51,026 nt of DNA from Thermoplasmata archaeon (GTDB taxonomy: Archaea; Thermoplasmatota; Thermoplasmata; Lutacidiplasmatales; UBA184). The first letter of the stretch is position 1. Each line of letters opens with the position of its first letter. A program made the translations under genes and the position numbers. Positions 1 through 51,026 of the stretch are shown piece by piece. Under the pieces are notes generated by a model. That model was not told where the DNA came from and ran no database searches. It saw nothing but the letters and a program-made list of their open reading frames with translations. The stretch lies in contig DAHUXZ010000016.1 in NCBI GenBank assembly GCA_027315455.1, forward strand, positions 1 to 51,026, read 5' to 3'.

Positions 1-2
1 AC

Positions 3-1367
3 CGGCTCCGGCCGCGCACCGAGGCGCCGTGGGAGGTCTTCGGAGAGCGGATCCGCCGCTACGAGATCCATCTGACCGGCCGCCGCGTCGAGATGGTGCG
101 CGGTCCGATCCAGCTGGAGGGCTACGGGATCCGCCTCTTCCGCCCCGTGGGCGGGGAGATGCGGGTCGGTTTCGCGGCCTCGAACGACCTGAGCGATGCG
201 GGGATCGACTCGGCGCTCGCCGCCGCGGAGTCCGCGGGCCGGCTTTCCCGATTCCCCGCGCGCCGGCTGGATCTCCCGAGCGCGGTGGCGGCCCACGCCC
301 CGTCCGTCGAGAACCGTGACCCGGCGCTCTGGGACCGGCCGATGGAGGCCCTGGACGCGTACCGGGCGGCCCTGCTCGCCCCGTTCGACGGCCGCGCGAA
401 CGAGTCGCCGAGCTTCGGGTCGATCCGCGCGACGCTCACCGAGACGACCCTGACGAACTCCGAGGGCATCCAGCGCGCCTACGCCCATACCCTGGCTGAC
501 CTCGAGTTCGCCGTCAAGGCGACCGGCGGGGCCGAAGGGGCGGCGCCCGGGGAGTACTGGGTCACGGGACGCCAGCGCCGTCTCGACCCCCGGGGCCTGG
601 ACGAGCGGGCTGCCGCCTGGTGTCGCCGGGCCCAGGACGTGCGCCGGACGACGGCGCCGGCGACCGGGGAGACCACGGTCGTCCTCTCCCCGAACGTTCT
701 CGCCGACGTTCTCCCGGCCGTCCTCGGCTACCGATTCTCCGGCGGGGCCGAGCTGCGGAAGCTGGCGTTCCCGACCGGCGCGGTGGTCGGAAGCGGGGCC
801 GTTTCGATCGCCGACGACGGCCTCTTCCCGCTCGGGCTCGGCACCGCGCCGTTCGATGACGAGGGAGTCCCCCAGGCCCGGACCCCGCTCCTCGCGAACG
901 GGGTCGTCAGCGGGACCCTCCAGGACCTCCTGCATGGCGCGGCGCTCGGGTCGGCGACGACCGGGAACGGACGGCGCGACTCGGTCCAGTTCAGCCCGTG
1001 GTCGCACTTCGACCTCTCCCCCTCGCCCCAGTCGACGACCGTCGTCGTGGCCCCGGGAAGCGGAGGCGGCGACGCCGACCTCGCCGAGGCCGTTGGCGAA
1101 GGGCTCTGGATCGACCAGCTCGGCTACGCCTTCCCCGATCCGGTCTCGAGCGGCTTCGGCGGGGAGATACGGGTCGCCTACCGCATCCACCGCGGGAAGA
1201 TCGCCGAACCTGTCCGCGGCGGCACCCTCGGCGGGGTCGTCCTGGCTCCCGAGAAGCAGCCGTCGCTCCTGGCGAACGCGCGGACGATCGGGGGCCGCAG
1301 CGAGGTGGCCGGCTACCTGGCGAGCCCGCCCTGGGTCATCGATCGGATGAGCGTGGCGGGCGACTGA
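3..1367 (+). CDS. TldE/PmbA-like subunit of TldD/TldE metalloprotease, 5' truncated
   Basis: This is the C-terminal 454 residues of a TldD/PmbA family protein. The frame is open from the first bases of the window, so the true start lies upstream; the first in-frame ATG (93) is internal to conserved sequence. TldD/TldE heterodimers are peptidases that trim unfolded peptides and mature some RiPPs. The family N-domain end (RYEIHLTGR, EGYGIR), the NSEGI segment and the PmbA-style C-domain (VVLSP, FPTGAVVGS, DDEG, TPLLANGVV) are visible. I see no HExxxH metal motif in the visible part, which fits the non-catalytic TldE/PmbA partner rather than TldD; the tldD gene would be expected just upstream, outside the window. 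Family is secure; the TldE versus TldD call is moderately sure. Confidence 0.82.
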   Translation, partial: RLRPRTEAPWEVFGERIRRYEIHLTGRRVEMVRGPIQLEGYGIRLFRPVGGEMRVGFAASNDLSDAGIDSALAAAESAGRLSRFPARRLDLPSAVAAHAPSVENRDPALWDRPMEALDAYRAALLAPFDGRANESPSFGSIRATLTETTLTNSEGIQRAYAHTLADLEFAVKATGGAEGAAPGEYWVTGRQRRLDPRGLDERAAAWCRRAQDVRRTTAPATGETTVVLSPNVLADVLPAVLGYRFSGGAELRKLAFPTGAVVGSGAVSIADDGLFPLGLGTAPFDDEGVPQARTPLLANGVVSGTLQDLLHGAALGSATTGNGRRDSVQFSPWSHFDLSPSPQSTTVVVAPGSGGGDADLAEAVGEGLWIDQLGYAFPDPVSSGFGGEIRVAYRIHRGKIAEPVRGGTLGGVVLAPEKQPSLLANARTIGGRSEVAGYLASPPWVIDRMSVAGD

Positions 1368-1382
1368 CCCGGCCCCGGCCGG

Positions 1383-1607
1383 CTACTTCAGCCGCAGGAG
1401 GATCGTCCGGCACTTCGGGCAGCGCTCGCCCGAAAGGTTGGCCGAGTACGTCCCCAGGAACCCGGTCGGGACGAGGACCTCGAGCCCGTGGGGCCGCAGC
1501 CTCGCGGCCGACGCATCGTGCGACCAGTAGAGGCCGGAGCCGTTGGAGGTGGAGACGAAACCCGGCTCGAGGGGGCCCGCGCAGACCGCACACTTGCCCG
1601 TTGCCAT
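1383..1607 (-). CDS. Small zinc-ribbon protein (DUF6487-like)
   Basis: A 74-residue protein with two CxxC pairs (CAVC near residue 6, CPKC near residue 63) separated by a short domain containing GLYWS. This layout resembles the bacterial/archaeal DUF6487 zinc-ribbon family; that match is from memory of the pattern, not a search. The frame opens further upstream (1658), but ATG 1607 is preferred because an A-rich, TATA-like stretch lies about 30 nt upstream and CxxC begins immediately after this Met. It converges with tldE, 15 bp apart. Function unknown; metal binding is inferred from the cysteines. Confidence 0.6.
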   Translation of the reverse strand: MATGKCAVCAGPLEPGFVSTSNGSGLYWSHDASAARLRPHGLEVLVPTGFLGTYSANLSGERCPKCRTILLRLK

Positions 1608-1757
1608 GGTAGGGACCGCGGCTCGCACCGCCGTCCAGTATCTTTCCTTTTCGCTCAAGGGGACGGTGGGTCGCCGGGCGCCCCGGGACCCCCGCCGGGC
1701 CGAACCGGCGCGGCCTCAAGTTTGATAAGGGATGACCGCGCACTACCGGCGGCCGGG

Positions 1758-1799
1758 AAAAACACAGCCCCCGCAGGCTCCGGGTAAACCTGCGGGGGC
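1758..1799 (-). terminator. Perfect 11-bp hairpin followed by a T tract
   Basis: The arms GCCCCCGCAGG (1767-1777) and CCTGCGGGGGC (1789-1799) are perfect complements around an 11-nt loop. Read on the minus strand the hairpin is followed at once by TGTGTTTTT (1766-1758). It lies just downstream of the minus-strand pair ending at 1836 and before the next minus gene, where a terminator for that transcript is expected. On the plus strand there is no T tract, so orientation is clear. Confidence 0.65.
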
Positions 1800-1835
1800 C
1801 AAAGACATCGTGATTACAGCCCGATAACCGACATA

Positions 1836-2051
1836 TTACCTGCTCCGATCGGGATCCTGGGAGTGCTTGCGAGCCGCGGGACGCGGGAGAGCGGCCGCCA
1901 TCGGCTCGAGCCACGGTGGCCAGTGCACCTCGCCGACCCCCACGGGGGGGACCATCGCCATGACGAGGCTCGGGGGCGACGGGGGGGAGGCGGAAGGCCG
2001 TCGGGCCTTCGGCGAGCGGACCGGGGGAGCGGCCTCCATGGACGAGAGCAT
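1836..2051 (-). CDS. Hypothetical proline-rich small protein
   Basis: A 71-residue ORF whose ATG overlaps the stop of the upstream minus-strand gene as TGATG, a classical translational-coupling arrangement. The product is Pro/Ala/Arg-rich with a more structured stretch (GVGEVHWPPWLEPM). No family is recognised. Low complexity and the GC-rich background make the coding call uncertain, but the TGATG junction and the hairpin/T-tract terminator placed 37 bp after its stop support a real two-gene unit. It could be intrinsically disordered. Confidence 0.4.
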   Translation of the reverse strand: MLSSMEAAPPVRSPKARRPSASPPSPPSLVMAMVPPVGVGEVHWPPWLEPMAAALPRPAARKHSQDPDRSR

Positions 2052-2392
2052 CACAGGAAGTCCTCCAGATGGGACGGCATCGGCCAGGGGATCGTGAGCC
2101 CCGGGCCCTTCTTCGGGGGCAGCTGGGGCCGGGGGGCCGCGGGGACGTCGGTCTCCGCTTCGAGGTCGAGCGCCGCGGAGGACGGGGTCTCGCTGGGAAG
2201 GTCGAGGTCGGTCAGGCGCGCCAGGGTGGGGAGGGTACCGAAGACGACGAGGGGGCACTCCCGCCGCGCACCGGTGCGGAGGATCGAACGCGCGTCCGCG
2301 TGGACCCGCCCGCACGCGGGGCAGACGTCCGACTGGGTGAGCATCGTTCCGATGCCGCCCAGGTACGCCCCGCTCTCGGTAGCACGCGTCAT
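2051..2392 (-). CDS. Hypothetical small protein with one CxxC and a third cysteine
   Basis: A 113-residue protein with CPACGR near residue 24 and a further Cys before a hydrophobic VVFGTL segment; a Pro-rich C-terminus ends in SHLEDFL. One zinc knuckle or half-ribbon is possible. Start choice: a TATA-like TTTAAGTA on the minus strand (2419-2426) predicts transcription start near 2396, so the ATG at 2392 would be leaderless; the GTG at 2404 would lie upstream of it. Divergent from the STAND regulator at 2490, sharing a 97-bp promoter region with a palindrome. No function recognised. Confidence 0.5.
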   Translation of the reverse strand: MTRATESGAYLGGIGTMLTQSDVCPACGRVHADARSILRTGARRECPLVVFGTLPTLARLTDLDLPSETPSSAALDLEAETDVPAAPRPQLPPKKGPGLTIPWPMPSHLEDFL

Positions 2393-2436
2393 GGCAAAGA
2401 CCACTGGGGCGAATTTGCTACTTAAACCTCGGCTGC

Positions 2437-2452
2437 TATTTTGTACAAAATA
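2437..2452. promoter_or_regulatory. 16-bp perfect palindrome in divergent promoter region
   Basis: TATTTTGTACAAAATA is a perfect 16-bp palindrome in otherwise very GC-rich DNA. It sits between two divergent genes, immediately upstream of a TATA-like TCTAAGTAG (about 2456-2464) that would place transcription start a few nt before the GTG at 2490. The size and position suit an operator for a dimeric winged-helix protein; the downstream gene itself starts with such a domain, so autoregulation is a reasonable inference. The AT core could also serve as a promoter element. Confidence 0.5.
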
Positions 2453-2489
2453 ACTCTAAGTAGCCCCTTCCCCCATACCCTCCCACGCC

Positions 2490-4910
2490 GTGCCCGTCAC
2501 GAGCTACCTGCCGGCGGAGATCATCGACTACCTCGAGACCCACGCGCCGCCCGAGGACGCGGGGTTCGGGATCAGCCAGCGGGAGCTGGCGAAGGCGCTC
2601 GGCTACCACGCCTGCTCGATGTCCCGGCCGCTCGCGGGGCTCGTCAAGGACGGCTACCTGAGGACCCACCGGGGGGTGGTCCGTGGGGGCGAACGCAAGC
2701 AGTTCGTCTACCGGGTCACGGACGAGGGCCGGGCCTACCTCCAGAAGCAGACGAAGGACGTTCCGATGCTCTCGGGGGCCCTGCCCCCGCCCCCCAACCC
2801 GTTCCTGGGGCGCCGGGAGGAGCTCCAGGAGCTCTGGCGCTACTCGCTCGAGGGGGGGGAGGTGATCTTCGTGGAGGGCCCGCCCGGGATGGGGAAGACG
2901 GCGCTGATCGCCCGCCACATCCGCCGGCTCAAGGCGGGCCGCATCCCGTTCTGGTTCACCCTGCGACCGGGAAGCTCCCCCCGCCACTTCGCGACGGCGC
3001 TCGCCCGCGCGCTCTCGACCATCGGCGCCCAGCAGCTCGCCTACTACTCGCAGCTGCCGCGGCAGCCGGTCGGCCGTGAGGTCGCCGACCTGGCCGCCCG
3101 GGCCCTCGGCGAGCGCACGATCATCGTCGTGCTGGACGACCTGCAGGCCGCGAGCGGGGACATGCGCCGGTTCATCGTGGAGTTCACCGAGGGCCTCGCG
3201 CGCGGGCGGCGGGACCTGTACTTCTTCGTGGGCCAGGAGGCGCCGTTCTTCGAGCCGAAGGAGCTCAAGCCGCGGCATCTCGTGGTGGGGGGCCTCGACC
3301 GGTCCGCGGCCCACGACCTGACCGACCGCCGGGGGGGGCTCGCCGACCGGTTCGAATCGGTCTACCAGGCGAGCCTCGGCAGCCCCCTCCTCCTCCAGCT
3401 CGCGGTCTCGAACCCCGGGGTCGAGGCCTCCGCGTCCGCGCTACCGGCGGCCGTCATCGGCCGGCTCGCCCGCGAGGAGCTGCTGGCGCTCCTCCCGATC
3501 GCGCTCGCCAACGAGCCGATCCCCGCGTCGTTCATCTCCCAGGCCGGCGGCATCTCCCCCGCCCGTCTCGACCGCCTCGTCCAGGGAGGGGTCCTGCAGC
3601 GGAGCCTCGAGGGCCGGGTCGAGCTCCTCCAGGTGGTCCGGACCGCGCTCATGGAGCGGGCCGGTCCCGGCGACGAGTCCGTCGGCCACCTCAAGCTCGC
3701 GGCGTTCTACGGACGCAGCCACCGACCCGAGGCCGTCCGGGAGCGGTTCCTGCACCTCGTCGCCGCGGAGGCGTGGAAGGAGGCCGCCCGCCTCGTGGCG
3801 ACGCAGGAGCGCACCCTCCTCTCCCTGGGGTACTCCGACCCCCTCCGGGGAGCCCTGCGCCACCTGAGCCTGGCGATGCCGAAGGGCGCCGCGCGGGTCC
3901 GCGCCCTCCGCGTGGAGGCGGCCGTCCTACGGATGCACTCGGAGTTCTCCGAGGCGATCCTCGCGCTGCGCCGCGGCATCGTCGAGGCCGAAGGCGACCG
4001 CCGGATCGAGGCGGAGTCCCTCTGCCAGATCGTCGAGCTCCATGTGCGCATGCGCCAGCTCGAGGAGGCCGAGCGGGCGCTCGCCGACGCGCGGCAGAAG
4101 GGGCCGTTCACCCGGCGCCTGCAGGTCTACCTCATGCTCAGCGAGGCGCGGATCGTGGAGCTGCGGGGGGACGTCTCGACCTCGCAGGCGATGTACCAGC
4201 AGGTCTTCGAGTTCGCGAAGAGCTCGCGCGTGGCGGACCTTTCCCTCGAGAGCATCGCCGCCTGGTCCCGGACGGCCTTCCTGGGCGGCAACCGGGAGGT
4301 GGCGCTCTCGGTCGTCGGGGAGGCGCTGCCCGGCGCCCGCGCCTCCGGGCGCCTCGACATCGTCTTCGGCCTCCTCCTGGTCCGCGCCCGCGCCTACGCG
4401 GAGATCGGCGAGCGGGAGCAGGCCGAGGCCGAGATGCGGATCATCCGCACGGAGGCGGAGGCGCTCGGCTATCTCAACCAGCTGACCTACACCCTGAGCG
4501 GTCTCGCGGCGATGGCCGTCGAGGCCGAGCGGTGGGGGGACGTCGTCAACTATGCCCGACAGGCGAGCGCGCTCGCCGAGCGGCTCGGCAACGACCTCGT
4601 CTACGGCCACACGCTCGCGATCCAGTGCTCGGGGGAGCTGCGCCAGGGGCGGATCGAGGAGGCCCGCCTGCACGGCGAGCAGGGGGTCTCGGTCCTCTCC
4701 CGCCTTCCCCCGTCGGACTCGCTCATGATCGCCCACGCCTACCTCTCCGAGGTCTACCTCGAGCTGCGGGACCTCGAGCGGGCCCGGGTGCACTTCGACT
4801 CCGCCTACCGGCTCGCCGATTCGATGGGGATCGCCTGGTGGAAGTCGCAGCTCGAGCGCGAGCTCAAGGGGAGGCTCGATGGCGTGCCCGGCGCGCCGAC
4901 AACGGCCTAG
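2490..4910 (+). CDS. wHTH - STAND/AAA ATPase - TPR signalling regulator
   Basis: An 806-residue multidomain regulator. Residues about 5-90 form a winged-helix DNA-binding domain (SQRELAKAL recognition region, basic wing, YRVTDEGRAYL). A STAND-type NTPase follows: FLGRREEL sensor, Walker A GPPGMGKT (130-137), Walker B IIVVLDD (211-217), then helical and winged-helix segments. From about residue 400 to the end there are Ala/Leu-rich helical pairs typical of TPR repeats. STAND proteins are nucleotide-dependent signalling switches, and MalT is an analogous architecture with the DNA-binding domain at the other end. The start is GTG, supported by the upstream TATA-like element. The ligand and regulon are unknown; the palindrome at 2437-2452 is a candidate target. 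Confidence 0.82.
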   Translation: MPVTSYLPAEIIDYLETHAPPEDAGFGISQRELAKALGYHACSMSRPLAGLVKDGYLRTHRGVVRGGERKQFVYRVTDEGRAYLQKQTKDVPMLSGALPPPPNPFLGRREELQELWRYSLEGGEVIFVEGPPGMGKTALIARHIRRLKAGRIPFWFTLRPGSSPRHFATALARALSTIGAQQLAYYSQLPRQPVGREVADLAARALGERTIIVVLDDLQAASGDMRRFIVEFTEGLARGRRDLYFFVGQEAPFFEPKELKPRHLVVGGLDRSAAHDLTDRRGGLADRFESVYQASLGSPLLLQLAVSNPGVEASASALPAAVIGRLAREELLALLPIALANEPIPASFISQAGGISPARLDRLVQGGVLQRSLEGRVELLQVVRTALMERAGPGDESVGHLKLAAFYGRSHRPEAVRERFLHLVAAEAWKEAARLVATQERTLLSLGYSDPLRGALRHLSLAMPKGAARVRALRVEAAVLRMHSEFSEAILALRRGIVEAEGDRRIEAESLCQIVELHVRMRQLEEAERALADARQKGPFTRRLQVYLMLSEARIVELRGDVSTSQAMYQQVFEFAKSSRVADLSLESIAAWSRTAFLGGNREVALSVVGEALPGARASGRLDIVFGLLLVRARAYAEIGEREQAEAEMRIIRTEAEALGYLNQLTYTLSGLAAMAVEAERWGDVVNYARQASALAERLGNDLVYGHTLAIQCSGELRQGRIEEARLHGEQGVSVLSRLPPSDSLMIAHAYLSEVYLELRDLERARVHFDSAYRLADSMGIAWWKSQLERELKGRLDGVPGAPTTA

Positions 4911-4930
4911 AAAGAACGGAGGAGAGGCGG

Positions 4931-4989
4931 CCTCGGCCCCGGCCCGAAGGCCGAGGGCGTCAACGGCCGCGGAAGGGATCGACCCTTCC
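4931..4989. terminator. Two tandem perfect hairpins
   Basis: CCTCGGCC/GGCCGAGG (4931-4938, 4949-4956) and GGAAGGG/CCCTTCC (4971-4977, 4983-4989) are perfect stems of 8 and 7 bp. They lie 20 bp after the STAND gene stop. On the minus strand they come after the micro-ORF at 5005-5049 and are followed by a pyrimidine-rich stretch (CTCTCCTCCGTTCTTTCT) just before 4910, so they may end transcription from that side or form the body of a small RNA. Confidence 0.4.
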
Positions 4990-5004
4990 CTCGGCGGAAA
5001 GGGG

Positions 5005-5049
5005 TTACAGCTGCTCCTGGGGGAGCGGGGGGACACACGGCAGGTACAT
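5005..5049 (-). CDS. Candidate micro-ORF of 14 residues or small RNA
   Basis: Reads MYLPCVPPLPQEQL. Support is from signals, not from the peptide: a minus-strand TATA-like CTTATAAC (around 5088-5096) places transcription start near 5066, exactly where a strong Shine-Dalgarno GGAGGTG (5065-5059) begins; the ATG follows after 9 nt. The same layout is seen at the 13-residue micro-ORF at 18124. Downstream are two stable hairpins and a pyrimidine-rich tail, giving a predicted transcript of about 150 nt. It may be a leader-type peptide, an sRNA carrying the ORF, or chance. The transcript converges on the 3' end of the STAND gene. Confidence 0.3.
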   Translation of the reverse strand: MYLPCVPPLPQEQL

Positions 5050-5066
5050 GCTCGGATTCACCTCCG

Positions 5067-5492
5067 AGGTCGCGGGCGGAAAACTGAGTTATAAGGCTTC
5101 CGTGGTACGCCCCCCCGTAGACCCGTAGATATACGCCACGCATCCGTGAGGGCGTATGCGCATCAATCTAAGAATCCTTAGAACCTCCGCCATGACGGTA
5201 AAATCGTCTCAATCGGCCCGGCGCAGCGAGCCGGAGCGCGTGACGCTCTCGCACGGAAGCAAAAAGCGGCTGTAGCGGCCCAGTTCGCCCTTCCCGGGCG
5301 CCGGGATCTCCCTCCCGGTAGGGGCCAGGCGCTTCCGCCGCCCCCCGCGGTCGATGGCCGCGAGGACGTCGCCCCCCTGCGGGGGGGCTCGCGGGGAGGC
5401 CCGGGCGAGCCGCCGCGCCGGGGTGTGCGGCCGAGGCCCCGTCGCCCGGTCCGCCCCTGGGGCGGCTCGTTCGGGGGGCCGCGGCCACGACG
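5067..5492. other. Gene-poor stretch with AT-rich repeats; no convincing gene
   Basis: Contains a TATA-like GTTATAAGG (5088-5096) usable on either strand, a second TATA-like GATATA near 5128, an inverted repeat ATACGCC/GGCGTAT (5131-5137, 5151-5157), the palindrome ATGCGCAT just after it, and TCTAAG/CTTAGA (5167-5182). A 27-codon plus-strand ORF (5192-5275) and a 106-codon minus-strand ORF (5209-5529) exist. The latter has coding-like codon use over its last 55 codons but no promoter, RBS or recognisable family, and its start overlaps the deoxyhypusine synthase gene. I do not call either. Confidence 0.5.
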
Positions 5493-6554
5493 CTACGCCC
5501 GGCCGATCTCGACCTGGTCGCCCGTCCAATCGAAGACAAGGCGGCTCCGGGGCTGCCAGACCCGCCGGCGGTCCCAGAGCGCCCCGACGAGGAGCGGCAG
5601 TCCGATCGAGGCGTCGACGTGGGCCATCGCCCGGGTCGCGGTACGGGAGATCTTCCCCCAGGACTGCGCCTCGTCGAGCGTGCTGCCCGACAGCCCGCCC
5701 CAGTGCGGCACGTCGGTGGTCAGCTGCAGGGCGTAGTAGTGTCCCTCTCCCTCCCGGCCGAAGGCGTAGTTGGCCATCACGATCCCGTCGTTGATCCAGT
5801 TCTTGGGCGTCCCCCCGCCGATGTAGATGACCGCGGTCCGCGGGGAGTGCGCGAGGATCTGGACGAGCTCGTAGTTGTCCCGCACCGCGTCCAGAATGAA
5901 CCGGTCGGGGCGGCCCCGGTTCGCCTGGTAGTGGAGGGTAAGGCCGATGCCGATCGAGCTGTCGATGAGGGCGGGCGAGAAGACCGGGACCCCGCGCCGC
6001 GCCGCCGTCGCGAGGATCGACCGGGGGTCGTCGAACTGCTTGCCCAGGAACCCGAGGAACTCCCGGGAGGAGGCCGGGCGTCGCGGGAACCGCTCGGTGA
6101 TCTTCCCGATCGCGCGGTCGGTCTCCTCGAACTTGAGCTCATCGACGTAGGTGTCGTAGATCCGGTCGAGGTAAAGGTCCCTAAGTTCGACGTCGTCGGC
6201 CGACGGCGACCCCATCCAGTGACGCCCGCCGATCGTCTGGTAGATGTCCTGGTAGAGGACGGCACCGGTCGAGACGACGACGTCGACGAGGCCCCAGTCG
6301 ACCAGGTCCCGCAGCACCTTGCGCAGGCCGGCCGCCACGAGCGGGCCGGCGAGCCCGAGAAGGATCGTCGGTCGCCGCCGGTCCGTGAGGGCGTTCTCCC
6401 ACACCTCGAGGCACCGGCCGAGGTTCCGCGCCTGGATCGAGGTCCGCTGGAAGGCGGTGAGGAGGTCCCCGAGCCCGCGGACCCGCTCGACGTCCACCGC
6501 ATCGACGGCCTTCTTCAGGTAACGTCGGCGGCCGGAAGCTCGGCTTTTCGCCAC
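5493..6554 (-). CDS. dys: Deoxyhypusine synthase
   Basis: A 353-residue DHS family enzyme, which transfers the 4-aminobutyl group of spermidine to a lysine of archaeal initiation factor aIF5A in the first step of hypusine formation. The NAD-binding/active-site region is clear: TGAVLYQDIYQ near 96-106, SSIGIGL near 199-205, and the glycine-rich GGGTPKNW segment with the probable imine-forming Lys251. Length is normal. GTG start at 6554; a minus-strand TATA-like GCTTATGTC about 26 bp upstream makes it leaderless. Related DHS-like enzymes make homospermidine or other conjugates, so substrate specificity is inferred from family and from the archaeal need for hypusine. Confidence 0.9.
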   Translation of the reverse strand: MAKSRASGRRRYLKKAVDAVDVERVRGLGDLLTAFQRTSIQARNLGRCLEVWENALTDRRRPTILLGLAGPLVAAGLRKVLRDLVDWGLVDVVVSTGAVLYQDIYQTIGGRHWMGSPSADDVELRDLYLDRIYDTYVDELKFEETDRAIGKITERFPRRPASSREFLGFLGKQFDDPRSILATAARRGVPVFSPALIDSSIGIGLTLHYQANRGRPDRFILDAVRDNYELVQILAHSPRTAVIYIGGGTPKNWINDGIVMANYAFGREGEGHYYALQLTTDVPHWGGLSGSTLDEAQSWGKISRTATRAMAHVDASIGLPLLVGALWDRRRVWQPRSRLVFDWTGDQVEIGRA

Positions 6555-6681
6555 GGGCGTCCGAACCGCGGCCGAGACATAAGCGCTCGCGCCCGCCGCC
6601 CGACGTCGTCCGTCTTGGGGCCGTTCGTCGGGTAAGACGGGAGGCGAACTCTGTTAACCCCCTCGCCCTAGGCCCGGCGGC

Positions 6682-8952
6682 ATGGCCGAAGGGACCGGGT
6701 TCCCCTCGCCCGTGCGCCGGGCACTCGGCTCGCTCGCCGATGGGAGCGGACGCACCCTCGTCGTCGCGGGCCCCCCGACGAGCGGGAAGAGCGAGCTCCT
6801 GGAGGAGATCCGCACCGAGCTTCGCTCGGCCGGGGTGAGGGTACGGGATTTGCGGGCCTCGTACCGTGACCGGGAGGTCCCGTTCGGCGTCGTCGCGCCG
6901 CTCGAGACGCCGGAAGGGGCCGAGGCCGGGGCGGACGGGACCGTCGGGGCGGAGGCCGCCTCCGAGGAGGACCCCGAGGACCCGCCCTCGGCCGACGACG
7001 CGCCGATGGCCGCATTCCCGTTCGTGGCGGAAGCCCCCCCGAGCCCGCGGCGCGCACGGGGAGAACGGCACCGCGGGACGATCATGGGCATGGCCTACTC
7101 GGTCCGGGGCCGGGGGGTCCGCGAGATGGAGCCGATGGAGTACTGGCGGGCCCTGGTGGACGGGTTTCGCGAGGATCCCGCCCGCCGCGTCGCGGTCCTC
7201 GTGGAGGACGGCGCGCTCGCGGACGCCGAGAGCCGCCAGTACCTCCTCGCCCTTTCCGATCGGGCCCGCCTGCGTCCGTTCCTCCTCGTGCTGGTCCTCG
7301 ACGTGAGCGAGCCGGGCTACGGAGCGTGGGAGGAGAAGCTCCTCGGTCGGGGCGACGTCGACTGGGTCCGGTTCCCCCACTCGAAGGCGGACCCCCGGGA
7401 GGTCGCCCGTATCCGGCGGACGTTCGACCAGCTTCCCGGAACGACCCGGCGCATTCTCGGCTACACGGCCCTCATGGGCGGTTCCGTTCCCGAGGTGAAC
7501 CTCTCCCGCATCGCCCGCCTCACCTTCGCGGAGCTCGCCGAAAGCCTCGTTCCCGCGGCCGAGGAGCACCTCGTGCGGGCCGAGGGCGGACGCATCCTGA
7601 TCCCGCATGCGGAGTGGACGAGCGCGATCCCGGGATTCCTCGAGCCCGAGTCCGTCCGCACGATGCACCGCGAGATCGCGCAGGCGCTCGAGGCCCTCAC
7701 CCCGGAGCCGGTCTTCACCCGGCGACTCGAGATGGCCGAGCACTTCTTCGCCTGGGACCGCGGACCGACCGCCCTGCGCTATCTGGTCGAGGCCGCGGAG
7801 TTCAGCGAGCAGCTCGACGCCTACGACACCGTGATCGACCTTGTCGGAAAGGCCCTCGACTGCCTCCTCTCGCTCCCCGCGGCCGAGCGACCGCTCACCG
7901 AGGCGGAGCTTCGGCTGTTCCTCGCGCGCGCCCTGCTCGCCGCCGGTCTCCCCGACGAAGCCGAGCGCCACCTTGAGGAGGGGCTCAACGTCGCGCTCAC
8001 CCACCAGGTCCGCCCCGAGCAGCTCGAGGACTGGCTCGAGCCGATCGTGCCGGCGGTCCTCGCCGTGGGCCCGCGCCCGTCGCTCGTGACCGAGGTCAGC
8101 GAGCTCGTCGACCGGCTCCACGACACCAGTGCCCGCATCCCCGAGGTCCTGTTCCAGTCCGTCGCGGCGATCCTCGAGTTCGAGCGCGGCCGCATCGACC
8201 GCGCGCGGCACGAAGCGTACCGTGCCGGCCAGGCCGCCCGGCGGATCGAGAGGGGACCCGTCCAGGCGCTCGCGATGTCGGTCGTCGGGCTCACCCACTC
8301 GACGGGGACCGACGCCGAGGCCCGGCTGAGCGCCCGGTTCCTGCGCACCTCCTCGACGATGTTCGCCGGCGCTCGGCGCTTCGGCCTCCAGCAGGTCGCC
8401 GAGGGCTTCCGGGCGCGGCTGTTGGCCGCGCGGGGCGAGTTCGCGAAGGCCCTCGAGGTCCACCAGCGCGCGGTCCAGGTCCTCCGCCGCCTCCACCTGC
8501 CGGCGCTCGAGCTGCCGCACCAGCTCGGGATCGCCGACATCCTGCTCGAGACGAAGCCGGACGCCCGGGCGAGCGAGGCGCTCAAGCGCGCGCGCGAGAT
8601 CGCCGAGTCGCTCCACCTGGTCCCCCCGGCCCCGACCCTGGTCCTCCTCTGGCTCCTTGAGGGCCGCCAGTTCGAGCTGGCCCAGGTCGAGGAGGCCGCC
8701 CGGGAGCGCTACTCGGCGCTCGCCGACCGGCCCGAGGCCTCCGTGCCCCCGGCGATCCGCCGGCGGGCGATCGACCGCCTCATCCGTCTCAACGTGGCGA
8801 CGGACCGGACCGAGGAGGCCCGGCGCTACTTCGGCCAGCTCTCCGCCCGGGACCTCGGCGTCGCCCGCAAGCCCCCCTGGTCGGAGTGGCTGGCCGCCCT
8901 CCGCCGGGACGAGGGGGGACGCGCCGGGCCCGCGCCGGTCGGGGACGACTAG
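6682..8952 (+). CDS. STAND-like ATPase with TPR repeats, no DNA-binding domain
   Basis: A 756-residue protein related in layout to the regulator at 2490. Walker A is GPPTSGKS (30-37); a Walker-B-like VAVLVEDGAL lies near 170-179. Between them is a long acidic, Pro/Ala-rich insertion (about 75-130) that looks disordered. A winged-helix-like arm follows (ARIRRTFDQLPGTTRRIL), then TPR-like helical repeats to the C-terminus. No N-terminal wHTH is present, so it probably signals through protein contacts. A TATA-like CTGTTAAC about 26 nt upstream supports the ATG at 6682 as a leaderless start. Divergent from deoxyhypusine synthase. The substitution T-S-G-K in Walker A keeps the essential GK[ST]. 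Confidence 0.75.
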   Translation: MAEGTGFPSPVRRALGSLADGSGRTLVVAGPPTSGKSELLEEIRTELRSAGVRVRDLRASYRDREVPFGVVAPLETPEGAEAGADGTVGAEAASEEDPEDPPSADDAPMAAFPFVAEAPPSPRRARGERHRGTIMGMAYSVRGRGVREMEPMEYWRALVDGFREDPARRVAVLVEDGALADAESRQYLLALSDRARLRPFLLVLVLDVSEPGYGAWEEKLLGRGDVDWVRFPHSKADPREVARIRRTFDQLPGTTRRILGYTALMGGSVPEVNLSRIARLTFAELAESLVPAAEEHLVRAEGGRILIPHAEWTSAIPGFLEPESVRTMHREIAQALEALTPEPVFTRRLEMAEHFFAWDRGPTALRYLVEAAEFSEQLDAYDTVIDLVGKALDCLLSLPAAERPLTEAELRLFLARALLAAGLPDEAERHLEEGLNVALTHQVRPEQLEDWLEPIVPAVLAVGPRPSLVTEVSELVDRLHDTSARIPEVLFQSVAAILEFERGRIDRARHEAYRAGQAARRIERGPVQALAMSVVGLTHSTGTDAEARLSARFLRTSSTMFAGARRFGLQQVAEGFRARLLAARGEFAKALEVHQRAVQVLRRLHLPALELPHQLGIADILLETKPDARASEALKRAREIAESLHLVPPAPTLVLLWLLEGRQFELAQVEEAARERYSALADRPEASVPPAIRRRAIDRLIRLNVATDRTEEARRYFGQLSARDLGVARKPPWSEWLAALRRDEGGRAGPAPVGDD

Positions 8953-8974
8953 CGGCGCTCGCGCGGGCGCGCCG

Positions 8975-9574
8975 CTACGCCCCCAGCGCCGGGAAGAGCC
9001 CCGGGTCGAGGGCGTAGGCGATCGTGACCGCGCCCACGACCGTGAGGATGACGATCACGAGGCGGTCGAGGCCTTTCGGGGCGAGGCGAGAGCCGAGGCG
9101 GGGTCCGAGGAAGCACGCGAACGCGGCGACGCAGACGAGCGCCGCGGCGGCCGCGACCCCCACGATCACGACCGGGACCGTCGTGATGAAGTTGATCGTG
9201 AAGATCATCGTCGTGTCGCCGAGCTCGAGGAGGAGGATGAGCAGGAACGCCGTCGAGAAGGCGGAACGGCCGGCGGGGGTCGCGCGCTCGGTCTCGTGGA
9301 CCCGAAGAAGGTAGGCCGCGTAGCCGAGGAGGAGGATCCCTCCGCCCAGCCGCAGATACATCACGTGGCCGCCGAGCGCGGCCAGGAGGGCCGCCCCGAT
9401 GAGGACCGCGAGCGCCGTGGTCACGACGAACGCCGACGCGGCCCCGGCCCAGACCTGGAAGGGATGACGGCGGGCCGCGAGGCCGATCAGCGCGAAGTTC
9501 GTCCGGTCGAGGAGCTCCGTCGCGCCGATCACGGCGAAGACGAGGGCGAAGCTGACGAGGGGTCCCGCGACCAT
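8975..9574 (-). CDS. UPF0016/GDT1-type cation exchanger with degenerate motifs
   Basis: A 199-residue, six-TM protein made of two inverted three-helix halves. The family (TMEM165, Gdt1, MneA/Mnx) exchanges Mn2+ or Ca2+ for protons and carries two E-x-G-D-[KR]-[TS] motifs in TM1 and TM4. Here they read ELLDRT (20-25) and ELGDTT (117-122), so the first lacks the Gly and the second has Thr for Lys/Arg. The acidic residues are kept. It starts 12 bp after pyrI on the same strand and is probably the third gene of the pyrB-pyrI operon, an unusual partner. ATCase does not need Mn, so the link may only be co-transcription. Confidence 0.7.
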   Translation of the reverse strand: MVAGPLVSFALVFAVIGATELLDRTNFALIGLAARRHPFQVWAGAASAFVVTTALAVLIGAALLAALGGHVMYLRLGGGILLLGYAAYLLRVHETERATPAGRSAFSTAFLLILLLELGDTTMIFTINFITTVPVVIVGVAAAAALVCVAAFACFLGPRLGSRLAPKGLDRLVIVILTVVGAVTIAYALDPGLFPALGA

Positions 9575-9586
9575 GGCGGGGCCCGG

Positions 9587-10045
9587 TTACGCGAGGTGGG
9601 AGAGGAACTCGTCGACCTGCCGGTCGCAGTAGCCGCAGCGCAGCACGACCGGCCGCCGCCGCGCGACCTCGAACTCGCTTTCGACGGGCTCGTTCTGATT
9701 GCTGATGCAGTTCGGGTTGGGGCAGCGCAGGACCCCCACGATGCGGTCCGGCAGGTCGACGGCCCTCTTCTCCCGGACCTTGTAGTCGCGGATGATCGAG
9801 ATCGTCGCCGTCGGCGCGATGAGCGCGATCGCGTTCACCTTGCGCGGCGACAGCTCCATGTTCTCGACCTTGACGATATCCTTCCACCCGAGCTTCTGGC
9901 TGCGCACGTGGAGCGCGACGCTCACCGTCGAGTCCTTGTCGAGCTCGCGGACGCCGATGATGCGCAGGACCTCGAGGGCGAGGCCATTGCCGATGTGGTC
10001 GATGACCGTCCCGTTGCGGATCGGCGTGATCTTGAGCTCGCGCAC
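9587..10045 (-). CDS. pyrI: Aspartate carbamoyltransferase regulatory chain
   Basis: A 152-residue PyrI. The N-terminal allosteric domain (KITPIRNGTVIDHI, then a nucleotide-binding ferredoxin-like fold) binds CTP/ATP in characterised enzymes. The C-terminal zinc domain has all four ligands: CPNPNC plus CGYC. It contacts PyrB to give the (c3)2(r2)3 holoenzyme. The open frame continues far upstream but the gene begins at GTG 10045, 8 bp after the pyrB stop, with an AGGAG sequence overlapping that stop (translational coupling). Confidence 0.93.
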   Translation of the reverse strand: MRELKITPIRNGTVIDHIGNGLALEVLRIIGVRELDKDSTVSVALHVRSQKLGWKDIVKVENMELSPRKVNAIALIAPTATISIIRDYKVREKRAVDLPDRIVGVLRCPNPNCISNQNEPVESEFEVARRRPVVLRCGYCDRQVDEFLSHLA

Positions 10046-10053
10046 CGCGGCTC

Positions 10054-10986
10054 CTAGCCGGCCCGGCCGGTGAGGATGAGGGAGAGCAGGGCCATCCGGA
10101 CCGGCACGCCGAGGAACGCCTGCCGGAAGTAGGCGGCGTGGGACGTCCCGTCGACCTCCGGCGCGATCTCGCCGGTGCGCGGAAGCGGGTGCATGACGAT
10201 GAGCCGAGGCTTCGCTCCGGCAAGGATGGTGTTGTCGATGCGGTACGACCCCGCGACCTTCGCGTACTCGGCCTCGTCGGCGAACCGCTCCTTCTGGATC
10301 CGGGTCACGTAGAGAACGTCCGCGTCCCTCACCGCGGAGTGGACCTGGTCGGCCTCGGTCACCTTGGCCCCCGCCTCGTCGAGCTGCTCGCGCACCTCGT
10401 TCGGCAGCCCGAGGGTCGGCGGGGAGGAGAGGACGAGCTCCGCGCCGAACATCGAGAGGGCGTGGGCCAGGGAGTGGACGGTCCGACCGAACTTGAGGTC
10501 CCCCAGGAAGACGACCTTGAGGCCCGAAAGGGTCCCGAAGGCCTCCTGCATCGTCGCGAGGTCGAGGAGGGTCTGCGTCGGGTGCTGACCCGCCCCGTCG
10601 CCGGCGTTGATCACCGGCTTGTCCGAGGCCAGCGCCGCCAGGCGGGCCGCTCCCTCGTTGGGATGTCGCAGGACGATCCCGTCGCCGTAGCTCGAAAGCA
10701 TCCGAACCGTGTCGTGCAGGCTCTCTCCCTTGCGCATCGAGCTCGCCGATGGGTCGGCGATCGTCACGCACCGCCCACCGAGCCGCTGGACCGCGGTCTC
10801 GAACGAGAGCCGCGTGCGGGTCGACGGCTCGAAGAAGGCGAGCGTGAGAAGACGGTCCTCGAGGGCACGCGACGACTTGCGGCCCTCGGCGTACGGGATC
10901 ATCCGCTTCGCCGCGCGGAGCACCTCCTCGATCTCCTCGCGGGAGAGGTCCCGGATAGAGATCAGGTCCCGGCCCTTGAGGGTCAT
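10054..10986 (-). CDS. pyrB: Aspartate carbamoyltransferase catalytic chain
   Basis: A 310-residue ATCase catalytic subunit, condensing carbamoyl phosphate with aspartate to N-carbamoylaspartate, the committed step of pyrimidine synthesis. Visible motifs are the carbamoyl-phosphate loop FFEPSTRTR (51-59), the SMRKGES 80s loop, HPTQ (135-138) and HPLPR (266-270), all intact. Length is normal. First gene of pyrB-pyrI-UPF0016; ATG at 10986 is leaderless judging from the TATA-like element at 11011-11018. Regulation by CTP at the protein level is expected from the presence of PyrI. Confidence 0.95.
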   Translation of the reverse strand: MTLKGRDLISIRDLSREEIEEVLRAAKRMIPYAEGRKSSRALEDRLLTLAFFEPSTRTRLSFETAVQRLGGRCVTIADPSASSMRKGESLHDTVRMLSSYGDGIVLRHPNEGAARLAALASDKPVINAGDGAGQHPTQTLLDLATMQEAFGTLSGLKVVFLGDLKFGRTVHSLAHALSMFGAELVLSSPPTLGLPNEVREQLDEAGAKVTEADQVHSAVRDADVLYVTRIQKERFADEAEYAKVAGSYRIDNTILAGAKPRLIVMHPLPRTGEIAPEVDGTSHAAYFRQAFLGVPVRMALLSLILTGRAG

Positions 10987-11010
10987 TCGGCGGGCGCAGG
11001 GAGGGGGGCG

Positions 11011-11018
11011 CCATAATC
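11011..11018 (-). promoter_or_regulatory. TATA-like box of the pyrB operon
   Basis: GATTATGG on the minus strand is centred about 28 bp upstream of the pyrB ATG, predicting a leaderless mRNA. Confidence 0.5.
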
Positions 11019-11196
11019 ATTGTGGGACGGGCCGCGCGGCCCCCTCGACCGCACCCCGACGCCCGCGCGGGTCCCGGTGTGCGATGGACCGCCCGGATTC
11101 GGTCGGAACGCCGACCGACGGGTGCCGCTGCCCCGGGACGGTCCCGCACGCGCCGGGCCGCAACGGATATCGCCGCCCGCGCCGGGCCCGAGCGAC

Positions 11197-12138
11197 ATGG
11201 TCGACCGGGCCCGGACCCTGCGCCTCGTCGGCTTCGGGGCCCTCGTCACCGCCTGGGGATTCAACTACCTATTCGTCCGCTACGGCCTCACGTACGCCGC
11301 CCCCCTCTGGCTCGCCTTCCTGCGGGCCGCGACGGGGGCGGTCGGGGCCTTCGCGCTGACCGGCGCCCTGCGCCGAACGGCTCGCCTCGACCGGCGCGGA
11401 CAGCGCGACGCGCTCCTCCTGGGGCTGCTCAACACCGCCCTGTTCTTCGGGCTGTGGACCGTCGCGGCGGGGTCGGTGCTGCCGGGGGAGGTCGCGACGC
11501 TCGTCTACACCTTCCCGATCTGGGTCGCCCTCCTCTCCGCACCGATCCTCGGCCATCGCCTGACCGGCCGCACCTGGATGGCGATCGGCGGGGCGTTCCT
11601 CGGGGTAGCGCTCCTTTCGCAGCCGTGGAACGGGGCCGCGATCATCGTGCCGTGGGCGGTCGCGGCGCTCCTCGTCTCGGCCATCGCCTGGGCCCTGGCG
11701 ACGGTCCTGATGCAACGACGGTTCGGACCGGAGGTGATCCTGGAGGCGAACTCCTTCCAGCTCCTCGGGGGTTCGCTCGCGCTGCTCGCCGGCGCCCTCC
11801 TCCTCGAGCCGGGAACGCCGCCCGTCCTCAACCTGCCCCTGCTCGCCACGGTCCTCTGGCTGGGACTCATCGGGACCGCGTTCGCCTACTCCGTCTGGTT
11901 CCACCTGCTCGCGCGGACTCACGCGGCGACGCTCAGCGCCTACGTCTTCCTCGTCCCGATCGTGGCGCTCGGCGCGAGCGCGATCCTATTCTCCGAGCGG
12001 CTGGACCTCGTGCAGGTCGCGGGGGTCGCTCTGGTGCTGATCGCCGTCTACCTCATCGGCCGCGACTCTTCCCACGCGCCGCCTCCCCGGGGCGCAACGG
12101 CCCCCCTCGAACCGCCCCTTGCCGAGCCGGCGGCCTGA
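11197..12138 (+). CDS. EamA/DMT-family transporter, ten TM helices
   Basis: A 313-residue integral membrane protein with about ten hydrophobic helices in two homologous EamA halves (AWGFNYLFVRYGL at the start of the first; AWALATVLMQRRFG at the start of the second), ending in a Pro-rich cytoplasmic tail. The drug/metabolite transporter superfamily exports amino acids, metabolites or drugs; the substrate cannot be deduced here. The frame is open from 11020, but ATG 11197 is chosen because it precedes TM1 directly and a TATA-like GGATATCG sits about 28 nt upstream. Divergent from pyrB. Confidence 0.85.
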   Translation: MVDRARTLRLVGFGALVTAWGFNYLFVRYGLTYAAPLWLAFLRAATGAVGAFALTGALRRTARLDRRGQRDALLLGLLNTALFFGLWTVAAGSVLPGEVATLVYTFPIWVALLSAPILGHRLTGRTWMAIGGAFLGVALLSQPWNGAAIIVPWAVAALLVSAIAWALATVLMQRRFGPEVILEANSFQLLGGSLALLAGALLLEPGTPPVLNLPLLATVLWLGLIGTAFAYSVWFHLLARTHAATLSAYVFLVPIVALGASAILFSERLDLVQVAGVALVLIAVYLIGRDSSHAPPPRGATAPLEPPLAEPAA

Positions 12139-12180
12139 CCGCCGGGCGTACGGGGGGAACTGGGGGATCGGGTCGTTTAT

Positions 12181-12196
12181 CGGTCCGTCGGGACCG
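12181..12196 (+). terminator. Short hairpin after the EamA gene
   Basis: CGGTCC/GGACCG (6 bp, 4-nt loop) lies 43 bp after the transporter stop. No T tract follows, so termination is only a suggestion. Confidence 0.25.
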
Positions 12197-12315
12197 AGAG
12201 CTCGGGCGTTGCCGCACGATCGCGCGGGCCGAGCCGTGCCGCCCGGTCGCCGGCCCCTCGCTACCCCGAGGAGGATCGCCGTCGCCGGCGGTGGCCGGTC
12301 GTCCGCGAACGGCGG

Positions 12316-12361
12316 AAAACCGACCTCCGCCCAGGAGGATCGTTCCCCTGCGCGGAGGTCG
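12316..12361 (-). terminator. Hairpin/T-tract terminator of RNase P RNA
   Basis: On the minus strand CGACCTCCGC (12361-12352) pairs perfectly over 10 bp with GCGGAGGTCG (12330-12321) and is followed by GTTTT (12320-12316). It begins 2 nt after the predicted RNase P RNA 3' end. The loop holds a further CAGG/CCTG pairing. Position and T tract argue for termination of the RNA. Confidence 0.65.
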
Positions 12362-12362
12362 T

Positions 12363-12670
12363 GAGGTGCCGGTAGTAAGCCCCATCCTGTTTCAGGCAGC
12401 ATTCGACTGCGCGCTCTCCTCGACGGTCGGGGGATCTCCTCCTTCCGTCCCTTAGGGCTTGCTCCCGGGGAGTCGGCCGTTTCACCAGATCCCGGGGGAT
12501 CCTCCAGCACGATGCCTTCACCGTGCCCCCGGACTGTGTCGTTTCTGCTCCGTTGCTCGGACTCTCGCCCGGCGGGTTCCCGCCCGCCCCCGTGATCCCC
12601 GGAGTGGGGACTTTCCTCAGCAGGGTGCTGTTGCCAGCGACCTCCACCGTCAGCTGCCCTCCGGCTCCTC
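12363..12670 (-). ncRNA. rnpB: RNase P RNA, archaeal type A
   Basis: The catalytic RNA of RNase P, which removes tRNA 5' leaders. Conserved region I is exact: GAGGAAAGTCC (12618-12608). Near the 3' end is CR-V, ACAGGATGGGGCTTA (12390-12376), which pairs with it to form P4; it has G where the consensus has A (ACAGAAnnnGGCTTA). A GGTGAAACGGCC segment matches the P15-loop region. P1 is GAGGAGCCGG paired with CCGGCACCTC with one A.A mismatch, defining ends of about 12670 and 12363. Length of about 308 nt fits archaeal type A. Flanked by its own TATA-like box and terminator. Any ORF drawn through this interval is spurious. Confidence 0.93.
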
Positions 12671-12692
12671 GTTTCCGCCAGCCCGCGCGTCA

Positions 12693-12700
12693 AGTTAAGC
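12693..12700 (-). promoter_or_regulatory. TATA-like box of rnpB
   Basis: GCTTAACT on the minus strand, centred 26 nt upstream of the RNA 5' end predicted independently from the P1 pairing. Confidence 0.6.
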
Positions 12701-12715
12701 TCTCAGCCCGCGCCA

Positions 12716-12754
12716 CCCCGAAAGGGGGATACGTCCCCGCCGCTCGCGGCGGGG
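12716..12754 (+). other. Two tandem tetraloop hairpins before the HisA/HisF-like gene
   Basis: CCCC-GAAA-GGGG (12716-12727) has a GNRA tetraloop; CCCCGCCG-CTCG-CGGCGGGG (12735-12754) is a perfect 8-bp stem with a CUCG tetraloop. They lie between the rnpB promoter and the next gene start, so they may form a structured 5' leader of that gene. GC-rich background makes chance pairing possible for the first, less so for the second. Confidence 0.4.
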
Positions 12755-12793
12755 GTGGCCCCTCGATCCGCTCCCCCGGCGCCTCCCGCCTCC

Positions 12794-13495
12794 GTGGCGG
12801 GCCCTGCCCTTGTGCCCTGCCTGATGATCGCCAAAGGCCGGGTGATGGTCCCGGGAGAGGAAGGACCCGAGATCGCGCGCAACCCGAACGGCGGTCCGCT
12901 CGACATCTTCGACGTCGCCGACTTCCTCAGCGGCCGGTACCCGCGACTTTACGTGGTCGATCTCGACGGGATCGAGGACAACCGCCCCCAGCTCGACTTT
13001 CTCCAGGAGATCGCGCGCGAGGCGGACGTGTGGATCGACGCCGGTCCACGGACCGCGGACCAGGCGATCGACATCCTCATCACGGGGGCGCGCCGCGCGG
13101 TCCTCTCGACCGCCTACCTCCGCTCCGGCAAGGAGCTGAAGAAGGCGTGGGGCCTATCCCCGGACCTGACCGTGGAGATCGAGGCCCGCGGGACCGGAAC
13201 GTTCGCCGTGGAACCCGACTGGGCGAACCGCCCTCCGACCGAGGTCGCCGAAGCCGTCCGTGCGGTCGGCATCGACGAGGTCGTCCTGAGCTACCGCGAG
13301 CGCGACACCGACTGGACGACCGTCCGGGCGGTAGCGGGGGCGGGCACGACCTGGGTCGGCGGATCGTTCGAGCGATCCCAGGCCCGCGAGCTCACCGCTA
13401 GCGGGGCGGCCGGCGGATTCTTCCATGTGCGCGACGAGCTGTCGGAGCTCACCGTCGCCCCTCCCCGTTCCGACCCGGACCCCTCCGGACGATGA
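12794..13495 (+). CDS. HisA/HisF-like TIM-barrel protein
   Basis: A 233-residue protein of the HisA/HisF phosphate-binding barrel group. Strand 1 reads VPCLMIAKGRV, matching the PCLxxxxGRVV start of HisF; strand 2 is LYVVDLDGI, strand 3 VWIDAG, and later strands are recognisable. True HisA/HisF need catalytic Asp residues in strand 1 and 5; the strand-1 Asp is replaced (PCLM for PCLD), and no other his gene is nearby, so I do not call it a histidine enzyme. Such divergent members occur in archaea with unknown roles. Start is uncertain: GTG 12794, GTG 12812 and ATG 12755 are in frame; 12794 leaves a short lead-in to strand 1. Its 3' end overlaps the C/D sRNA. Confidence 0.65.
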   Translation: MAGPALVPCLMIAKGRVMVPGEEGPEIARNPNGGPLDIFDVADFLSGRYPRLYVVDLDGIEDNRPQLDFLQEIAREADVWIDAGPRTADQAIDILITGARRAVLSTAYLRSGKELKKAWGLSPDLTVEIEARGTGTFAVEPDWANRPPTEVAEAVRAVGIDEVVLSYRERDTDWTTVRAVAGAGTTWVGGSFERSQARELTASGAAGGFFHVRDELSELTVAPPRSDPDPSGR

Positions 13496-13550
13496 TGAAA
13501 AAAGAACCAGCTGACCTGTGATGACTAATGGGCGGGCTGAGTCCGGGGGG
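13481..13550 (+). ncRNA. C/D box guide sRNA
   Basis: All four boxes of an archaeal double-guide C/D sRNA are in order: C ATGATGA (13492-13498), 12-nt guide, D' CTGA (13511-13514), 3-nt spacer, C' GTGATGA (13518-13524), 12-nt guide, D CTGA (13537-13540). The terminal stem CCCTCCGGAC/GTCCGGGGGG is 10 bp with one U-G pair. Box spacing is the canonical archaeal symmetrical layout. It would direct 2'-O-methylation via L7Ae, Nop5 and fibrillarin. The D' guide (AAAAAGAACCAG) is complementary to the conserved CUGGUUC of 23S domain II; the D guide CTAATGGGCGGG has no target I recognise. It starts inside the 3' end of the upstream CDS, whose stop overlaps the C box. Confidence 0.85.
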
Positions 13551-13648
13551 GTCGGTGGGGCGGGCCGCGGGCGTGCGATGACCGGTGGCGGTTCCCGACC
13601 GGCGGAAAGGCTTTTTCTCGCCCGCGGCTCCGTCAGCCGGATCGACCG

Positions 13649-15568
13649 ATGAACGACGCCGAGGCGACGGTGAACGTGACCCTGCCCGACGGCTCGCGCC
13701 GCGCGGTCGTCCGGGGAAGCCGCGCGGGCGACGTCCTGCGCGCCTGGGCCCCGGACCGGGCGGACACGTTCCTCGCGGCGGCGCTCGACGGCGCGCCGAT
13801 CGACCTCGACGGGCCGATACGGGCGGAAGGTACCCTCAACCCGCTCACCTTCGACGACCGTGCCGGGCGCGACATCCTCCAGCATTCCTCGGCACATCTC
13901 GTCGCGAAGGCCGTGACCGAGGTCATCCCCGGCGCCCTCCCGACCGCCGGGCCGCCCAGCGACGAGGGGTTCTACTACGACTTCGACATGCGCCCCCTCG
14001 TCCCGGAGGACCTCGACCGGATCCGCGAGGCGATGGACCGGGCGATCGCCGCCGACGAGCGGTTCGAGCGGTTCGAGGCCCCGCGAGAGGAGGCCGAGCG
14101 CCTCTGCGCGTCGAACCCGCACAAGCTCGGTTACGTCCGCGAGGTGCCCTCCGGGGAGGCGGTGTCGTTCTACCGTACCGGAGGGTTCGTCGACCTCTGT
14201 CGGGGCCCGCATGTCCCGAGCACCCGCTGGCTGCGCGGGGCCCACATCCTCGGCTACTCGGCGATCACCGTGGAGGCCGGGGAGGCCGGATCCCGCCAGC
14301 GGATCCGGGGGATCGGCTTCCCGACCCGCGAGGCGCTCGCCGAGTACCTCAAGCTCCGCAAGGAGGCCGAGAGCCGGGACCACCGCCTCCTCGGCCAGAA
14401 GCTCGAACTGTTCCACTTCGTGGAGGAGGCACCGGGCTTTCCGATCTGGCTCCCGAACGGCATGATCGTGGTCCGCGAGCTCGAGCGGTTCGTGACCGAG
14501 CATCTGCACGAGGCCGGCTACGCCGAGATCCGGACCCCGCTCCTCTTCGCGCAATCGGTCTTCGAGACCAGCGGGCACTGGGAGCTGTTCCGCGAGAACA
14601 TGTTCACCACGACCATCGAGGATCGGACCTTCGGCTGGAAACCGATGAACTGCCCCGGGGCGATGCTCGTCTTCCGTTCCCGGGCCCGCAGCTACCGCGA
14701 GCTTCCGCTCCGGCTCGCGGAGTTCGCCCCGCTGCACCGCTACGAGGCCAGCGGGACGCTGCACGGCCTGACCCGGGTCCGCGAGTTCGTCCAGGACGAC
14801 GCCCATCTCTTCGTGAGCGACGACCAGATCGAGGGAGAGATCCGCACCCTCCTCGATTGGGTCGCCCGTGCGTTCTCGACCCTCCACCTCGCGTGGAGCT
14901 ACGACCTCTCGACCCGCCCGGCGAAGTTCCTCGGCGAACCGGCCGACTGGGACCGCGCGGAGGCGACCCTCAAGGCCGTCCTTGAATCCTCGGGCATCCC
15001 GTTCAAGGTCTCGCCGGGCGAGGGGGCGTTCTACGGACCGAAGATCGACATCCACATCCGCGACAGCCTCGGCCGACCCTGGCAGACCGGCACGATCCAG
15101 CTCGACTACCAGATCCCCCGACGCTTCGGGCTCCAGTACCAGGGAGCCGACGGGCTCCTCCATACACCCGTCGTGATCCACCGGACGATCCTCGGGACCT
15201 GGGAACGGTTCTTCGGGGTGGTCCTCGAGCACACCAACGGCCGCCTGCCTCCGTGGCTCGCGCCGGTCCAGGTCCGCGTGCTTCCCGTCGCCGAGCGCCA
15301 CCAGGCCGCGGCCGACGGGCTCGCCAAGGAGCTTCGGGCCGCGCGGCTGCGGGCCGAAGCGACCGGGAGCCAGGACTCGCTGTCGAAGCGGGTCCGCGAG
15401 TCCGAGATCGAGCGGGTCCCGTACGTCGCGGTGATCGGCGATACCGAGGTGGAGACCGGCGGCGTCGCGCTGCGGGTCCGGGGGACGAAGGGGACCGTCA
15501 CGCTCTCGCGGGGCGAGTTCATCGGGCGGGTGGGCGAGCGGGTGCGTTCGCGCGCCTTCGACCCGTAA
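13649..15568 (+). CDS. thrS: Threonyl-tRNA synthetase, bacterial type
   Basis: A 639-residue class II synthetase charging tRNA-Thr. Domains in order: TGS (about 5-65), N2 editing domain with HSSAHLVAKAV (metal-site H..H) and DLCRGPH, catalytic core, and C-terminal anticodon-binding domain from about 535. Zinc ligands of the core are present (Cys in MNCPG, His in DDAHLF, His in VIHRTILG), as are motif 2 (RVREFVQDDAH) and motif 3 (GTWERFFGVVLEH). The N2 domain is the bacterial/eukaryotic editing module; canonical archaeal ThrRS instead carries a D-Tyr-deacylase-like editing domain, so this suggests bacterial origin. ATG start 13649, with a weak TATA-like element upstream. It follows the C/D sRNA. 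Confidence 0.95.
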   Translation: MNDAEATVNVTLPDGSRRAVVRGSRAGDVLRAWAPDRADTFLAAALDGAPIDLDGPIRAEGTLNPLTFDDRAGRDILQHSSAHLVAKAVTEVIPGALPTAGPPSDEGFYYDFDMRPLVPEDLDRIREAMDRAIAADERFERFEAPREEAERLCASNPHKLGYVREVPSGEAVSFYRTGGFVDLCRGPHVPSTRWLRGAHILGYSAITVEAGEAGSRQRIRGIGFPTREALAEYLKLRKEAESRDHRLLGQKLELFHFVEEAPGFPIWLPNGMIVVRELERFVTEHLHEAGYAEIRTPLLFAQSVFETSGHWELFRENMFTTTIEDRTFGWKPMNCPGAMLVFRSRARSYRELPLRLAEFAPLHRYEASGTLHGLTRVREFVQDDAHLFVSDDQIEGEIRTLLDWVARAFSTLHLAWSYDLSTRPAKFLGEPADWDRAEATLKAVLESSGIPFKVSPGEGAFYGPKIDIHIRDSLGRPWQTGTIQLDYQIPRRFGLQYQGADGLLHTPVVIHRTILGTWERFFGVVLEHTNGRLPPWLAPVQVRVLPVAERHQAAADGLAKELRAARLRAEATGSQDSLSKRVRESEIERVPYVAVIGDTEVETGGVALRVRGTKGTVTLSRGEFIGRVGERVRSRAFDP

Positions 15569-15571
15569 TCG

Positions 15572-15769
15572 TCAGCGACGGGACCGGCCCGTGCGCCGGG
15601 CCTCGAGCCGAGCCGCCACGAGCGCGGCCTCGAGCTGGACGCTGCCGACCTGATGGACCTCACGCAGGTGGCGGCGAAGCCCGCTCAGTTCGACGGGCTG
15701 CCGGCACTGCGGGCAGGCGATGCGGGCCCGCCGTGCGAGCAGCGCGTCCCGCGAGACGCCGGAGTGCAT
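15572..15769 (-). CDS. Small single zinc-finger protein
   Basis: A 65-residue basic protein with one C2H2-like finger, CPQC...HLREVH, flanked by Arg-rich helices. Nucleic-acid binding is plausible but not shown. The frame opens at TTG 15781, but a strong minus-strand TATA (TATAAGG, about 15793-15798) predicts transcription from about 15769, where an in-frame ATG lies, giving a leaderless gene. It converges on thrS with a 3-bp gap. Confidence 0.6.
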   Translation of the reverse strand: MHSGVSRDALLARRARIACPQCRQPVELSGLRRHLREVHQVGSVQLEAALVAARLEARRTGRSRR

Positions 15770-15913
15770 TCGACCGCGCAACCGTGCCGCGCCTTATAGA
15801 AGCGAGGGGTGGTCGGGAACGGCCGGGGCGTCGGTGGGCCGGCAGCGCCCCGGACCGGGGAACGTTTTTATAGTCAACCGATTGAGCGGAGCCGAATTCA
15901 CGGGGTATTCCAC

Positions 15914-18043
15914 ATGAGCCTCACGACCGGCCAGCTCGAAGGGGTCATCGCGCTCGCCTCGCTGCTCGCGCTCGCGTACGCCGCGATCCAGACGTTCCTC
16001 ATCCTCCGGGAGGACGAAGGGACTGACGCCATGCGCTCGATCGCCGGCGCGATCCGGGAAGGGGCCACCGCCTTCCTGCGGCGGGAGTACACCGCGGTCT
16101 TCGGCGTCGCGATCGTCCTCGCCGTGATCATCGCCGTCGCCTTCGGCGTGACCGGCGACGGGGCGCGCCTCGCCGTCGGCTTCCTCTTCGGCGTCGCGGG
16201 CAGCGCGCTCGCCGGCGCCGTCGGGATGCTCGTGAGCGTCCGCGCGAACGTACGCACCGCCGCCCACGCGCGGGCCGGCAACCTTCCCGCCACGATGGCC
16301 TACGCGTTCCGCGGCGGCAGCGTCACGGGTCTCAGCGTCGCGGGCCTGGCCCTTCTCGAGCTCATCGGATTCTACGCGGTCTTCGGCGGGAACGTCCTCC
16401 AGATGGTCGGCCTGCTCTTCGGCGCGTCGCTGATGAGCCTCTTCGCGCGGGTCGGAGGGGGTATCTACACCAAGGGCGCGGACGTCGGCGCGGACCTCGT
16501 CGGGAAGGTCGAGGCCGGCATTCCCGAGGACGACCCGCGCAACCCCGCCGTCATCGCCGACAACGTGGGCGACAACGTGGGCGACTGCGCCGGGATGGCC
16601 GCCGACCTGTTCGAGACCTACGTCGTCACGGCGATGGGCGCGATGCTCCTCGCCTATCTCATCCCGCTCCAAGTCCTCCCCAGCTTCTCGACGACGTTCC
16701 CGAACGCGATCCTCTACCCGCTCGTCGTCTGCGCCTGGGCGATCCTGGCGACGATCGTCGGGGCGCTCTTCGTCCGGATGCGGCCCGGCGGATCGATCAT
16801 GGGCGCGCTCTACCAGGGGCTCGGCGCGACGACGGTCGTCGGGCTCGCCGGCCTGTACTACCTCGATGTCGCCCTGATGAACGGCAACCTCGGCATCTTC
16901 GCCGCCACGGCGGTCGGCCTCATCGTCATGGTCCTCATCGTGGTCGTGACGGACTACTACACCTCCGCGAGCTACCGTCCCGTCCACCGCATCGCGGAGT
17001 CGGCCGAGGCGGGTGCGGGACCGGTCGTGATCACCGGGCTCTCCGTCGGGCTCGAGTCGACGTGGATCCCCGGGCTCGTCATCGTCGGCGGCATTCTCGC
17101 GGCCTTCCTCGCGGTCGGCTGGGGCGGGACCGGCGGGAGCTTCGGCAGCACCGCGGTCAATCCGGAGCTCGGCCTCTACGGCATCGGCCTTGCGGCCGCG
17201 TCGATGCTCTCGGTCACCGGGATGATCATCTCGATCGACGCGTTCGGCCCGATCACGGACAACGCGGGCGGGATCGCGGAGATGGCCAAGCTGCCGGCCG
17301 AGGCGCGCGCGGTGACCGACCCGCTGGACGCCGTCGGGAACACCACGAAGGCGATCACCAAGGGCTACGCGATCGGTTCCGCGGTCCTCGCCGCCCTGGC
17401 CCTCTTCGCCGCCTACACCTTCGCGGCGGCCCAGCAGGCCGGGCTCACGTGGGCCGCGTTCACGAGCCGGCTCACGATCGACCAGCCGGTGGTCGTCGCC
17501 GGCCTCATCATCGGCGGGATCCTGCCGTTCTTCTTCACCTCGTTCCTCATGAACGCCGTCGGGGTCGCCGCCCAGTCGGTCGTCTTCGAGGTCCGCCGCC
17601 AGTTCCGCGAGATCCCCGGGATCCTCGAGGGGACCGGCAAGCCCGAGTACGGGCGGTCCGTCGACATCGTGACCGTCACGGCGCTCCGGCAGCTCACGGC
17701 CCCGGCCGCCATCGCCATCGTGACCCCGCTCGCCGTCGGGTTCATCCTCGGTCCGCTCGCCCTCGCCGGCCTGCTCGTCGGCGTCATCCTGTCGGGGTTC
17801 CCGCTCGCCCTCACCATGACGACGGGCGGCGGCGCCTGGGACAACGGCAAGAAGTACATCGAGACCGGGCACTTCGGGGGCAAGCACTCGGACGCCCACA
17901 AGGCCGCCGTGGTCGGCGACACCGTCGGGGACGCGACGAAGGACACCGCCGGGCCCGCGATCAACCCGCTGATCAAGGTCGTCAACACGATCGCGATCCT
18001 GTTCATCGCCCTCATGGTGGCGCACTCGGTGGTCGGGTTCTAG
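15914..18043 (+). CDS. hppA: Membrane-bound proton-pumping pyrophosphatase, K+-independent type
   Basis: A 709-residue, about 16-TM H+-translocating pyrophosphatase that couples PPi hydrolysis to proton export. The PPi-binding loops are intact: DVGADLVGKVE, IPEDDPRNPA, ADNVGDNVGD, and near the C-terminus GGGAWDN and GDTVGDATKDTAGP. The diagnostic position reads GNTTKA with Lys, as in K+-independent enzymes (K+-dependent ones have GNTTAA). The frame is open from 15809 but ATG 15914 is chosen: it starts TM1 and a TATA-like TTTTATAG (about 15867-15874) lies 40 nt upstream. Expected role is energy conservation or recycling of biosynthetic PPi. Confidence 0.94.
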   Translation: MSLTTGQLEGVIALASLLALAYAAIQTFLILREDEGTDAMRSIAGAIREGATAFLRREYTAVFGVAIVLAVIIAVAFGVTGDGARLAVGFLFGVAGSALAGAVGMLVSVRANVRTAAHARAGNLPATMAYAFRGGSVTGLSVAGLALLELIGFYAVFGGNVLQMVGLLFGASLMSLFARVGGGIYTKGADVGADLVGKVEAGIPEDDPRNPAVIADNVGDNVGDCAGMAADLFETYVVTAMGAMLLAYLIPLQVLPSFSTTFPNAILYPLVVCAWAILATIVGALFVRMRPGGSIMGALYQGLGATTVVGLAGLYYLDVALMNGNLGIFAATAVGLIVMVLIVVVTDYYTSASYRPVHRIAESAEAGAGPVVITGLSVGLESTWIPGLVIVGGILAAFLAVGWGGTGGSFGSTAVNPELGLYGIGLAAASMLSVTGMIISIDAFGPITDNAGGIAEMAKLPAEARAVTDPLDAVGNTTKAITKGYAIGSAVLAALALFAAYTFAAAQQAGLTWAAFTSRLTIDQPVVVAGLIIGGILPFFFTSFLMNAVGVAAQSVVFEVRRQFREIPGILEGTGKPEYGRSVDIVTVTALRQLTAPAAIAIVTPLAVGFILGPLALAGLLVGVILSGFPLALTMTTGGGAWDNGKKYIETGHFGGKHSDAHKAAVVGDTVGDATKDTAGPAINPLIKVVNTIAILFIALMVAHSVVGF

Positions 18044-18079
18044 GGCCGCGGCCCGCGCCCGCCCCCCGCCGTCGCGGGG

Positions 18080-18114
18080 TTCATATCCCGGCACCGCGTA
18101 GGTTCCTCAGGAGG
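18080..18114 (+). promoter_or_regulatory. TATA-like box plus Shine-Dalgarno of the micro-ORF
   Basis: TTCATATCC (18080-18088) places transcription start near 18109, where AGGAGG (18109-18114) begins. The ATG follows after 9 nt. A strong SD is unusual here, as most genes look leaderless. Confidence 0.55.
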
Positions 18115-18123
18115 CCGACCGGT

Positions 18124-18165
18124 ATGTGCGACACCTGCGGCTGCAAGTCGAAGAAGAAGCCGTAG
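18124..18165 (+). CDS. Cys-rich micro-protein, 13 residues
   Basis: Encodes MCDTCGCKSKKKP. The CxxCGC cluster directly after Met followed by a basic tail recalls the N-terminal metal-binding motif of the [NiFe]-hydrogenase maturation GTPase HypB (MCxxCGCG), but here the protein ends at once. Support for translation: TATA-like box, near-perfect SD with 9-nt spacing, a compact coding sequence with a TAG stop, and a hairpin (18190-18206) 24 bp after the stop. I infer a metal- or cluster-binding peptide or donor. It could instead be the start of a leader. I do not know a characterised homologue. Confidence 0.55.
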   Translation: MCDTCGCKSKKKP

Positions 18166-18189
18166 GGTCGCGACATGACCCTGTGGCGG

Positions 18190-18206
18190 CGCGGGAGGTT
18201 CCCGCG
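18190..18206 (+). terminator. Hairpin after the micro-ORF
   Basis: CGCGGGA/TCCCGCG, a perfect 7-bp stem with a 3-nt loop, no T tract. Confidence 0.35.
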
Positions 18207-18293
18207 TAACCCATTCCCGCCCCGAACACCCCGCCCGCGTTTGAGCTCGGTACGCCCGTCAAGGATTAACGGGGGTCGGGGCCATCCCCTTCC

Positions 18294-19046
18294 GTGACCG
18301 ATCTCACCGGTCGGACCGTGCTCGTGACGGGCGCCTCCCGAGGGATCGGGCGGGCCGTGGCGATCGAGCTGGCCCGCTCCGGCGCCCACGTCGCGCTCCA
18401 TTACCGGGCCCGCGCGGCCGCGGCGCACGCCGTCGCCGCCGAGCTTCGAGCCCTCGGCGTCTCGGCGACGGAGCTGGCCGCGGACCTGCGACGGCCGGCC
18501 GAGGTCCGGGCGCTGGTCGAGCGCGCCAGCGCCTGGCGGGGCCAGCTCGACGGCCTGGTCACCTGCGCCGGCGTCTTCCGGGGCGAGGCGACCGAGGCGG
18601 TCGACGCGGAGGCCTGGTCCGAGGTCCTCGCGACGGACCTCGAGGGGACGTTCCGGACGGTCCAGGCGGCGATCCCGCACCTGCGGGCCTCGCCCCACGG
18701 TGCGGTTGTGACGATCTCGTCGATCCTCGCCTCGCATGCCGAGGGCGGCGCGGTCCCCTACCAGGCGGCGAAGGCCGGCATCGAGCAGATGACGCGGGCC
18801 TTCGCGCTCGAGCTGGCCCCGCGCGTCCGCGTCAACTGCGTGGCCCCCGGCTTCATCCGCACCGACATGAACCGCGACGCCCACGGCGACCCGGCGTTCC
18901 ACGCGGAGATCGCGCGGAGCACCCCGCTCGGGCGGTGGGGCGAGGCGGACGACGTCGCGCCGGCGGTCGCCTTCCTGCTCGGTCCGGAGGCGACCTGGAT
19001 CACCGGTTGCGTGATATCCGTGGACGGGGGGCTGCCCTTCGCATGA
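18294..19046 (+). CDS. Short-chain dehydrogenase/reductase (SDR), FabG-like
   Basis: A 250-residue classical SDR. The NAD(P) motif TGASRGIG is at about 12-19, a TCAGV segment replaces the usual NNAG, and the catalytic Ser, Tyr and Lys are in place (ISSILASHAEGG..PYQAAK, Tyr about 156, Lys about 160). The C-terminal PGFIRTDM and VDGG motifs are typical. It should oxidise or reduce a carbonyl or alcohol substrate, not definable here. GTG start 18294 follows a TATA-like GATTAACG by 26 nt. It overlaps the next SDR gene by ATGA, so the two are co-translated and may form a heteromer. Confidence 0.85.
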   Translation: MTDLTGRTVLVTGASRGIGRAVAIELARSGAHVALHYRARAAAAHAVAAELRALGVSATELAADLRRPAEVRALVERASAWRGQLDGLVTCAGVFRGEATEAVDAEAWSEVLATDLEGTFRTVQAAIPHLRASPHGAVVTISSILASHAEGGAVPYQAAKAGIEQMTRAFALELAPRVRVNCVAPGFIRTDMNRDAHGDPAFHAEIARSTPLGRWGEADDVAPAVAFLLGPEATWITGCVISVDGGLPFA

Positions 19047-19840
19047 ACGGCGAGCCGAGCTCCGCCCGGGTCGCGGTCGTGAGCGGCGGCTCCCGCGGGA
19101 TCGGTCGCGCGATCGCCCTCGAGCTCGCCCGCCGCGGCTCCGACCTCGTCCTGCAGTACCGCACGGACGCGGTGAGCGCGCATCGAACCGCGGCCGAGGT
19201 CGCGGCGCTCGGCCGCCGGGTGATGACCGTGGCGGGCGAGGCGGGCTCCGCGGCCGACGCCGAACGGCTCGTGCGGGAGACGCTCGCGGGGCTCGGCCGC
19301 ATCGACCTCGTGGTCGCGAACGCCGGCAGTGACGGCTCGGGACCGGTCGACGCCCACACGGAGGCGTCGTTCGCGCGGACGCTGCGGACCGACCTCTACG
19401 GCCCGTTCGCCCTACTTGCCGCCGCCACGCCCGAGCTCCGCCGGCGGCACGGGAGCGCGATCCTCATCGCCTCGACCGCGGGCCTCCTCGCGGCGACCGA
19501 GTCGCTCGATCATGCCGCAGCCAAGGCGGGGGTGCTTTCGCTCGCCCGGTCGCTCGCGGTGACGCTCGCGCCCGAGGTGCGGGTCAACGCCGTCGCCCCC
19601 GGCTGGGTCGTCACCGACCTCACGGCGGCCGATCACCGCGATCCCGCGCGCCGGGAAGCGGTCCGGCGGCGGATCCCGCTGGCCCGCTGGGGCCGACCCG
19701 AGGATGTCGCGCTCGCGGTCGCCTTCCTGGCGAGCGACGGGGCCCGGTTCGTGACGGGAGCTACCCTGATCGTGGACGGCGGGGAGTCGATCACCTGGCG
19801 CCAAGGGCGATCGGGGCGCGGGCCGGCCGCCCCGGCCTAG
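19043..19840 (+). CDS. SDR-family protein lacking the catalytic tyrosine
   Basis: A 265-residue SDR paralogue. The cofactor motif SGGSRGIGRAI and NAG are present, as are the C-terminal PGWVVTDL and VDGG motifs, but the YxxxK motif reads HAAAK: the general-acid Tyr is His (about residue 157) while the Lys is kept. A dead or altered enzyme is likely. Heteromeric SDRs with one non-catalytic subunit are known, and the 4-bp overlap with the intact SDR upstream suits that. ATG 19043 is chosen from that overlap and from the alignment start; the longer frame from 18935 is a shadow of the first gene. Confidence 0.8.
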   Translation: MNGEPSSARVAVVSGGSRGIGRAIALELARRGSDLVLQYRTDAVSAHRTAAEVAALGRRVMTVAGEAGSAADAERLVRETLAGLGRIDLVVANAGSDGSGPVDAHTEASFARTLRTDLYGPFALLAAATPELRRRHGSAILIASTAGLLAATESLDHAAAKAGVLSLARSLAVTLAPEVRVNAVAPGWVVTDLTAADHRDPARREAVRRRIPLARWGRPEDVALAVAFLASDGARFVTGATLIVDGGESITWRQGRSGRGPAAPA

Positions 19841-20199
19841 GCGTAGTGGCTCATCGAGGAACGCTCCTCGCGCGCTCCCTCACGCTGGTCGCTCCGTTCC
19901 TCGGTGCGGCGCTCGCGGTCGCACTGCTCCTCGGTGAGCCAGTCGAACTTGAGGTCCTCGGGGTGCTCGTGGGAGATGAACGCCCCCGCCTCGAACGCCG
20001 ACGACAGGAGCTCCTCGAGGTTCTCGGCCTCGCTGCCTTCGAGCCGCCCGGCGGTGCGCCAGTACCAGTCCGGCGCCTTGCCGGCTTCCTGGAGGTACTC
20101 GGTGATGAGGTCGTAGATCGAGCTGCGGACATCGCTCAACCGGACGTGGAGGTGCGTTCGCTCCTCGCGCGACTCGGGAGGGGCCGAAGCGTTCGCCAT
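19837..20199 (-). CDS. Hypothetical acidic helical protein
   Basis: A 120-residue soluble protein, mostly helical, with a conserved-looking core (HLHVRLSDVRSSIYDLI, DWYWRTAGRLEG, LLSSAFEAG) and a charged C-terminal coil (about 92-120). No family recognised. Leaderless ATG 20199 is supported by the TATA element at 20224-20230. Its stop overlaps the convergent SDR stop by 4 bp. Confidence 0.6.
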   Translation of the reverse strand: MANASAPPESREERTHLHVRLSDVRSSIYDLITEYLQEAGKAPDWYWRTAGRLEGSEAENLEELLSSAFEAGAFISHEHPEDLKFDWLTEEQCDRERRTEERSDQREGAREERSSMSHYA

Positions 20200-20223
20200 C
20201 GGCGCCGAGCACCGCGACGGCCC

Positions 20224-20230
20224 CTATAAG
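20224..20230. promoter_or_regulatory. Shared divergent TATA-like element
   Basis: CTATAAG reads CTTATAG on the other strand. It is about 25-27 bp from both the minus-strand ATG at 20199 and the plus-strand GTG at 20251, so one element may serve two leaderless genes. Confidence 0.55.
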
Positions 20231-20250
20231 TCCCTCGCCGCGCCCGGGAG

Positions 20251-20730
20251 GTGCCGTTCGCTCCGGGTCCGGCGAAGGACACCCTTCAAGAACCCCGGCG
20301 CGTTCGCGCGGCAGTGTACGCCCCTCCTGCCCCGGAGGTGCCTCCCGCGCCCTCCCCCCGGATGGCCCCGACCCCGCCCCGCTACCCGTACCTCGTCGGA
20401 CGGCTCAGGGGCCGGCAGATCACGATGGAGGAGGCGGCCGAGCTGTTCGGCCTGATGGAGGCGATGCTCCGGGCCAACGCGATCGCGGCCGCGCAGACCG
20501 CGGCCGATGCGGCAGAGGTGAGCGGGACGTCGACGCCCGGCCCCTCGGGCGGGACGCCGACCGCCCCGGCGTCGCCGGCCGTTCCGCCCGTCACCGACGA
20601 GGCGATCGCGCTCGGGTTGCTCAGCTTCGGGGTCGGCGCGGGCCTCCTTGCCGCGATCTTCAAGCGCGCGCAGGCCGGCCCGCCCGAGCCCGCTGCGCCC
20701 GATCGCGGCGCCCCGCGACCCTCCCGGTAG
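20251..20730 (+). CDS. Proline-rich single-TM protein in the mre11-rad50 operon
   Basis: A 159-residue protein: Pro/Ala-rich N-terminus, a short helical domain (VGRLRGRQITMEEAAELFGL and following), a disordered Pro/Gly/Thr linker (about 90-120), one hydrophobic segment (AIALGLLSFGVGAGLLAAIF, about 125-145) and a short basic then Pro-rich tail. The GTG start fits the divergent TATA element. mre11 begins 9 bp after its stop, so all three genes are probably one operon. No family recognised; it could anchor or recruit the repair complex to the membrane, but that is speculation from context. Confidence 0.55.
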   Translation: MPFAPGPAKDTLQEPRRVRAAVYAPPAPEVPPAPSPRMAPTPPRYPYLVGRLRGRQITMEEAAELFGLMEAMLRANAIAAAQTAADAAEVSGTSTPGPSGGTPTAPASPAVPPVTDEAIALGLLSFGVGAGLLAAIFKRAQAGPPEPAAPDRGAPRPSR

Positions 20731-20739
20731 AGGGTCGTA

Positions 20740-22026
20740 ATGCCGCCGGAGTCGTTCGTCTTCGCCCATTTGGCCGACGCCCACGTCGGCGCCTGGTCCC
20801 GGGACCCCGCCGTGCGGCGGGCGCTGCGCGAGAGCGTGCTGCGCGCCCTTACGGTCGTCGAGGAGCGCGACTGCGCGTTCCTGCTGATCTCGGGCGACCT
20901 CTTTCACACCCCGGTCCCGGAGCCGGCAGAGGTCGCCCCGATCGCCGCGGCGCTGCGTCGCCTGACGGAGGCGGGGCGCCGGGTCTACGTGATCTACGGC
21001 TCCCACGACTACGTCGCTCACCGCACGAGCTGGCTCGACGTCCTAGCGGAGACCGGCATCTTCCTGCGCGCCGCCCCCGAGGCGGTCCGGGTCGAGGGCG
21101 ACCGGTGGAGCCTGCCCTACCTGCGCGACCCCGGCACCGGGGCCGTGATCGCCGGCATCTCGGGCCGCTCCCACGGCCTCGACCGCAGCTACTTTTCGGC
21201 CGTCGACTCCGAGGCGTTCCGCGCCGAGCCCGGGTTCCGCATCTTCCAGTTCCACGCCGCCGTCGACGAGTACCTGCCCGCGGGCCTGCGGGAGCACATC
21301 CACGGCATCTCGCGGGACGACCTCCCTGGCGGGTGCGCCTACTATGCGGGCGGCCACATCCACTTCACCTATACCGGTACCGGGCCCGACGGCGGCCTCC
21401 TCGTGAACCCCGGCGCGGTCTTCGGCACCAGCCTCACCGACCTCGAGAACGGGTCGGCCGGGAAGACCCATCAGGGGATCGTGATCGTGACCGTCACCGA
21501 GGGCCGGCCCGCGATCGAGTTCGTCGACACGGCGCCCCGCGAGGCCCTTAGGGTCTTCGACGTCGACGTGAGCGGCAAGACGTCGGAGGAGGCACGGGGC
21601 GTGGTCACGGAGGCGATCGCGGCCCACGCCGGTCCCGGCGCCCTCCTCTTCCCCCGCGTGCACGGGACCCTCGCGGATGGGCGCGTGGGGACGCTCGGGC
21701 TCGCCGAGGGCCGCGCCGCGGCCGACGCGCAGGGCGCCGAGGGGATCCACTGGGACCTTACCGATGTCGCCCGGACCCCGGCCGAGGCGCCGACCCCCCT
21801 CGGCGGGGAGGGACGCCTCGAGGAGGAGGCGGTCCGGGCGCTTGCGGGGGCGGCGACCGAGGGGGCCCCCCGCCTCGCGGGGCCGACGGGCGAGGCGACG
21901 CTGCGGGAGCTCCTCCGCGAGCTGGGGACCCCCCGGGGCGAAGGCGAGGCGCGCGCGGACTACGAGTCCGCGCGGGTCGCCGCCTCGCTCCGCCTGCTCG
22001 GATTCGCTCCCCGCACCGAGGAGTGA
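20740..22026 (+). CDS. mre11: Mre11/SbcD-family DNA double-strand break repair nuclease
   Basis: A 428-residue calcineurin-like phosphoesterase, the nuclease of the Mre11-Rad50 complex acting on DNA ends. Metal motifs: D13-x-H15 (LADAH), D53 (SGDLFH), GSHD (87-90), H172 (FHAAVDE), and H206-x-H208 (GGHIHF). The usual GNHD is GSHD, losing the metal-liganding Asn; the remaining ligands are intact. The C-terminal half has the capping region and an Ala/Glu-rich helical tail (from about 330) for Rad50 contact. GTGA overlap with rad50 shows tight coupling. HerA and NurA, often adjacent in archaea, are absent from this operon. Confidence 0.88.
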   Translation: MPPESFVFAHLADAHVGAWSRDPAVRRALRESVLRALTVVEERDCAFLLISGDLFHTPVPEPAEVAPIAAALRRLTEAGRRVYVIYGSHDYVAHRTSWLDVLAETGIFLRAAPEAVRVEGDRWSLPYLRDPGTGAVIAGISGRSHGLDRSYFSAVDSEAFRAEPGFRIFQFHAAVDEYLPAGLREHIHGISRDDLPGGCAYYAGGHIHFTYTGTGPDGGLLVNPGAVFGTSLTDLENGSAGKTHQGIVIVTVTEGRPAIEFVDTAPREALRVFDVDVSGKTSEEARGVVTEAIAAHAGPGALLFPRVHGTLADGRVGTLGLAEGRAAADAQGAEGIHWDLTDVARTPAEAPTPLGGEGRLEEEAVRALAGAATEGAPRLAGPTGEATLRELLRELGTPRGEGEARADYESARVAASLRLLGFAPRTEE

Positions 22027-24698
22027 GGCGCGTGCAACTCACCAGCGTCCGCGTCGAGAACATCCGCAGCTACCGCTCCGCCGAGCTGACCCTCGGCCCC
22101 GGCACCACGCTCCTTACGGGAGACGTGGGCTCGGGCAAGACCTCGCTGCTCTACGCGATCGAGATGGCGCTGTTCGGCTTCGCCGAAGTCGACGCGACGT
22201 ACCTCGTCCGCCATCGCGCCCGCTCGGCCGAGGTCCGGCTCGCCCTCACCGACGCGGCCCACCGCTACGAGCTCGGCCGCCGCTTCCAGCGCCGGACGCG
22301 CCGGGGGCGCGACGTCTTCGAGCTCGAGGAGAGCTCCTATGCCGTCGACGGCGCGAAGAGCCTCTACTCGGCGACGGAGGTCCGCCAGCGCGCGATCGAC
22401 CTTCTGGGCTTTCCGGACAACCCCAACCCCCGGGCCCACTCCGACCTGTGGCGCTGGGCGGTCTACGTCCCCCAGGAGCAGATGCGCGCGATCCTCGAGG
22501 CGGACCCGGAGGACCGGCTCCAGACGGTCCGCAAGGCGCTCGGGCTCGAGCAGTACCGGACGGCCGCCGACAACGCCGTCCTGGTCGCGGCCGACCTCCG
22601 CCGGTCCGGCGAGCACCGCCGTGCCGAGGCCCGCGGCCTCGATCATTTCGAGACCGCGCGGACCGGCCTCGCGGCCGAGATCGCGTCCCGCAGCGAGGCC
22701 GCGGCGCTCCGGGCCACCGAGCGGGACGCGCGGCGCTCGGAGGTCGACGGACGCGCCGCCGAGCTCGAGCTCTCCGATGCGGCCGAGCGCTCGGTGGAGC
22801 GCGACCGCACGGAGCTCGCGCAGCTCGCCGAGCGGCGGCACGAGGCCGAGCGGAACCGGGCCCGCCGCCACGACCGGCTCGCCGAGATCGCGCGGGAGAA
22901 GGCGCGCCGTGCGGCCGAACGCGACTCGGCGGAGCCGAGGTCCCGCGAGCTCGCCGCGCTTCAGACTCGAGTGGAGGAGGAGACGCGCGCGCTCGCCGCC
23001 CTGCGGACCGAGCGCGACCTAACCGAGGGCGCGGCCGCAGAATCCGCGGCGGCGGACTCCGCCCGGCGGGGCGCGCGGGAGGCGCTCGCGAACGTCGGGG
23101 CCGACCTCACCCGGGCGGAGGCCGAGCGCCTCCACGCGGCCGAGGAGCTCGACCGCTGGCGGAAGGAGGGCCCCACGCGCGAGCCACCCGCGCCGACGCC
23201 CCGCACGTTGGCGGAGATCGATGCGGCCATCGCTTCTAGCCGCCCCGCGCTGGAGGCGGCCGTCGCCGACGCCGCGCGGCTCGCGCACGTTCGGGACGAG
23301 ACCGAGGAGCTCCTCCAGGCCGGCGTCTGCCCCCGGTGCCACCAGCCGGTCCGAGGCGAGGCCTACGCGAGCCACCTGAGCGAGGCCACCGCGGAGCTCC
23401 GCCGGGCCGAGGCGCGGCGCGGGGAGGCCCAGGAGGCGCTGCGTCGGCTGGACGAGGAACGACGCTCGCGGGAACGCTACGAGCGCGCCAAGGGCCGTTT
23501 CGACGAGCTCGAGCGCGCCCGTGCCTCGGCGCTCGCCGCCGTCCGATCCGCCGAGGGACGCCGGGACCGGCTCGCGCTCCGCAGGGAAGAGCTCGAGCGC
23601 GACGCGGCGGCGGCCGACGCCCGCGTCGCCGCCGCGCGCCCGGCCACCGAAGCGCTGACCGCGCTGCGCGCCCGCCTCGTTCGGGCCGAGGGCGATCTTT
23701 CCGCCCTCCAGCGCCGTGTGACCGAGACCTCGTCGGCGCTCGACGCCGCCCGCTCCGCCGGCGAGGCGCTCGCCCGGGCGGAGGAGGAGGAGGCGCGCGT
23801 CCGCCACGACCTTGACGAGGACTCGGGGACGCTGGCGGAGATCGACCGACGTCGTGACGAGGTCGACCGACGGATCGGCGCCGCGGGCGACGTGACGGCC
23901 CGGCGCGGCGAGGCCGAGCGTCGCCTCGCCGCCGCCCGGGCCGGGCTCGAGGCCGCGGGCCTCGCGGCCGCACGGGAGCTCGCCCTCCTCGAGACCGCCC
24001 GCGCACGCCTGGACGAGGCCTTGGCCCGGGTCGAGGAGCGGCGGAACCTCATCGCCGACGCCGACGAGCGGGACGCGCTCGGGCGCTGGATCAACGGTCC
24101 GTTCCGCGACGGCGTCCTCCTTCTCGAGCATCGGCTGCTGGCGCGCGCCCAGGCCGAGTTCGACCGGCACTTCGCCCGCTACTTCGCGTCGCTCGTCGAG
24201 GACCCGGCGCTCTCGGCCCGCTCCGACGCCCAGTTCTCGCCCGCCGTCGAGATCGACGGCGAGCTCACTCCGCCCGAGGCGCTCAGTGGCGGGGAGCGAA
24301 CGGCGCTCGCGCTTGCCTTCCGGCTCGCCCTCGGCTCCGTGGTACGCGGCGCCGGCCGCCTCCGGCTCGACACGCTCATCCTGGACGAACCGACCGACGG
24401 GTTCTCGCCGGAACAGGTGGTCCGCATGGGCGAGCTTCTCGAGGGCCTCGGGATCCCGCAGGTCCTGCTCGTCTCGCACGAGGCCCAGCTCGCGGCCGTC
24501 GCGGACCGGGTCGTCCGCGTCCGAAAGGAGGCCGGCGCGTCGACGCTCGCCGCCGACGACGGCCCGTCGCCGGGGTCGGAGGCCCCATCGCCGGGGTCCG
24601 AGGCCCCGTCGCCGGGGTCGGAGGCCCCGTCGCCGCGGCCGCGACGGGTGCGCTCCCCTCGCCTGGATGCTCCCGGACCGGGCGTGCCGCCGGCCTAG
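22023..24698 (+). CDS. rad50: Rad50 DNA repair ATPase
   Basis: An 891-residue SMC-like ATPase that tethers DNA ends and controls Mre11. Walker A GDVGSGKT is at 33-40. Two long Ala/Arg/Glu coiled coils flank a zinc hook with CPRC at about 436-439. The ABC signature LSGGER lies near 754-759 and Walker B LILDEPTDG follows. The start is GTG 22023, overlapping the mre11 stop by 4 bp. The C-terminus ends in an unusual Pro/Ser/Gly-rich tail with three near-perfect 7-residue repeats (PSPGSEA) and a basic end. Its stop overlaps the convergent AKR gene. Confidence 0.93.
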   Translation: MRRVQLTSVRVENIRSYRSAELTLGPGTTLLTGDVGSGKTSLLYAIEMALFGFAEVDATYLVRHRARSAEVRLALTDAAHRYELGRRFQRRTRRGRDVFELEESSYAVDGAKSLYSATEVRQRAIDLLGFPDNPNPRAHSDLWRWAVYVPQEQMRAILEADPEDRLQTVRKALGLEQYRTAADNAVLVAADLRRSGEHRRAEARGLDHFETARTGLAAEIASRSEAAALRATERDARRSEVDGRAAELELSDAAERSVERDRTELAQLAERRHEAERNRARRHDRLAEIAREKARRAAERDSAEPRSRELAALQTRVEEETRALAALRTERDLTEGAAAESAAADSARRGAREALANVGADLTRAEAERLHAAEELDRWRKEGPTREPPAPTPRTLAEIDAAIASSRPALEAAVADAARLAHVRDETEELLQAGVCPRCHQPVRGEAYASHLSEATAELRRAEARRGEAQEALRRLDEERRSRERYERAKGRFDELERARASALAAVRSAEGRRDRLALRREELERDAAAADARVAAARPATEALTALRARLVRAEGDLSALQRRVTETSSALDAARSAGEALARAEEEEARVRHDLDEDSGTLAEIDRRRDEVDRRIGAAGDVTARRGEAERRLAAARAGLEAAGLAAARELALLETARARLDEALARVEERRNLIADADERDALGRWINGPFRDGVLLLEHRLLARAQAEFDRHFARYFASLVEDPALSARSDAQFSPAVEIDGELTPPEALSGGERTALALAFRLALGSVVRGAGRLRLDTLILDEPTDGFSPEQVVRMGELLEGLGIPQVLLVSHEAQLAAVADRVVRVRKEAGASTLAADDGPSPGSEAPSPGSEAPSPGSEAPSPRPRRVRSPRLDAPGPGVPPA
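24564..24626 (+). repeat. Three 21-bp tandem repeats in the rad50 3' end
   Basis: Units start at 24564, 24585 and 24606 with two substitutions in the middle copy, then a decayed fourth copy. In frame they encode PSPGSEA repeats in the Rad50 tail. Confidence 0.85.
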
Positions 24699-25816
24699 CG
24701 GAGCCGACGCCGGAACTCGGCTTCGGTCCAGGGCTCGCGGCCCGCGACCTCGAGGTTCTCCGCGAGGTGGTCGGCCCGCTTCTGGCCGACCAGCGCCGCG
24801 AGGTTGCCGGGGGCCGACCGGGCAAACTGGAGGGCGGCCTGCGCGGGGCTAAGCCCCGCGACGGCCGACCCGCCCCGGGTGAGCTGGCCTTGGTGGAGGG
24901 GAACGCTGGTGAAGACACCGATCCCGAGGGCCTCGGCGGCGGCGAAAAGGCTGACCCGTCGGCCGCCCAGACGCTGGCTGGGCACGCTCGCCGCTTCGGG
25001 CATCGCGAGGCTGAACGGGGCCTGCACGAAGCAAAACCCGTGCTCCTTCCCGCCCACCTCCTCGGCGAGCTCGACGACGGAGCCGAGGTCGAGGTGGCGG
25101 GGGTCCGGTTCGGCAAGACGCAGGCTGTCCCAGGTCGCGAGACCGTACGCGACGATCGAGCCGTCGGAGCGCCGGCGCTCGAGGAACTCGAAGGCCCGGC
25201 GCAGCCGTTCGCGGAACTCCATCGGCCCGACCACGGGGAGCTGGGCGTCGGCGGCGTTGTGGAGATAGAACAGGTCGATCGTCGCGAGGCCCAGGTTCGT
25301 GCGGCTGCGCTCGAGCTGGTCGGCGAGGTAGCTCGGGCTCATCGCGTGCGAGCCGTCCACGATGTCGTTCGGGTCCAGCGCTCCGGAGGCGATCAGGACC
25401 TCCTCCACGTAGCGTTGCGGGGTCCGGGCGTCCTCGGCGTCGGGCGCGAGGTAGCCGGCCTTGGTGGCGACGAAGACCTCGTCCCGGGCCACGCGGCCGC
25501 CGTCCACGAGGTGGGCCACGGCGCGACCCACGCTGCGCTCCGCCCTCTGGTAGCGGTAGTTGATCGCCGAGTCGAGGACATTGACCCGGCCCGATTCGAG
25601 GCAGACACGGACCGCCTCCTCGACCGCGGTGTCCGTCTGGGGATCCGGTCGACCGATGTAGGTCCCGAGCCCGATGCTCGACAGCGTGAGCCCGCCGGGC
25701 GCGCGCCGGAAGTGCGTGGGAGGCAGGTGCACCCGCTCCGCGCTTCGGAGGGCGAACCTCCGCGTACCCTCCGGGGTGGCGCGGCCCTCGATCCCGCCCA
25801 CGTCCGGAACGGGCAC
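24695..25816 (-). CDS. Aldo/keto reductase family protein
   Basis: A 373-residue AKR (TIM barrel, NAD(P)H-dependent oxidoreductase). The catalytic tetrad is visible: Asp in LDSAINYR, Tyr in the same helix (NYRYQRAE), Lys in VATKAGY, His in LFYLHNA. The C-terminal cofactor region (SVPLHQGQL, VGQKRADHLAEN) is present. It is longer than typical AKRs through an N-terminal lead of about 45 residues and an insertion near 150. GTG 25816 gives the longest form; a TATA-like GCTTTTGAG would instead fit a leaderless GTG at 25801. Substrate unknown; it is unlinked to neighbours by operon. Confidence 0.8.
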   Translation of the reverse strand: MPVPDVGGIEGRATPEGTRRFALRSAERVHLPPTHFRRAPGGLTLSSIGLGTYIGRPDPQTDTAVEEAVRVCLESGRVNVLDSAINYRYQRAERSVGRAVAHLVDGGRVARDEVFVATKAGYLAPDAEDARTPQRYVEEVLIASGALDPNDIVDGSHAMSPSYLADQLERSRTNLGLATIDLFYLHNAADAQLPVVGPMEFRERLRRAFEFLERRRSDGSIVAYGLATWDSLRLAEPDPRHLDLGSVVELAEEVGGKEHGFCFVQAPFSLAMPEAASVPSQRLGGRRVSLFAAAEALGIGVFTSVPLHQGQLTRGGSAVAGLSPAQAALQFARSAPGNLAALVGQKRADHLAENLEVAGREPWTEAEFRRRLR

Positions 25817-25911
25817 CGTCCGCTCAAAAGCTTCCCGGGGCGGGGCTCCCGCGGGGCGTCGGTGAGTCGAGGTTGATATGCCGGCCGGCGTGCGGGTCCC
25901 GGGGGAGCTCC

Positions 25912-26028
25912 GTGCCTCGCCGCAAGTACGGCCGTCTACGCAAGCCGATCCCTCCGCTCACGCGGGAGCACTGCCGGTTCTGCCGACTGCGGCGGCCGTG
26001 TCCGGTGCATCCGCGTACCGAGACCTGA
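25912..26028 (+). CDS. Basic CxxC micro-protein, 38 residues
   Basis: Starts MPRRKYGRLRKPIPPLTREH and continues with CRFC, an Arg-rich stretch, and CPVH before the TGA. The C-x2-C...C-x2-H spacing over a 10-residue loop would make one zinc knuckle, with a strongly basic N-terminus suited to RNA binding. A TATA-like TTGATATG (25873-25880) predicts transcription start near 25902, followed at once by an SD-like GGGGGAG (25901-25907) and GTG at 25912. It resembles ribosome-associated small zinc proteins in style, but I recognise no family. Divergent from the AKR gene. Confidence 0.5.
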   Translation: MPRRKYGRLRKPIPPLTREHCRFCRLRRPCPVHPRTET

Positions 26029-26158
26029 GCCCGACGCCCGGTCGCATCGGGACGCCGCCGGGCCGGGCCTCGTCCGGTCGCACCCGCTCCTCGCGCGCGC
26101 GCCGACGTGCACCGCAAGCACTCGGCGATGCCCGGCCGGACGTCCCGGCGCCCGCGGG

Positions 26159-27679
26159 CTACGGCAGCGCGGAGTCCGTACGGCCCGGTCCGGGACGAAC
26201 CGTGCCGCCGGCCGCCGCGTGCGGCGCCTTCCCCGGGGCCGCCGATCCGCGGGTCCCGAGGAGAAGGGGGGTGGCGATCTCCTCGTGGAAGCGGTCGACG
26301 ACCCGGCCGACCTCGCGGAGGACCGCGTCGGAGATGCGCCCGCGCGCTCGGGCCAGGATCGCCTCGATCTCGAACCGCGCCTGCTGCCAGCGGTAGAGGC
26401 GCTGGGGATACGCCGCCTCGAAGAGAAGCGCCCGGCCCCCCTCGCGCCGCGTCGAGGAGCTCCGACCGGAAAGGCGGTCCTTGACGGCGTCGTAGAACCG
26501 GGTCCCCGGCAAGGGAACCGCGATCGAGACCGAGTACTCCTCGGGGCTGAACCGGCGGAACAGCGCGAGGGTCGCCTCGATGTCCTCGAGCGTCTCCCCG
26601 GGGTAGCCGAGCATCAGGAACCAGAACTGCCGGACGCCCGCCCGGCGGAGGCTCTCCGCGGTCCGCTCGATCTGGCCGAGCTTGGTGCCGCGGTTCATGA
26701 GGTCGAGCATCTTCTGGCTGCCGGACTCGACCCCGACGTAGACGCGGGCCAGCCCGGCGGCCTTGAGCCGTTCGAGGAGGTCGGGCTTGAGCAGGTCGAC
26801 GCGGGCGAGGCACTCGAACTTGAGCTCGAGCCCGGCGCCGATCATCCCGTCGAGGAGGGTCTCGAGCCAGCTGCGCTGGATGCCGAAGACGTCGTCGCAG
26901 AAGCGGACGTAGTCGACCCCGAAACGGTCGTGCAGGGCGCGCAGTTCGGCAAGGACCCGTTCGGGACTCTGCTGGCGGAAGGTCCGGCCGAAGGTCGGCT
27001 TCGAGCACCAGGAACAGTCGAACGGACATCCGCGGGAGGTGAGCACGGCGGAGCGCCGCTCGCCGGTCCGCGCCTCCCATCGCGCAAGGTACTCTTCCAT
27101 GTCGACGAGATCCCACGCCGGCAACGGGAGGCGGTCGAGGTCTCGAAGGAACGGCCGACGGGGTCCGCGAACGATGACCCCCTCGCGAAGCACGAGCGTG
27201 CCGGGGACCCCCGCGACGTCCTCGCCCGCCGCCGCCTTCCGCGCGACCTCGGTCAGGGTCTCCTCGCCCTCCCCGGTCGCGACGGCGTCGAACCCGCCGG
27301 CCAGGTACGCCTCAGGGCGGGTCGCGGCATCCGGCCCGCCGGCGATGGCGAGCGCCCCGGCCGCCCGCGCCGCGCGGGCGACCTCGAGGGCGCGCGGAAA
27401 CATGAGGGTCTTCGTGTGCACCCCGACCACGTCCGGTCGGTTCGCCCGCACGCTGGTGCGAAGGGGGCCAAGGTCCCGGGCGAACGTGAGGTCGACCATC
27501 CCGACCTCGCTGCCGGCGTCGCGGAGGTACGCGCCCAAGGTCAGGAGGCCGAGGGAGGGGTACAGCTCGACGAACTTGCGCTCCATCGGGTCCGCGCGGG
27601 CGAGGTACGGGTCGACGAGCAGGACCCGGGGGCGGGCTCGCCCTCGGGGCGAGCCGGAGGCCGCCGCGCGCTCAGGCAT
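26159..27679 (-). CDS. B12-binding-domain radical SAM protein
   Basis: A 506-residue protein with an N-terminal cobalamin-binding-like Rossmann domain (about 18-160: VLLVDPYLAR, VVGVHTKT, AIAGGPDA) and a radical SAM core with CxxxCxxC at Cys218, 222 and 225 (CPFDCSWC), then GGE-like and strand motifs (VYVGVESGS, FWFLMLGYPGET). The family includes methyltransferases and ring-modifying enzymes; the exact reaction is not deducible. The ATG at 27679 overlaps the ferredoxin gene end by 8 bp, so the ferredoxin may be its electron donor and SufU may supply clusters. Longer upstream frame is a shadow. The C-terminus is Pro/Gly/Ala-rich. Confidence 0.82.
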   Translation of the reverse strand: MPERAAASGSPRGRARPRVLLVDPYLARADPMERKFVELYPSLGLLTLGAYLRDAGSEVGMVDLTFARDLGPLRTSVRANRPDVVGVHTKTLMFPRALEVARAARAAGALAIAGGPDAATRPEAYLAGGFDAVATGEGEETLTEVARKAAAGEDVAGVPGTLVLREGVIVRGPRRPFLRDLDRLPLPAWDLVDMEEYLARWEARTGERRSAVLTSRGCPFDCSWCSKPTFGRTFRQQSPERVLAELRALHDRFGVDYVRFCDDVFGIQRSWLETLLDGMIGAGLELKFECLARVDLLKPDLLERLKAAGLARVYVGVESGSQKMLDLMNRGTKLGQIERTAESLRRAGVRQFWFLMLGYPGETLEDIEATLALFRRFSPEEYSVSIAVPLPGTRFYDAVKDRLSGRSSSTRREGGRALLFEAAYPQRLYRWQQARFEIEAILARARGRISDAVLREVGRVVDRFHEEIATPLLLGTRGSAAPGKAPHAAAGGTVRPGPGRTDSALP

Positions 27680-27869
27680 GGAGCGCGGGAGGACGGTAGC
27701 GCACGTCCCCGGAGATCGCGCCGACCGGGCAGTAGGGAAGGCACCAGCCGCAGTCGGTGCAGGTCGGGAGGACCTCGAGCCGAGTGGGGGTGAGCTCCAG
27801 GGCCTGCGGTGGACAGACCCCGACGCAGAGCCCGCAGAGGACACACATGTCCGGGTCGATGTCGATCAC
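27672..27869 (-). CDS. 2[4Fe-4S] ferredoxin
   Basis: A 65-residue ferredoxin with two complete cluster motifs, CVLCGLCVGVCP and CTDCGWCLPYCP, separated by a typical linker. It should carry low-potential electrons. GTG 27869 overlaps the sufU stop by 4 bp (GTGA) and the gene runs 8 bp into the radical SAM gene, so the three form one coupled operon. Start is decided by that overlap; the longer frame upstream lies inside sufU in another frame. Confidence 0.88.
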   Translation of the reverse strand: MIDIDPDMCVLCGLCVGVCPPQALELTPTRLEVLPTCTDCGWCLPYCPVGAISGDVRYRPPALHA

Positions 27870-28294
27870 GTCGGGGCCGCGCCTCCCGTGGCGGCCTCCG
27901 CCCCAACCGTCGGCGCGGCGGCGGCCGGATGGAGCGCGCGTCCCAGGGCGGCAAAGCCCGTCAGCGCGCACTTGACGCGGACCGGCGACAACGGGATGCC
28001 GATCAGCCGCAGCACGTCGTCCCGCGTGAGCGCTCCGACGGCGGCGAGGTGCATCCCCTTGACCTTCTGCGTGAGCAGCGAGCTCGAGGCGACACAGATC
28101 GCGCATCCGTCGCCCGAGAACCGGACGTCCTCGACGAGGGTGCGGGAGGCATCCAGCTTGAGCTGCATCTGGATGTGGTCGCCGCAGAGGGGGTTCGACT
28201 CTTCCCCCGAAAGGTCCGCCTCGGCGAGAGGGCCGAAGTTCTGGGGGGACTTGTAGTGCTGGAGGATGATCTCCTGGTACATGTCGTAGGCCAT
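27866..28294 (-). CDS. sufU: SufU/IscU-like Fe-S cluster scaffold or sulfur acceptor
   Basis: A 142-residue IscU/SufU-fold protein. The three conserved cysteines are present: NPLCGD, GCAICVASSS and VRVKCALTG; the Asp after the first Cys is also kept. The GCAIC/ASSS region with the insertion before the third Cys is SufU-like. In Gram-positive bacteria SufU accepts sulfur from SufS. The C-terminus is a low-complexity Ala/Gly/Thr tail. A minus-strand TATA (TTAATAG near 28330) and a GGGGAGG SD precede ATG 28294. First gene of the sufU-ferredoxin-radical SAM operon; its partner sufS is at 37508. Confidence 0.88.
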   Translation of the reverse strand: MAYDMYQEIILQHYKSPQNFGPLAEADLSGEESNPLCGDHIQMQLKLDASRTLVEDVRFSGDGCAICVASSSLLTQKVKGMHLAAVGALTRDDVLRLIGIPLSPVRVKCALTGFAALGRALHPAAAAPTVGAEAATGGAAPT

Positions 28295-28481
28295 CGTGAC
28301 CTCCCCGTCACTCCCCCAGCGACGGGACGCTATTAAGAGCCTTCCGGCGGCGGGGCTCGCCGCGGAGACCGGCCGCGCCCACGCAACGGCCCCCCCCAGG
28401 TCGGCCGGGCAACTCCCCGGCGAGCGGAGGGTTCGGCCAACGAACGGGCGGGGCTTTTATCCGGCGCCGCCTCCCGGGTCC

Positions 28482-29117
28482 ATGGCCGTCCCGGTCCGCC
28501 TCTACACGATGCCGATCAGCCACTACTGTGTCTCGGCGGAGCGGATGCTCGCGCTCAAGGGGATCCGCTACGACCCGGTCCGGGTCCCGTACCACGACAA
28601 GCGCGAGCTCCTGCGGGAGACCGGCCAGGACTACGTGCCGGCCCTTCGATGGGGCCGGACCGTCGTCCCGTGGAAGGAGATCCCCGCGTTCCTCGAACAG
28701 CGGCAGCCGCTCCCGCCGCTGTTCCCCCCGGGTCTGGCCGGCGAAGCGGCCCTCCTCCAGAACTGGGCGCACCAGGTGCTCGAAGAGCGGGTCTGGCGCG
28801 CCGTCGTGACCCGCGTCGGCGGGAGCCTGAGCGACGAACTGGAGCGGTGGGTCTTCGAGGAGATGCAGACCCGGGCCCGGGGGCCCTGGCACGTGCTTAA
28901 GGCCCGCGAGCCGGAGTTCCGGAAGGAAATGGAGGAGCATCTCGGGATGGTCGAGCGGATCCTTGAGGGCCGGGAGTGGATCCTCGGGCAACCCTCGGTC
29001 GCTGACTGTGGTGTATTCGGGGCGATCTCCCCCCTCGTGGCCGCCGGCGGCGCGGTCCCGGCGCGCTTCCGCCGCCTCCGCCAGTGGCAGGCTCGAGTGG
29101 CGCGACTCGGTCGGTAG
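28482..29117 (+). CDS. Glutathione S-transferase-fold protein
   Basis: A 211-residue protein with an N-terminal thioredoxin-like GST domain (about 4-80: VRLYTMPISHYCVSAER, cis-Pro loop in YVPALRW) and an all-helical C-terminal domain (SVADCGVFG near 170). GSTs are uncommon in archaea, and most archaea lack glutathione, so the thiol cofactor may differ. The Cys in SHYC sits at the usual catalytic N-terminal position. ATG 28482 is leaderless from TTTTATCC about 26 nt upstream. Divergent from sufU; a hairpin follows its stop. Possibly transferred from bacteria (inference). Confidence 0.78.
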   Translation: MAVPVRLYTMPISHYCVSAERMLALKGIRYDPVRVPYHDKRELLRETGQDYVPALRWGRTVVPWKEIPAFLEQRQPLPPLFPPGLAGEAALLQNWAHQVLEERVWRAVVTRVGGSLSDELERWVFEEMQTRARGPWHVLKAREPEFRKEMEEHLGMVERILEGREWILGQPSVADCGVFGAISPLVAAGGAVPARFRRLRQWQARVARLGR

Positions 29118-29178
29118 GCAGTGGGCGGAGGCCGCGGCGCGTCGAGCCGTATCGCCGCAACGGACCGTGTCGGCGTCC

Positions 29179-29199
29179 GCCGAGGCGCGGGGCCTCGGC
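29179..29199 (+). terminator. Hairpin between GST and surface-protein genes
   Basis: GCCGAGGC/GCCTCGGC, perfect 8-bp stem with a 5-nt loop, just before the TATA-like CTTAAG (29203-29208) of the next gene. Confidence 0.4.
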
Positions 29200-29232
29200 A
29201 GACTTAAGCGACCCCCGGAGCGTGCCCGCCTC

Positions 29233-32200
29233 GTGGTCGGCTGTCGGGCGCACCTCCCCCGCCCACGCGCGCGGTGCGTTCTCCTCGCGTCCGCGGTCGC
29301 GGTCGTCGCCCTCCTCCTGCTGCCGTCGCCCGGGGCGAACGCGCTCGCACCCTCCATCCCCCACTCTCGCTCGTTGGGAGCGACCGCGCACCATGTCACC
29401 GCGGCCTCGCTCGATCCGCGGATCGCGGGACCGTCCGCGCCCGCGGCACCGTGGACCGTCGACGCTACGCTCTCCCTGATCAACGGAACCGTCCGGTCCG
29501 GGAACCGGGCCTACCCGAGCTGGTTCGCTGCCGACGCGGTCGCCTACGACAGCGTCGATGAGAAGCTGCTCGTGGAGACCGGGGATCGCATCCAGACGAT
29601 CGACCCGAGCACGATGGAGTCGACGGGGTCGCTCGCGCTCCCCGGCAACGTCACCGCGGGCCCTCTCGCGTATTCCCCGACCGGAGACACCCTCTACGTG
29701 GTCACCCAAGGGGCCGTGGATGCCCTCTCGGCTGCCAATGGGACCCTGCTGAGGCAGTACACGGTTTCCGAGGCGAGCCAGACCGGCGGTGCCGTCGTTG
29801 TGGTGCCGTCGGCCGACGCGCTCGTCGTGGCGTCGCCGTATCGCTCCCAGGCCGCGGTCGTGAACCTGTCCGAGGGCCTCGTGACCGCCACGCTCCCGGT
29901 CGGAGCGTACGGCATCAGCCAGGGGGTGGACGACCCGGGGGCCGGAGTGGTATTCCTGGGCAATGCCACGGGTGGCACGGTCGAAGAGTTCGCGGTATCG
30001 AACTGGACCCTCGTCCGCACCATCGCGGCGGGCGGGTTCCTCTCCGGCCCCAACGGGCTCGCGGTCAGCGCAGGAGGGGATCAGCTCTACCTCACCGAAG
30101 GCGGGAACCCGTCGTACCTGGCCGAGGTAGACGTAGCGAACGGTTCGACGATCCACCGTCGGGCCCTCGGGGCCGATGCGGGGGCCGTCCAGTTCGACCC
30201 CGTGACCGGCTCTCTCTTCATCGGGGATGGCGGGAACGGCTCGGTCTACGCCGTGGACCCGGCGAGGCTCAACCTCACCGCTACGATCCCCGTTCCGGTC
30301 TACGTCCCCTCCAGCGGGTCGGTCATCCCGCTGTCGATGGTGGAGGCGCCCGCCCTTGGGACGGTCTTCGTGGCCCAGTCCTTCGGAGGCAACCGGCTCG
30401 ATGCCCTCTCCGTCGCGAACAAGACCGTCTATCGTTCCCTCGACCTCTATCCGGTGCCGACCTACCTGGCCGACGACACCGCCTGCGGTTGCTACGCCGT
30501 GGGAGACTCGTACTCGGATGCGCTCTACTTCGTCAGCCGGACGACCTTCCGCCTGGAAAGGACGGTCGAGCTCCCGGCCGAGCCGGACGGTCTTGCCTAC
30601 GCCTCGGGCACGGGCGACCTCTGGATCGCCGTCGGCTACGCACCGTTCTCGACCGAGGAGATCCTCGTGGCGTACGGGACGAACGGAACGGTGAGGGCGA
30701 CCGTGCCGGATCCCCAATTCCCCGTCGCCGTCGCGTACGATGCCGGCACCGACCGGGTGTTCGTGGCGAACAACAACGCCCATTCGGTCTCGGTCTTCAA
30801 CGCGAGCTCCCGCCGTCTCGTCGTCAACGTCAGCGTCGGCACCTACCCGCTCTCGCTCGTCGACCTCCCCTCCGCCGGCGAAGTGTTCGTGGCGAACCAG
30901 GGGTCGGGCAATGTGAGCGTGATCAACGCGACGAGCGCCTCCGTACGCGCCACGATCGCCGTCGGGGCCAACCCTTCGGCGATCGCCTACGACAGCGTCG
31001 CGGGGTTGGTGGTGGTCCCCCACCTCGGTTTCCGGACGAACGTGACGCCGATCAACGCGAGCTCGGACGCGACCCTCCCCGGGTTCCCGGCCGCGATGCC
31101 GACCGGCGTTGCGGCGGACACGCAGAGCGGACTGGTCGTCGTGGCCAACCTGACCGGCACCCTCTCGGTGTGGGACCCGTCGACGGGGAACCTCACCACC
31201 TTCCCCCTCGGGTACGATACCTACGCCCTGCTGGCGCTTCCGGGCGGAGGATTCCTTGTGGGGGATGGTGGCGACGGCGCGCTCTACCTGGTCGGAGCAC
31301 CGTCGACGCCGCCCCTCGCCAACGCCCAGTTCGAAGACCGGCCGTTCCTCGTCGAGAACGGCTCGACGGTCCAGCTTTACGTGAACGTCTCCGCGGGCAC
31401 GGGGCCGCTCACGTTCCGCTACTCGGGACTTCCCCCGGGATGCGCGAGCACGAACTCGACCCGGGTCCGCTGCGCCCCGTCCGTCCCCGGCACCTACCCC
31501 ACGTACGCAAACTTCTCCGACAGCGCAGGGAACGCCGGCGTGCTCGAGTCCGTTCTCTGGGTCAGCGGAGGGTATCCCGCGTGGGTCAACGAGACCGGGC
31601 TTCCGGCGGGGACCGAATGGTGGCTCAACGTCTCCGGTCGATCATCCCAGTCGACGATCGGCGCGTCCATCTACCTCGTCGAACCCAACGGGACCTACGG
31701 CTTCCTCGCGACCTCCGCCGACCCCCACTTCCGGGCGGTCTCCGGGTCGTTCTCCGTGCTCGGGGGGAAGGCCACGACGGGCATCGCGTTCCTGCCGGCG
31801 GGCTACGCCGTTACCTTCGAGGAGGCCGGTCTTCCGTACGGCACCGAGTGGGGCGTCGGCCTATCGACCGGCGCGACGACGCGGAGCGTCGCGACGACCG
31901 CATCGCTCGACCTGCCGAACGGCACCTTCGGATTCGTCCCCTGGTCCCTCGACCCCGCGTGGGGCGCGGCGGCCGGCTCGGTCCAGGTCGCCGGCGGTGC
32001 GGAGGTCGTCTCGCTGACGTTCGCCCCGGTCGACTTCCTCGTCACCTTCACCGCCCACGGGCTTCCCACGGGCACCGGGTGGTACGTCTCCATTCCGGGC
32101 CGATCCACCTCCTCCTCCACGTCGACCGTGCTGGCGGTCAATCTCACCAACGCCTCGTACACGTTCTCCGCCCGATCGGCCGCGACCGGCAATGAGACCG

Positions 32201-33051
32201 TCAACGGCACGGTCACCGTCCACGGGGCCCCCCTCGACCTCTCCATCCCCGTCACGGCGGCGGCGTACCCCGTCACCTTCCAGGAGCAGGGCCTCATCGC
32301 ATCGGCCCCCTGGTGGACGAACGTGACCGGCGTCGCGAATCTCTCCTCCACCACCCCGACGATCGTTCTCACGCTGGCCAACGGCACCTACCGGTTCTCG
32401 GTCGGAGGGCCCACGGGGACCACTCCGTCGCCCGCCTCGGGAGGGCTCACCGTGGCCGGCAGTGCCGTCGTCGAGTCCGTCGGCTTCACCTACCCGAGCG
32501 GAACGGCCCCGACGCTCGTGATCGTGGGTTTCGTGGCGGCTCCGGACCCCGTCAACGCGAGCGGGGACACCCATCTCACGGTCACGGTCTCGGGCGGGGT
32601 GACCCCCTACTCGTTCTCCTACGCCGGCCTGCCGGGCGGCTGCGCCGCGGCGAACGCCTCCCGTCTCGACTGCTGGCCCAACGGGCCCGGTGCCTTCACC
32701 ATCACCGTCACGGTGCGTGACCCCATCGGCCAGGTCGCGAGCGCGAACGCTTCGCTCACGGTTCTCCCACCGAACTCCCCCTGCTGCCCCATTCCCCACG
32801 CGACCGCCCCGGGCGCCATCTCCACCTTCTGGACCTGGCCGATCGTCGCCGCTCTGGCCGGCGCCGTGGCTCTGGCGCTCGTTCTGGCCGGAGTCGCCCT
32901 ATGGCGGCGACGCGGCCGGCCCCCCGCCGCTCCGTTCAACGGACCGGAGGCGCCGCTCGAGGAAGCGCCGGCGGCCGGGCCGACCGACCGGGCCGAGGCC
33001 GGTACCGATGGAGGACCGAGCGATGGACCAGCGGCCCCGGGGGCGCAGTGA
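29233..33051 (+). CDS. Large secreted/surface beta-propeller protein with Ig-like and GLP-type repeats and C-terminal TM anchor
   Basis: A 1,272-residue cell-surface protein. Order: signal peptide (about 1-35, Arg-rich then LLASAVAVVALLLL); YVTN/NHL-type beta-propeller repeats (about 70-690; repeated VAYDS, VFVAN, VSVINATS, IAVGANP); an Ig/PKD-like domain (about 696-775); four tandem repeats of about 78 residues starting near 778, 857, 934 and 1011 with consensus VTFxExGLPxGTxW...NGTYxF; a second Ig/PKD-like domain (about 1094-1181); one TM helix (about 1198-1224) and an acidic, Pro-rich cytoplasmic tail. Many N-x-S/T sequons suggest glycosylation. Two Cys pairs in the Ig domains resemble those of the protein at 50505. 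The GTG start is leaderless relative to CTTAAG 26 nt upstream. Confidence 0.85.
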   Translation: MVGCRAHLPRPRARCVLLASAVAVVALLLLPSPGANALAPSIPHSRSLGATAHHVTAASLDPRIAGPSAPAAPWTVDATLSLINGTVRSGNRAYPSWFAADAVAYDSVDEKLLVETGDRIQTIDPSTMESTGSLALPGNVTAGPLAYSPTGDTLYVVTQGAVDALSAANGTLLRQYTVSEASQTGGAVVVVPSADALVVASPYRSQAAVVNLSEGLVTATLPVGAYGISQGVDDPGAGVVFLGNATGGTVEEFAVSNWTLVRTIAAGGFLSGPNGLAVSAGGDQLYLTEGGNPSYLAEVDVANGSTIHRRALGADAGAVQFDPVTGSLFIGDGGNGSVYAVDPARLNLTATIPVPVYVPSSGSVIPLSMVEAPALGTVFVAQSFGGNRLDALSVANKTVYRSLDLYPVPTYLADDTACGCYAVGDSYSDALYFVSRTTFRLERTVELPAEPDGLAYASGTGDLWIAVGYAPFSTEEILVAYGTNGTVRATVPDPQFPVAVAYDAGTDRVFVANNNAHSVSVFNASSRRLVVNVSVGTYPLSLVDLPSAGEVFVANQGSGNVSVINATSASVRATIAVGANPSAIAYDSVAGLVVVPHLGFRTNVTPINASSDATLPGFPAAMPTGVAADTQSGLVVVANLTGTLSVWDPSTGNLTTFPLGYDTYALLALPGGGFLVGDGGDGALYLVGAPSTPPLANAQFEDRPFLVENGSTVQLYVNVSAGTGPLTFRYSGLPPGCASTNSTRVRCAPSVPGTYPTYANFSDSAGNAGVLESVLWVSGGYPAWVNETGLPAGTEWWLNVSGRSSQSTIGASIYLVEPNGTYGFLATSADPHFRAVSGSFSVLGGKATTGIAFLPAGYAVTFEEAGLPYGTEWGVGLSTGATTRSVATTASLDLPNGTFGFVPWSLDPAWGAAAGSVQVAGGAEVVSLTFAPVDFLVTFTAHGLPTGTGWYVSIPGRSTSSSTSTVLAVNLTNASYTFSARSAATGNETVNGTVTVHGAPLDLSIPVTAAAYPVTFQEQGLIASAPWWTNVTGVANLSSTTPTIVLTLANGTYRFSVGGPTGTTPSPASGGLTVAGSAVVESVGFTYPSGTAPTLVIVGFVAAPDPVNASGDTHLTVTVSGGVTPYSFSYAGLPGGCAAANASRLDCWPNGPGAFTITVTVRDPIGQVASANASLTVLPPNSPCCPIPHATAPGAISTFWTWPIVAALAGAVALALVLAGVALWRRRGRPPAAPFNGPEAPLEEAPAAGPTDRAEAGTDGGPSDGPAAPGAQ

Positions 33052-33130
33052 CCGACCCGCCGATCGGCGGCGGTCGAGGAACGGCGGCGCCCCCGCATCC
33101 GTTATAAATACCGAACGGTGCGTAAATTCG

Positions 33131-34525
33131 ATGGCCACCGGGGCGACGGAGTTCGGGGGATGGGTCACCGACCGGACGGTCGACGAGCTCTCCGCATCGC
33201 TCCAGGACCCGGCGCCGGTCGCCGCGCGGCGCCGCGAGGCGCTGCGGCGCTTCCGTGAGCTCCCCCTGGAGCCGAACCCGCTCTACCGGAAGTACGGATA
33301 CTTCGCCGGGGTCGACCTCTCGGGGATCTTGCCGGCGAGGCTCGGTGCGCCGGTGGTTCCTCCGCCGCCCCAGGAAGGGACCGTCGAGATCCTCCACGAC
33401 GTCGCCGGCACCCATGTCCGGTTGCCGTCGGAGCTCCAGGACGCCGGAGTGACCGTTACCCCGCTCGTGGCGGCGCTCGCCGAGGGCGATGCCGCGCGGG
33501 CGGCGTTCTTCCGGGGCGAGGAGGAGCCCGCCGACCGCCTTTCCGCCCTGACGATCGCCCTCCTCAACCGCGGATACCGGCTCGAGATCCCCGCGCGCTG
33601 TCCGATCCCGGTGCGGGTGAAGGACTCGACGGTCCTCTGCCGGCCGGGCGAAGCGCTGTCGATCCGACGGTCGGTGAAGGTGGGGGACGAGAGCCGGCTG
33701 CTGTTCTCGGAGGAGGTCTTCTCGAAGGCGTCCCCTCCGGCCGAGCAGCGGCTCGTCGGGTCGTCCACCGACCTCGAGATCGGGAACGGGGCGCGCGGCG
33801 TCTACCTCACGCTGCACGCGCCGGACCCCCGGGTCGTCTCCCTCTTCACGCGCCACGCGACCCTCGCCCGGGCGGCCCGCCTCACGTGGACCTGGGCCGG
33901 GTTCGGCGGGTTCCGCACGAAGGCGCGGAACCACTCGATCCTGGCGGGCCAGGGCAGCGATCTCGAGGACCTCCAGGCGTTCTACGGCGCGGGCGAGACC
34001 GCCTACGACAGCGCCGTCGCGATCACCCACGTCGGGACCGACACGCACGGCCAGTCGGTGACCCGCGGCGTCTTCCGGGACAGTGCCCGGGGGATGAGCC
34101 GGGGGCTCGTCCGCATCGAGAAGGAGGCGCGGAAGACGATCAGCTTCCTCTCCGAGCACGCGATGCTCCTGTCCCGGGGGGCCCGGTCCGACACGATCCC
34201 GATCCTCGAGATCCTCTGCCGCGACGTGAAGGCCACCCACTCCTCCTCCGTCGCGCCGGTCGACCCGGAGCGGGTCTTCTACCTCGAGTCCCGCGGGATC
34301 TCCGAGACCGATAGCGTCCGCATGATCGCGGAGGGGTTCCTCGCGCACGTGCTCGACCGTGTCCCCGTCGCCGGGCTCCGGGAGACCCTCTACCCCTACC
34401 TCGCGGCCCGCTGGGAGGGACGTTCGGCGATCTGGCTCGACCCGGCGACCCCGTCGCTGCCCCCGCTCTCCTACGGGGGGGCCGACGTGGGACCGGACTG
34501 GCGCTTCGACTCGAAGCTTCGCTGA
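33131..34525 (+). CDS. sufD: SufD, SufBC2D scaffold subunit
   Basis: A 464-residue SufB/SufD family protein, with the beta-helix core and C-terminal region (KATHSSSVAPVD, FYLESRGIS, EGFLAHVLDRVP). The less conserved N-terminal helical part (YGYFAGVDL) and the HSSSVAPVD segment, where SufB has HEA, identify SufD. In the SufBC2D complex SufD pairs with SufB and SufC to build and release [4Fe-4S] clusters. TTATAAATA (33102-33110) lies about 26 nt before the ATG, the best TATA box in the window, so the gene has its own strong promoter on the strand opposite sufB/C/S. Confidence 0.88.
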   Translation: MATGATEFGGWVTDRTVDELSASLQDPAPVAARRREALRRFRELPLEPNPLYRKYGYFAGVDLSGILPARLGAPVVPPPPQEGTVEILHDVAGTHVRLPSELQDAGVTVTPLVAALAEGDAARAAFFRGEEEPADRLSALTIALLNRGYRLEIPARCPIPVRVKDSTVLCRPGEALSIRRSVKVGDESRLLFSEEVFSKASPPAEQRLVGSSTDLEIGNGARGVYLTLHAPDPRVVSLFTRHATLARAARLTWTWAGFGGFRTKARNHSILAGQGSDLEDLQAFYGAGETAYDSAVAITHVGTDTHGQSVTRGVFRDSARGMSRGLVRIEKEARKTISFLSEHAMLLSRGARSDTIPILEILCRDVKATHSSSVAPVDPERVFYLESRGISETDSVRMIAEGFLAHVLDRVPVAGLRETLYPYLAARWEGRSAIWLDPATPSLPPLSYGGADVGPDWRFDSKLR

Positions 34526-34590
34526 CGTCGCGCCTCCCGGCACCGTCCGGGGGCAGGGGTTATCGCGGGACGGCCCGTGGGGACGTACGC

Positions 34591-34908
34591 ATGCCGCTCG
34601 TCATCGACCCCGCGCGCCACGCGAGCGCCCGCCTCGCCGAGATGCAGCGATCGTTCCGGGAGGACCTCACCGGCACCCTGGAGCTCGTCCGCGCGCCGCG
34701 GGGCCGCGTCCTCGACCCGATGAGCCTGAGGACGGCGGAGGAGCTCCTCACCGAGACGATCGCCCTGGGCGACGCGCTCGCGGCCGACGGGATTGACCCG
34801 GGGCTCCTCGCGCGATTCGTCAACGTCCAGTACGCGGTCCTCCTCGCGGCGATCGACCTCGTCAAGAGCCACACCGAGGTCCCGCGCGTGCCGGCGGCCC
34901 GGCGGTAG
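34591..34908 (+). CDS. Hypothetical small helical protein between sufD and sufB
   Basis: A 105-residue all-helical protein (HASARLAEMQRSFREDLTG, RTAEELLTETIALGDAL, FVNVQYAVLLAAIDLVK). No cysteine or recognisable motif. It follows sufD by 65 bp with a weak TATA-like GGTTATCG in between, and converges on sufB with a 24-bp gap. An accessory Suf role is only a guess from position. Confidence 0.5.
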   Translation: MPLVIDPARHASARLAEMQRSFREDLTGTLELVRAPRGRVLDPMSLRTAEELLTETIALGDALAADGIDPGLLARFVNVQYAVLLAAIDLVKSHTEVPRVPAARR

Positions 34909-34932
34909 CGACCGGGGACTCGGCCCGGTCGT

Positions 34933-36345
34933 CTATCCGACGGCGCCGGCCATCTCGAGCTGGATGAGCCGGTTGAGCTCGAGGGCGTAGTCGACGGGGA
35001 GCTCCTTCGCGAACTCCGCAAGGAATCCCATCAGGATGAGATGGATCGCGTCGGACTCGTTGAGCCCCCGGCTCATCAGGTAGAAGATCTGCTCCTCGCC
35101 GATCTTCCCGACGACCGCCTCGTGGGTGATCGTCGCGTCCTCCGCGTGGATCTCGTTGTAGGGGTAGGTGTCCGAACGGCTCAGGTCGTCCGGGAGCAGC
35201 GCGTCGCACCGGACGGCCGCCTTGACCCCGGTCGCCCCCTTCGCGACGTGGAGGAGACCGCGGTAGCTCGTCTGGCCGCCGCGGATCGCGATCGACTTCG
35301 ATACGATCTTGCTCGAGGTGTCCGGCGCCGAGTGGACGGCCTTCGCGCCGCTGTCGATGATCTGGCCCTCGGAGGCGAACGCGACCGAGAGGATGTCCGC
35401 CCGGGCCCCGCGCCCGCGCAGGTAGACGGACGGGTACTTCATCGTGATCTTGCTACCCATGTTGCCGTCGACCCACTCGACGAGCGCGCCCTCCTGGGCG
35501 ACGGCGCGCTTCGTCACGAGGTTGTAGACGTTCTTCGACCAGTTCTGGACGGTCGTGTAGCGGATCTTGGCGTACGGCTCGGCGATGACCTCGACGACGG
35601 CGGCGTGGAGGGAGTCCGTCGAATAGATCGGCGCGGTGCACCCCTCGATGTAGTGGACCTTCGCGCCCCGGTCGGCGATGATCAGCGTCCGCTCGAACTG
35701 GCCGACGTTCTTCGCGTTGATGCGGAAGTACGCCTGGAGGGGGATGCCGGCGTCGACTCCCGGCGGGACGTAGACGAAGCTCCCCCCGGACCAGACGGCC
35801 GAGTTGAGGGCCGAGAACTTGTTGTCGTTGTACGGAACGATCTTGCCGAAGTACTTGCGGAAGATCTCGGTGTGCTCCTTGAGCGCCGTGTCGGTGTCGC
35901 AGAAGATGACCCCCTTCTTCTGGAGGTCCTCGCGGATCTTGTGATAAACGGTCCCGCTGTCGTACTGCGCCCCGACGCCCCCGAAGAAGTCCCGCTCGGC
36001 CTTCGGGATCCCGAGCTTCTCGAACGTGTTCTTGATGTCGGCCGGAAGGTCGTCCCAACTGCGCTTGGTCTCCCCCTCCGCGAGCGGGTTCGCGTAGTAG
36101 GTGTACGCCTCGAAGTCGATGTCGTCGAGCGACGGGCCCCAGTCGGGCATCGGGCGGTCGAGGAAGTGGGCGTAGGCGCGCAGGCGGTACTCCTGCATCC
36201 AGTCCGGCTCGCTCTTGAGCGCGGAGATCTGCTCGACGATGCGGCGGCTGAGACCGCGGTCGGTGCGGACCTTGTACGTCTCGGGGTTCTTGAAGTCGTA
36301 CCGCGTGTAGTCGAGCGGGGTGACCTCCTGGGCCGTCTGAGCCAT
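34933..36345 (-). CDS. sufB: SufB, Fe-S cluster assembly scaffold
   Basis: A 470-residue SufB. Highly conserved segments are present: KSEPDWMQEYRLRAY, SAVWSGGSFVYVPPGV, YRTTV-like PYAKIRYTTVQNWS, NMGSKITMKYPS, the HEAVVGKIGEEQIFYLMSRG region with the conserved Glu and His, and GFLAEFAKELP near the C-terminus. It is the subunit that accepts sulfur from SufS and assembles the cluster with SufC and SufD. It has its own TATA box (36379-36387), and the TSUP permease lies upstream on the same strand. A GGAAGG precedes the ATG. Confidence 0.95.
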   Translation of the reverse strand: MAQTAQEVTPLDYTRYDFKNPETYKVRTDRGLSRRIVEQISALKSEPDWMQEYRLRAYAHFLDRPMPDWGPSLDDIDFEAYTYYANPLAEGETKRSWDDLPADIKNTFEKLGIPKAERDFFGGVGAQYDSGTVYHKIREDLQKKGVIFCDTDTALKEHTEIFRKYFGKIVPYNDNKFSALNSAVWSGGSFVYVPPGVDAGIPLQAYFRINAKNVGQFERTLIIADRGAKVHYIEGCTAPIYSTDSLHAAVVEVIAEPYAKIRYTTVQNWSKNVYNLVTKRAVAQEGALVEWVDGNMGSKITMKYPSVYLRGRGARADILSVAFASEGQIIDSGAKAVHSAPDTSSKIVSKSIAIRGGQTSYRGLLHVAKGATGVKAAVRCDALLPDDLSRSDTYPYNEIHAEDATITHEAVVGKIGEEQIFYLMSRGLNESDAIHLILMGFLAEFAKELPVDYALELNRLIQLEMAGAVG

Positions 36346-36378
36346 CGCTACCTTCCAACCAATTCCATCACATGTAGG

Positions 36379-36387
36379 TATTTAAAT
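36379..36387 (-). promoter_or_regulatory. TATA box of sufB
   Basis: TATTTAAAT (ATTTAAATA on the minus strand) in a locally AT-rich patch, predicting transcription start about 12 nt before the sufB ATG. Confidence 0.65.
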
Positions 36388-36473
36388 TGTAAGTCGCCGA
36401 AGCCACGACAGCGCGGGTTCCCGGTGGGGAAGGGCGACGTGGGCCTCGGGGGTGTCGGTCCTCCCGCGACACC

Positions 36474-37403
36474 CTACGGGCCGGAACCGCCGCCGATCGG
36501 GGCGGGCTCGTCGGTGAACCCGTGGATCCGCTCCCTGCGGCGCTCCTCGGCGGTCGCCCAGATGGTGGGGAGGCGGGCCAGGGCGCGGAAGGCGAGCAGG
36601 CCGATGGCGAGGACGCAGAGGAGGAGCAAGAGAAGTCCCTCCTGGCTCGTGAGCCACCCGACCGGGACCACGACGCGGTAGAGCCCGTAGCTTACGATGA
36701 GGCCGTCGACGGCCATCACGAGCCGCGAGAAGAAGTCGCGCGAGAGGCTCTGGAGGAGGAGCGTGCCGAGGGGGACGCCGACCAGGACCGGGAACAGGAG
36801 GACGGGGACGAGGCTGACCGAGGCCGGAGTGAACAGCCCGAGAGCGAGGTAGCTCACCGTCGTGAAGCTCGCCTCGGCGACCCGGATCTGGGACATCATG
36901 CAGCGGAACTCGGACTTCGCGAGCCCCTGGTTGCGCCAGAAGAGGGCGAGCGGGGGACCGGAGATGGTGGTGAGCGAATAGAGGAACCCGATCCCCGCCC
37001 CCACGCCCCCGGCGAGCGCCCGTTCCCGCACGATCCGCCGCTGGAACCCCATCAGCTGGAGAAGGGTGAGCGGGAGGAGAGCGGAGTAGACGAACACCCG
37101 GACCCCGATCGGCGCGATGAGCAGCAGTGCGACGCTCCCGACGAGGACGCCCGGGATGAGGCCGGCGATCACCGGGAGGGCCCGGCGGTACGTGGCCCGG
37201 AGGAACTTGCGCTCGCGGACGAGCATGACCACGTTGACCCCGAGCTCGACGAGGACGAGCGACGGGTTGAGGAGGCGGTTCGTGACCCAGAACAGCGCGA
37301 TCGGGGTCACGACGGAGGAGAAGCCGTAGCCCACCGCGCCGTTGAGGACCGCGGCGGCGAACGAGGTGAGCAGCAGTCCGATCGTGGTGGGCGAGAGGTC
37401 CAT
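36474..37403 (-). CDS. TSUP (TauE/SafE) family permease
   Basis: A 309-residue, eight-to-nine-TM transporter of the TauE/SafE family (AAVLNGAVGYGFSSV in TM1, GIGFLYSLTTISGPPLALF in the second half). Characterised members move sulfite, sulfoacetate or other anionic sulfur compounds. It lies between sufS and sufB on the same strand, so sulfur supply for the Suf system is a plausible inference. Own TATA-like TTAGATAC about 40 bp upstream. C-terminal tail is basic then Gly/Pro-rich. Confidence 0.8.
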   Translation of the reverse strand: MDLSPTTIGLLLTSFAAAVLNGAVGYGFSSVVTPIALFWVTNRLLNPSLVLVELGVNVVMLVRERKFLRATYRRALPVIAGLIPGVLVGSVALLLIAPIGVRVFVYSALLPLTLLQLMGFQRRIVRERALAGGVGAGIGFLYSLTTISGPPLALFWRNQGLAKSEFRCMMSQIRVAEASFTTVSYLALGLFTPASVSLVPVLLFPVLVGVPLGTLLLQSLSRDFFSRLVMAVDGLIVSYGLYRVVVPVGWLTSQEGLLLLLLCVLAIGLLAFRALARLPTIWATAEERRRERIHGFTDEPAPIGGGSGP

Positions 37404-37507
37404 CCCGGAAGCCTCGGAGCGCCCCGCTTTCCCGGCGGGTATCTAATGCTATCGTGGCGGTGGCGTTCACCGGGGCACGCCGAGACGCGGCGGAAGGCGC
37501 AGGAACC

Positions 37508-38743
37508 TCACGCGGCGCGCCGGAACAGCGCCTCGGCCTTCGCGAGCGCGTCGAGCCAGGCGTCCAGGTCCGCGCGATCGTTGTAGAGGTACGGGCTGGC
37601 GCGGGAGAGCGCCGCGACCCCGAGCCGGTCCATCAGCGGCTGGGCACAGTGGTGCCCGCTGCGGATCGCCACGCCCTCGGCGTCCAGAAGGCTCGCCACG
37701 TCGTGGGGATGCAGACCCTCGAGCGCGAAGGAGAGGACCGCCTCCCGGTCGCGCGAGTCGGGCGGGCCGTAGATGCGTAGGCGACCGTCGAAGCGCGCCC
37801 GGGCCTGGGCGCGTGCGTACTCCTGGAGGTCCCGTTCGTGCGCGGCGAGCTCGTCCCATCCGACCGACTCGAGGTAGTCGAGGGCCCGGGCGAGCCCGTA
37901 GGCGCCGGCGATGTTCGGGGTCCCCGGCTCGAACCGCGCGGGCGGCTCCCGGTAGCTCACGCGGTCCTGGTGGACCTCCCGGATCATCTCGCCTCCCCCG
38001 AAGGCGGGCGGGAGGCGCTCGAGGAGCTCGCGGCGACCCCAGAGGACACCGATCCCCGTCGGGCCGAGCGTCTTGTGCCCGGAGAAGGCGAGGAGGTCGG
38101 CGCCGAGGGCCCGGACATCGATCGGCCGGTGCGGCGCGGATTGGGCAGCGTCGACGACGACGAGGGCCCCCGCGTCGTGCGCCCGATCCGCGATCGCCCG
38201 CACCGGGTTGACGGTCCCGAGGACGTTCGACACGTGGGTCAGCGTGACCACCTTCGCCGGGCGGGCCACGAGCGTCTCGACCTCCTCCTCGCGCAGGCGT
38301 CCGTCGTCGTCGATGTCGATGAACCGGAGGTCGATCCCGCGCCCCTCCCGGAGGAAGTGCCAGGGCACGATGTTGGAGTGGTGCTCCATCACCGTGGTGA
38401 CGACGCGGTCGCCGGGGCCGAGGACGGATCGGCCGAGGCTCGTCGCGACGACGTTGAGGGCCTCGGTCGTTCCGCGGACGAAGATGACCTCGCTCGGGTC
38501 GTCGGCATGGAGGAAGCGGGCCGTCCGTTCGCGGGCCGCCTCGTACGCCTCCGTCGCCTCCTCGCTGAGCGCGTAGACCCCGCGGTGGACGTTCGCGTTC
38601 AGGCGGGAGTAGAACTCGCCTTCCGCCTCGATGACGACCTTCGGCTTCTGGCTGGTCGCGGCCGAGTCGAGGTAGACGAGACGCTTTCCGTGGAAGGTCC
38701 GCGAGAGTATCGGGAAGTCCGCCCGCCGGCGCGCTACGTCCAT
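37508..38743 (-). CDS. sufS: Cysteine desulfurase SufS
   Basis: A 411-residue type II PLP-dependent cysteine desulfurase, taking sulfur from cysteine to leave a persulfide. PLP lysine Lys224 (SGHKTLGPTG), the His-rich VMEHHSNIVPW near 118-128, and the active Cys366 in RSGHHCAQ are all present. The short Cys loop is typical of SufS rather than IscS. Starts 28 bp after sufC, so the two are one operon. The C-terminus overlaps no neighbour. Confidence 0.94.
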   Translation of the reverse strand: MDVARRRADFPILSRTFHGKRLVYLDSAATSQKPKVVIEAEGEFYSRLNANVHRGVYALSEEATEAYEAARERTARFLHADDPSEVIFVRGTTEALNVVATSLGRSVLGPGDRVVTTVMEHHSNIVPWHFLREGRGIDLRFIDIDDDGRLREEEVETLVARPAKVVTLTHVSNVLGTVNPVRAIADRAHDAGALVVVDAAQSAPHRPIDVRALGADLLAFSGHKTLGPTGIGVLWGRRELLERLPPAFGGGEMIREVHQDRVSYREPPARFEPGTPNIAGAYGLARALDYLESVGWDELAAHERDLQEYARAQARARFDGRLRIYGPPDSRDREAVLSFALEGLHPHDVASLLDAEGVAIRSGHHCAQPLMDRLGVAALSRASPYLYNDRADLDAWLDALAKAEALFRRAA

Positions 38744-38771
38744 CTCGACCCGGCCGGAGGGCTCGGGGGTC

Positions 38772-39548
<777 letters not shown>

Positions 39549-39577
39549 CTGCCTTCGACCACAACCACCCGATACGG

Positions 39578-39586
39578 TTATTTAAG
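39578..39586. promoter_or_regulatory. Shared divergent TATA between sufC and sufR
   Basis: TTATTTAAG works on both strands. It predicts starts near 39556 for sufC and 39607 for sufR. A dimeric SufR bound over it could shut off both. I see no long perfect palindrome to assign as the operator. Confidence 0.6.
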
Positions 39587-39637
39587 CATGGCGCGGTGTC
39601 TAAACTCCGACTGGGGCCGGCGGGAAAGGGGAGGGCG

Positions 39638-40285
39638 ATGAACTCGGTGGACCTGCGCATCGGCGAGGGCACGCGGGGTCGGATCATCGAGGAGCTCGCG
39701 ATCGCCCCTCGGACCGCCCGCGACCTCGCGAAAACGCTCGGGATCCAGGAGAGCGCGGCCCGGGGCCACCTCGACCGGCTCGAGGAGCGCGGGCTCGTCG
39801 TCCCGTCGTTCCGTCGCGAGGGGGTGGGGCGGCCGCGCAAGCGCTACCTGCTGACGCCCGAGGGCCACGAGCTGTTCCCCCGTCGCTACGAGATCCTGCT
39901 CGACTCCGTCGTCGAGGAGCTCCTCGAGCGCGAGGGCGAGGGCTACGCGGCGGCGCTGTTCGCCGAGGCCGCGCGGCGGATGGCCCGTCAGATCGCGGCC
40001 CAGGTGCCGGCGGGCAAGCCGGCGACGGACCGGGCGAAGGCGCTCACGGAGGCCCTCAACGACCTCGGCTTCCGGGCCACGGTCGCGCCGGGCGGCGACG
40101 GGTCGCTGCGGATCGTCCGGACGAACTGCGTCTTCCGCCACAATGCGCTCACGCATCCCTACCTCCTCTGCGACGTCTTCGACAAGCACCTCACCGAGGA
40201 GCTGCTCGGGCAGGTCGGCCTCGACATCGAAGATTCGATCGGGCGCGGGGGAATGCGGTGTTCTCACCTGATCCAATTGCGCTGA
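39638..40285 (+). CDS. sufR: SufR-type Fe-S-sensing transcriptional repressor
   Basis: A 215-residue DeoR/ArsR-like protein. Residues about 10-75 form a winged-helix (TARDLAKTLGIQESAARGHLDRLEE, GRPRKRYLLT). The C-terminal half has Cys164, Cys178 and Cys208 with H170/H173, a layout like SufR, where a [4Fe-4S] cluster controls suf repression. Start: GTG 39596 is in frame but upstream of the transcription start predicted from the TATA; ATG 39638 has GGGAGG 4 nt upstream and is preferred. It is divergent from sufC and lies 55 bp before the JAMM gene on the same strand, so sufR-JAMM-E1 may be one transcript. Confidence 0.85.
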   Translation: MNSVDLRIGEGTRGRIIEELAIAPRTARDLAKTLGIQESAARGHLDRLEERGLVVPSFRREGVGRPRKRYLLTPEGHELFPRRYEILLDSVVEELLEREGEGYAAALFAEAARRMARQIAAQVPAGKPATDRAKALTEALNDLGFRATVAPGGDGSLRIVRTNCVFRHNALTHPYLLCDVFDKHLTEELLGQVGLDIEDSIGRGGMRCSHLIQLR

Positions 40286-40340
40286 GCCCGGCCGGACCGA
40301 TTCGCGCTCCGGCACCCAACCGCGCCGGGAGTGCCGAGGC

Positions 40341-40853
40341 GTGAGGGGGAGATTCCTGAGCCCCGGTGCACGGGACTCGATCGCCGCCCACGGCCGGCGG
40401 GCCTACCCCGAGGAGGCCTGCGGCTTCCTCGTCGGGAAGGAGGTCGGCGGGATCGACACGCGCGGGATCGACCGGGCGATCGCCACCGAGAACGCGGCCG
40501 GCGTCGATCGCCGCCGGCGCTTCGTCATTCCGGCGGAAGAGCTGCGGACGGCCGAGGCGCGCCTCGTCGGCACGGGCGAGACGGTCCTGGGGTTCTACCA
40601 TTCGCATCCGGATGGACCGGGCCGACCGTCCGCGTTGGACGAGGCGGCCGCGTGGCCCGGCTACACCTACGTCGTGATCGGGGTCCGCGCCGGGCGCGCC
40701 GACGAGCCGGGCGCCTTCGAGCTGGATGCGATCACCGGTCGGCTCGACCCGGCACCCCTCGACGGCCCGGCCGGGATCGGGGTGGCTTCGGGGACCTCCG
40801 CGCCGCACTCCGAGCGCGTTTATGGCCCCCGGCCGAACGAGGGAACCGCATGA
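40341..40853 (+). CDS. JAMM/MPN+ metalloprotease
   Basis: A 170-residue JAB1/MPN domain protein. The zinc site is complete: Glu24/25 in YPEEACGF, and HSHPDGPGRPSALD with H87, H89, S97 and D100. JAMM proteases cleave isopeptide bonds or C-terminal extensions of ubiquitin-like proteins; bacterial Mec+ processes the sulfur-carrier CysO. The gene overlaps the next (ubiquitin-like/E1/rhodanese) by ATGA, so the two are coupled, which makes that neighbour's UBL domain the likely substrate. GTG 40341 is the assumed start. Confidence 0.85.
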   Translation: MRGRFLSPGARDSIAAHGRRAYPEEACGFLVGKEVGGIDTRGIDRAIATENAAGVDRRRRFVIPAEELRTAEARLVGTGETVLGFYHSHPDGPGRPSALDEAAAWPGYTYVVIGVRAGRADEPGAFELDAITGRLDPAPLDGPAGIGVASGTSAPHSERVYGPRPNEGTA

Positions 40854-42304
40854 CCGACGTCACGATGCGGGTCCCGAGCGCCTGGCGCGAGCTCGCCGGC
40901 GGTTCGGCCACGGTCACCGTGAGCGGCGCGACCGTGGGCGAGGCGCTCGAACGGTTCGTAGCGGATCATCCGGCGCTGCGCCGCCACCTCTTCACCCCCG
41001 AAGGTCGCCTGCGCTCGTTCGTGTCGCTCTACCTGAACGATACCGACACGCGGGAACGCGACGGGCTCTCGACATCGCTCGACGACGGCGACCGCCTCGC
41101 GATCGTGCCGGCGATCGCGGGAGGGGCGCCGGACGCCGAACCGGCCGCCCCGGGGGCCTCCCCCGTGATCCCGCTCTCCCGCGAAGAGCTGAAGCGGTAC
41201 AGTCGGCACCTGATCCTGCCCGAGGTCGGGGTCGCCGGCCAGAAACGCTTGCGGGACGCCCGGGTCCTGGTGGTCGGGGCGGGGGGTCTCGGGGCCCCGG
41301 CGACCCTCTATCTTGCCGCGGCCGGGGTCGGGGAGATCGGGCTCGTGGACTTCGACCGGATCGACACGTCGAACCTTCAGCGCCAGGTCCTCTACGCGAC
41401 GTCGCAGGTCGGCCGGCCGAAGACCGAGGCGGCCAAGCAGCGGCTCGAGGACCTCAACCCCGGCGTCACCGTCCGGACCTACGAGGAGAGCCTGGACCGG
41501 AACAACGCCCTGCGGATCCTTCGTGACTACGATGTCATCCTCGACGGGACGGACAACTTCCCCACCCGCTACCTCGTCAACGACGCGTGCGTGCTCCTCG
41601 GCAAGCCCGATGTCTTCGGCTCCGTCTACCGTTTCGAGGGTCAAGTGAGCGTCTTCGACGCCCACCGCGGACCCTGCTACCGCTGCCTCTACGCCGAGCC
41701 GCCCCCGCCCGGCGTCGTCCCGTCGTGCGCGGAGGGCGGAGTGCTCGGGGTGCTCCCCGGGCTCATCGGCCTCGTCCAGGCGACGGAGGCGATCAAGCTC
41801 CTGCTCGGCATCGGCGAGCCACTGATCGGCCGGCTGCTCCTGTTCGATGCACTGGGCATGCAGTTCCGGGAGCTCACGCTGCGCAAGAGCCCCGACTGCG
41901 TCCTCTGCGGGCCGCGGGCCACGCAGACGGAGCTCATCGATTATCCGGCGTTCTGCGGGATCGTTCCCGGCCCCGACGGCGCCAGCCTCCCCGAGGTCTC
42001 GCCCGAGGGTCTCGCCGAGGAGCTGCGAGGGGGGAGCCCGCCGGTGCTGGTCGACGTGCGGGAGCCCGGGGAATGGGCGATCGGCCACCTGCCCGGGGCA
42101 CGGCTGATCCCGCGGGCCGAGCTCGCCGAGCGGCTCACCGAGCTCGCGTCGGCCCCGGCGATCGTCGTCTATTGCAAGACCGGGGCCCGATCGGCGATGG
42201 CCCAGCGCCTCCTCCTCGACCTGGGGTTCGACCGGGTCCGGAACCTCCGCGGCGGGCTCGACGCCTGGGCGCGCCAGGTCGACCCGACGATGCCGGAGTA
42301 CTGA
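40850..42304 (+). CDS. MoaD/ThiS-like domain - MoeB/ThiF E1 - rhodanese fusion
   Basis: A 484-residue three-domain protein. Residues 1-92 are a beta-grasp sulfur-carrier domain ending VPAIAGG at 86-92, as in free MoaD; but here the chain continues through a Pro/Ala linker. Residues about 110-360 are an E1: GAGGLG (143-148), DFDRIDTSNLQRQ, VILDGTDNFPTR, Cys293 in PSCAEGG, and zinc cysteines C276, C279, C350, C353. Residues about 375-484 are a rhodanese with Cys442 in YCKTGARS. MoeB-rhodanese (MOCS3-like) fusions are known; in them the carrier is a separate protein. The internal Gly-Gly needs cleavage to be adenylated. The JAMM gene overlaps upstream. Could make molybdopterin, thiolated tRNA or a cysteine-type carrier; not decidable. 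Confidence 0.88.
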   Translation: MTDVTMRVPSAWRELAGGSATVTVSGATVGEALERFVADHPALRRHLFTPEGRLRSFVSLYLNDTDTRERDGLSTSLDDGDRLAIVPAIAGGAPDAEPAAPGASPVIPLSREELKRYSRHLILPEVGVAGQKRLRDARVLVVGAGGLGAPATLYLAAAGVGEIGLVDFDRIDTSNLQRQVLYATSQVGRPKTEAAKQRLEDLNPGVTVRTYEESLDRNNALRILRDYDVILDGTDNFPTRYLVNDACVLLGKPDVFGSVYRFEGQVSVFDAHRGPCYRCLYAEPPPPGVVPSCAEGGVLGVLPGLIGLVQATEAIKLLLGIGEPLIGRLLLFDALGMQFRELTLRKSPDCVLCGPRATQTELIDYPAFCGIVPGPDGASLPEVSPEGLAEELRGGSPPVLVDVREPGEWAIGHLPGARLIPRAELAERLTELASAPAIVVYCKTGARSAMAQRLLLDLGFDRVRNLRGGLDAWARQVDPTMPEY

Positions 42305-42377
42305 CCCCGGCGTCCGTTGAGCGCCCGGAGACGGCCACCATACGTTTTCATAGGGGTTGCCCCTGACCTACCCCAGC

Positions 42378-43061
42378 ATGGGCACGCCGAAACGGCGGGG
42401 TTCACCCACCGCGGCTCTGCGCGGGGGCCGCCGGGCCGTGCTCTTCGCGCTGGTGGGGCTTTTTCTCCTTCCGATCGCCGCCGCGGCTCCGGTCGGCTCT
42501 GCGGCGGTGCCCCGCGCGACCACGAGCGGCGCCCCCTCGGTGACGGCGGTCGTCACCGTCGAGGGCCAGCCGACGGCGTCGGCGACGGGGGTCGCGTCGG
42601 CGGTGTCGGTGTCGCTCACCGGCCCGCTCCACGTACTCTACACCTGGCAGGCCTCGGGGGCCGCGCCCACGGCACCGGTGACGATCACGACGGCCCGGCT
42701 CCAGCTCTACGTCTTCGGCGCTGCCCTCAACTCCGTCGAGATCGACATCACCAACCCGCAGCCGGCGATCAACGGGACGATCGCGATGGTCGCCGACTTC
42801 ACCTATGCCCACTACGTGATCGGCGGCGTCTACCAGATGGAGGCGACGCTGATCGCCGCGGGCGGCGTGACGGTCTTCACCGAGTGGTTCTACCTGCACC
42901 TCACGACCCCCTACGACCTCAACGCCGCGACCGTCGTCGCGGGGGTGCTCATCGTCTGGGAGGCCTACACGATCGCCGAGCTCGGCAGCGTCCGGGCGGT
43001 CCTGCGCAACCGCGAGCCCGCCCGCCCGAGGTCGTCGGCCCCCAAGGAGCCGGAGAAGTAA
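42378..43061 (+). CDS. Secreted or membrane-anchored hypothetical protein
   Basis: A 227-residue protein with an N-terminal signal/TM (about 20-42), a Val/Thr-rich beta domain in the extracellular part, a C-terminal hydrophobic helix (LNAATVVAGVLIVWEAYTIAELG) and a basic tail. No family recognised. ATG 42378 is chosen over TTG 42357 because of a TATA-like TTTTCATAGG about 30 nt upstream. It runs 1 bp before the next gene. Confidence 0.6.
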   Translation: MGTPKRRGSPTAALRGGRRAVLFALVGLFLLPIAAAAPVGSAAVPRATTSGAPSVTAVVTVEGQPTASATGVASAVSVSLTGPLHVLYTWQASGAAPTAPVTITTARLQLYVFGAALNSVEIDITNPQPAINGTIAMVADFTYAHYVIGGVYQMEATLIAAGGVTVFTEWFYLHLTTPYDLNAATVVAGVLIVWEAYTIAELGSVRAVLRNREPARPRSSAPKEPEK

Positions 43062-43062
43062 C

Positions 43063-43314
43063 GTGGGCGACGGGACGAAGGGGGCGGGCAGCGGAGGGAT
43101 CGCCGGCCTGTTCGTGGTCTTCCTCGGTCAGCAGGCCGGAGCGCTGTCCTTGAGCAGCCTCGGGCCGTCCCTCGAGTACCTCGTGATCGGGATCGGCGCC
43201 GGCGCGGTGGTCGGAGGGCTCCTGGGCCGCGCGCTCGGGCGTCGGGCGCGCAAGAAGGCCGACGAGCGGACCGCCGAGACAACGCCCGAGTCGCCGGGCT
43301 CCGCTGCGGACTAG
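43063..43314 (+). CDS. Small membrane protein
   Basis: An 83-residue protein with two hydrophobic segments (GIAGLFVVFLGQQAGALSL and YLVIGIGAGAVVGGLLG), the second a Gly-rich helix, then a basic/acidic tail. GTG start 1 bp after the previous stop implies co-translation. No family recognised; it may form a pair with the upstream membrane protein. Confidence 0.5.
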   Translation: MGDGTKGAGSGGIAGLFVVFLGQQAGALSLSSLGPSLEYLVIGIGAGAVVGGLLGRALGRRARKKADERTAETTPESPGSAAD

Positions 43315-43880
43315 AACGCCGGCGGGCTAGCGGCCGTCGGGGCACCGACGTCGGTCTCGAGGTGGATCCCGAGCGAGCGGACGCGCCGGGACAGCTCCCG
43401 GGCGAACGCCACGGGGTCCCGCGGGGAGAGGAACAGCGGAGCCTTCCCGGCCGAGACGAGCAGTCCCCGGGAGATCGTGTAGACGGAGTCGAACGGCCCG
43501 ATGATCGGGCTCCACATCCGGCCGCGCCAGCCCCACGAGCCGAAGAAGCTCACGGGGCCGAGGTCGCGGAGGTTCGCGAACTCGATCTTCCGCACCTCGT
43601 CGTACTCGATGCGGCGCGAGCCGAAGAGCCGCCACGCGGTGAGCGCGTCCGGGTCCAGGCGATAGCGCGTCGAGAGGTTGCGGGCGAGGAAGAGGAGGAG
43701 GACCGCGGCGAGGAAGTAGGCGAGGAGCGGGGACGGCAGGATCGAGCTCGGGAGGACCGCGACGTAGACGAGCAACAAAAGGAGGACCACGTAGAACCCG
43801 ATGGTCCCCGCCGAGCGCGGCGCGGTGTCGATGTGATCGCCCGAGGTCCCGCCCCGCCCGACGGCCGGTCCCGTGGCCAT
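43311..43880 (-). CDS. Membrane protein with PH-like domain
   Basis: A 189-residue protein with two TM helices (about 30-70) followed by a soluble beta domain (TRYRLDPDALTAWRLFGSRRI, YDEVRKIEFANLRD) that resembles bacterial PH domains in layout. Function unknown. Start is uncertain: ATG 43880 has a GGGGAGG just upstream; GTG 43910 is also possible. A minus-strand TATA (TTATATTTC, about 43968-43976) lies upstream. Its stop overlaps the convergent gene by 4 bp. Confidence 0.55.
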   Translation of the reverse strand: MATGPAVGRGGTSGDHIDTAPRSAGTIGFYVVLLLLLVYVAVLPSSILPSPLLAYFLAAVLLLFLARNLSTRYRLDPDALTAWRLFGSRRIEYDEVRKIEFANLRDLGPVSFFGSWGWRGRMWSPIIGPFDSVYTISRGLLVSAGKAPLFLSPRDPVAFARELSRRVRSLGIHLETDVGAPTAASPPAF

Positions 43881-44045
43881 GGCCTCCCCGACGCGTTGTG
43901 TGGCGGTCACCGACCTTCCGACCCGATCCGGCCCGGCCCCCGTACGCGCGCCCGTCACCCGCCCGCCCGAAATATAAGGAACACCGTCCGCGCTCCCCGG
44001 CCCCATCGCCGCCGCCTGAGGAGCGGCCGCGCCGGACGGGCCCGT

Positions 44046-45824
44046 TCACGCCGCGTCGTAGTAGAACTCGCCCTTCGCCCGCTGCTCCCGGTCGAGGACG
44101 GAGCCTTCCTGGTTGATGCGCGGGCGCAGCGTCTCCGCATCGCGGCGGAACGTGATGCGGACCTCGGCGAGGAGCCGGTTCATCCCCTCGCGCATCGGGT
44201 AGGGGCCGTCGCCCGCTCCCGTCGAGCCGTCCGGCGACGTCGGCCGGAAGACCATGAGCCCGTCGCACGCGAGGTCGAGGAAGTAGACGTCGTGGTCGAC
44301 GAGGAGCGCCGTCGCCCCGGAGCGCTCCACCTGCCGCCGCACGAGCCGCGCCATCGCCATCCGCTCGTCGCTGTCGAGGTACGCCGACGGCTCGTCGAGG
44401 AGGTAGAGGGTCGCCGGCCGCGCGAGGGCGAGCGCGACGGCGGCGCGCTGCAGCTCGCCGCCCGAGAGGTCCGGCATCGCGACGTCCAGGACCCCGTCGA
44501 GGTGGAGCCCCGGGACGAGCTCCCGCTCGAACAGCGTCGCGTCGAACGTCGGGTCGGCCTGAAGCGCCACGAGGCGCTCGCGCAGGCTCGCCGGCTGCGT
44601 CGCCTTGAGGTACTGGGGCTTGTAGCTGACGGTGACGCCCGCCGGCGGGACCCCTGCCGTCGGCGGCTCGACCCCGGCGAGCATCCGGACGAACGTCGTC
44701 TTGCCGGTCGCGTTCGGCCCGACGATGCCGATCGTCTCGCCGCGGGCGAGCGCGCCGCCCCCGACGCTCAGGTGGAAGGCGGGAAAGCGCTTTTCCAGCG
44801 GGGGGAACCGGACCGTGTCGTGGCGGTGCGTCGGCGGCTTCGGCGGGTGGGCGGTGAAGCGGACCGGCTCGGTGCGGAAGCGGACGTTCTCGTCCTTGAG
44901 ATAGCCGGTGAGGTAGGTGTTGACGGCCGTCCGCATCGCGAGCGGATGGGAGATGACGCCGAACGCGGCCTCGGTGCCGTAGACGAGGTGCGCCTGGTCG
45001 GCGAGGTAATCGAGGAGCGCGAGGTCGTGCTCGACGACGATCACGCTCTTCTGCGTGCCGAGATGGCGCAGGACGCGCGCGATCTCGAGTCGGTGGACGA
45101 TGTCGAGGTAGCTCGACGGCTCGTCGATGAGGTAGAGGTCCGCGTCGGTCGCCAGGGTGCGGGCGATCGCGGTGAGCTGAAGCTCCCCCCCGGAGAGCTC
45201 GGGAAGGGGGCGCTGGGACCGGCCGGTGAGGCCCACCCTCTCGAGCGCCCGGGCCGCGTCGCCGCCGCCCCCGGCGACGTACTCCTCGACGGTCCCCGGC
45301 GTCTCCGCGATACGGTCGACGTACTGGGGCTTGACGACCGCCCGTAGCTCGCCGCGCGCGATGCGACGGAAGTGGGCGTGGAGCGCGGTCCCGCGGTAGC
45401 GCTCGAGGACCCGGTCCCAGCCGACGTCGCCCTTCCAGTCGCCGAGGTTCGGCCGCTCCACGCCGGCGAGGATGCGGAGCGCCGTCGACTTCCCCGTGCC
45501 GTTCGGCCCGAGGAGCCCCGTGATCCCGCGGGCGGGGGGCAGCGGGAGCCGGTAGAGGCGGAAGCCGTTGTAGCCGTAGCGGTGGACGATCTCGCTCTCG
45601 GGCGCCTCCGGGGTGTTGAGGATCTTGATCGCGTCGAACGGGCACTTGTGGATGCAGATGCCGCAGCCGATGCACAGGCTCTCGGAGATGATCGGGCGGC
45701 CCGTCTCGGGCGACTTGACGATGCACTCCTGCCCCATCCGGACGATCGGACAGTACGCCTCGCACTCCCACTGGCACTCCTTCGGATGGCAGCGGTCCTC
45801 GAGGAGGATGGCGATGCGGCCCAC
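44046..45824 (-). CDS. RLI/ABCE1 ribosome-recycling ATPase
   Basis: A 592-residue ABCE1 (Rli1), the essential archaeal ribosome-splitting factor. Two [4Fe-4S] motifs: Cys12, 17, 21, 25 and Cys51, 54, 57, 61. NBD1 has GPNGTGKS (106-113) and LSGGELQ; NBD2 has GPNATGKT and LSGGELQRAAVALAL, each with Walker B DEPS. GTG start 4 bp after the upstream ABC ATPase. Being an Fe-S protein it depends on cluster assembly. The operon with a MacB-type exporter and mptA is unexpected for an essential translation factor. Confidence 0.96.
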   Translation of the reverse strand: MGRIAILLEDRCHPKECQWECEAYCPIVRMGQECIVKSPETGRPIISESLCIGCGICIHKCPFDAIKILNTPEAPESEIVHRYGYNGFRLYRLPLPPARGITGLLGPNGTGKSTALRILAGVERPNLGDWKGDVGWDRVLERYRGTALHAHFRRIARGELRAVVKPQYVDRIAETPGTVEEYVAGGGGDAARALERVGLTGRSQRPLPELSGGELQLTAIARTLATDADLYLIDEPSSYLDIVHRLEIARVLRHLGTQKSVIVVEHDLALLDYLADQAHLVYGTEAAFGVISHPLAMRTAVNTYLTGYLKDENVRFRTEPVRFTAHPPKPPTHRHDTVRFPPLEKRFPAFHLSVGGGALARGETIGIVGPNATGKTTFVRMLAGVEPPTAGVPPAGVTVSYKPQYLKATQPASLRERLVALQADPTFDATLFERELVPGLHLDGVLDVAMPDLSGGELQRAAVALALARPATLYLLDEPSAYLDSDERMAMARLVRRQVERSGATALLVDHDVYFLDLACDGLMVFRPTSPDGSTGAGDGPYPMREGMNRLLAEVRITFRRDAETLRPRINQEGSVLDREQRAKGEFYYDAA

Positions 45825-45828
45825 GGCG

Positions 45829-46527
45829 CTACGCTCCCGGCCCGTCGCCGACGATCCGTCCGTCCTCCATCGTCAGGTGACGGGAGGCCCGCGCCGCGAC
45901 GCGCGGATTGTGGGTCACGAGCAAGAGCGTCGCGCCGCTCTCGGCCCGGACCCGCAGCAGAAGGTCGAGGATCTGGTCGGTGTTCGCCCGGTCGAGCTCC
46001 CCGGTGGGCTCGTCGGCCAAAAGGAGGCCCGGGGCGTTCGCGAGCGCCCGCGCGACGGCGACGCGCTGTTCCTCCCCTCCGCTCAGCTCGTGCGGGAACG
46101 CGTCGCGCCGGTGGGAGAGCCCGACCTCGTCCAGGAGGTGATCCGCGCGCGCGCGGCGCTCGGCGGCCGGGCGGCCGAGCGCTCGCATCGGCAGCTCGAC
46201 GTTCTCGCGCGCCGTCATCGTCGGCAATAGGTAGAACCGCTGGAAGATGAACCCCACGCCCGTCAGGCGGAGACGCGCGCGCTCCCGCTCGGACCGGGCC
46301 GCGACGCTGCGATCGTCCCACAGGACCTCCCCCTGCGTCGGGACGTCGAGGAGGCCGAGCAGGTTGAGGAGCGTCGTCTTCCCGCAGCCGGACGGGCCCT
46401 CGACGCTCACGATATCGCCCGGGGGAAGCCGGAGGGAGACGCCCCGCAGCGCGCGGACCTCCTCCGGCCGGCCAACGAAGAAGCTTCGGCTCACCTCGCG
46501 CAGGGCCACCTCGGGAACGGGGCTCAT
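45829..46527 (-). CDS. LolD/MacB-type ABC transporter ATPase
   Basis: A 232-residue ABC ATPase with Walker A GPSGCGKT, Q-loop FQRFYLLP, signature LSGGEEQR and Walker B LLADEPTGELD, the GELD ending being typical of the MacB/LolD group. It overlaps the permease gene by ATGA, and drives that FtsX-like permease pair. The long frame upstream is a shadow of the permease. Confidence 0.92.
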   Translation of the reverse strand: MSPVPEVALREVSRSFFVGRPEEVRALRGVSLRLPPGDIVSVEGPSGCGKTTLLNLLGLLDVPTQGEVLWDDRSVAARSERERARLRLTGVGFIFQRFYLLPTMTARENVELPMRALGRPAAERRARADHLLDEVGLSHRRDAFPHELSGGEEQRVAVARALANAPGLLLADEPTGELDRANTDQILDLLLRVRAESGATLLLVTHNPRVAARASRHLTMEDGRIVGDGPGA

Positions 46528-47771
46528 CGGAGCGCCTCCGGTATCGACAGGCGCAGCGCGGCGCGGGCCGCGACGGCGCTCGCACCGAGCGACAGGAAAA
46601 GCACCCCGGCGTAGAGGAGCCCGAGCGTCACCGGGTCGAAGATCGCGAGGCCGGCGGCCGTTGCGGCGGTCCCCGAGCCGAGACGGGCGAGCCCCACGAC
46701 GACCGCGATCCCCCCGGCCACGCCCGCGACCCCGCCGGCGGCCGCGAGGACGAGGCCGTCCCGGGCAAGGCCCAGAGCGATCTGGGCCGCCGGCAGCCCG
46801 AGGGCGCGGCGGATGCCGATCGTCCGCCGGTCCGCCTCGACCCGACGCACCAGGACGAGGCCGAGGAACAGCAGCCCGATCGTGAGCGATACGGAGGAGA
46901 GGGCGAGATAGAAGCCGTTGAGCACGCCGATCGACGCGCGCAACTCGTTCGCCTGGTCGGTGAGGGCGCTCACCCCGTAGAACGGCGCGAGCCGCTGGAC
47001 CTCCCCCTGGACCGCGGTGATCGCGGCGACATCGGTCGCCGCCGGCCCGACGAGCGCGACCTCCACGGTGTCGGCCTGGTCGAGGAGGGTGCCGTCCGCA
47101 CCGCCGGCCCGGGCGAAGCCGGTCATCTGCTGGAGGTCGCTGAGCGGCAGGACGATCGCGAAGACCGCGGCCGGGCCGAGGGTCGATGCCGGGACGCCGA
47201 ACTCCCCGGTGAGAGTGAACGGTGTCGCGGCGGAGCGGTTGGTCGTCGCCCCGAGCATCAGGGTCGACCCCACCCCGAGCCCGAAGTCGAGGGCGAACGG
47301 CGACGCGACCAGGACGTCGAGCGCCGCCGGTCCGGCATAGGTGCCGTTCGCGAAGTGGGCGAGGTCGCTCGGGTCCCCGAGCGGGAGCGGATGGGGGAAG
47401 AGTCCCGCGGTCGTCGGGCCCTGGGTGGCGAGGAACGCTCCCGGGATGACCCCCTCGGCGAGCGCCGGTGTCACCGCCCCGGTGGGCAGGAAGACATCGA
47501 CGGGGACGCTCAACACGGGGCTCGCGGCCGCGACGTTCGGGAGGGATTCGATCTGCGAGACCAGGGCGTGGGCGCCGGAGATCCCGTGGACCCCGGCCGC
47601 CGAGACCGACAGCTGGTAGCCCGAGCTCTCCAACTGGGAGAGCTCGTGCTGCGAGACCCCGCCCCCGACGGAGAGCAGGACGACGGGGAGGGCCACAGCG
47701 GTGCCGATCGAGGCGACGGCGAGGATCGCCTGGAGGCGATGGTGGCGCAACGTCCACCGGGACGGGCTCAT
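46524..47771 (-). CDS. FtsX/MacB-like ABC permease 2
   Basis: A 415-residue permease: TM1 (about 15-38), a large extracytoplasmic domain with many N-x-S/T sites and FANGTYAGPAA, and three C-terminal TMs (LALSSVSLTIGLLFLGLVL onwards). The IGIRRALGL motif of the FtsX/MacB family is clear. Probably exports a lipid, peptide or acts mechanically on envelope enzymes. Overlaps both neighbours by 4 bp. Confidence 0.88.
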   Translation of the reverse strand: MSPSRWTLRHHRLQAILAVASIGTAVALPVVLLSVGGGVSQHELSQLESSGYQLSVSAAGVHGISGAHALVSQIESLPNVAAASPVLSVPVDVFLPTGAVTPALAEGVIPGAFLATQGPTTAGLFPHPLPLGDPSDLAHFANGTYAGPAALDVLVASPFALDFGLGVGSTLMLGATTNRSAATPFTLTGEFGVPASTLGPAAVFAIVLPLSDLQQMTGFARAGGADGTLLDQADTVEVALVGPAATDVAAITAVQGEVQRLAPFYGVSALTDQANELRASIGVLNGFYLALSSVSLTIGLLFLGLVLVRRVEADRRTIGIRRALGLPAAQIALGLARDGLVLAAAGGVAGVAGGIAVVVGLARLGSGTAATAAGLAIFDPVTLGLLYAGVLFLSLGASAVAARAALRLSIPEALR

Positions 47772-49075
47772 GGCGCACGCAGCTCCTCGGCGACGGGGAG
47801 CTGCATCGCGCGGACGGCGGGCAGGATCGCCGCGGCGAGGCCGATCGCGAGCACCTCGAGGACGCCGCCCTCGAGGACGCTGGCGTCGAACGCGACGAAG
47901 GAAAAGCCGTTCGGCAGGACCCCGATGATACGGATCAGGAACGCGTTGAGACCGTAGGCGCCGAGGAGACCGAGGGGGAGCCCGACGGCGAGGCCGAGAA
48001 GGCAGAGGAGGACCGCCTCCTCGAGGACGAACGCCCCGACCCGGGACCGGGTGAAACCGATCGCGCGCAGCAGGGCGAGCTCCCGGCTGCGGTCGTCGAC
48101 GCTCATGAGAAGGACCGTGGTCGTGAACAGGACCGCCACGACGACCCCGATGAGCCCGATAAGGGTCCCGAACGTCCGGTAGAGGTCGACGACCGATTGG
48201 ACGGCGCCGAGGATGTTGCCGAGCGTGAAGACGCTGAGCCCCGGAAAGGCGCGTTCGATCGTGGTCTGGTCGGCGGCGGGGTTGCCGGGATCGGCGAGAT
48301 GGACCAGGACAAGGCTGGCGTAGTCGGTACCGGCCGACCCGTCCCCGAGGAGGCCCTGCATCTCGGACAGGTAGAAGAATCCGAGGAGCGCCGAGGGGAT
48401 GAGCCAGAACGGCTCGGAGATGCCGACGACCCGGAACACCGAGGCGTTCGCGAACCATCCGGGCAGCTCGGCGGGGGTCGCGACGGACTGGGGGCTCACC
48501 CAAAGGAGGTCGCCGGGCCGCACGCCCAGCACGCCGGCGAGCCCCTGGTCGACGACGACCTCGTGGGTCGCCGGGCCCGCATAGGTGCCGTTCGCGTAGT
48601 GCGGGTCGCCCGGTGCGGAAAAGCCCGGTCCGAGGAGGACCGACGGGGCCTTGAGCCCCGTGTTGAGCGACGGGATCCACCCGACGGAGCTCGCCCCCGT
48701 CGGCGACCAGCCGACCGGGAGCGCCGAGCCGTTCGCCGAGGCGTTCACCTTGGCGTAGAGCGAGGCGTTCGCGTAGACGAGGGACCCGACGAGCCACGGG
48801 CTCGCGGAGGCGACGTTCGGGTCGGCGCGCTCGAGCGCCGCGGGGAGGGTGTGCGCGGACGCGACCGGGGGAAAGCTGCCCCCGGCGAGGCTCGTGTTCC
48901 CGCTCGTGACGAGCAGGTCGATCCCGCTCGATGCCGCGAGCCGCCCCGCGCTCGTCTCGACCCCGGCCGAGATCGTGAGCAGGACGAGGACGAGAGCGGT
49001 GGCGAGGCCGATGCCGAAGGCGGTGGCGGCCGTCCGGCCGGGCCGGCGGCGCAGGGCATCGACCGCGTAGCGCAT
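47768..49075 (-). CDS. FtsX/MacB-like ABC permease 1
   Basis: A 435-residue permease with TM1 (about 16-38), a large extracytoplasmic domain (40-270) and three C-terminal TMs with SRELALLRAIGFTR, the FtsX core motif. It shares YANGTYAGPA with the other permease, showing a common ancestry by duplication. Forms a heterodimer with it and the ATPase by gene overlap. Starts 13 bp after mptA. Confidence 0.88.
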   Translation of the reverse strand: MRYAVDALRRRPGRTAATAFGIGLATALVLVLLTISAGVETSAGRLAASSGIDLLVTSGNTSLAGGSFPPVASAHTLPAALERADPNVASASPWLVGSLVYANASLYAKVNASANGSALPVGWSPTGASSVGWIPSLNTGLKAPSVLLGPGFSAPGDPHYANGTYAGPATHEVVVDQGLAGVLGVRPGDLLWVSPQSVATPAELPGWFANASVFRVVGISEPFWLIPSALLGFFYLSEMQGLLGDGSAGTDYASLVLVHLADPGNPAADQTTIERAFPGLSVFTLGNILGAVQSVVDLYRTFGTLIGLIGVVVAVLFTTTVLLMSVDDRSRELALLRAIGFTRSRVGAFVLEEAVLLCLLGLAVGLPLGLLGAYGLNAFLIRIIGVLPNGFSFVAFDASVLEGGVLEVLAIGLAAAILPAVRAMQLPVAEELRAP

Positions 49076-49088
49076 CGTCGCGACCTCC

Positions 49089-49997
49089 CTAGGGGTTCGA
49101 GTTCGCCCGAAGCTCGCCGAGCGTCGCCGCGTGCGAGGCGACCACGTTGTACTTGTGGATCGACTCCTCGCTCACCGTCTCCGCCCGGACGTAGACCGAG
49201 TCCGCGAGGTCGGGGAACCTCGCGCCGAGCGAGGCAAGGAGCGATCGGAGGACGTCCTCGACGAACCGGGGGTGACGGTGGGCGTCGACGACGACCCGGG
49301 CCTCGTCGCCCCGCTTCAGGATGGCGTACGTCGGCGACGACTGGGCGGCCTCGATCGCCTCGATCATCCGGTCGGCCTCGACCTCGCTGCCTTCCTCGAG
49401 CTCGAACGTGAGGCGGGTGCGGTTGCGCTGGTTGTGCGTGACCAGCGGAAGGTCGGCGAGCGAAGGGTCCGCGAGGAGCGGGTACCGCTCGGTCAACTGC
49501 TCGCGCACGTTCTCCATGGCGCAGGGGCACGCCGTGAGGCCGACGGCCTCGGTGCCGACCTCGCGGACCACGTGCACGGCTCCGTGCTCGCCCCGCCGGG
49601 CCCGGGCCGTCGCGAGGAGGACGAAGTCCTCGAGGCTCTCGCGGTCCGGCGAGACGCCCCGGGCGAGGAAGTACACCGCCCGGGCGCTCGCGCGAGAGGA
49701 GGTCGCCGAGGGATGACGGGCCAGGAGCGAGCGGGCAATCTGCGAGCAGGCCGACTCGAGCGAGGCGACCGGCCGGGTGACGGTCTCGTCGACGACCTCC
49801 GCGAGGAGCTCCGCGTTGCGGGAGAGGTCCGAGCCCTTGCGGCCGGCCGGGAGGTCCACGGCGACGGCGAAGGTGGCGGTGAGCGTCACCAGCCGATCCC
49901 GCCGCTGGACCGTCAGCGGCTTACGGACGTCCGCGAGCCCGACCTCGAGGAGACGGAACCCCCGATCGGTCGGCGGGAGGGCGTGGACGTCCTTCAT
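49089..49997 (-). CDS. mptA: GTP cyclohydrolase IV (MptA)
   Basis: A 302-residue FolE2/MptA family enzyme, which converts GTP to 7,8-dihydroneopterin 2',3'-cyclic phosphate at the start of tetrahydromethanopterin synthesis. Motifs: DLPAGRKGSDLSRN (48-61), GTEAVGLTACPCAMENV with Cys157 and Cys159, and THNQRN with His188. The usual KGxHMSRN is KGSDLSRN here, so His is Asp. Other archaea use it for folates, so methanogenesis is not implied. Leaderless ATG 49997 from a TATA-like TTCATAGG 26 bp upstream. First gene of the operon running to RLI. Confidence 0.87.
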   Translation of the reverse strand: MKDVHALPPTDRGFRLLEVGLADVRKPLTVQRRDRLVTLTATFAVAVDLPAGRKGSDLSRNAELLAEVVDETVTRPVASLESACSQIARSLLARHPSATSSRASARAVYFLARGVSPDRESLEDFVLLATARARRGEHGAVHVVREVGTEAVGLTACPCAMENVREQLTERYPLLADPSLADLPLVTHNQRNRTRLTFELEEGSEVEADRMIEAIEAAQSSPTYAILKRGDEARVVVDAHRHPRFVEDVLRSLLASLGARFPDLADSVYVRAETVSEESIHKYNVVASHAATLGELRANSNP

Positions 49998-50089
49998 GCG
50001 GGCCGCGAGGGAACCCGGCGCCTATGAACCTTGTCGGCCAACGCGAGCGGCCCCGAGCGCCTATAAGGCCCCACGGTCATCGACCGCTG

Positions 50090-50458
50090 ATGACGGAGGA
50101 GGCCACGGCCCCCACGGTCGCCCCGCCGGTCGCGTCCGGCCCCGCCACCGGCCCGTACGCCGAGCGCGAGGCGCTCATTACCCAGAATCTCAAGAAGATC
50201 TACGACCCCGAGATCCCGATGAACATCGTGGACCTGGGCCTCGTCTACGGGATGGACTGGGCGGGCGACGAGGTCACCGTCCACATGACCCTCACCGCGC
50301 CGGGCTGCCCGGTCGCGGGGATCCTGGCCGAAGAGGTGAAGGCCGGGGTCGAGAAGGTCCCCGGGGTCACGCGGGCGACGGTGGACATGATCTGGGAGCC
50401 TCCGTGGAGCCCGGAGCGCATGAGCGAGTTCGCGAAGCGCCAGTTCGGTTACCTCTAG
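50090..50458 (+). CDS. MIP18/DUF59 (SufT-like) Fe-S maturation protein
   Basis: A 122-residue protein with the MIP18 family core: DPEIPMNIVDLGLVYG, VTVHMTLTAPGCPV, and VDMIWEPPW. SufT and CIA2 use this fold to mature Fe-S proteins; PaaD is also related. It suits a Suf-rich region, though it is 10 kb from sufC. A CTATAAGG (50060-50067) gives a leaderless ATG 50090; ATG 50024 would be upstream of it. Divergent from mptA. Confidence 0.85.
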   Translation: MTEEATAPTVAPPVASGPATGPYAEREALITQNLKKIYDPEIPMNIVDLGLVYGMDWAGDEVTVHMTLTAPGCPVAGILAEEVKAGVEKVPGVTRATVDMIWEPPWSPERMSEFAKRQFGYL

Positions 50459-50504
50459 GCGCCTCCGGGGCCCGCCGGGTCGGCCCGGCGCCCGATCCCG
50501 ACGC

Positions 50505-51026
50505 CTACGCCGACGCGTCGGGGACGTTCGGTGGGCGGCGACGCAGCGCGGCGACCACCGCGATCGCCACGACGGCCCCGACCGCCAGTACCACGACGAG
50601 CCACCCGAGCGGTGCCCCCAGAAGCGGGGCTCCCGGCGTCGGAGCGGGGGGGAGCGAGATGAGCAGGGTCGCATGGGCCGTGACCATCCCGCCGGCTCCG
50701 TCGGTCGCCGACAGGGTCACGTTGTAGGAGCCCGGGGCCGCGGGGGCGCACAAGAGGCGCGGGCCCGCGGGAGCCCCGCAGCCGGCCGGCAGCCCGCTCC
50801 ACGTGTAGTGGACGCCGGGGGTCCCGCCGGTGAGCGTGGCGTTGAGGTAGAGCGTGCCGCCCGGACTCCCCTCGACCAGCGGCGAGTCGAAGACGAGCGC
50901 CGGGGCCGCAGCGACCGTCACGGCGAGCGGGAGGGCGACGGCCGACCCCCCCACCGCGTCGGTCGCCGTGACGGAGATCGTGTAGGTCCCCCGTGCCGGA
51001 AACTCGCAGGCCACCGACGCGAGGGC
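50505..51026 (-). CDS. C-terminus of a PKD/Ig-like surface protein, 5' end outside window
   Basis: At least 173 residues; the frame is open to the window edge, so the start is missing. Visible: end of one Ig/PKD-like domain (GTYTISVTATDAVGG), a second one (LVEGSPGGTLYLNATLTGG, GLPAGCG, GSYNVTLSATDGAGG), a TM anchor (LGWLVVVLAVGAVVAIAVVAAL) and a basic tail. The Ig unit with GLPAGC closely resembles the domains in the propeller protein at 29233. Converges on the SufT-like gene with a 46-bp gap. Confidence 0.8.
   Translation of the reverse strand, partial: ALASVACEFPARGTYTISVTATDAVGGSAVALPLAVTVAAAPALVFDSPLVEGSPGGTLYLNATLTGGTPGVHYTWSGLPAGCGAPAGPRLLCAPAAPGSYNVTLSATDGAGGMVTAHATLLISLPPAPTPGAPLLGAPLGWLVVVLAVGAVVAIAVVAALRRRPPNVPDASA

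Follow-up and report, generated by a model that had tools for sequence, protein, structure and literature searches.

A gene for a JAMM metalloprotease and the gene that it overlaps, which encodes a sulfur carrier, an E1 enzyme and a rhodanese in one polypeptide, form a conserved pair. The reading best supported by sequence comparison is that of a sulfur carrier joined to its own E1-rhodanese and matured by the protease. We analysed this pair in a window of 51,026 nucleotides from a Thermoplasmata archaeon (GCA_027315455.1, contig DAHUXZ010000016.1). It is quite probably a sulfur-carrier activation module in which the carrier is synthesised as an N-terminal domain of its own E1-rhodanese and has to be released by cleavage. 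The arrangement is far beyond chance, the fusion being found in 24 of 37 genomes of the same genus and in contigs assigned to several bacterial phyla as well.

The gene pair and its surroundings

The pair lies on contig 7 of a 1.98 Mb genome that is 94% complete. On re-reading of the open reading frames, the gene coordinates and the position of Gly92 given in the original prediction proved exact. The features are as follows.

34933..36345, minus strand: SufB/D (SUFBD_core, 1.8e-80)
37508..38743, minus strand: putative SufS-type cysteine desulfurase (Aminotran_5, 2.2e-139)
38772..39548, minus strand: SufC-like ATPase of the divergent suf cluster (ABC_tran; named SufC from context)
39638..40285, plus strand: SufR-like winged-helix regulator with C-terminal cysteines (HTH_5; below the SufR_cyano cut-off)
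40341..40853, plus strand: JAMM/MPN+ metalloprotease gene, 170 aa, GTG start (Prok-JAB, PF14464, 2.9e-20)
40850..40853, plus strand: ATGA overlap of the JAMM stop and the fusion start
40850..42304, plus strand: carrier-E1-rhodanese fusion, 484 aa (ThiS, ThiF and Rhodanese in Pfam)
40850..41125, plus strand: MoaD/ThiS/SAMP1/CysO-like carrier domain, residues 1-92 (PF02597)
41120..41125, plus strand: Gly91-Gly92, with the predicted cleavage site after Gly92 (invariant in 50/50 aligned fusions)
41126..41194, plus strand: hypervariable linker, residues 93-115 (fusion alignment; AF2 pLDDT)
41198..41899, plus strand: ThiF/MoeB-type E1 domain (C293; cysteines C276, C279, C350 and C353)
42011..42274, plus strand: rhodanese domain, residues 388-475, with Cys442 (PF00581, 5.5e-20)

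Pfam places ThiS at residues 9-92 of the fusion protein (2.3e-12), ThiF at 117-350 (6.7e-86) and Rhodanese at 388-475 (5.5e-20), and together with the coordinates this confirms a MoaD/ThiS-E1-rhodanese fusion that carries an internal Gly-Gly and is preceded by an overlapping JAMM gene. The carrier scores above the PF02597 cut-off and belongs to this family, with the Gly-Gly present but internal. It also passes the SAMP1 model NF041918 (61.8 bits, cut-off 60) and matches 3dwg_C of M. tuberculosis (1.2e-14), a CysO structure that we take to end in Gly-Gly and whose final residue aligns with Gly92. Twenty-three residues separate Gly91-Gly92 from R116, and no stop codon follows the glycines. The alignment of 50 fusions shows no variation at Pro87, Gly91 or Gly92 and 98% conservation of Ala90, while every residue at linker positions 93-108 stays at or below 40% and 11 to 34 residues lie between Gly-Gly and Arg116. 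The residue directly after Gly-Gly is Ser in 20 fusions, Ala in 15, Thr in 8, Gly and Val in 2 each, and Leu, Arg and Met in 1 each, so that S, A, T or G occupies this position in 45/50. The conservation of both glycines, a check set by the original prediction, thus came out in its favour, and the linker beside them is hypervariable. In the AF2 model of the fusion, the carrier and E1 domains are confident and pLDDT falls below 50 at residues 90-105, from which the carrier/E1 junction is predicted to be disordered.

Downstream of the linker, C276, C279, C293, C350, C353 and C442 are invariant in the same 50 fusions, and C276, C279, C350 and C353 of the E1 presumably have a zinc role. The best NCBIfam match of the fusion is MoeZ (495 bits, under the cut-off of 647); PRK08762 (484 bits against 449) and PRK05690 (311 against 266) are both exceeded, and the model of the SAMP-activating E1 UbaA gives 336 bits against a cut-off of 450. 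The E1 core, the paired cysteines, the E1 cysteine and the rhodanese cysteine are all present, placing the protein among MoeZ/MOCS3-type enzymes; the solved structures nearest to the E1 are Uba4 (6yub) and MoeB (1jw9).

The protease is a member of the Prok-JAB family (72.7 bits against the PF14464 cut-off of 25) and is intact, as had been claimed: E25, H87, H89, S97 and D100 are all present, and they are invariant across 52 aligned JAMMs, the window protein sharing 25-48% identity with the other 51. Its best PDB sequence match is 2kcq (2.7e-24), and 2kcq, 2kks, Rpn11 and the PfJAMM1-SAMP2 complex 5lda are among the leading fold matches of its AF2 model (mean pLDDT 87.5). The only NCBIfam match is the desampylase NF041370, at 80.2 bits below the cut-off of 130, so the window JAMM appears to be related to the Haloferax-type desampylase and not a member of that group. 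Both this score and the range of identity to the other JAMMs count against the release reading.

Between the end of the SufR-like gene and the start of JAMM lie 55 bp, the spacing originally stated. The SufR-like gene lies beside suf genes, and its best NCBIfam match is TIGR02702 SufR_cyano, with 44.7 bits, short of the cut-off of 178.8. In the clade of 43 rows to which the window belongs, 15/16 of the fused loci that have 2.5 kb or more of upstream DNA carry a SufR homologue there. The suf cluster itself (SufC-like, SufS-type Aminotran_5, TauE and SufB/D) runs opposite to the gene pair. This gene order suggests control of the pair by Fe-S status, and the SufS-type desulfurase is a plausible sulfur source for the rhodanese. 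A promoter scan, which models sigma-70 sites only, returned no match.

Carrier fusion and protease presence across genomes

To place the pair among its relatives, a collection of 84,980 genomes was scanned for the fusion and the best 80 of 250 relatives were kept; among these best 80, the closest are mostly from Thermoplasmata archaeon, and the fusion is also present in contigs assigned to several bacterial phyla. Among related genomes, 48/61 match the fusion, some by the E1 or rhodanese part only. Loci were picked by similarity to the window fusion protein, giving 97 after 15 near-duplicates had been merged, and upstream genes were counted in loci with at least 2.5 kb of upstream DNA. On this basis JAMM stands upstream in 35/36 fused loci and in 0/16 E1-rhodanese loci without an adjacent carrier; the JAMM-UBL-E1-rhodanese order that the original prediction proposed to seek in other genomes therefore recurs. 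The sole fused exception (L017) duplicates L102 of G009, a genome that has a window-type JAMM on another contig, beside a CysM gene. Two further fused loci, for which upstream DNA is limited to 1.5 kb (L114 of G047 and L111 of G058), have a window-type JAMM about 4.5 kb downstream. The gene 5′ of JAMM in most fused relatives encodes a PLP enzyme, and TIGR01138 cysM is the best family for both such enzymes tested, that of L057 scoring over the cut-off and that of L010 under it. cysM is upstream in 29/36 fused loci and in 2/16 loci without an adjacent carrier (at least 2.5 kb upstream in each case).

Loci in which the carrier is a separate protein follow the same division. Five separate carriers extend 2-6 residues past the last Gly-Gly (L057, L058, L061, L066 and L076), and all five loci have both JAMM and cysM. 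These tailed carriers resemble the QbsD/QbsE system of quinolobactin synthesis, where a JAMM trims the residues after Gly-Gly; that system differs from the window fusion in its separate genes and its siderophore pathway. Six separate carriers end exactly at Gly-Gly (L040, L063, L071, L075, L081 and L113), and their loci have JAMM in 0/6 and cysM in 0/6, two of the six having fewer than 500 bases upstream. Among the 94 loci of known status, the window-type JAMM is present in 64/64 that carry residues after Gly-Gly and in 0/30 others; L028, L040, L068, L085 and L086, whose JAMM status was unassigned, are left out of this count. To separate the window-type JAMM from a weaker second JAB type, score and gene position were used in place of a JAMM tree. 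Clustering of raw-ORF neighbours gave many apparently out-of-frame families in this G+C-rich DNA and served for leads only.

A JAMM profile searched over 40 genomes gave at least 136 bits in all 16 with a fused or tailed carrier, while the window-type JAMM was found in 0/24 genomes with an unfused E1-rhodanese, where the best score was 28.1 bits; only the absences in this search are independent, because the profile was built from the positive set, and absence of the window-type JAMM in incomplete MAGs can be false.

The 37 genomes of the window's own genus offer a closer comparison, with completeness of 56-100%, so that single absences are weak. The window-type JAMM is present in 24/24 genomes with the fusion and in 0/3 where the protein is split after Gly-Gly (G018, G024 and G028), and no Prok-JAB accompanies the E1-rhodanese that stands alone, without a carrier, in three others (G004, G030 and G036; 0/3). 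In G018 the carrier reads ALAGG followed by TAA, the E1-rhodanese frame starts directly afterwards, and the sole JAB found is of the weaker second type. The fusion matches of G024 and G028 each contain one in-frame TAG. It had been predicted beforehand that these two would stop directly after Gly-Gly and would lack the JAMM, and both did (SLGGG and ALSGG): neither genome gave a Prok-JAB match at E 0.001, and both have a SufR homologue directly 5′ of the carrier. Seven of the 37 genomes could not be assigned: the contig of G035 begins within the E1 and there is one partial JAB, while G005, G012, G016, G023, G026 and G034 have no E1 match (G012 has the rhodanese part only), with a JAMM near a contig end in G016 and G034 and second-type JABs or fragments in G005, G012, G023 and G026.

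A maximum-likelihood tree was built from 99 E1 domains. It groups the three genomes split at Gly-Gly in one clade (100/97), with E1-only rows at several points within the genus and also among Gemmatimonadota. A quicker tree, of 94 rows, was used for parsimony, which gives 10 changes for the covalent state and 10 for JAMM presence, and the two agree at every tip (64 and 30). Shuffled labels require 25.4 changes on average against the 10 observed, so the states are clustered on the tree. Because Fisher tests treat the loci as independent, and the tree and parsimony show their kinship, their p values are overstated.

The sequence of events first proposed, in which JAMM frees the carrier and the E1 and rhodanese then act, is strongly supported by these unusually clean comparisons: the invariant Gly-Gly (50/50), the 64/64 against 0/30 distribution and the positions of the stops. 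In such a pathway JAMM would cut after Gly92 within the flexible linker, leaving a MoeZ/Uba4-like E1-rhodanese and a free carrier with Gly-Gly at its C-terminus. The E1 would adenylate the freed carrier. Cys442 of the rhodanese, which probably receives its sulfur from a cysteine desulfurase (the SufS-type enzyme encoded nearby is one candidate), would convert the carrier into a thiocarboxylate, from which sulfur would pass to an acceptor. In most of the fused relatives examined (29/36 loci) the sulfur would probably go to the CysM-type cysteine synthase whose gene lies upstream. JAMM would there have a second Gly-X bond to hydrolyse, the one that joins carrier and cysteine in the adduct, just as Mec+ acts on CysO. 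The Mec+ route cuts Gly-Cys and JAMM on the fusion would cut Gly-Ala, which is the same kind of bond at the same two glycines.

Other carriers, cysteine synthase and competing roles

The fusion is the one ThiF-family gene over cut-off in the window genome, which has four other carriers, each with a stop after Gly-Gly: one MoaD-like, two SAMP2-like (one passing narrowly, 27.9 against 27) and one ThiS-like. The MoaD-like carrier ends YSGG and adjoins MoaE, and a simple MoaD/molybdopterin module was rejected for the pair on account of this separate carrier. A free carrier elsewhere in the genome had been named as a possible objection; four were found, and they do not refute release, because the fused carrier has kept its own Gly-Gly. 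With a single E1 found in the genome, the free MoaD and SAMP2-like carriers probably rely for activation on that of the fusion as well. In M. tuberculosis, according to the consulted portion of PMC3227635, MoeZR serves both MoaD and CysO, and by analogy we infer that the fusion E1 serves several carriers. The four additional carriers, the one ThiF-family gene and the frequent upstream cysM indicate that the module, which it was originally suggested could be complete in itself, is probably not self-contained. We raise as a tentative extension, less likely than not, that the protease cut gates the carrier-dependent sulfur chemistry of the cell: the tethered carrier would occupy the E1 until JAMM cuts, and JAMM, possibly under a SufR-like Fe-S sensor, would time the charging of MoaD/SAMP2-like carriers and, where cysM is present, also release cysteine. 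JAMM activity would decide the charging of these carriers because the fusion is the only E1 found. If this were true, one enzyme would both mature the carrier and turn over its product where cysM is present.

A narrower role for the protease follows from M. tuberculosis, where, in the consulted portion of PMC3227635, MoeZR turns CysO into a thiocarboxylate, O-phosphoserine is the substrate for CysM, and Mec+ frees cysteine by hydrolysing CysO-Cys. JAMM could be Mec+-like in this sense, freeing cysteine from a CysM-made carrier-cysteine adduct, with cutting of the fusion incidental or due to something else. The 29/36 fused loci with cysM, in which cysM and JAMM stand upstream together, fit this proposal and indicate that the ancestral pathway was probably the CysM/CysO/Mec+/MoeZ cysteine route; the presence of Mec+ with CysO in M. 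tuberculosis also means that adduct release by itself can account for a JAMM and that the rule seen here is not universal. The cysteine synthase partner of this pathway is, however, missing from the window cluster, which contains no cysM, and no cluster-type cysM was found in the window genome or its sister G007. At E 1e-20 each yields one PALP gene, which is of the cystathionine beta-synthase type (that of the window genome has an added CBS domain and adjoins a Cys/Met-metabolism PLP gene). G010, G022 and G025 likewise have no cluster-type CysM among the PALP loci examined, one further G022 match of 131 bits lying outside these. All five genomes keep JAMM and the fusion, and the Gly-Gly of the fused carrier is kept in the window genome and G007. 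Conversely, the genomes of L060 and L077 have cysM near an E1-rhodanese without an adjacent carrier and lack the window-type JAMM, and among loci without upstream cysM (at least 2.5 kb) JAMM is still present in 6/7 fused and 0/17 unfused cases. Since no such cysM was found in the window genome and G007, which retain JAMM and the fusion, cysteine release is not the only use of JAMM, and we rejected cysteine release alone as its purpose on the retention of JAMM in genomes without cluster-type cysM. From these patterns, maturation, beyond cysteine release, seems to keep JAMM in place, and we regard the Mec+-like alternative as unlikely.

Less likely again is a ubiquitin-like modifier system, in which the E1 would conjugate the carrier to lysines and JAMM would remove it, as in SAMP/UbaA/HvJAMM1. 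Such a role was predicted for JAB-linked E1s in the text seen of PMC1779556, and it agrees with the carrier exceeding the SAMP1 cut-off, with the desampylase (below cut-off) as the only NCBIfam match of JAMM, with the UbaA match (336 of 450 bits) and with the invariant E1 Cys293. The invariant rhodanese Cys442 and the linkage to cysM favour sulfur transfer instead, and modification gives no account of why JAMM is absent where the carrier is unfused, although a modifier role could hold in addition to carrier release. Very improbable, finally, is a carrier that is never cut and serves as a permanent E1 domain for regulation or E1 contacts, with Gly-Gly a relic: a portion of PMC1779556 makes the case that, in some ThiF proteins, the fused Ub-like domain has another role, but we rejected this reading on the invariant Gly-Gly next to a freely varying linker, the stops placed exactly after Gly-Gly in three genomes and the tracking of the fusion by JAMM.

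Known systems and significance

The original prediction knew of no such combination, and in this it did not stand: the operons and the release idea (2006), the MoaD-MoeBR fusions (2024) and cleaved MoaD-MoaE fusions are already published. Iyer 2006 (PMC1779556), in the sections available, describes operons of JAB, ThiS/MoaD and E1-rhodanese, with or without cysteine synthase, and suggests that the JAB frees a fused ThiS/MoaD. Rows 4b/4c of its Table 1 have the same gene set as here, with the cysteine synthase optional; they differ in that the E1 is fused to rhodanese with no carrier-E1-rhodanese fusion and in bacteria only, and sections 12 and 16 contain no test of the link between protease and fusion. 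The excerpted text of PMC11237513 lists MoaD-MoeBR fusions in Archaea (cluster 356.3, 14 assemblies), which have the same domains in one protein as the window fusion, and MoaD-MoeB fusions in Thaumarchaeota and NC10; its section 12 takes MoaD-MoeBR as molybdopterin synthesis, with no analysis of JAMM, cysM or Gly-Gly, and for MoaD-MoaE the paper states that the fused MoaD requires cleavage. Ubl-E1 fusions in Thaumarchaeota were reported in 2010 (PMC2948915, in part), where archaeal Jab genes are described as rarely linked to Ubl genes, which counts against the release reading.

Cleavage of related fusions is documented in the abstracts or excerpts of three papers. MoaX, a MoaD-MoaE fusion, is cut at Gly82-Ser83, as needed for its function, the abstract not identifying the protease (PMC4326299); Deinococcus DRJAMM cleaves a MoaD-MoaE fusion (PMC8832034); and a SAMP1-MoaE fusion is cleaved by HvJAMM1 in vivo, cleavage not being detected without Gly-Gly (PMC4443979). 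As in the window fusion, the Gly-Gly is internal, and for DRJAMM and HvJAMM1 a JAMM does the cutting; the partner there is MoaE, whereas here it is the activating E1 with its rhodanese. The M. tuberculosis CysM/CysO/Mec+/MoeZR system, so far as the excerpts of PMC3227635 go, shares with the window pair a Gly-Gly carrier, a JAMM-class protease and a MoeZ-like E1-rhodanese, and with most fused relatives also a CysM; here, in contrast, the carrier is fused before the E1-rhodanese and has no free C-terminus, and no such cysM was found in the window genome.

The rule that ties the covalent bond to the protease appears to be new: among the papers listed by searches of an open-licence library, none treats a JAMM/fusion rule in its title or opening abstract lines. 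It turns the old suggestion of release by a JAB into a testable rule for the family, in which residues after Gly-Gly go with JAMM and a stop after Gly-Gly goes without it. The pair provides a ready substrate and protease, with sister genomes as natural controls. The CysO-type cysteine route is best known in actinobacteria, and these loci suggest it in uncultured archaea. Maturation of a pro-carrier by a JAMM would parallel the processing of ubiquitin precursors, within a metabolic sulfur pathway.

Sulfur-related and second JAB genes of the window genome

Within the suf cluster of the window, a sulfite exporter gene is present. Elsewhere in the same genome (G000), one PALP gene and a further Prok-JAB gene were located:

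window 36474-37403: TauE/SafE sulfite exporter gene, between the SufS-type and SufB/D genes
G000:C17:7352-8242 (L134): PALP gene fused to a CBS domain, the sole PALP over cut-off in the genome
G000:C6:35086-35391 (L132:3937-4470), minus strand: second Prok-JAB gene, distinct from the fusion-linked JAMM, 47 bits

The only PALP gene over cut-off is CBS-fused and adjoins a Cys_Met_Meta_PP gene, as in reverse transsulfuration, so this whole-genome search turned up no PALP-family threonine synthase. The second Prok-JAB gene is neighbored by inositol monophosphatase and radical SAM genes. Weaker JABs with scores similar to this one are common in same-genus genomes, among them some that lack the fusion (G005, G018, G023 and G026).

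Duplicate fusion genes in a same-genus genome

The carrier-E1-rhodanese fusion is present twice in G025 (G025:C11:725307-726755 and G025:C6:3935-5356), both copies having JAMM immediately upstream. The listed contamination of this genome is 6%, and the second copy may come from a different strain.

Loci with and without cysM

At three loci without a neighboring cysteine synthase gene cysM (L051, L056 and L059), JAMM has diverged, as seen in weaker phmmer scores, and its motif is intact; perhaps its substrate range was altered once cysM was lost. Upstream of cysM, a rhodanese gene recurs at eight Gemmatimonadetes loci (L024, L025, L029, L030, L032, L033, L047 and L062), matching PF00581 in two stretches at L029 and preceded by an Rrf2 domain at L033. 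This upstream rhodanese and Rrf2 could possibly represent a further sulfur donor and an Fe-S link.
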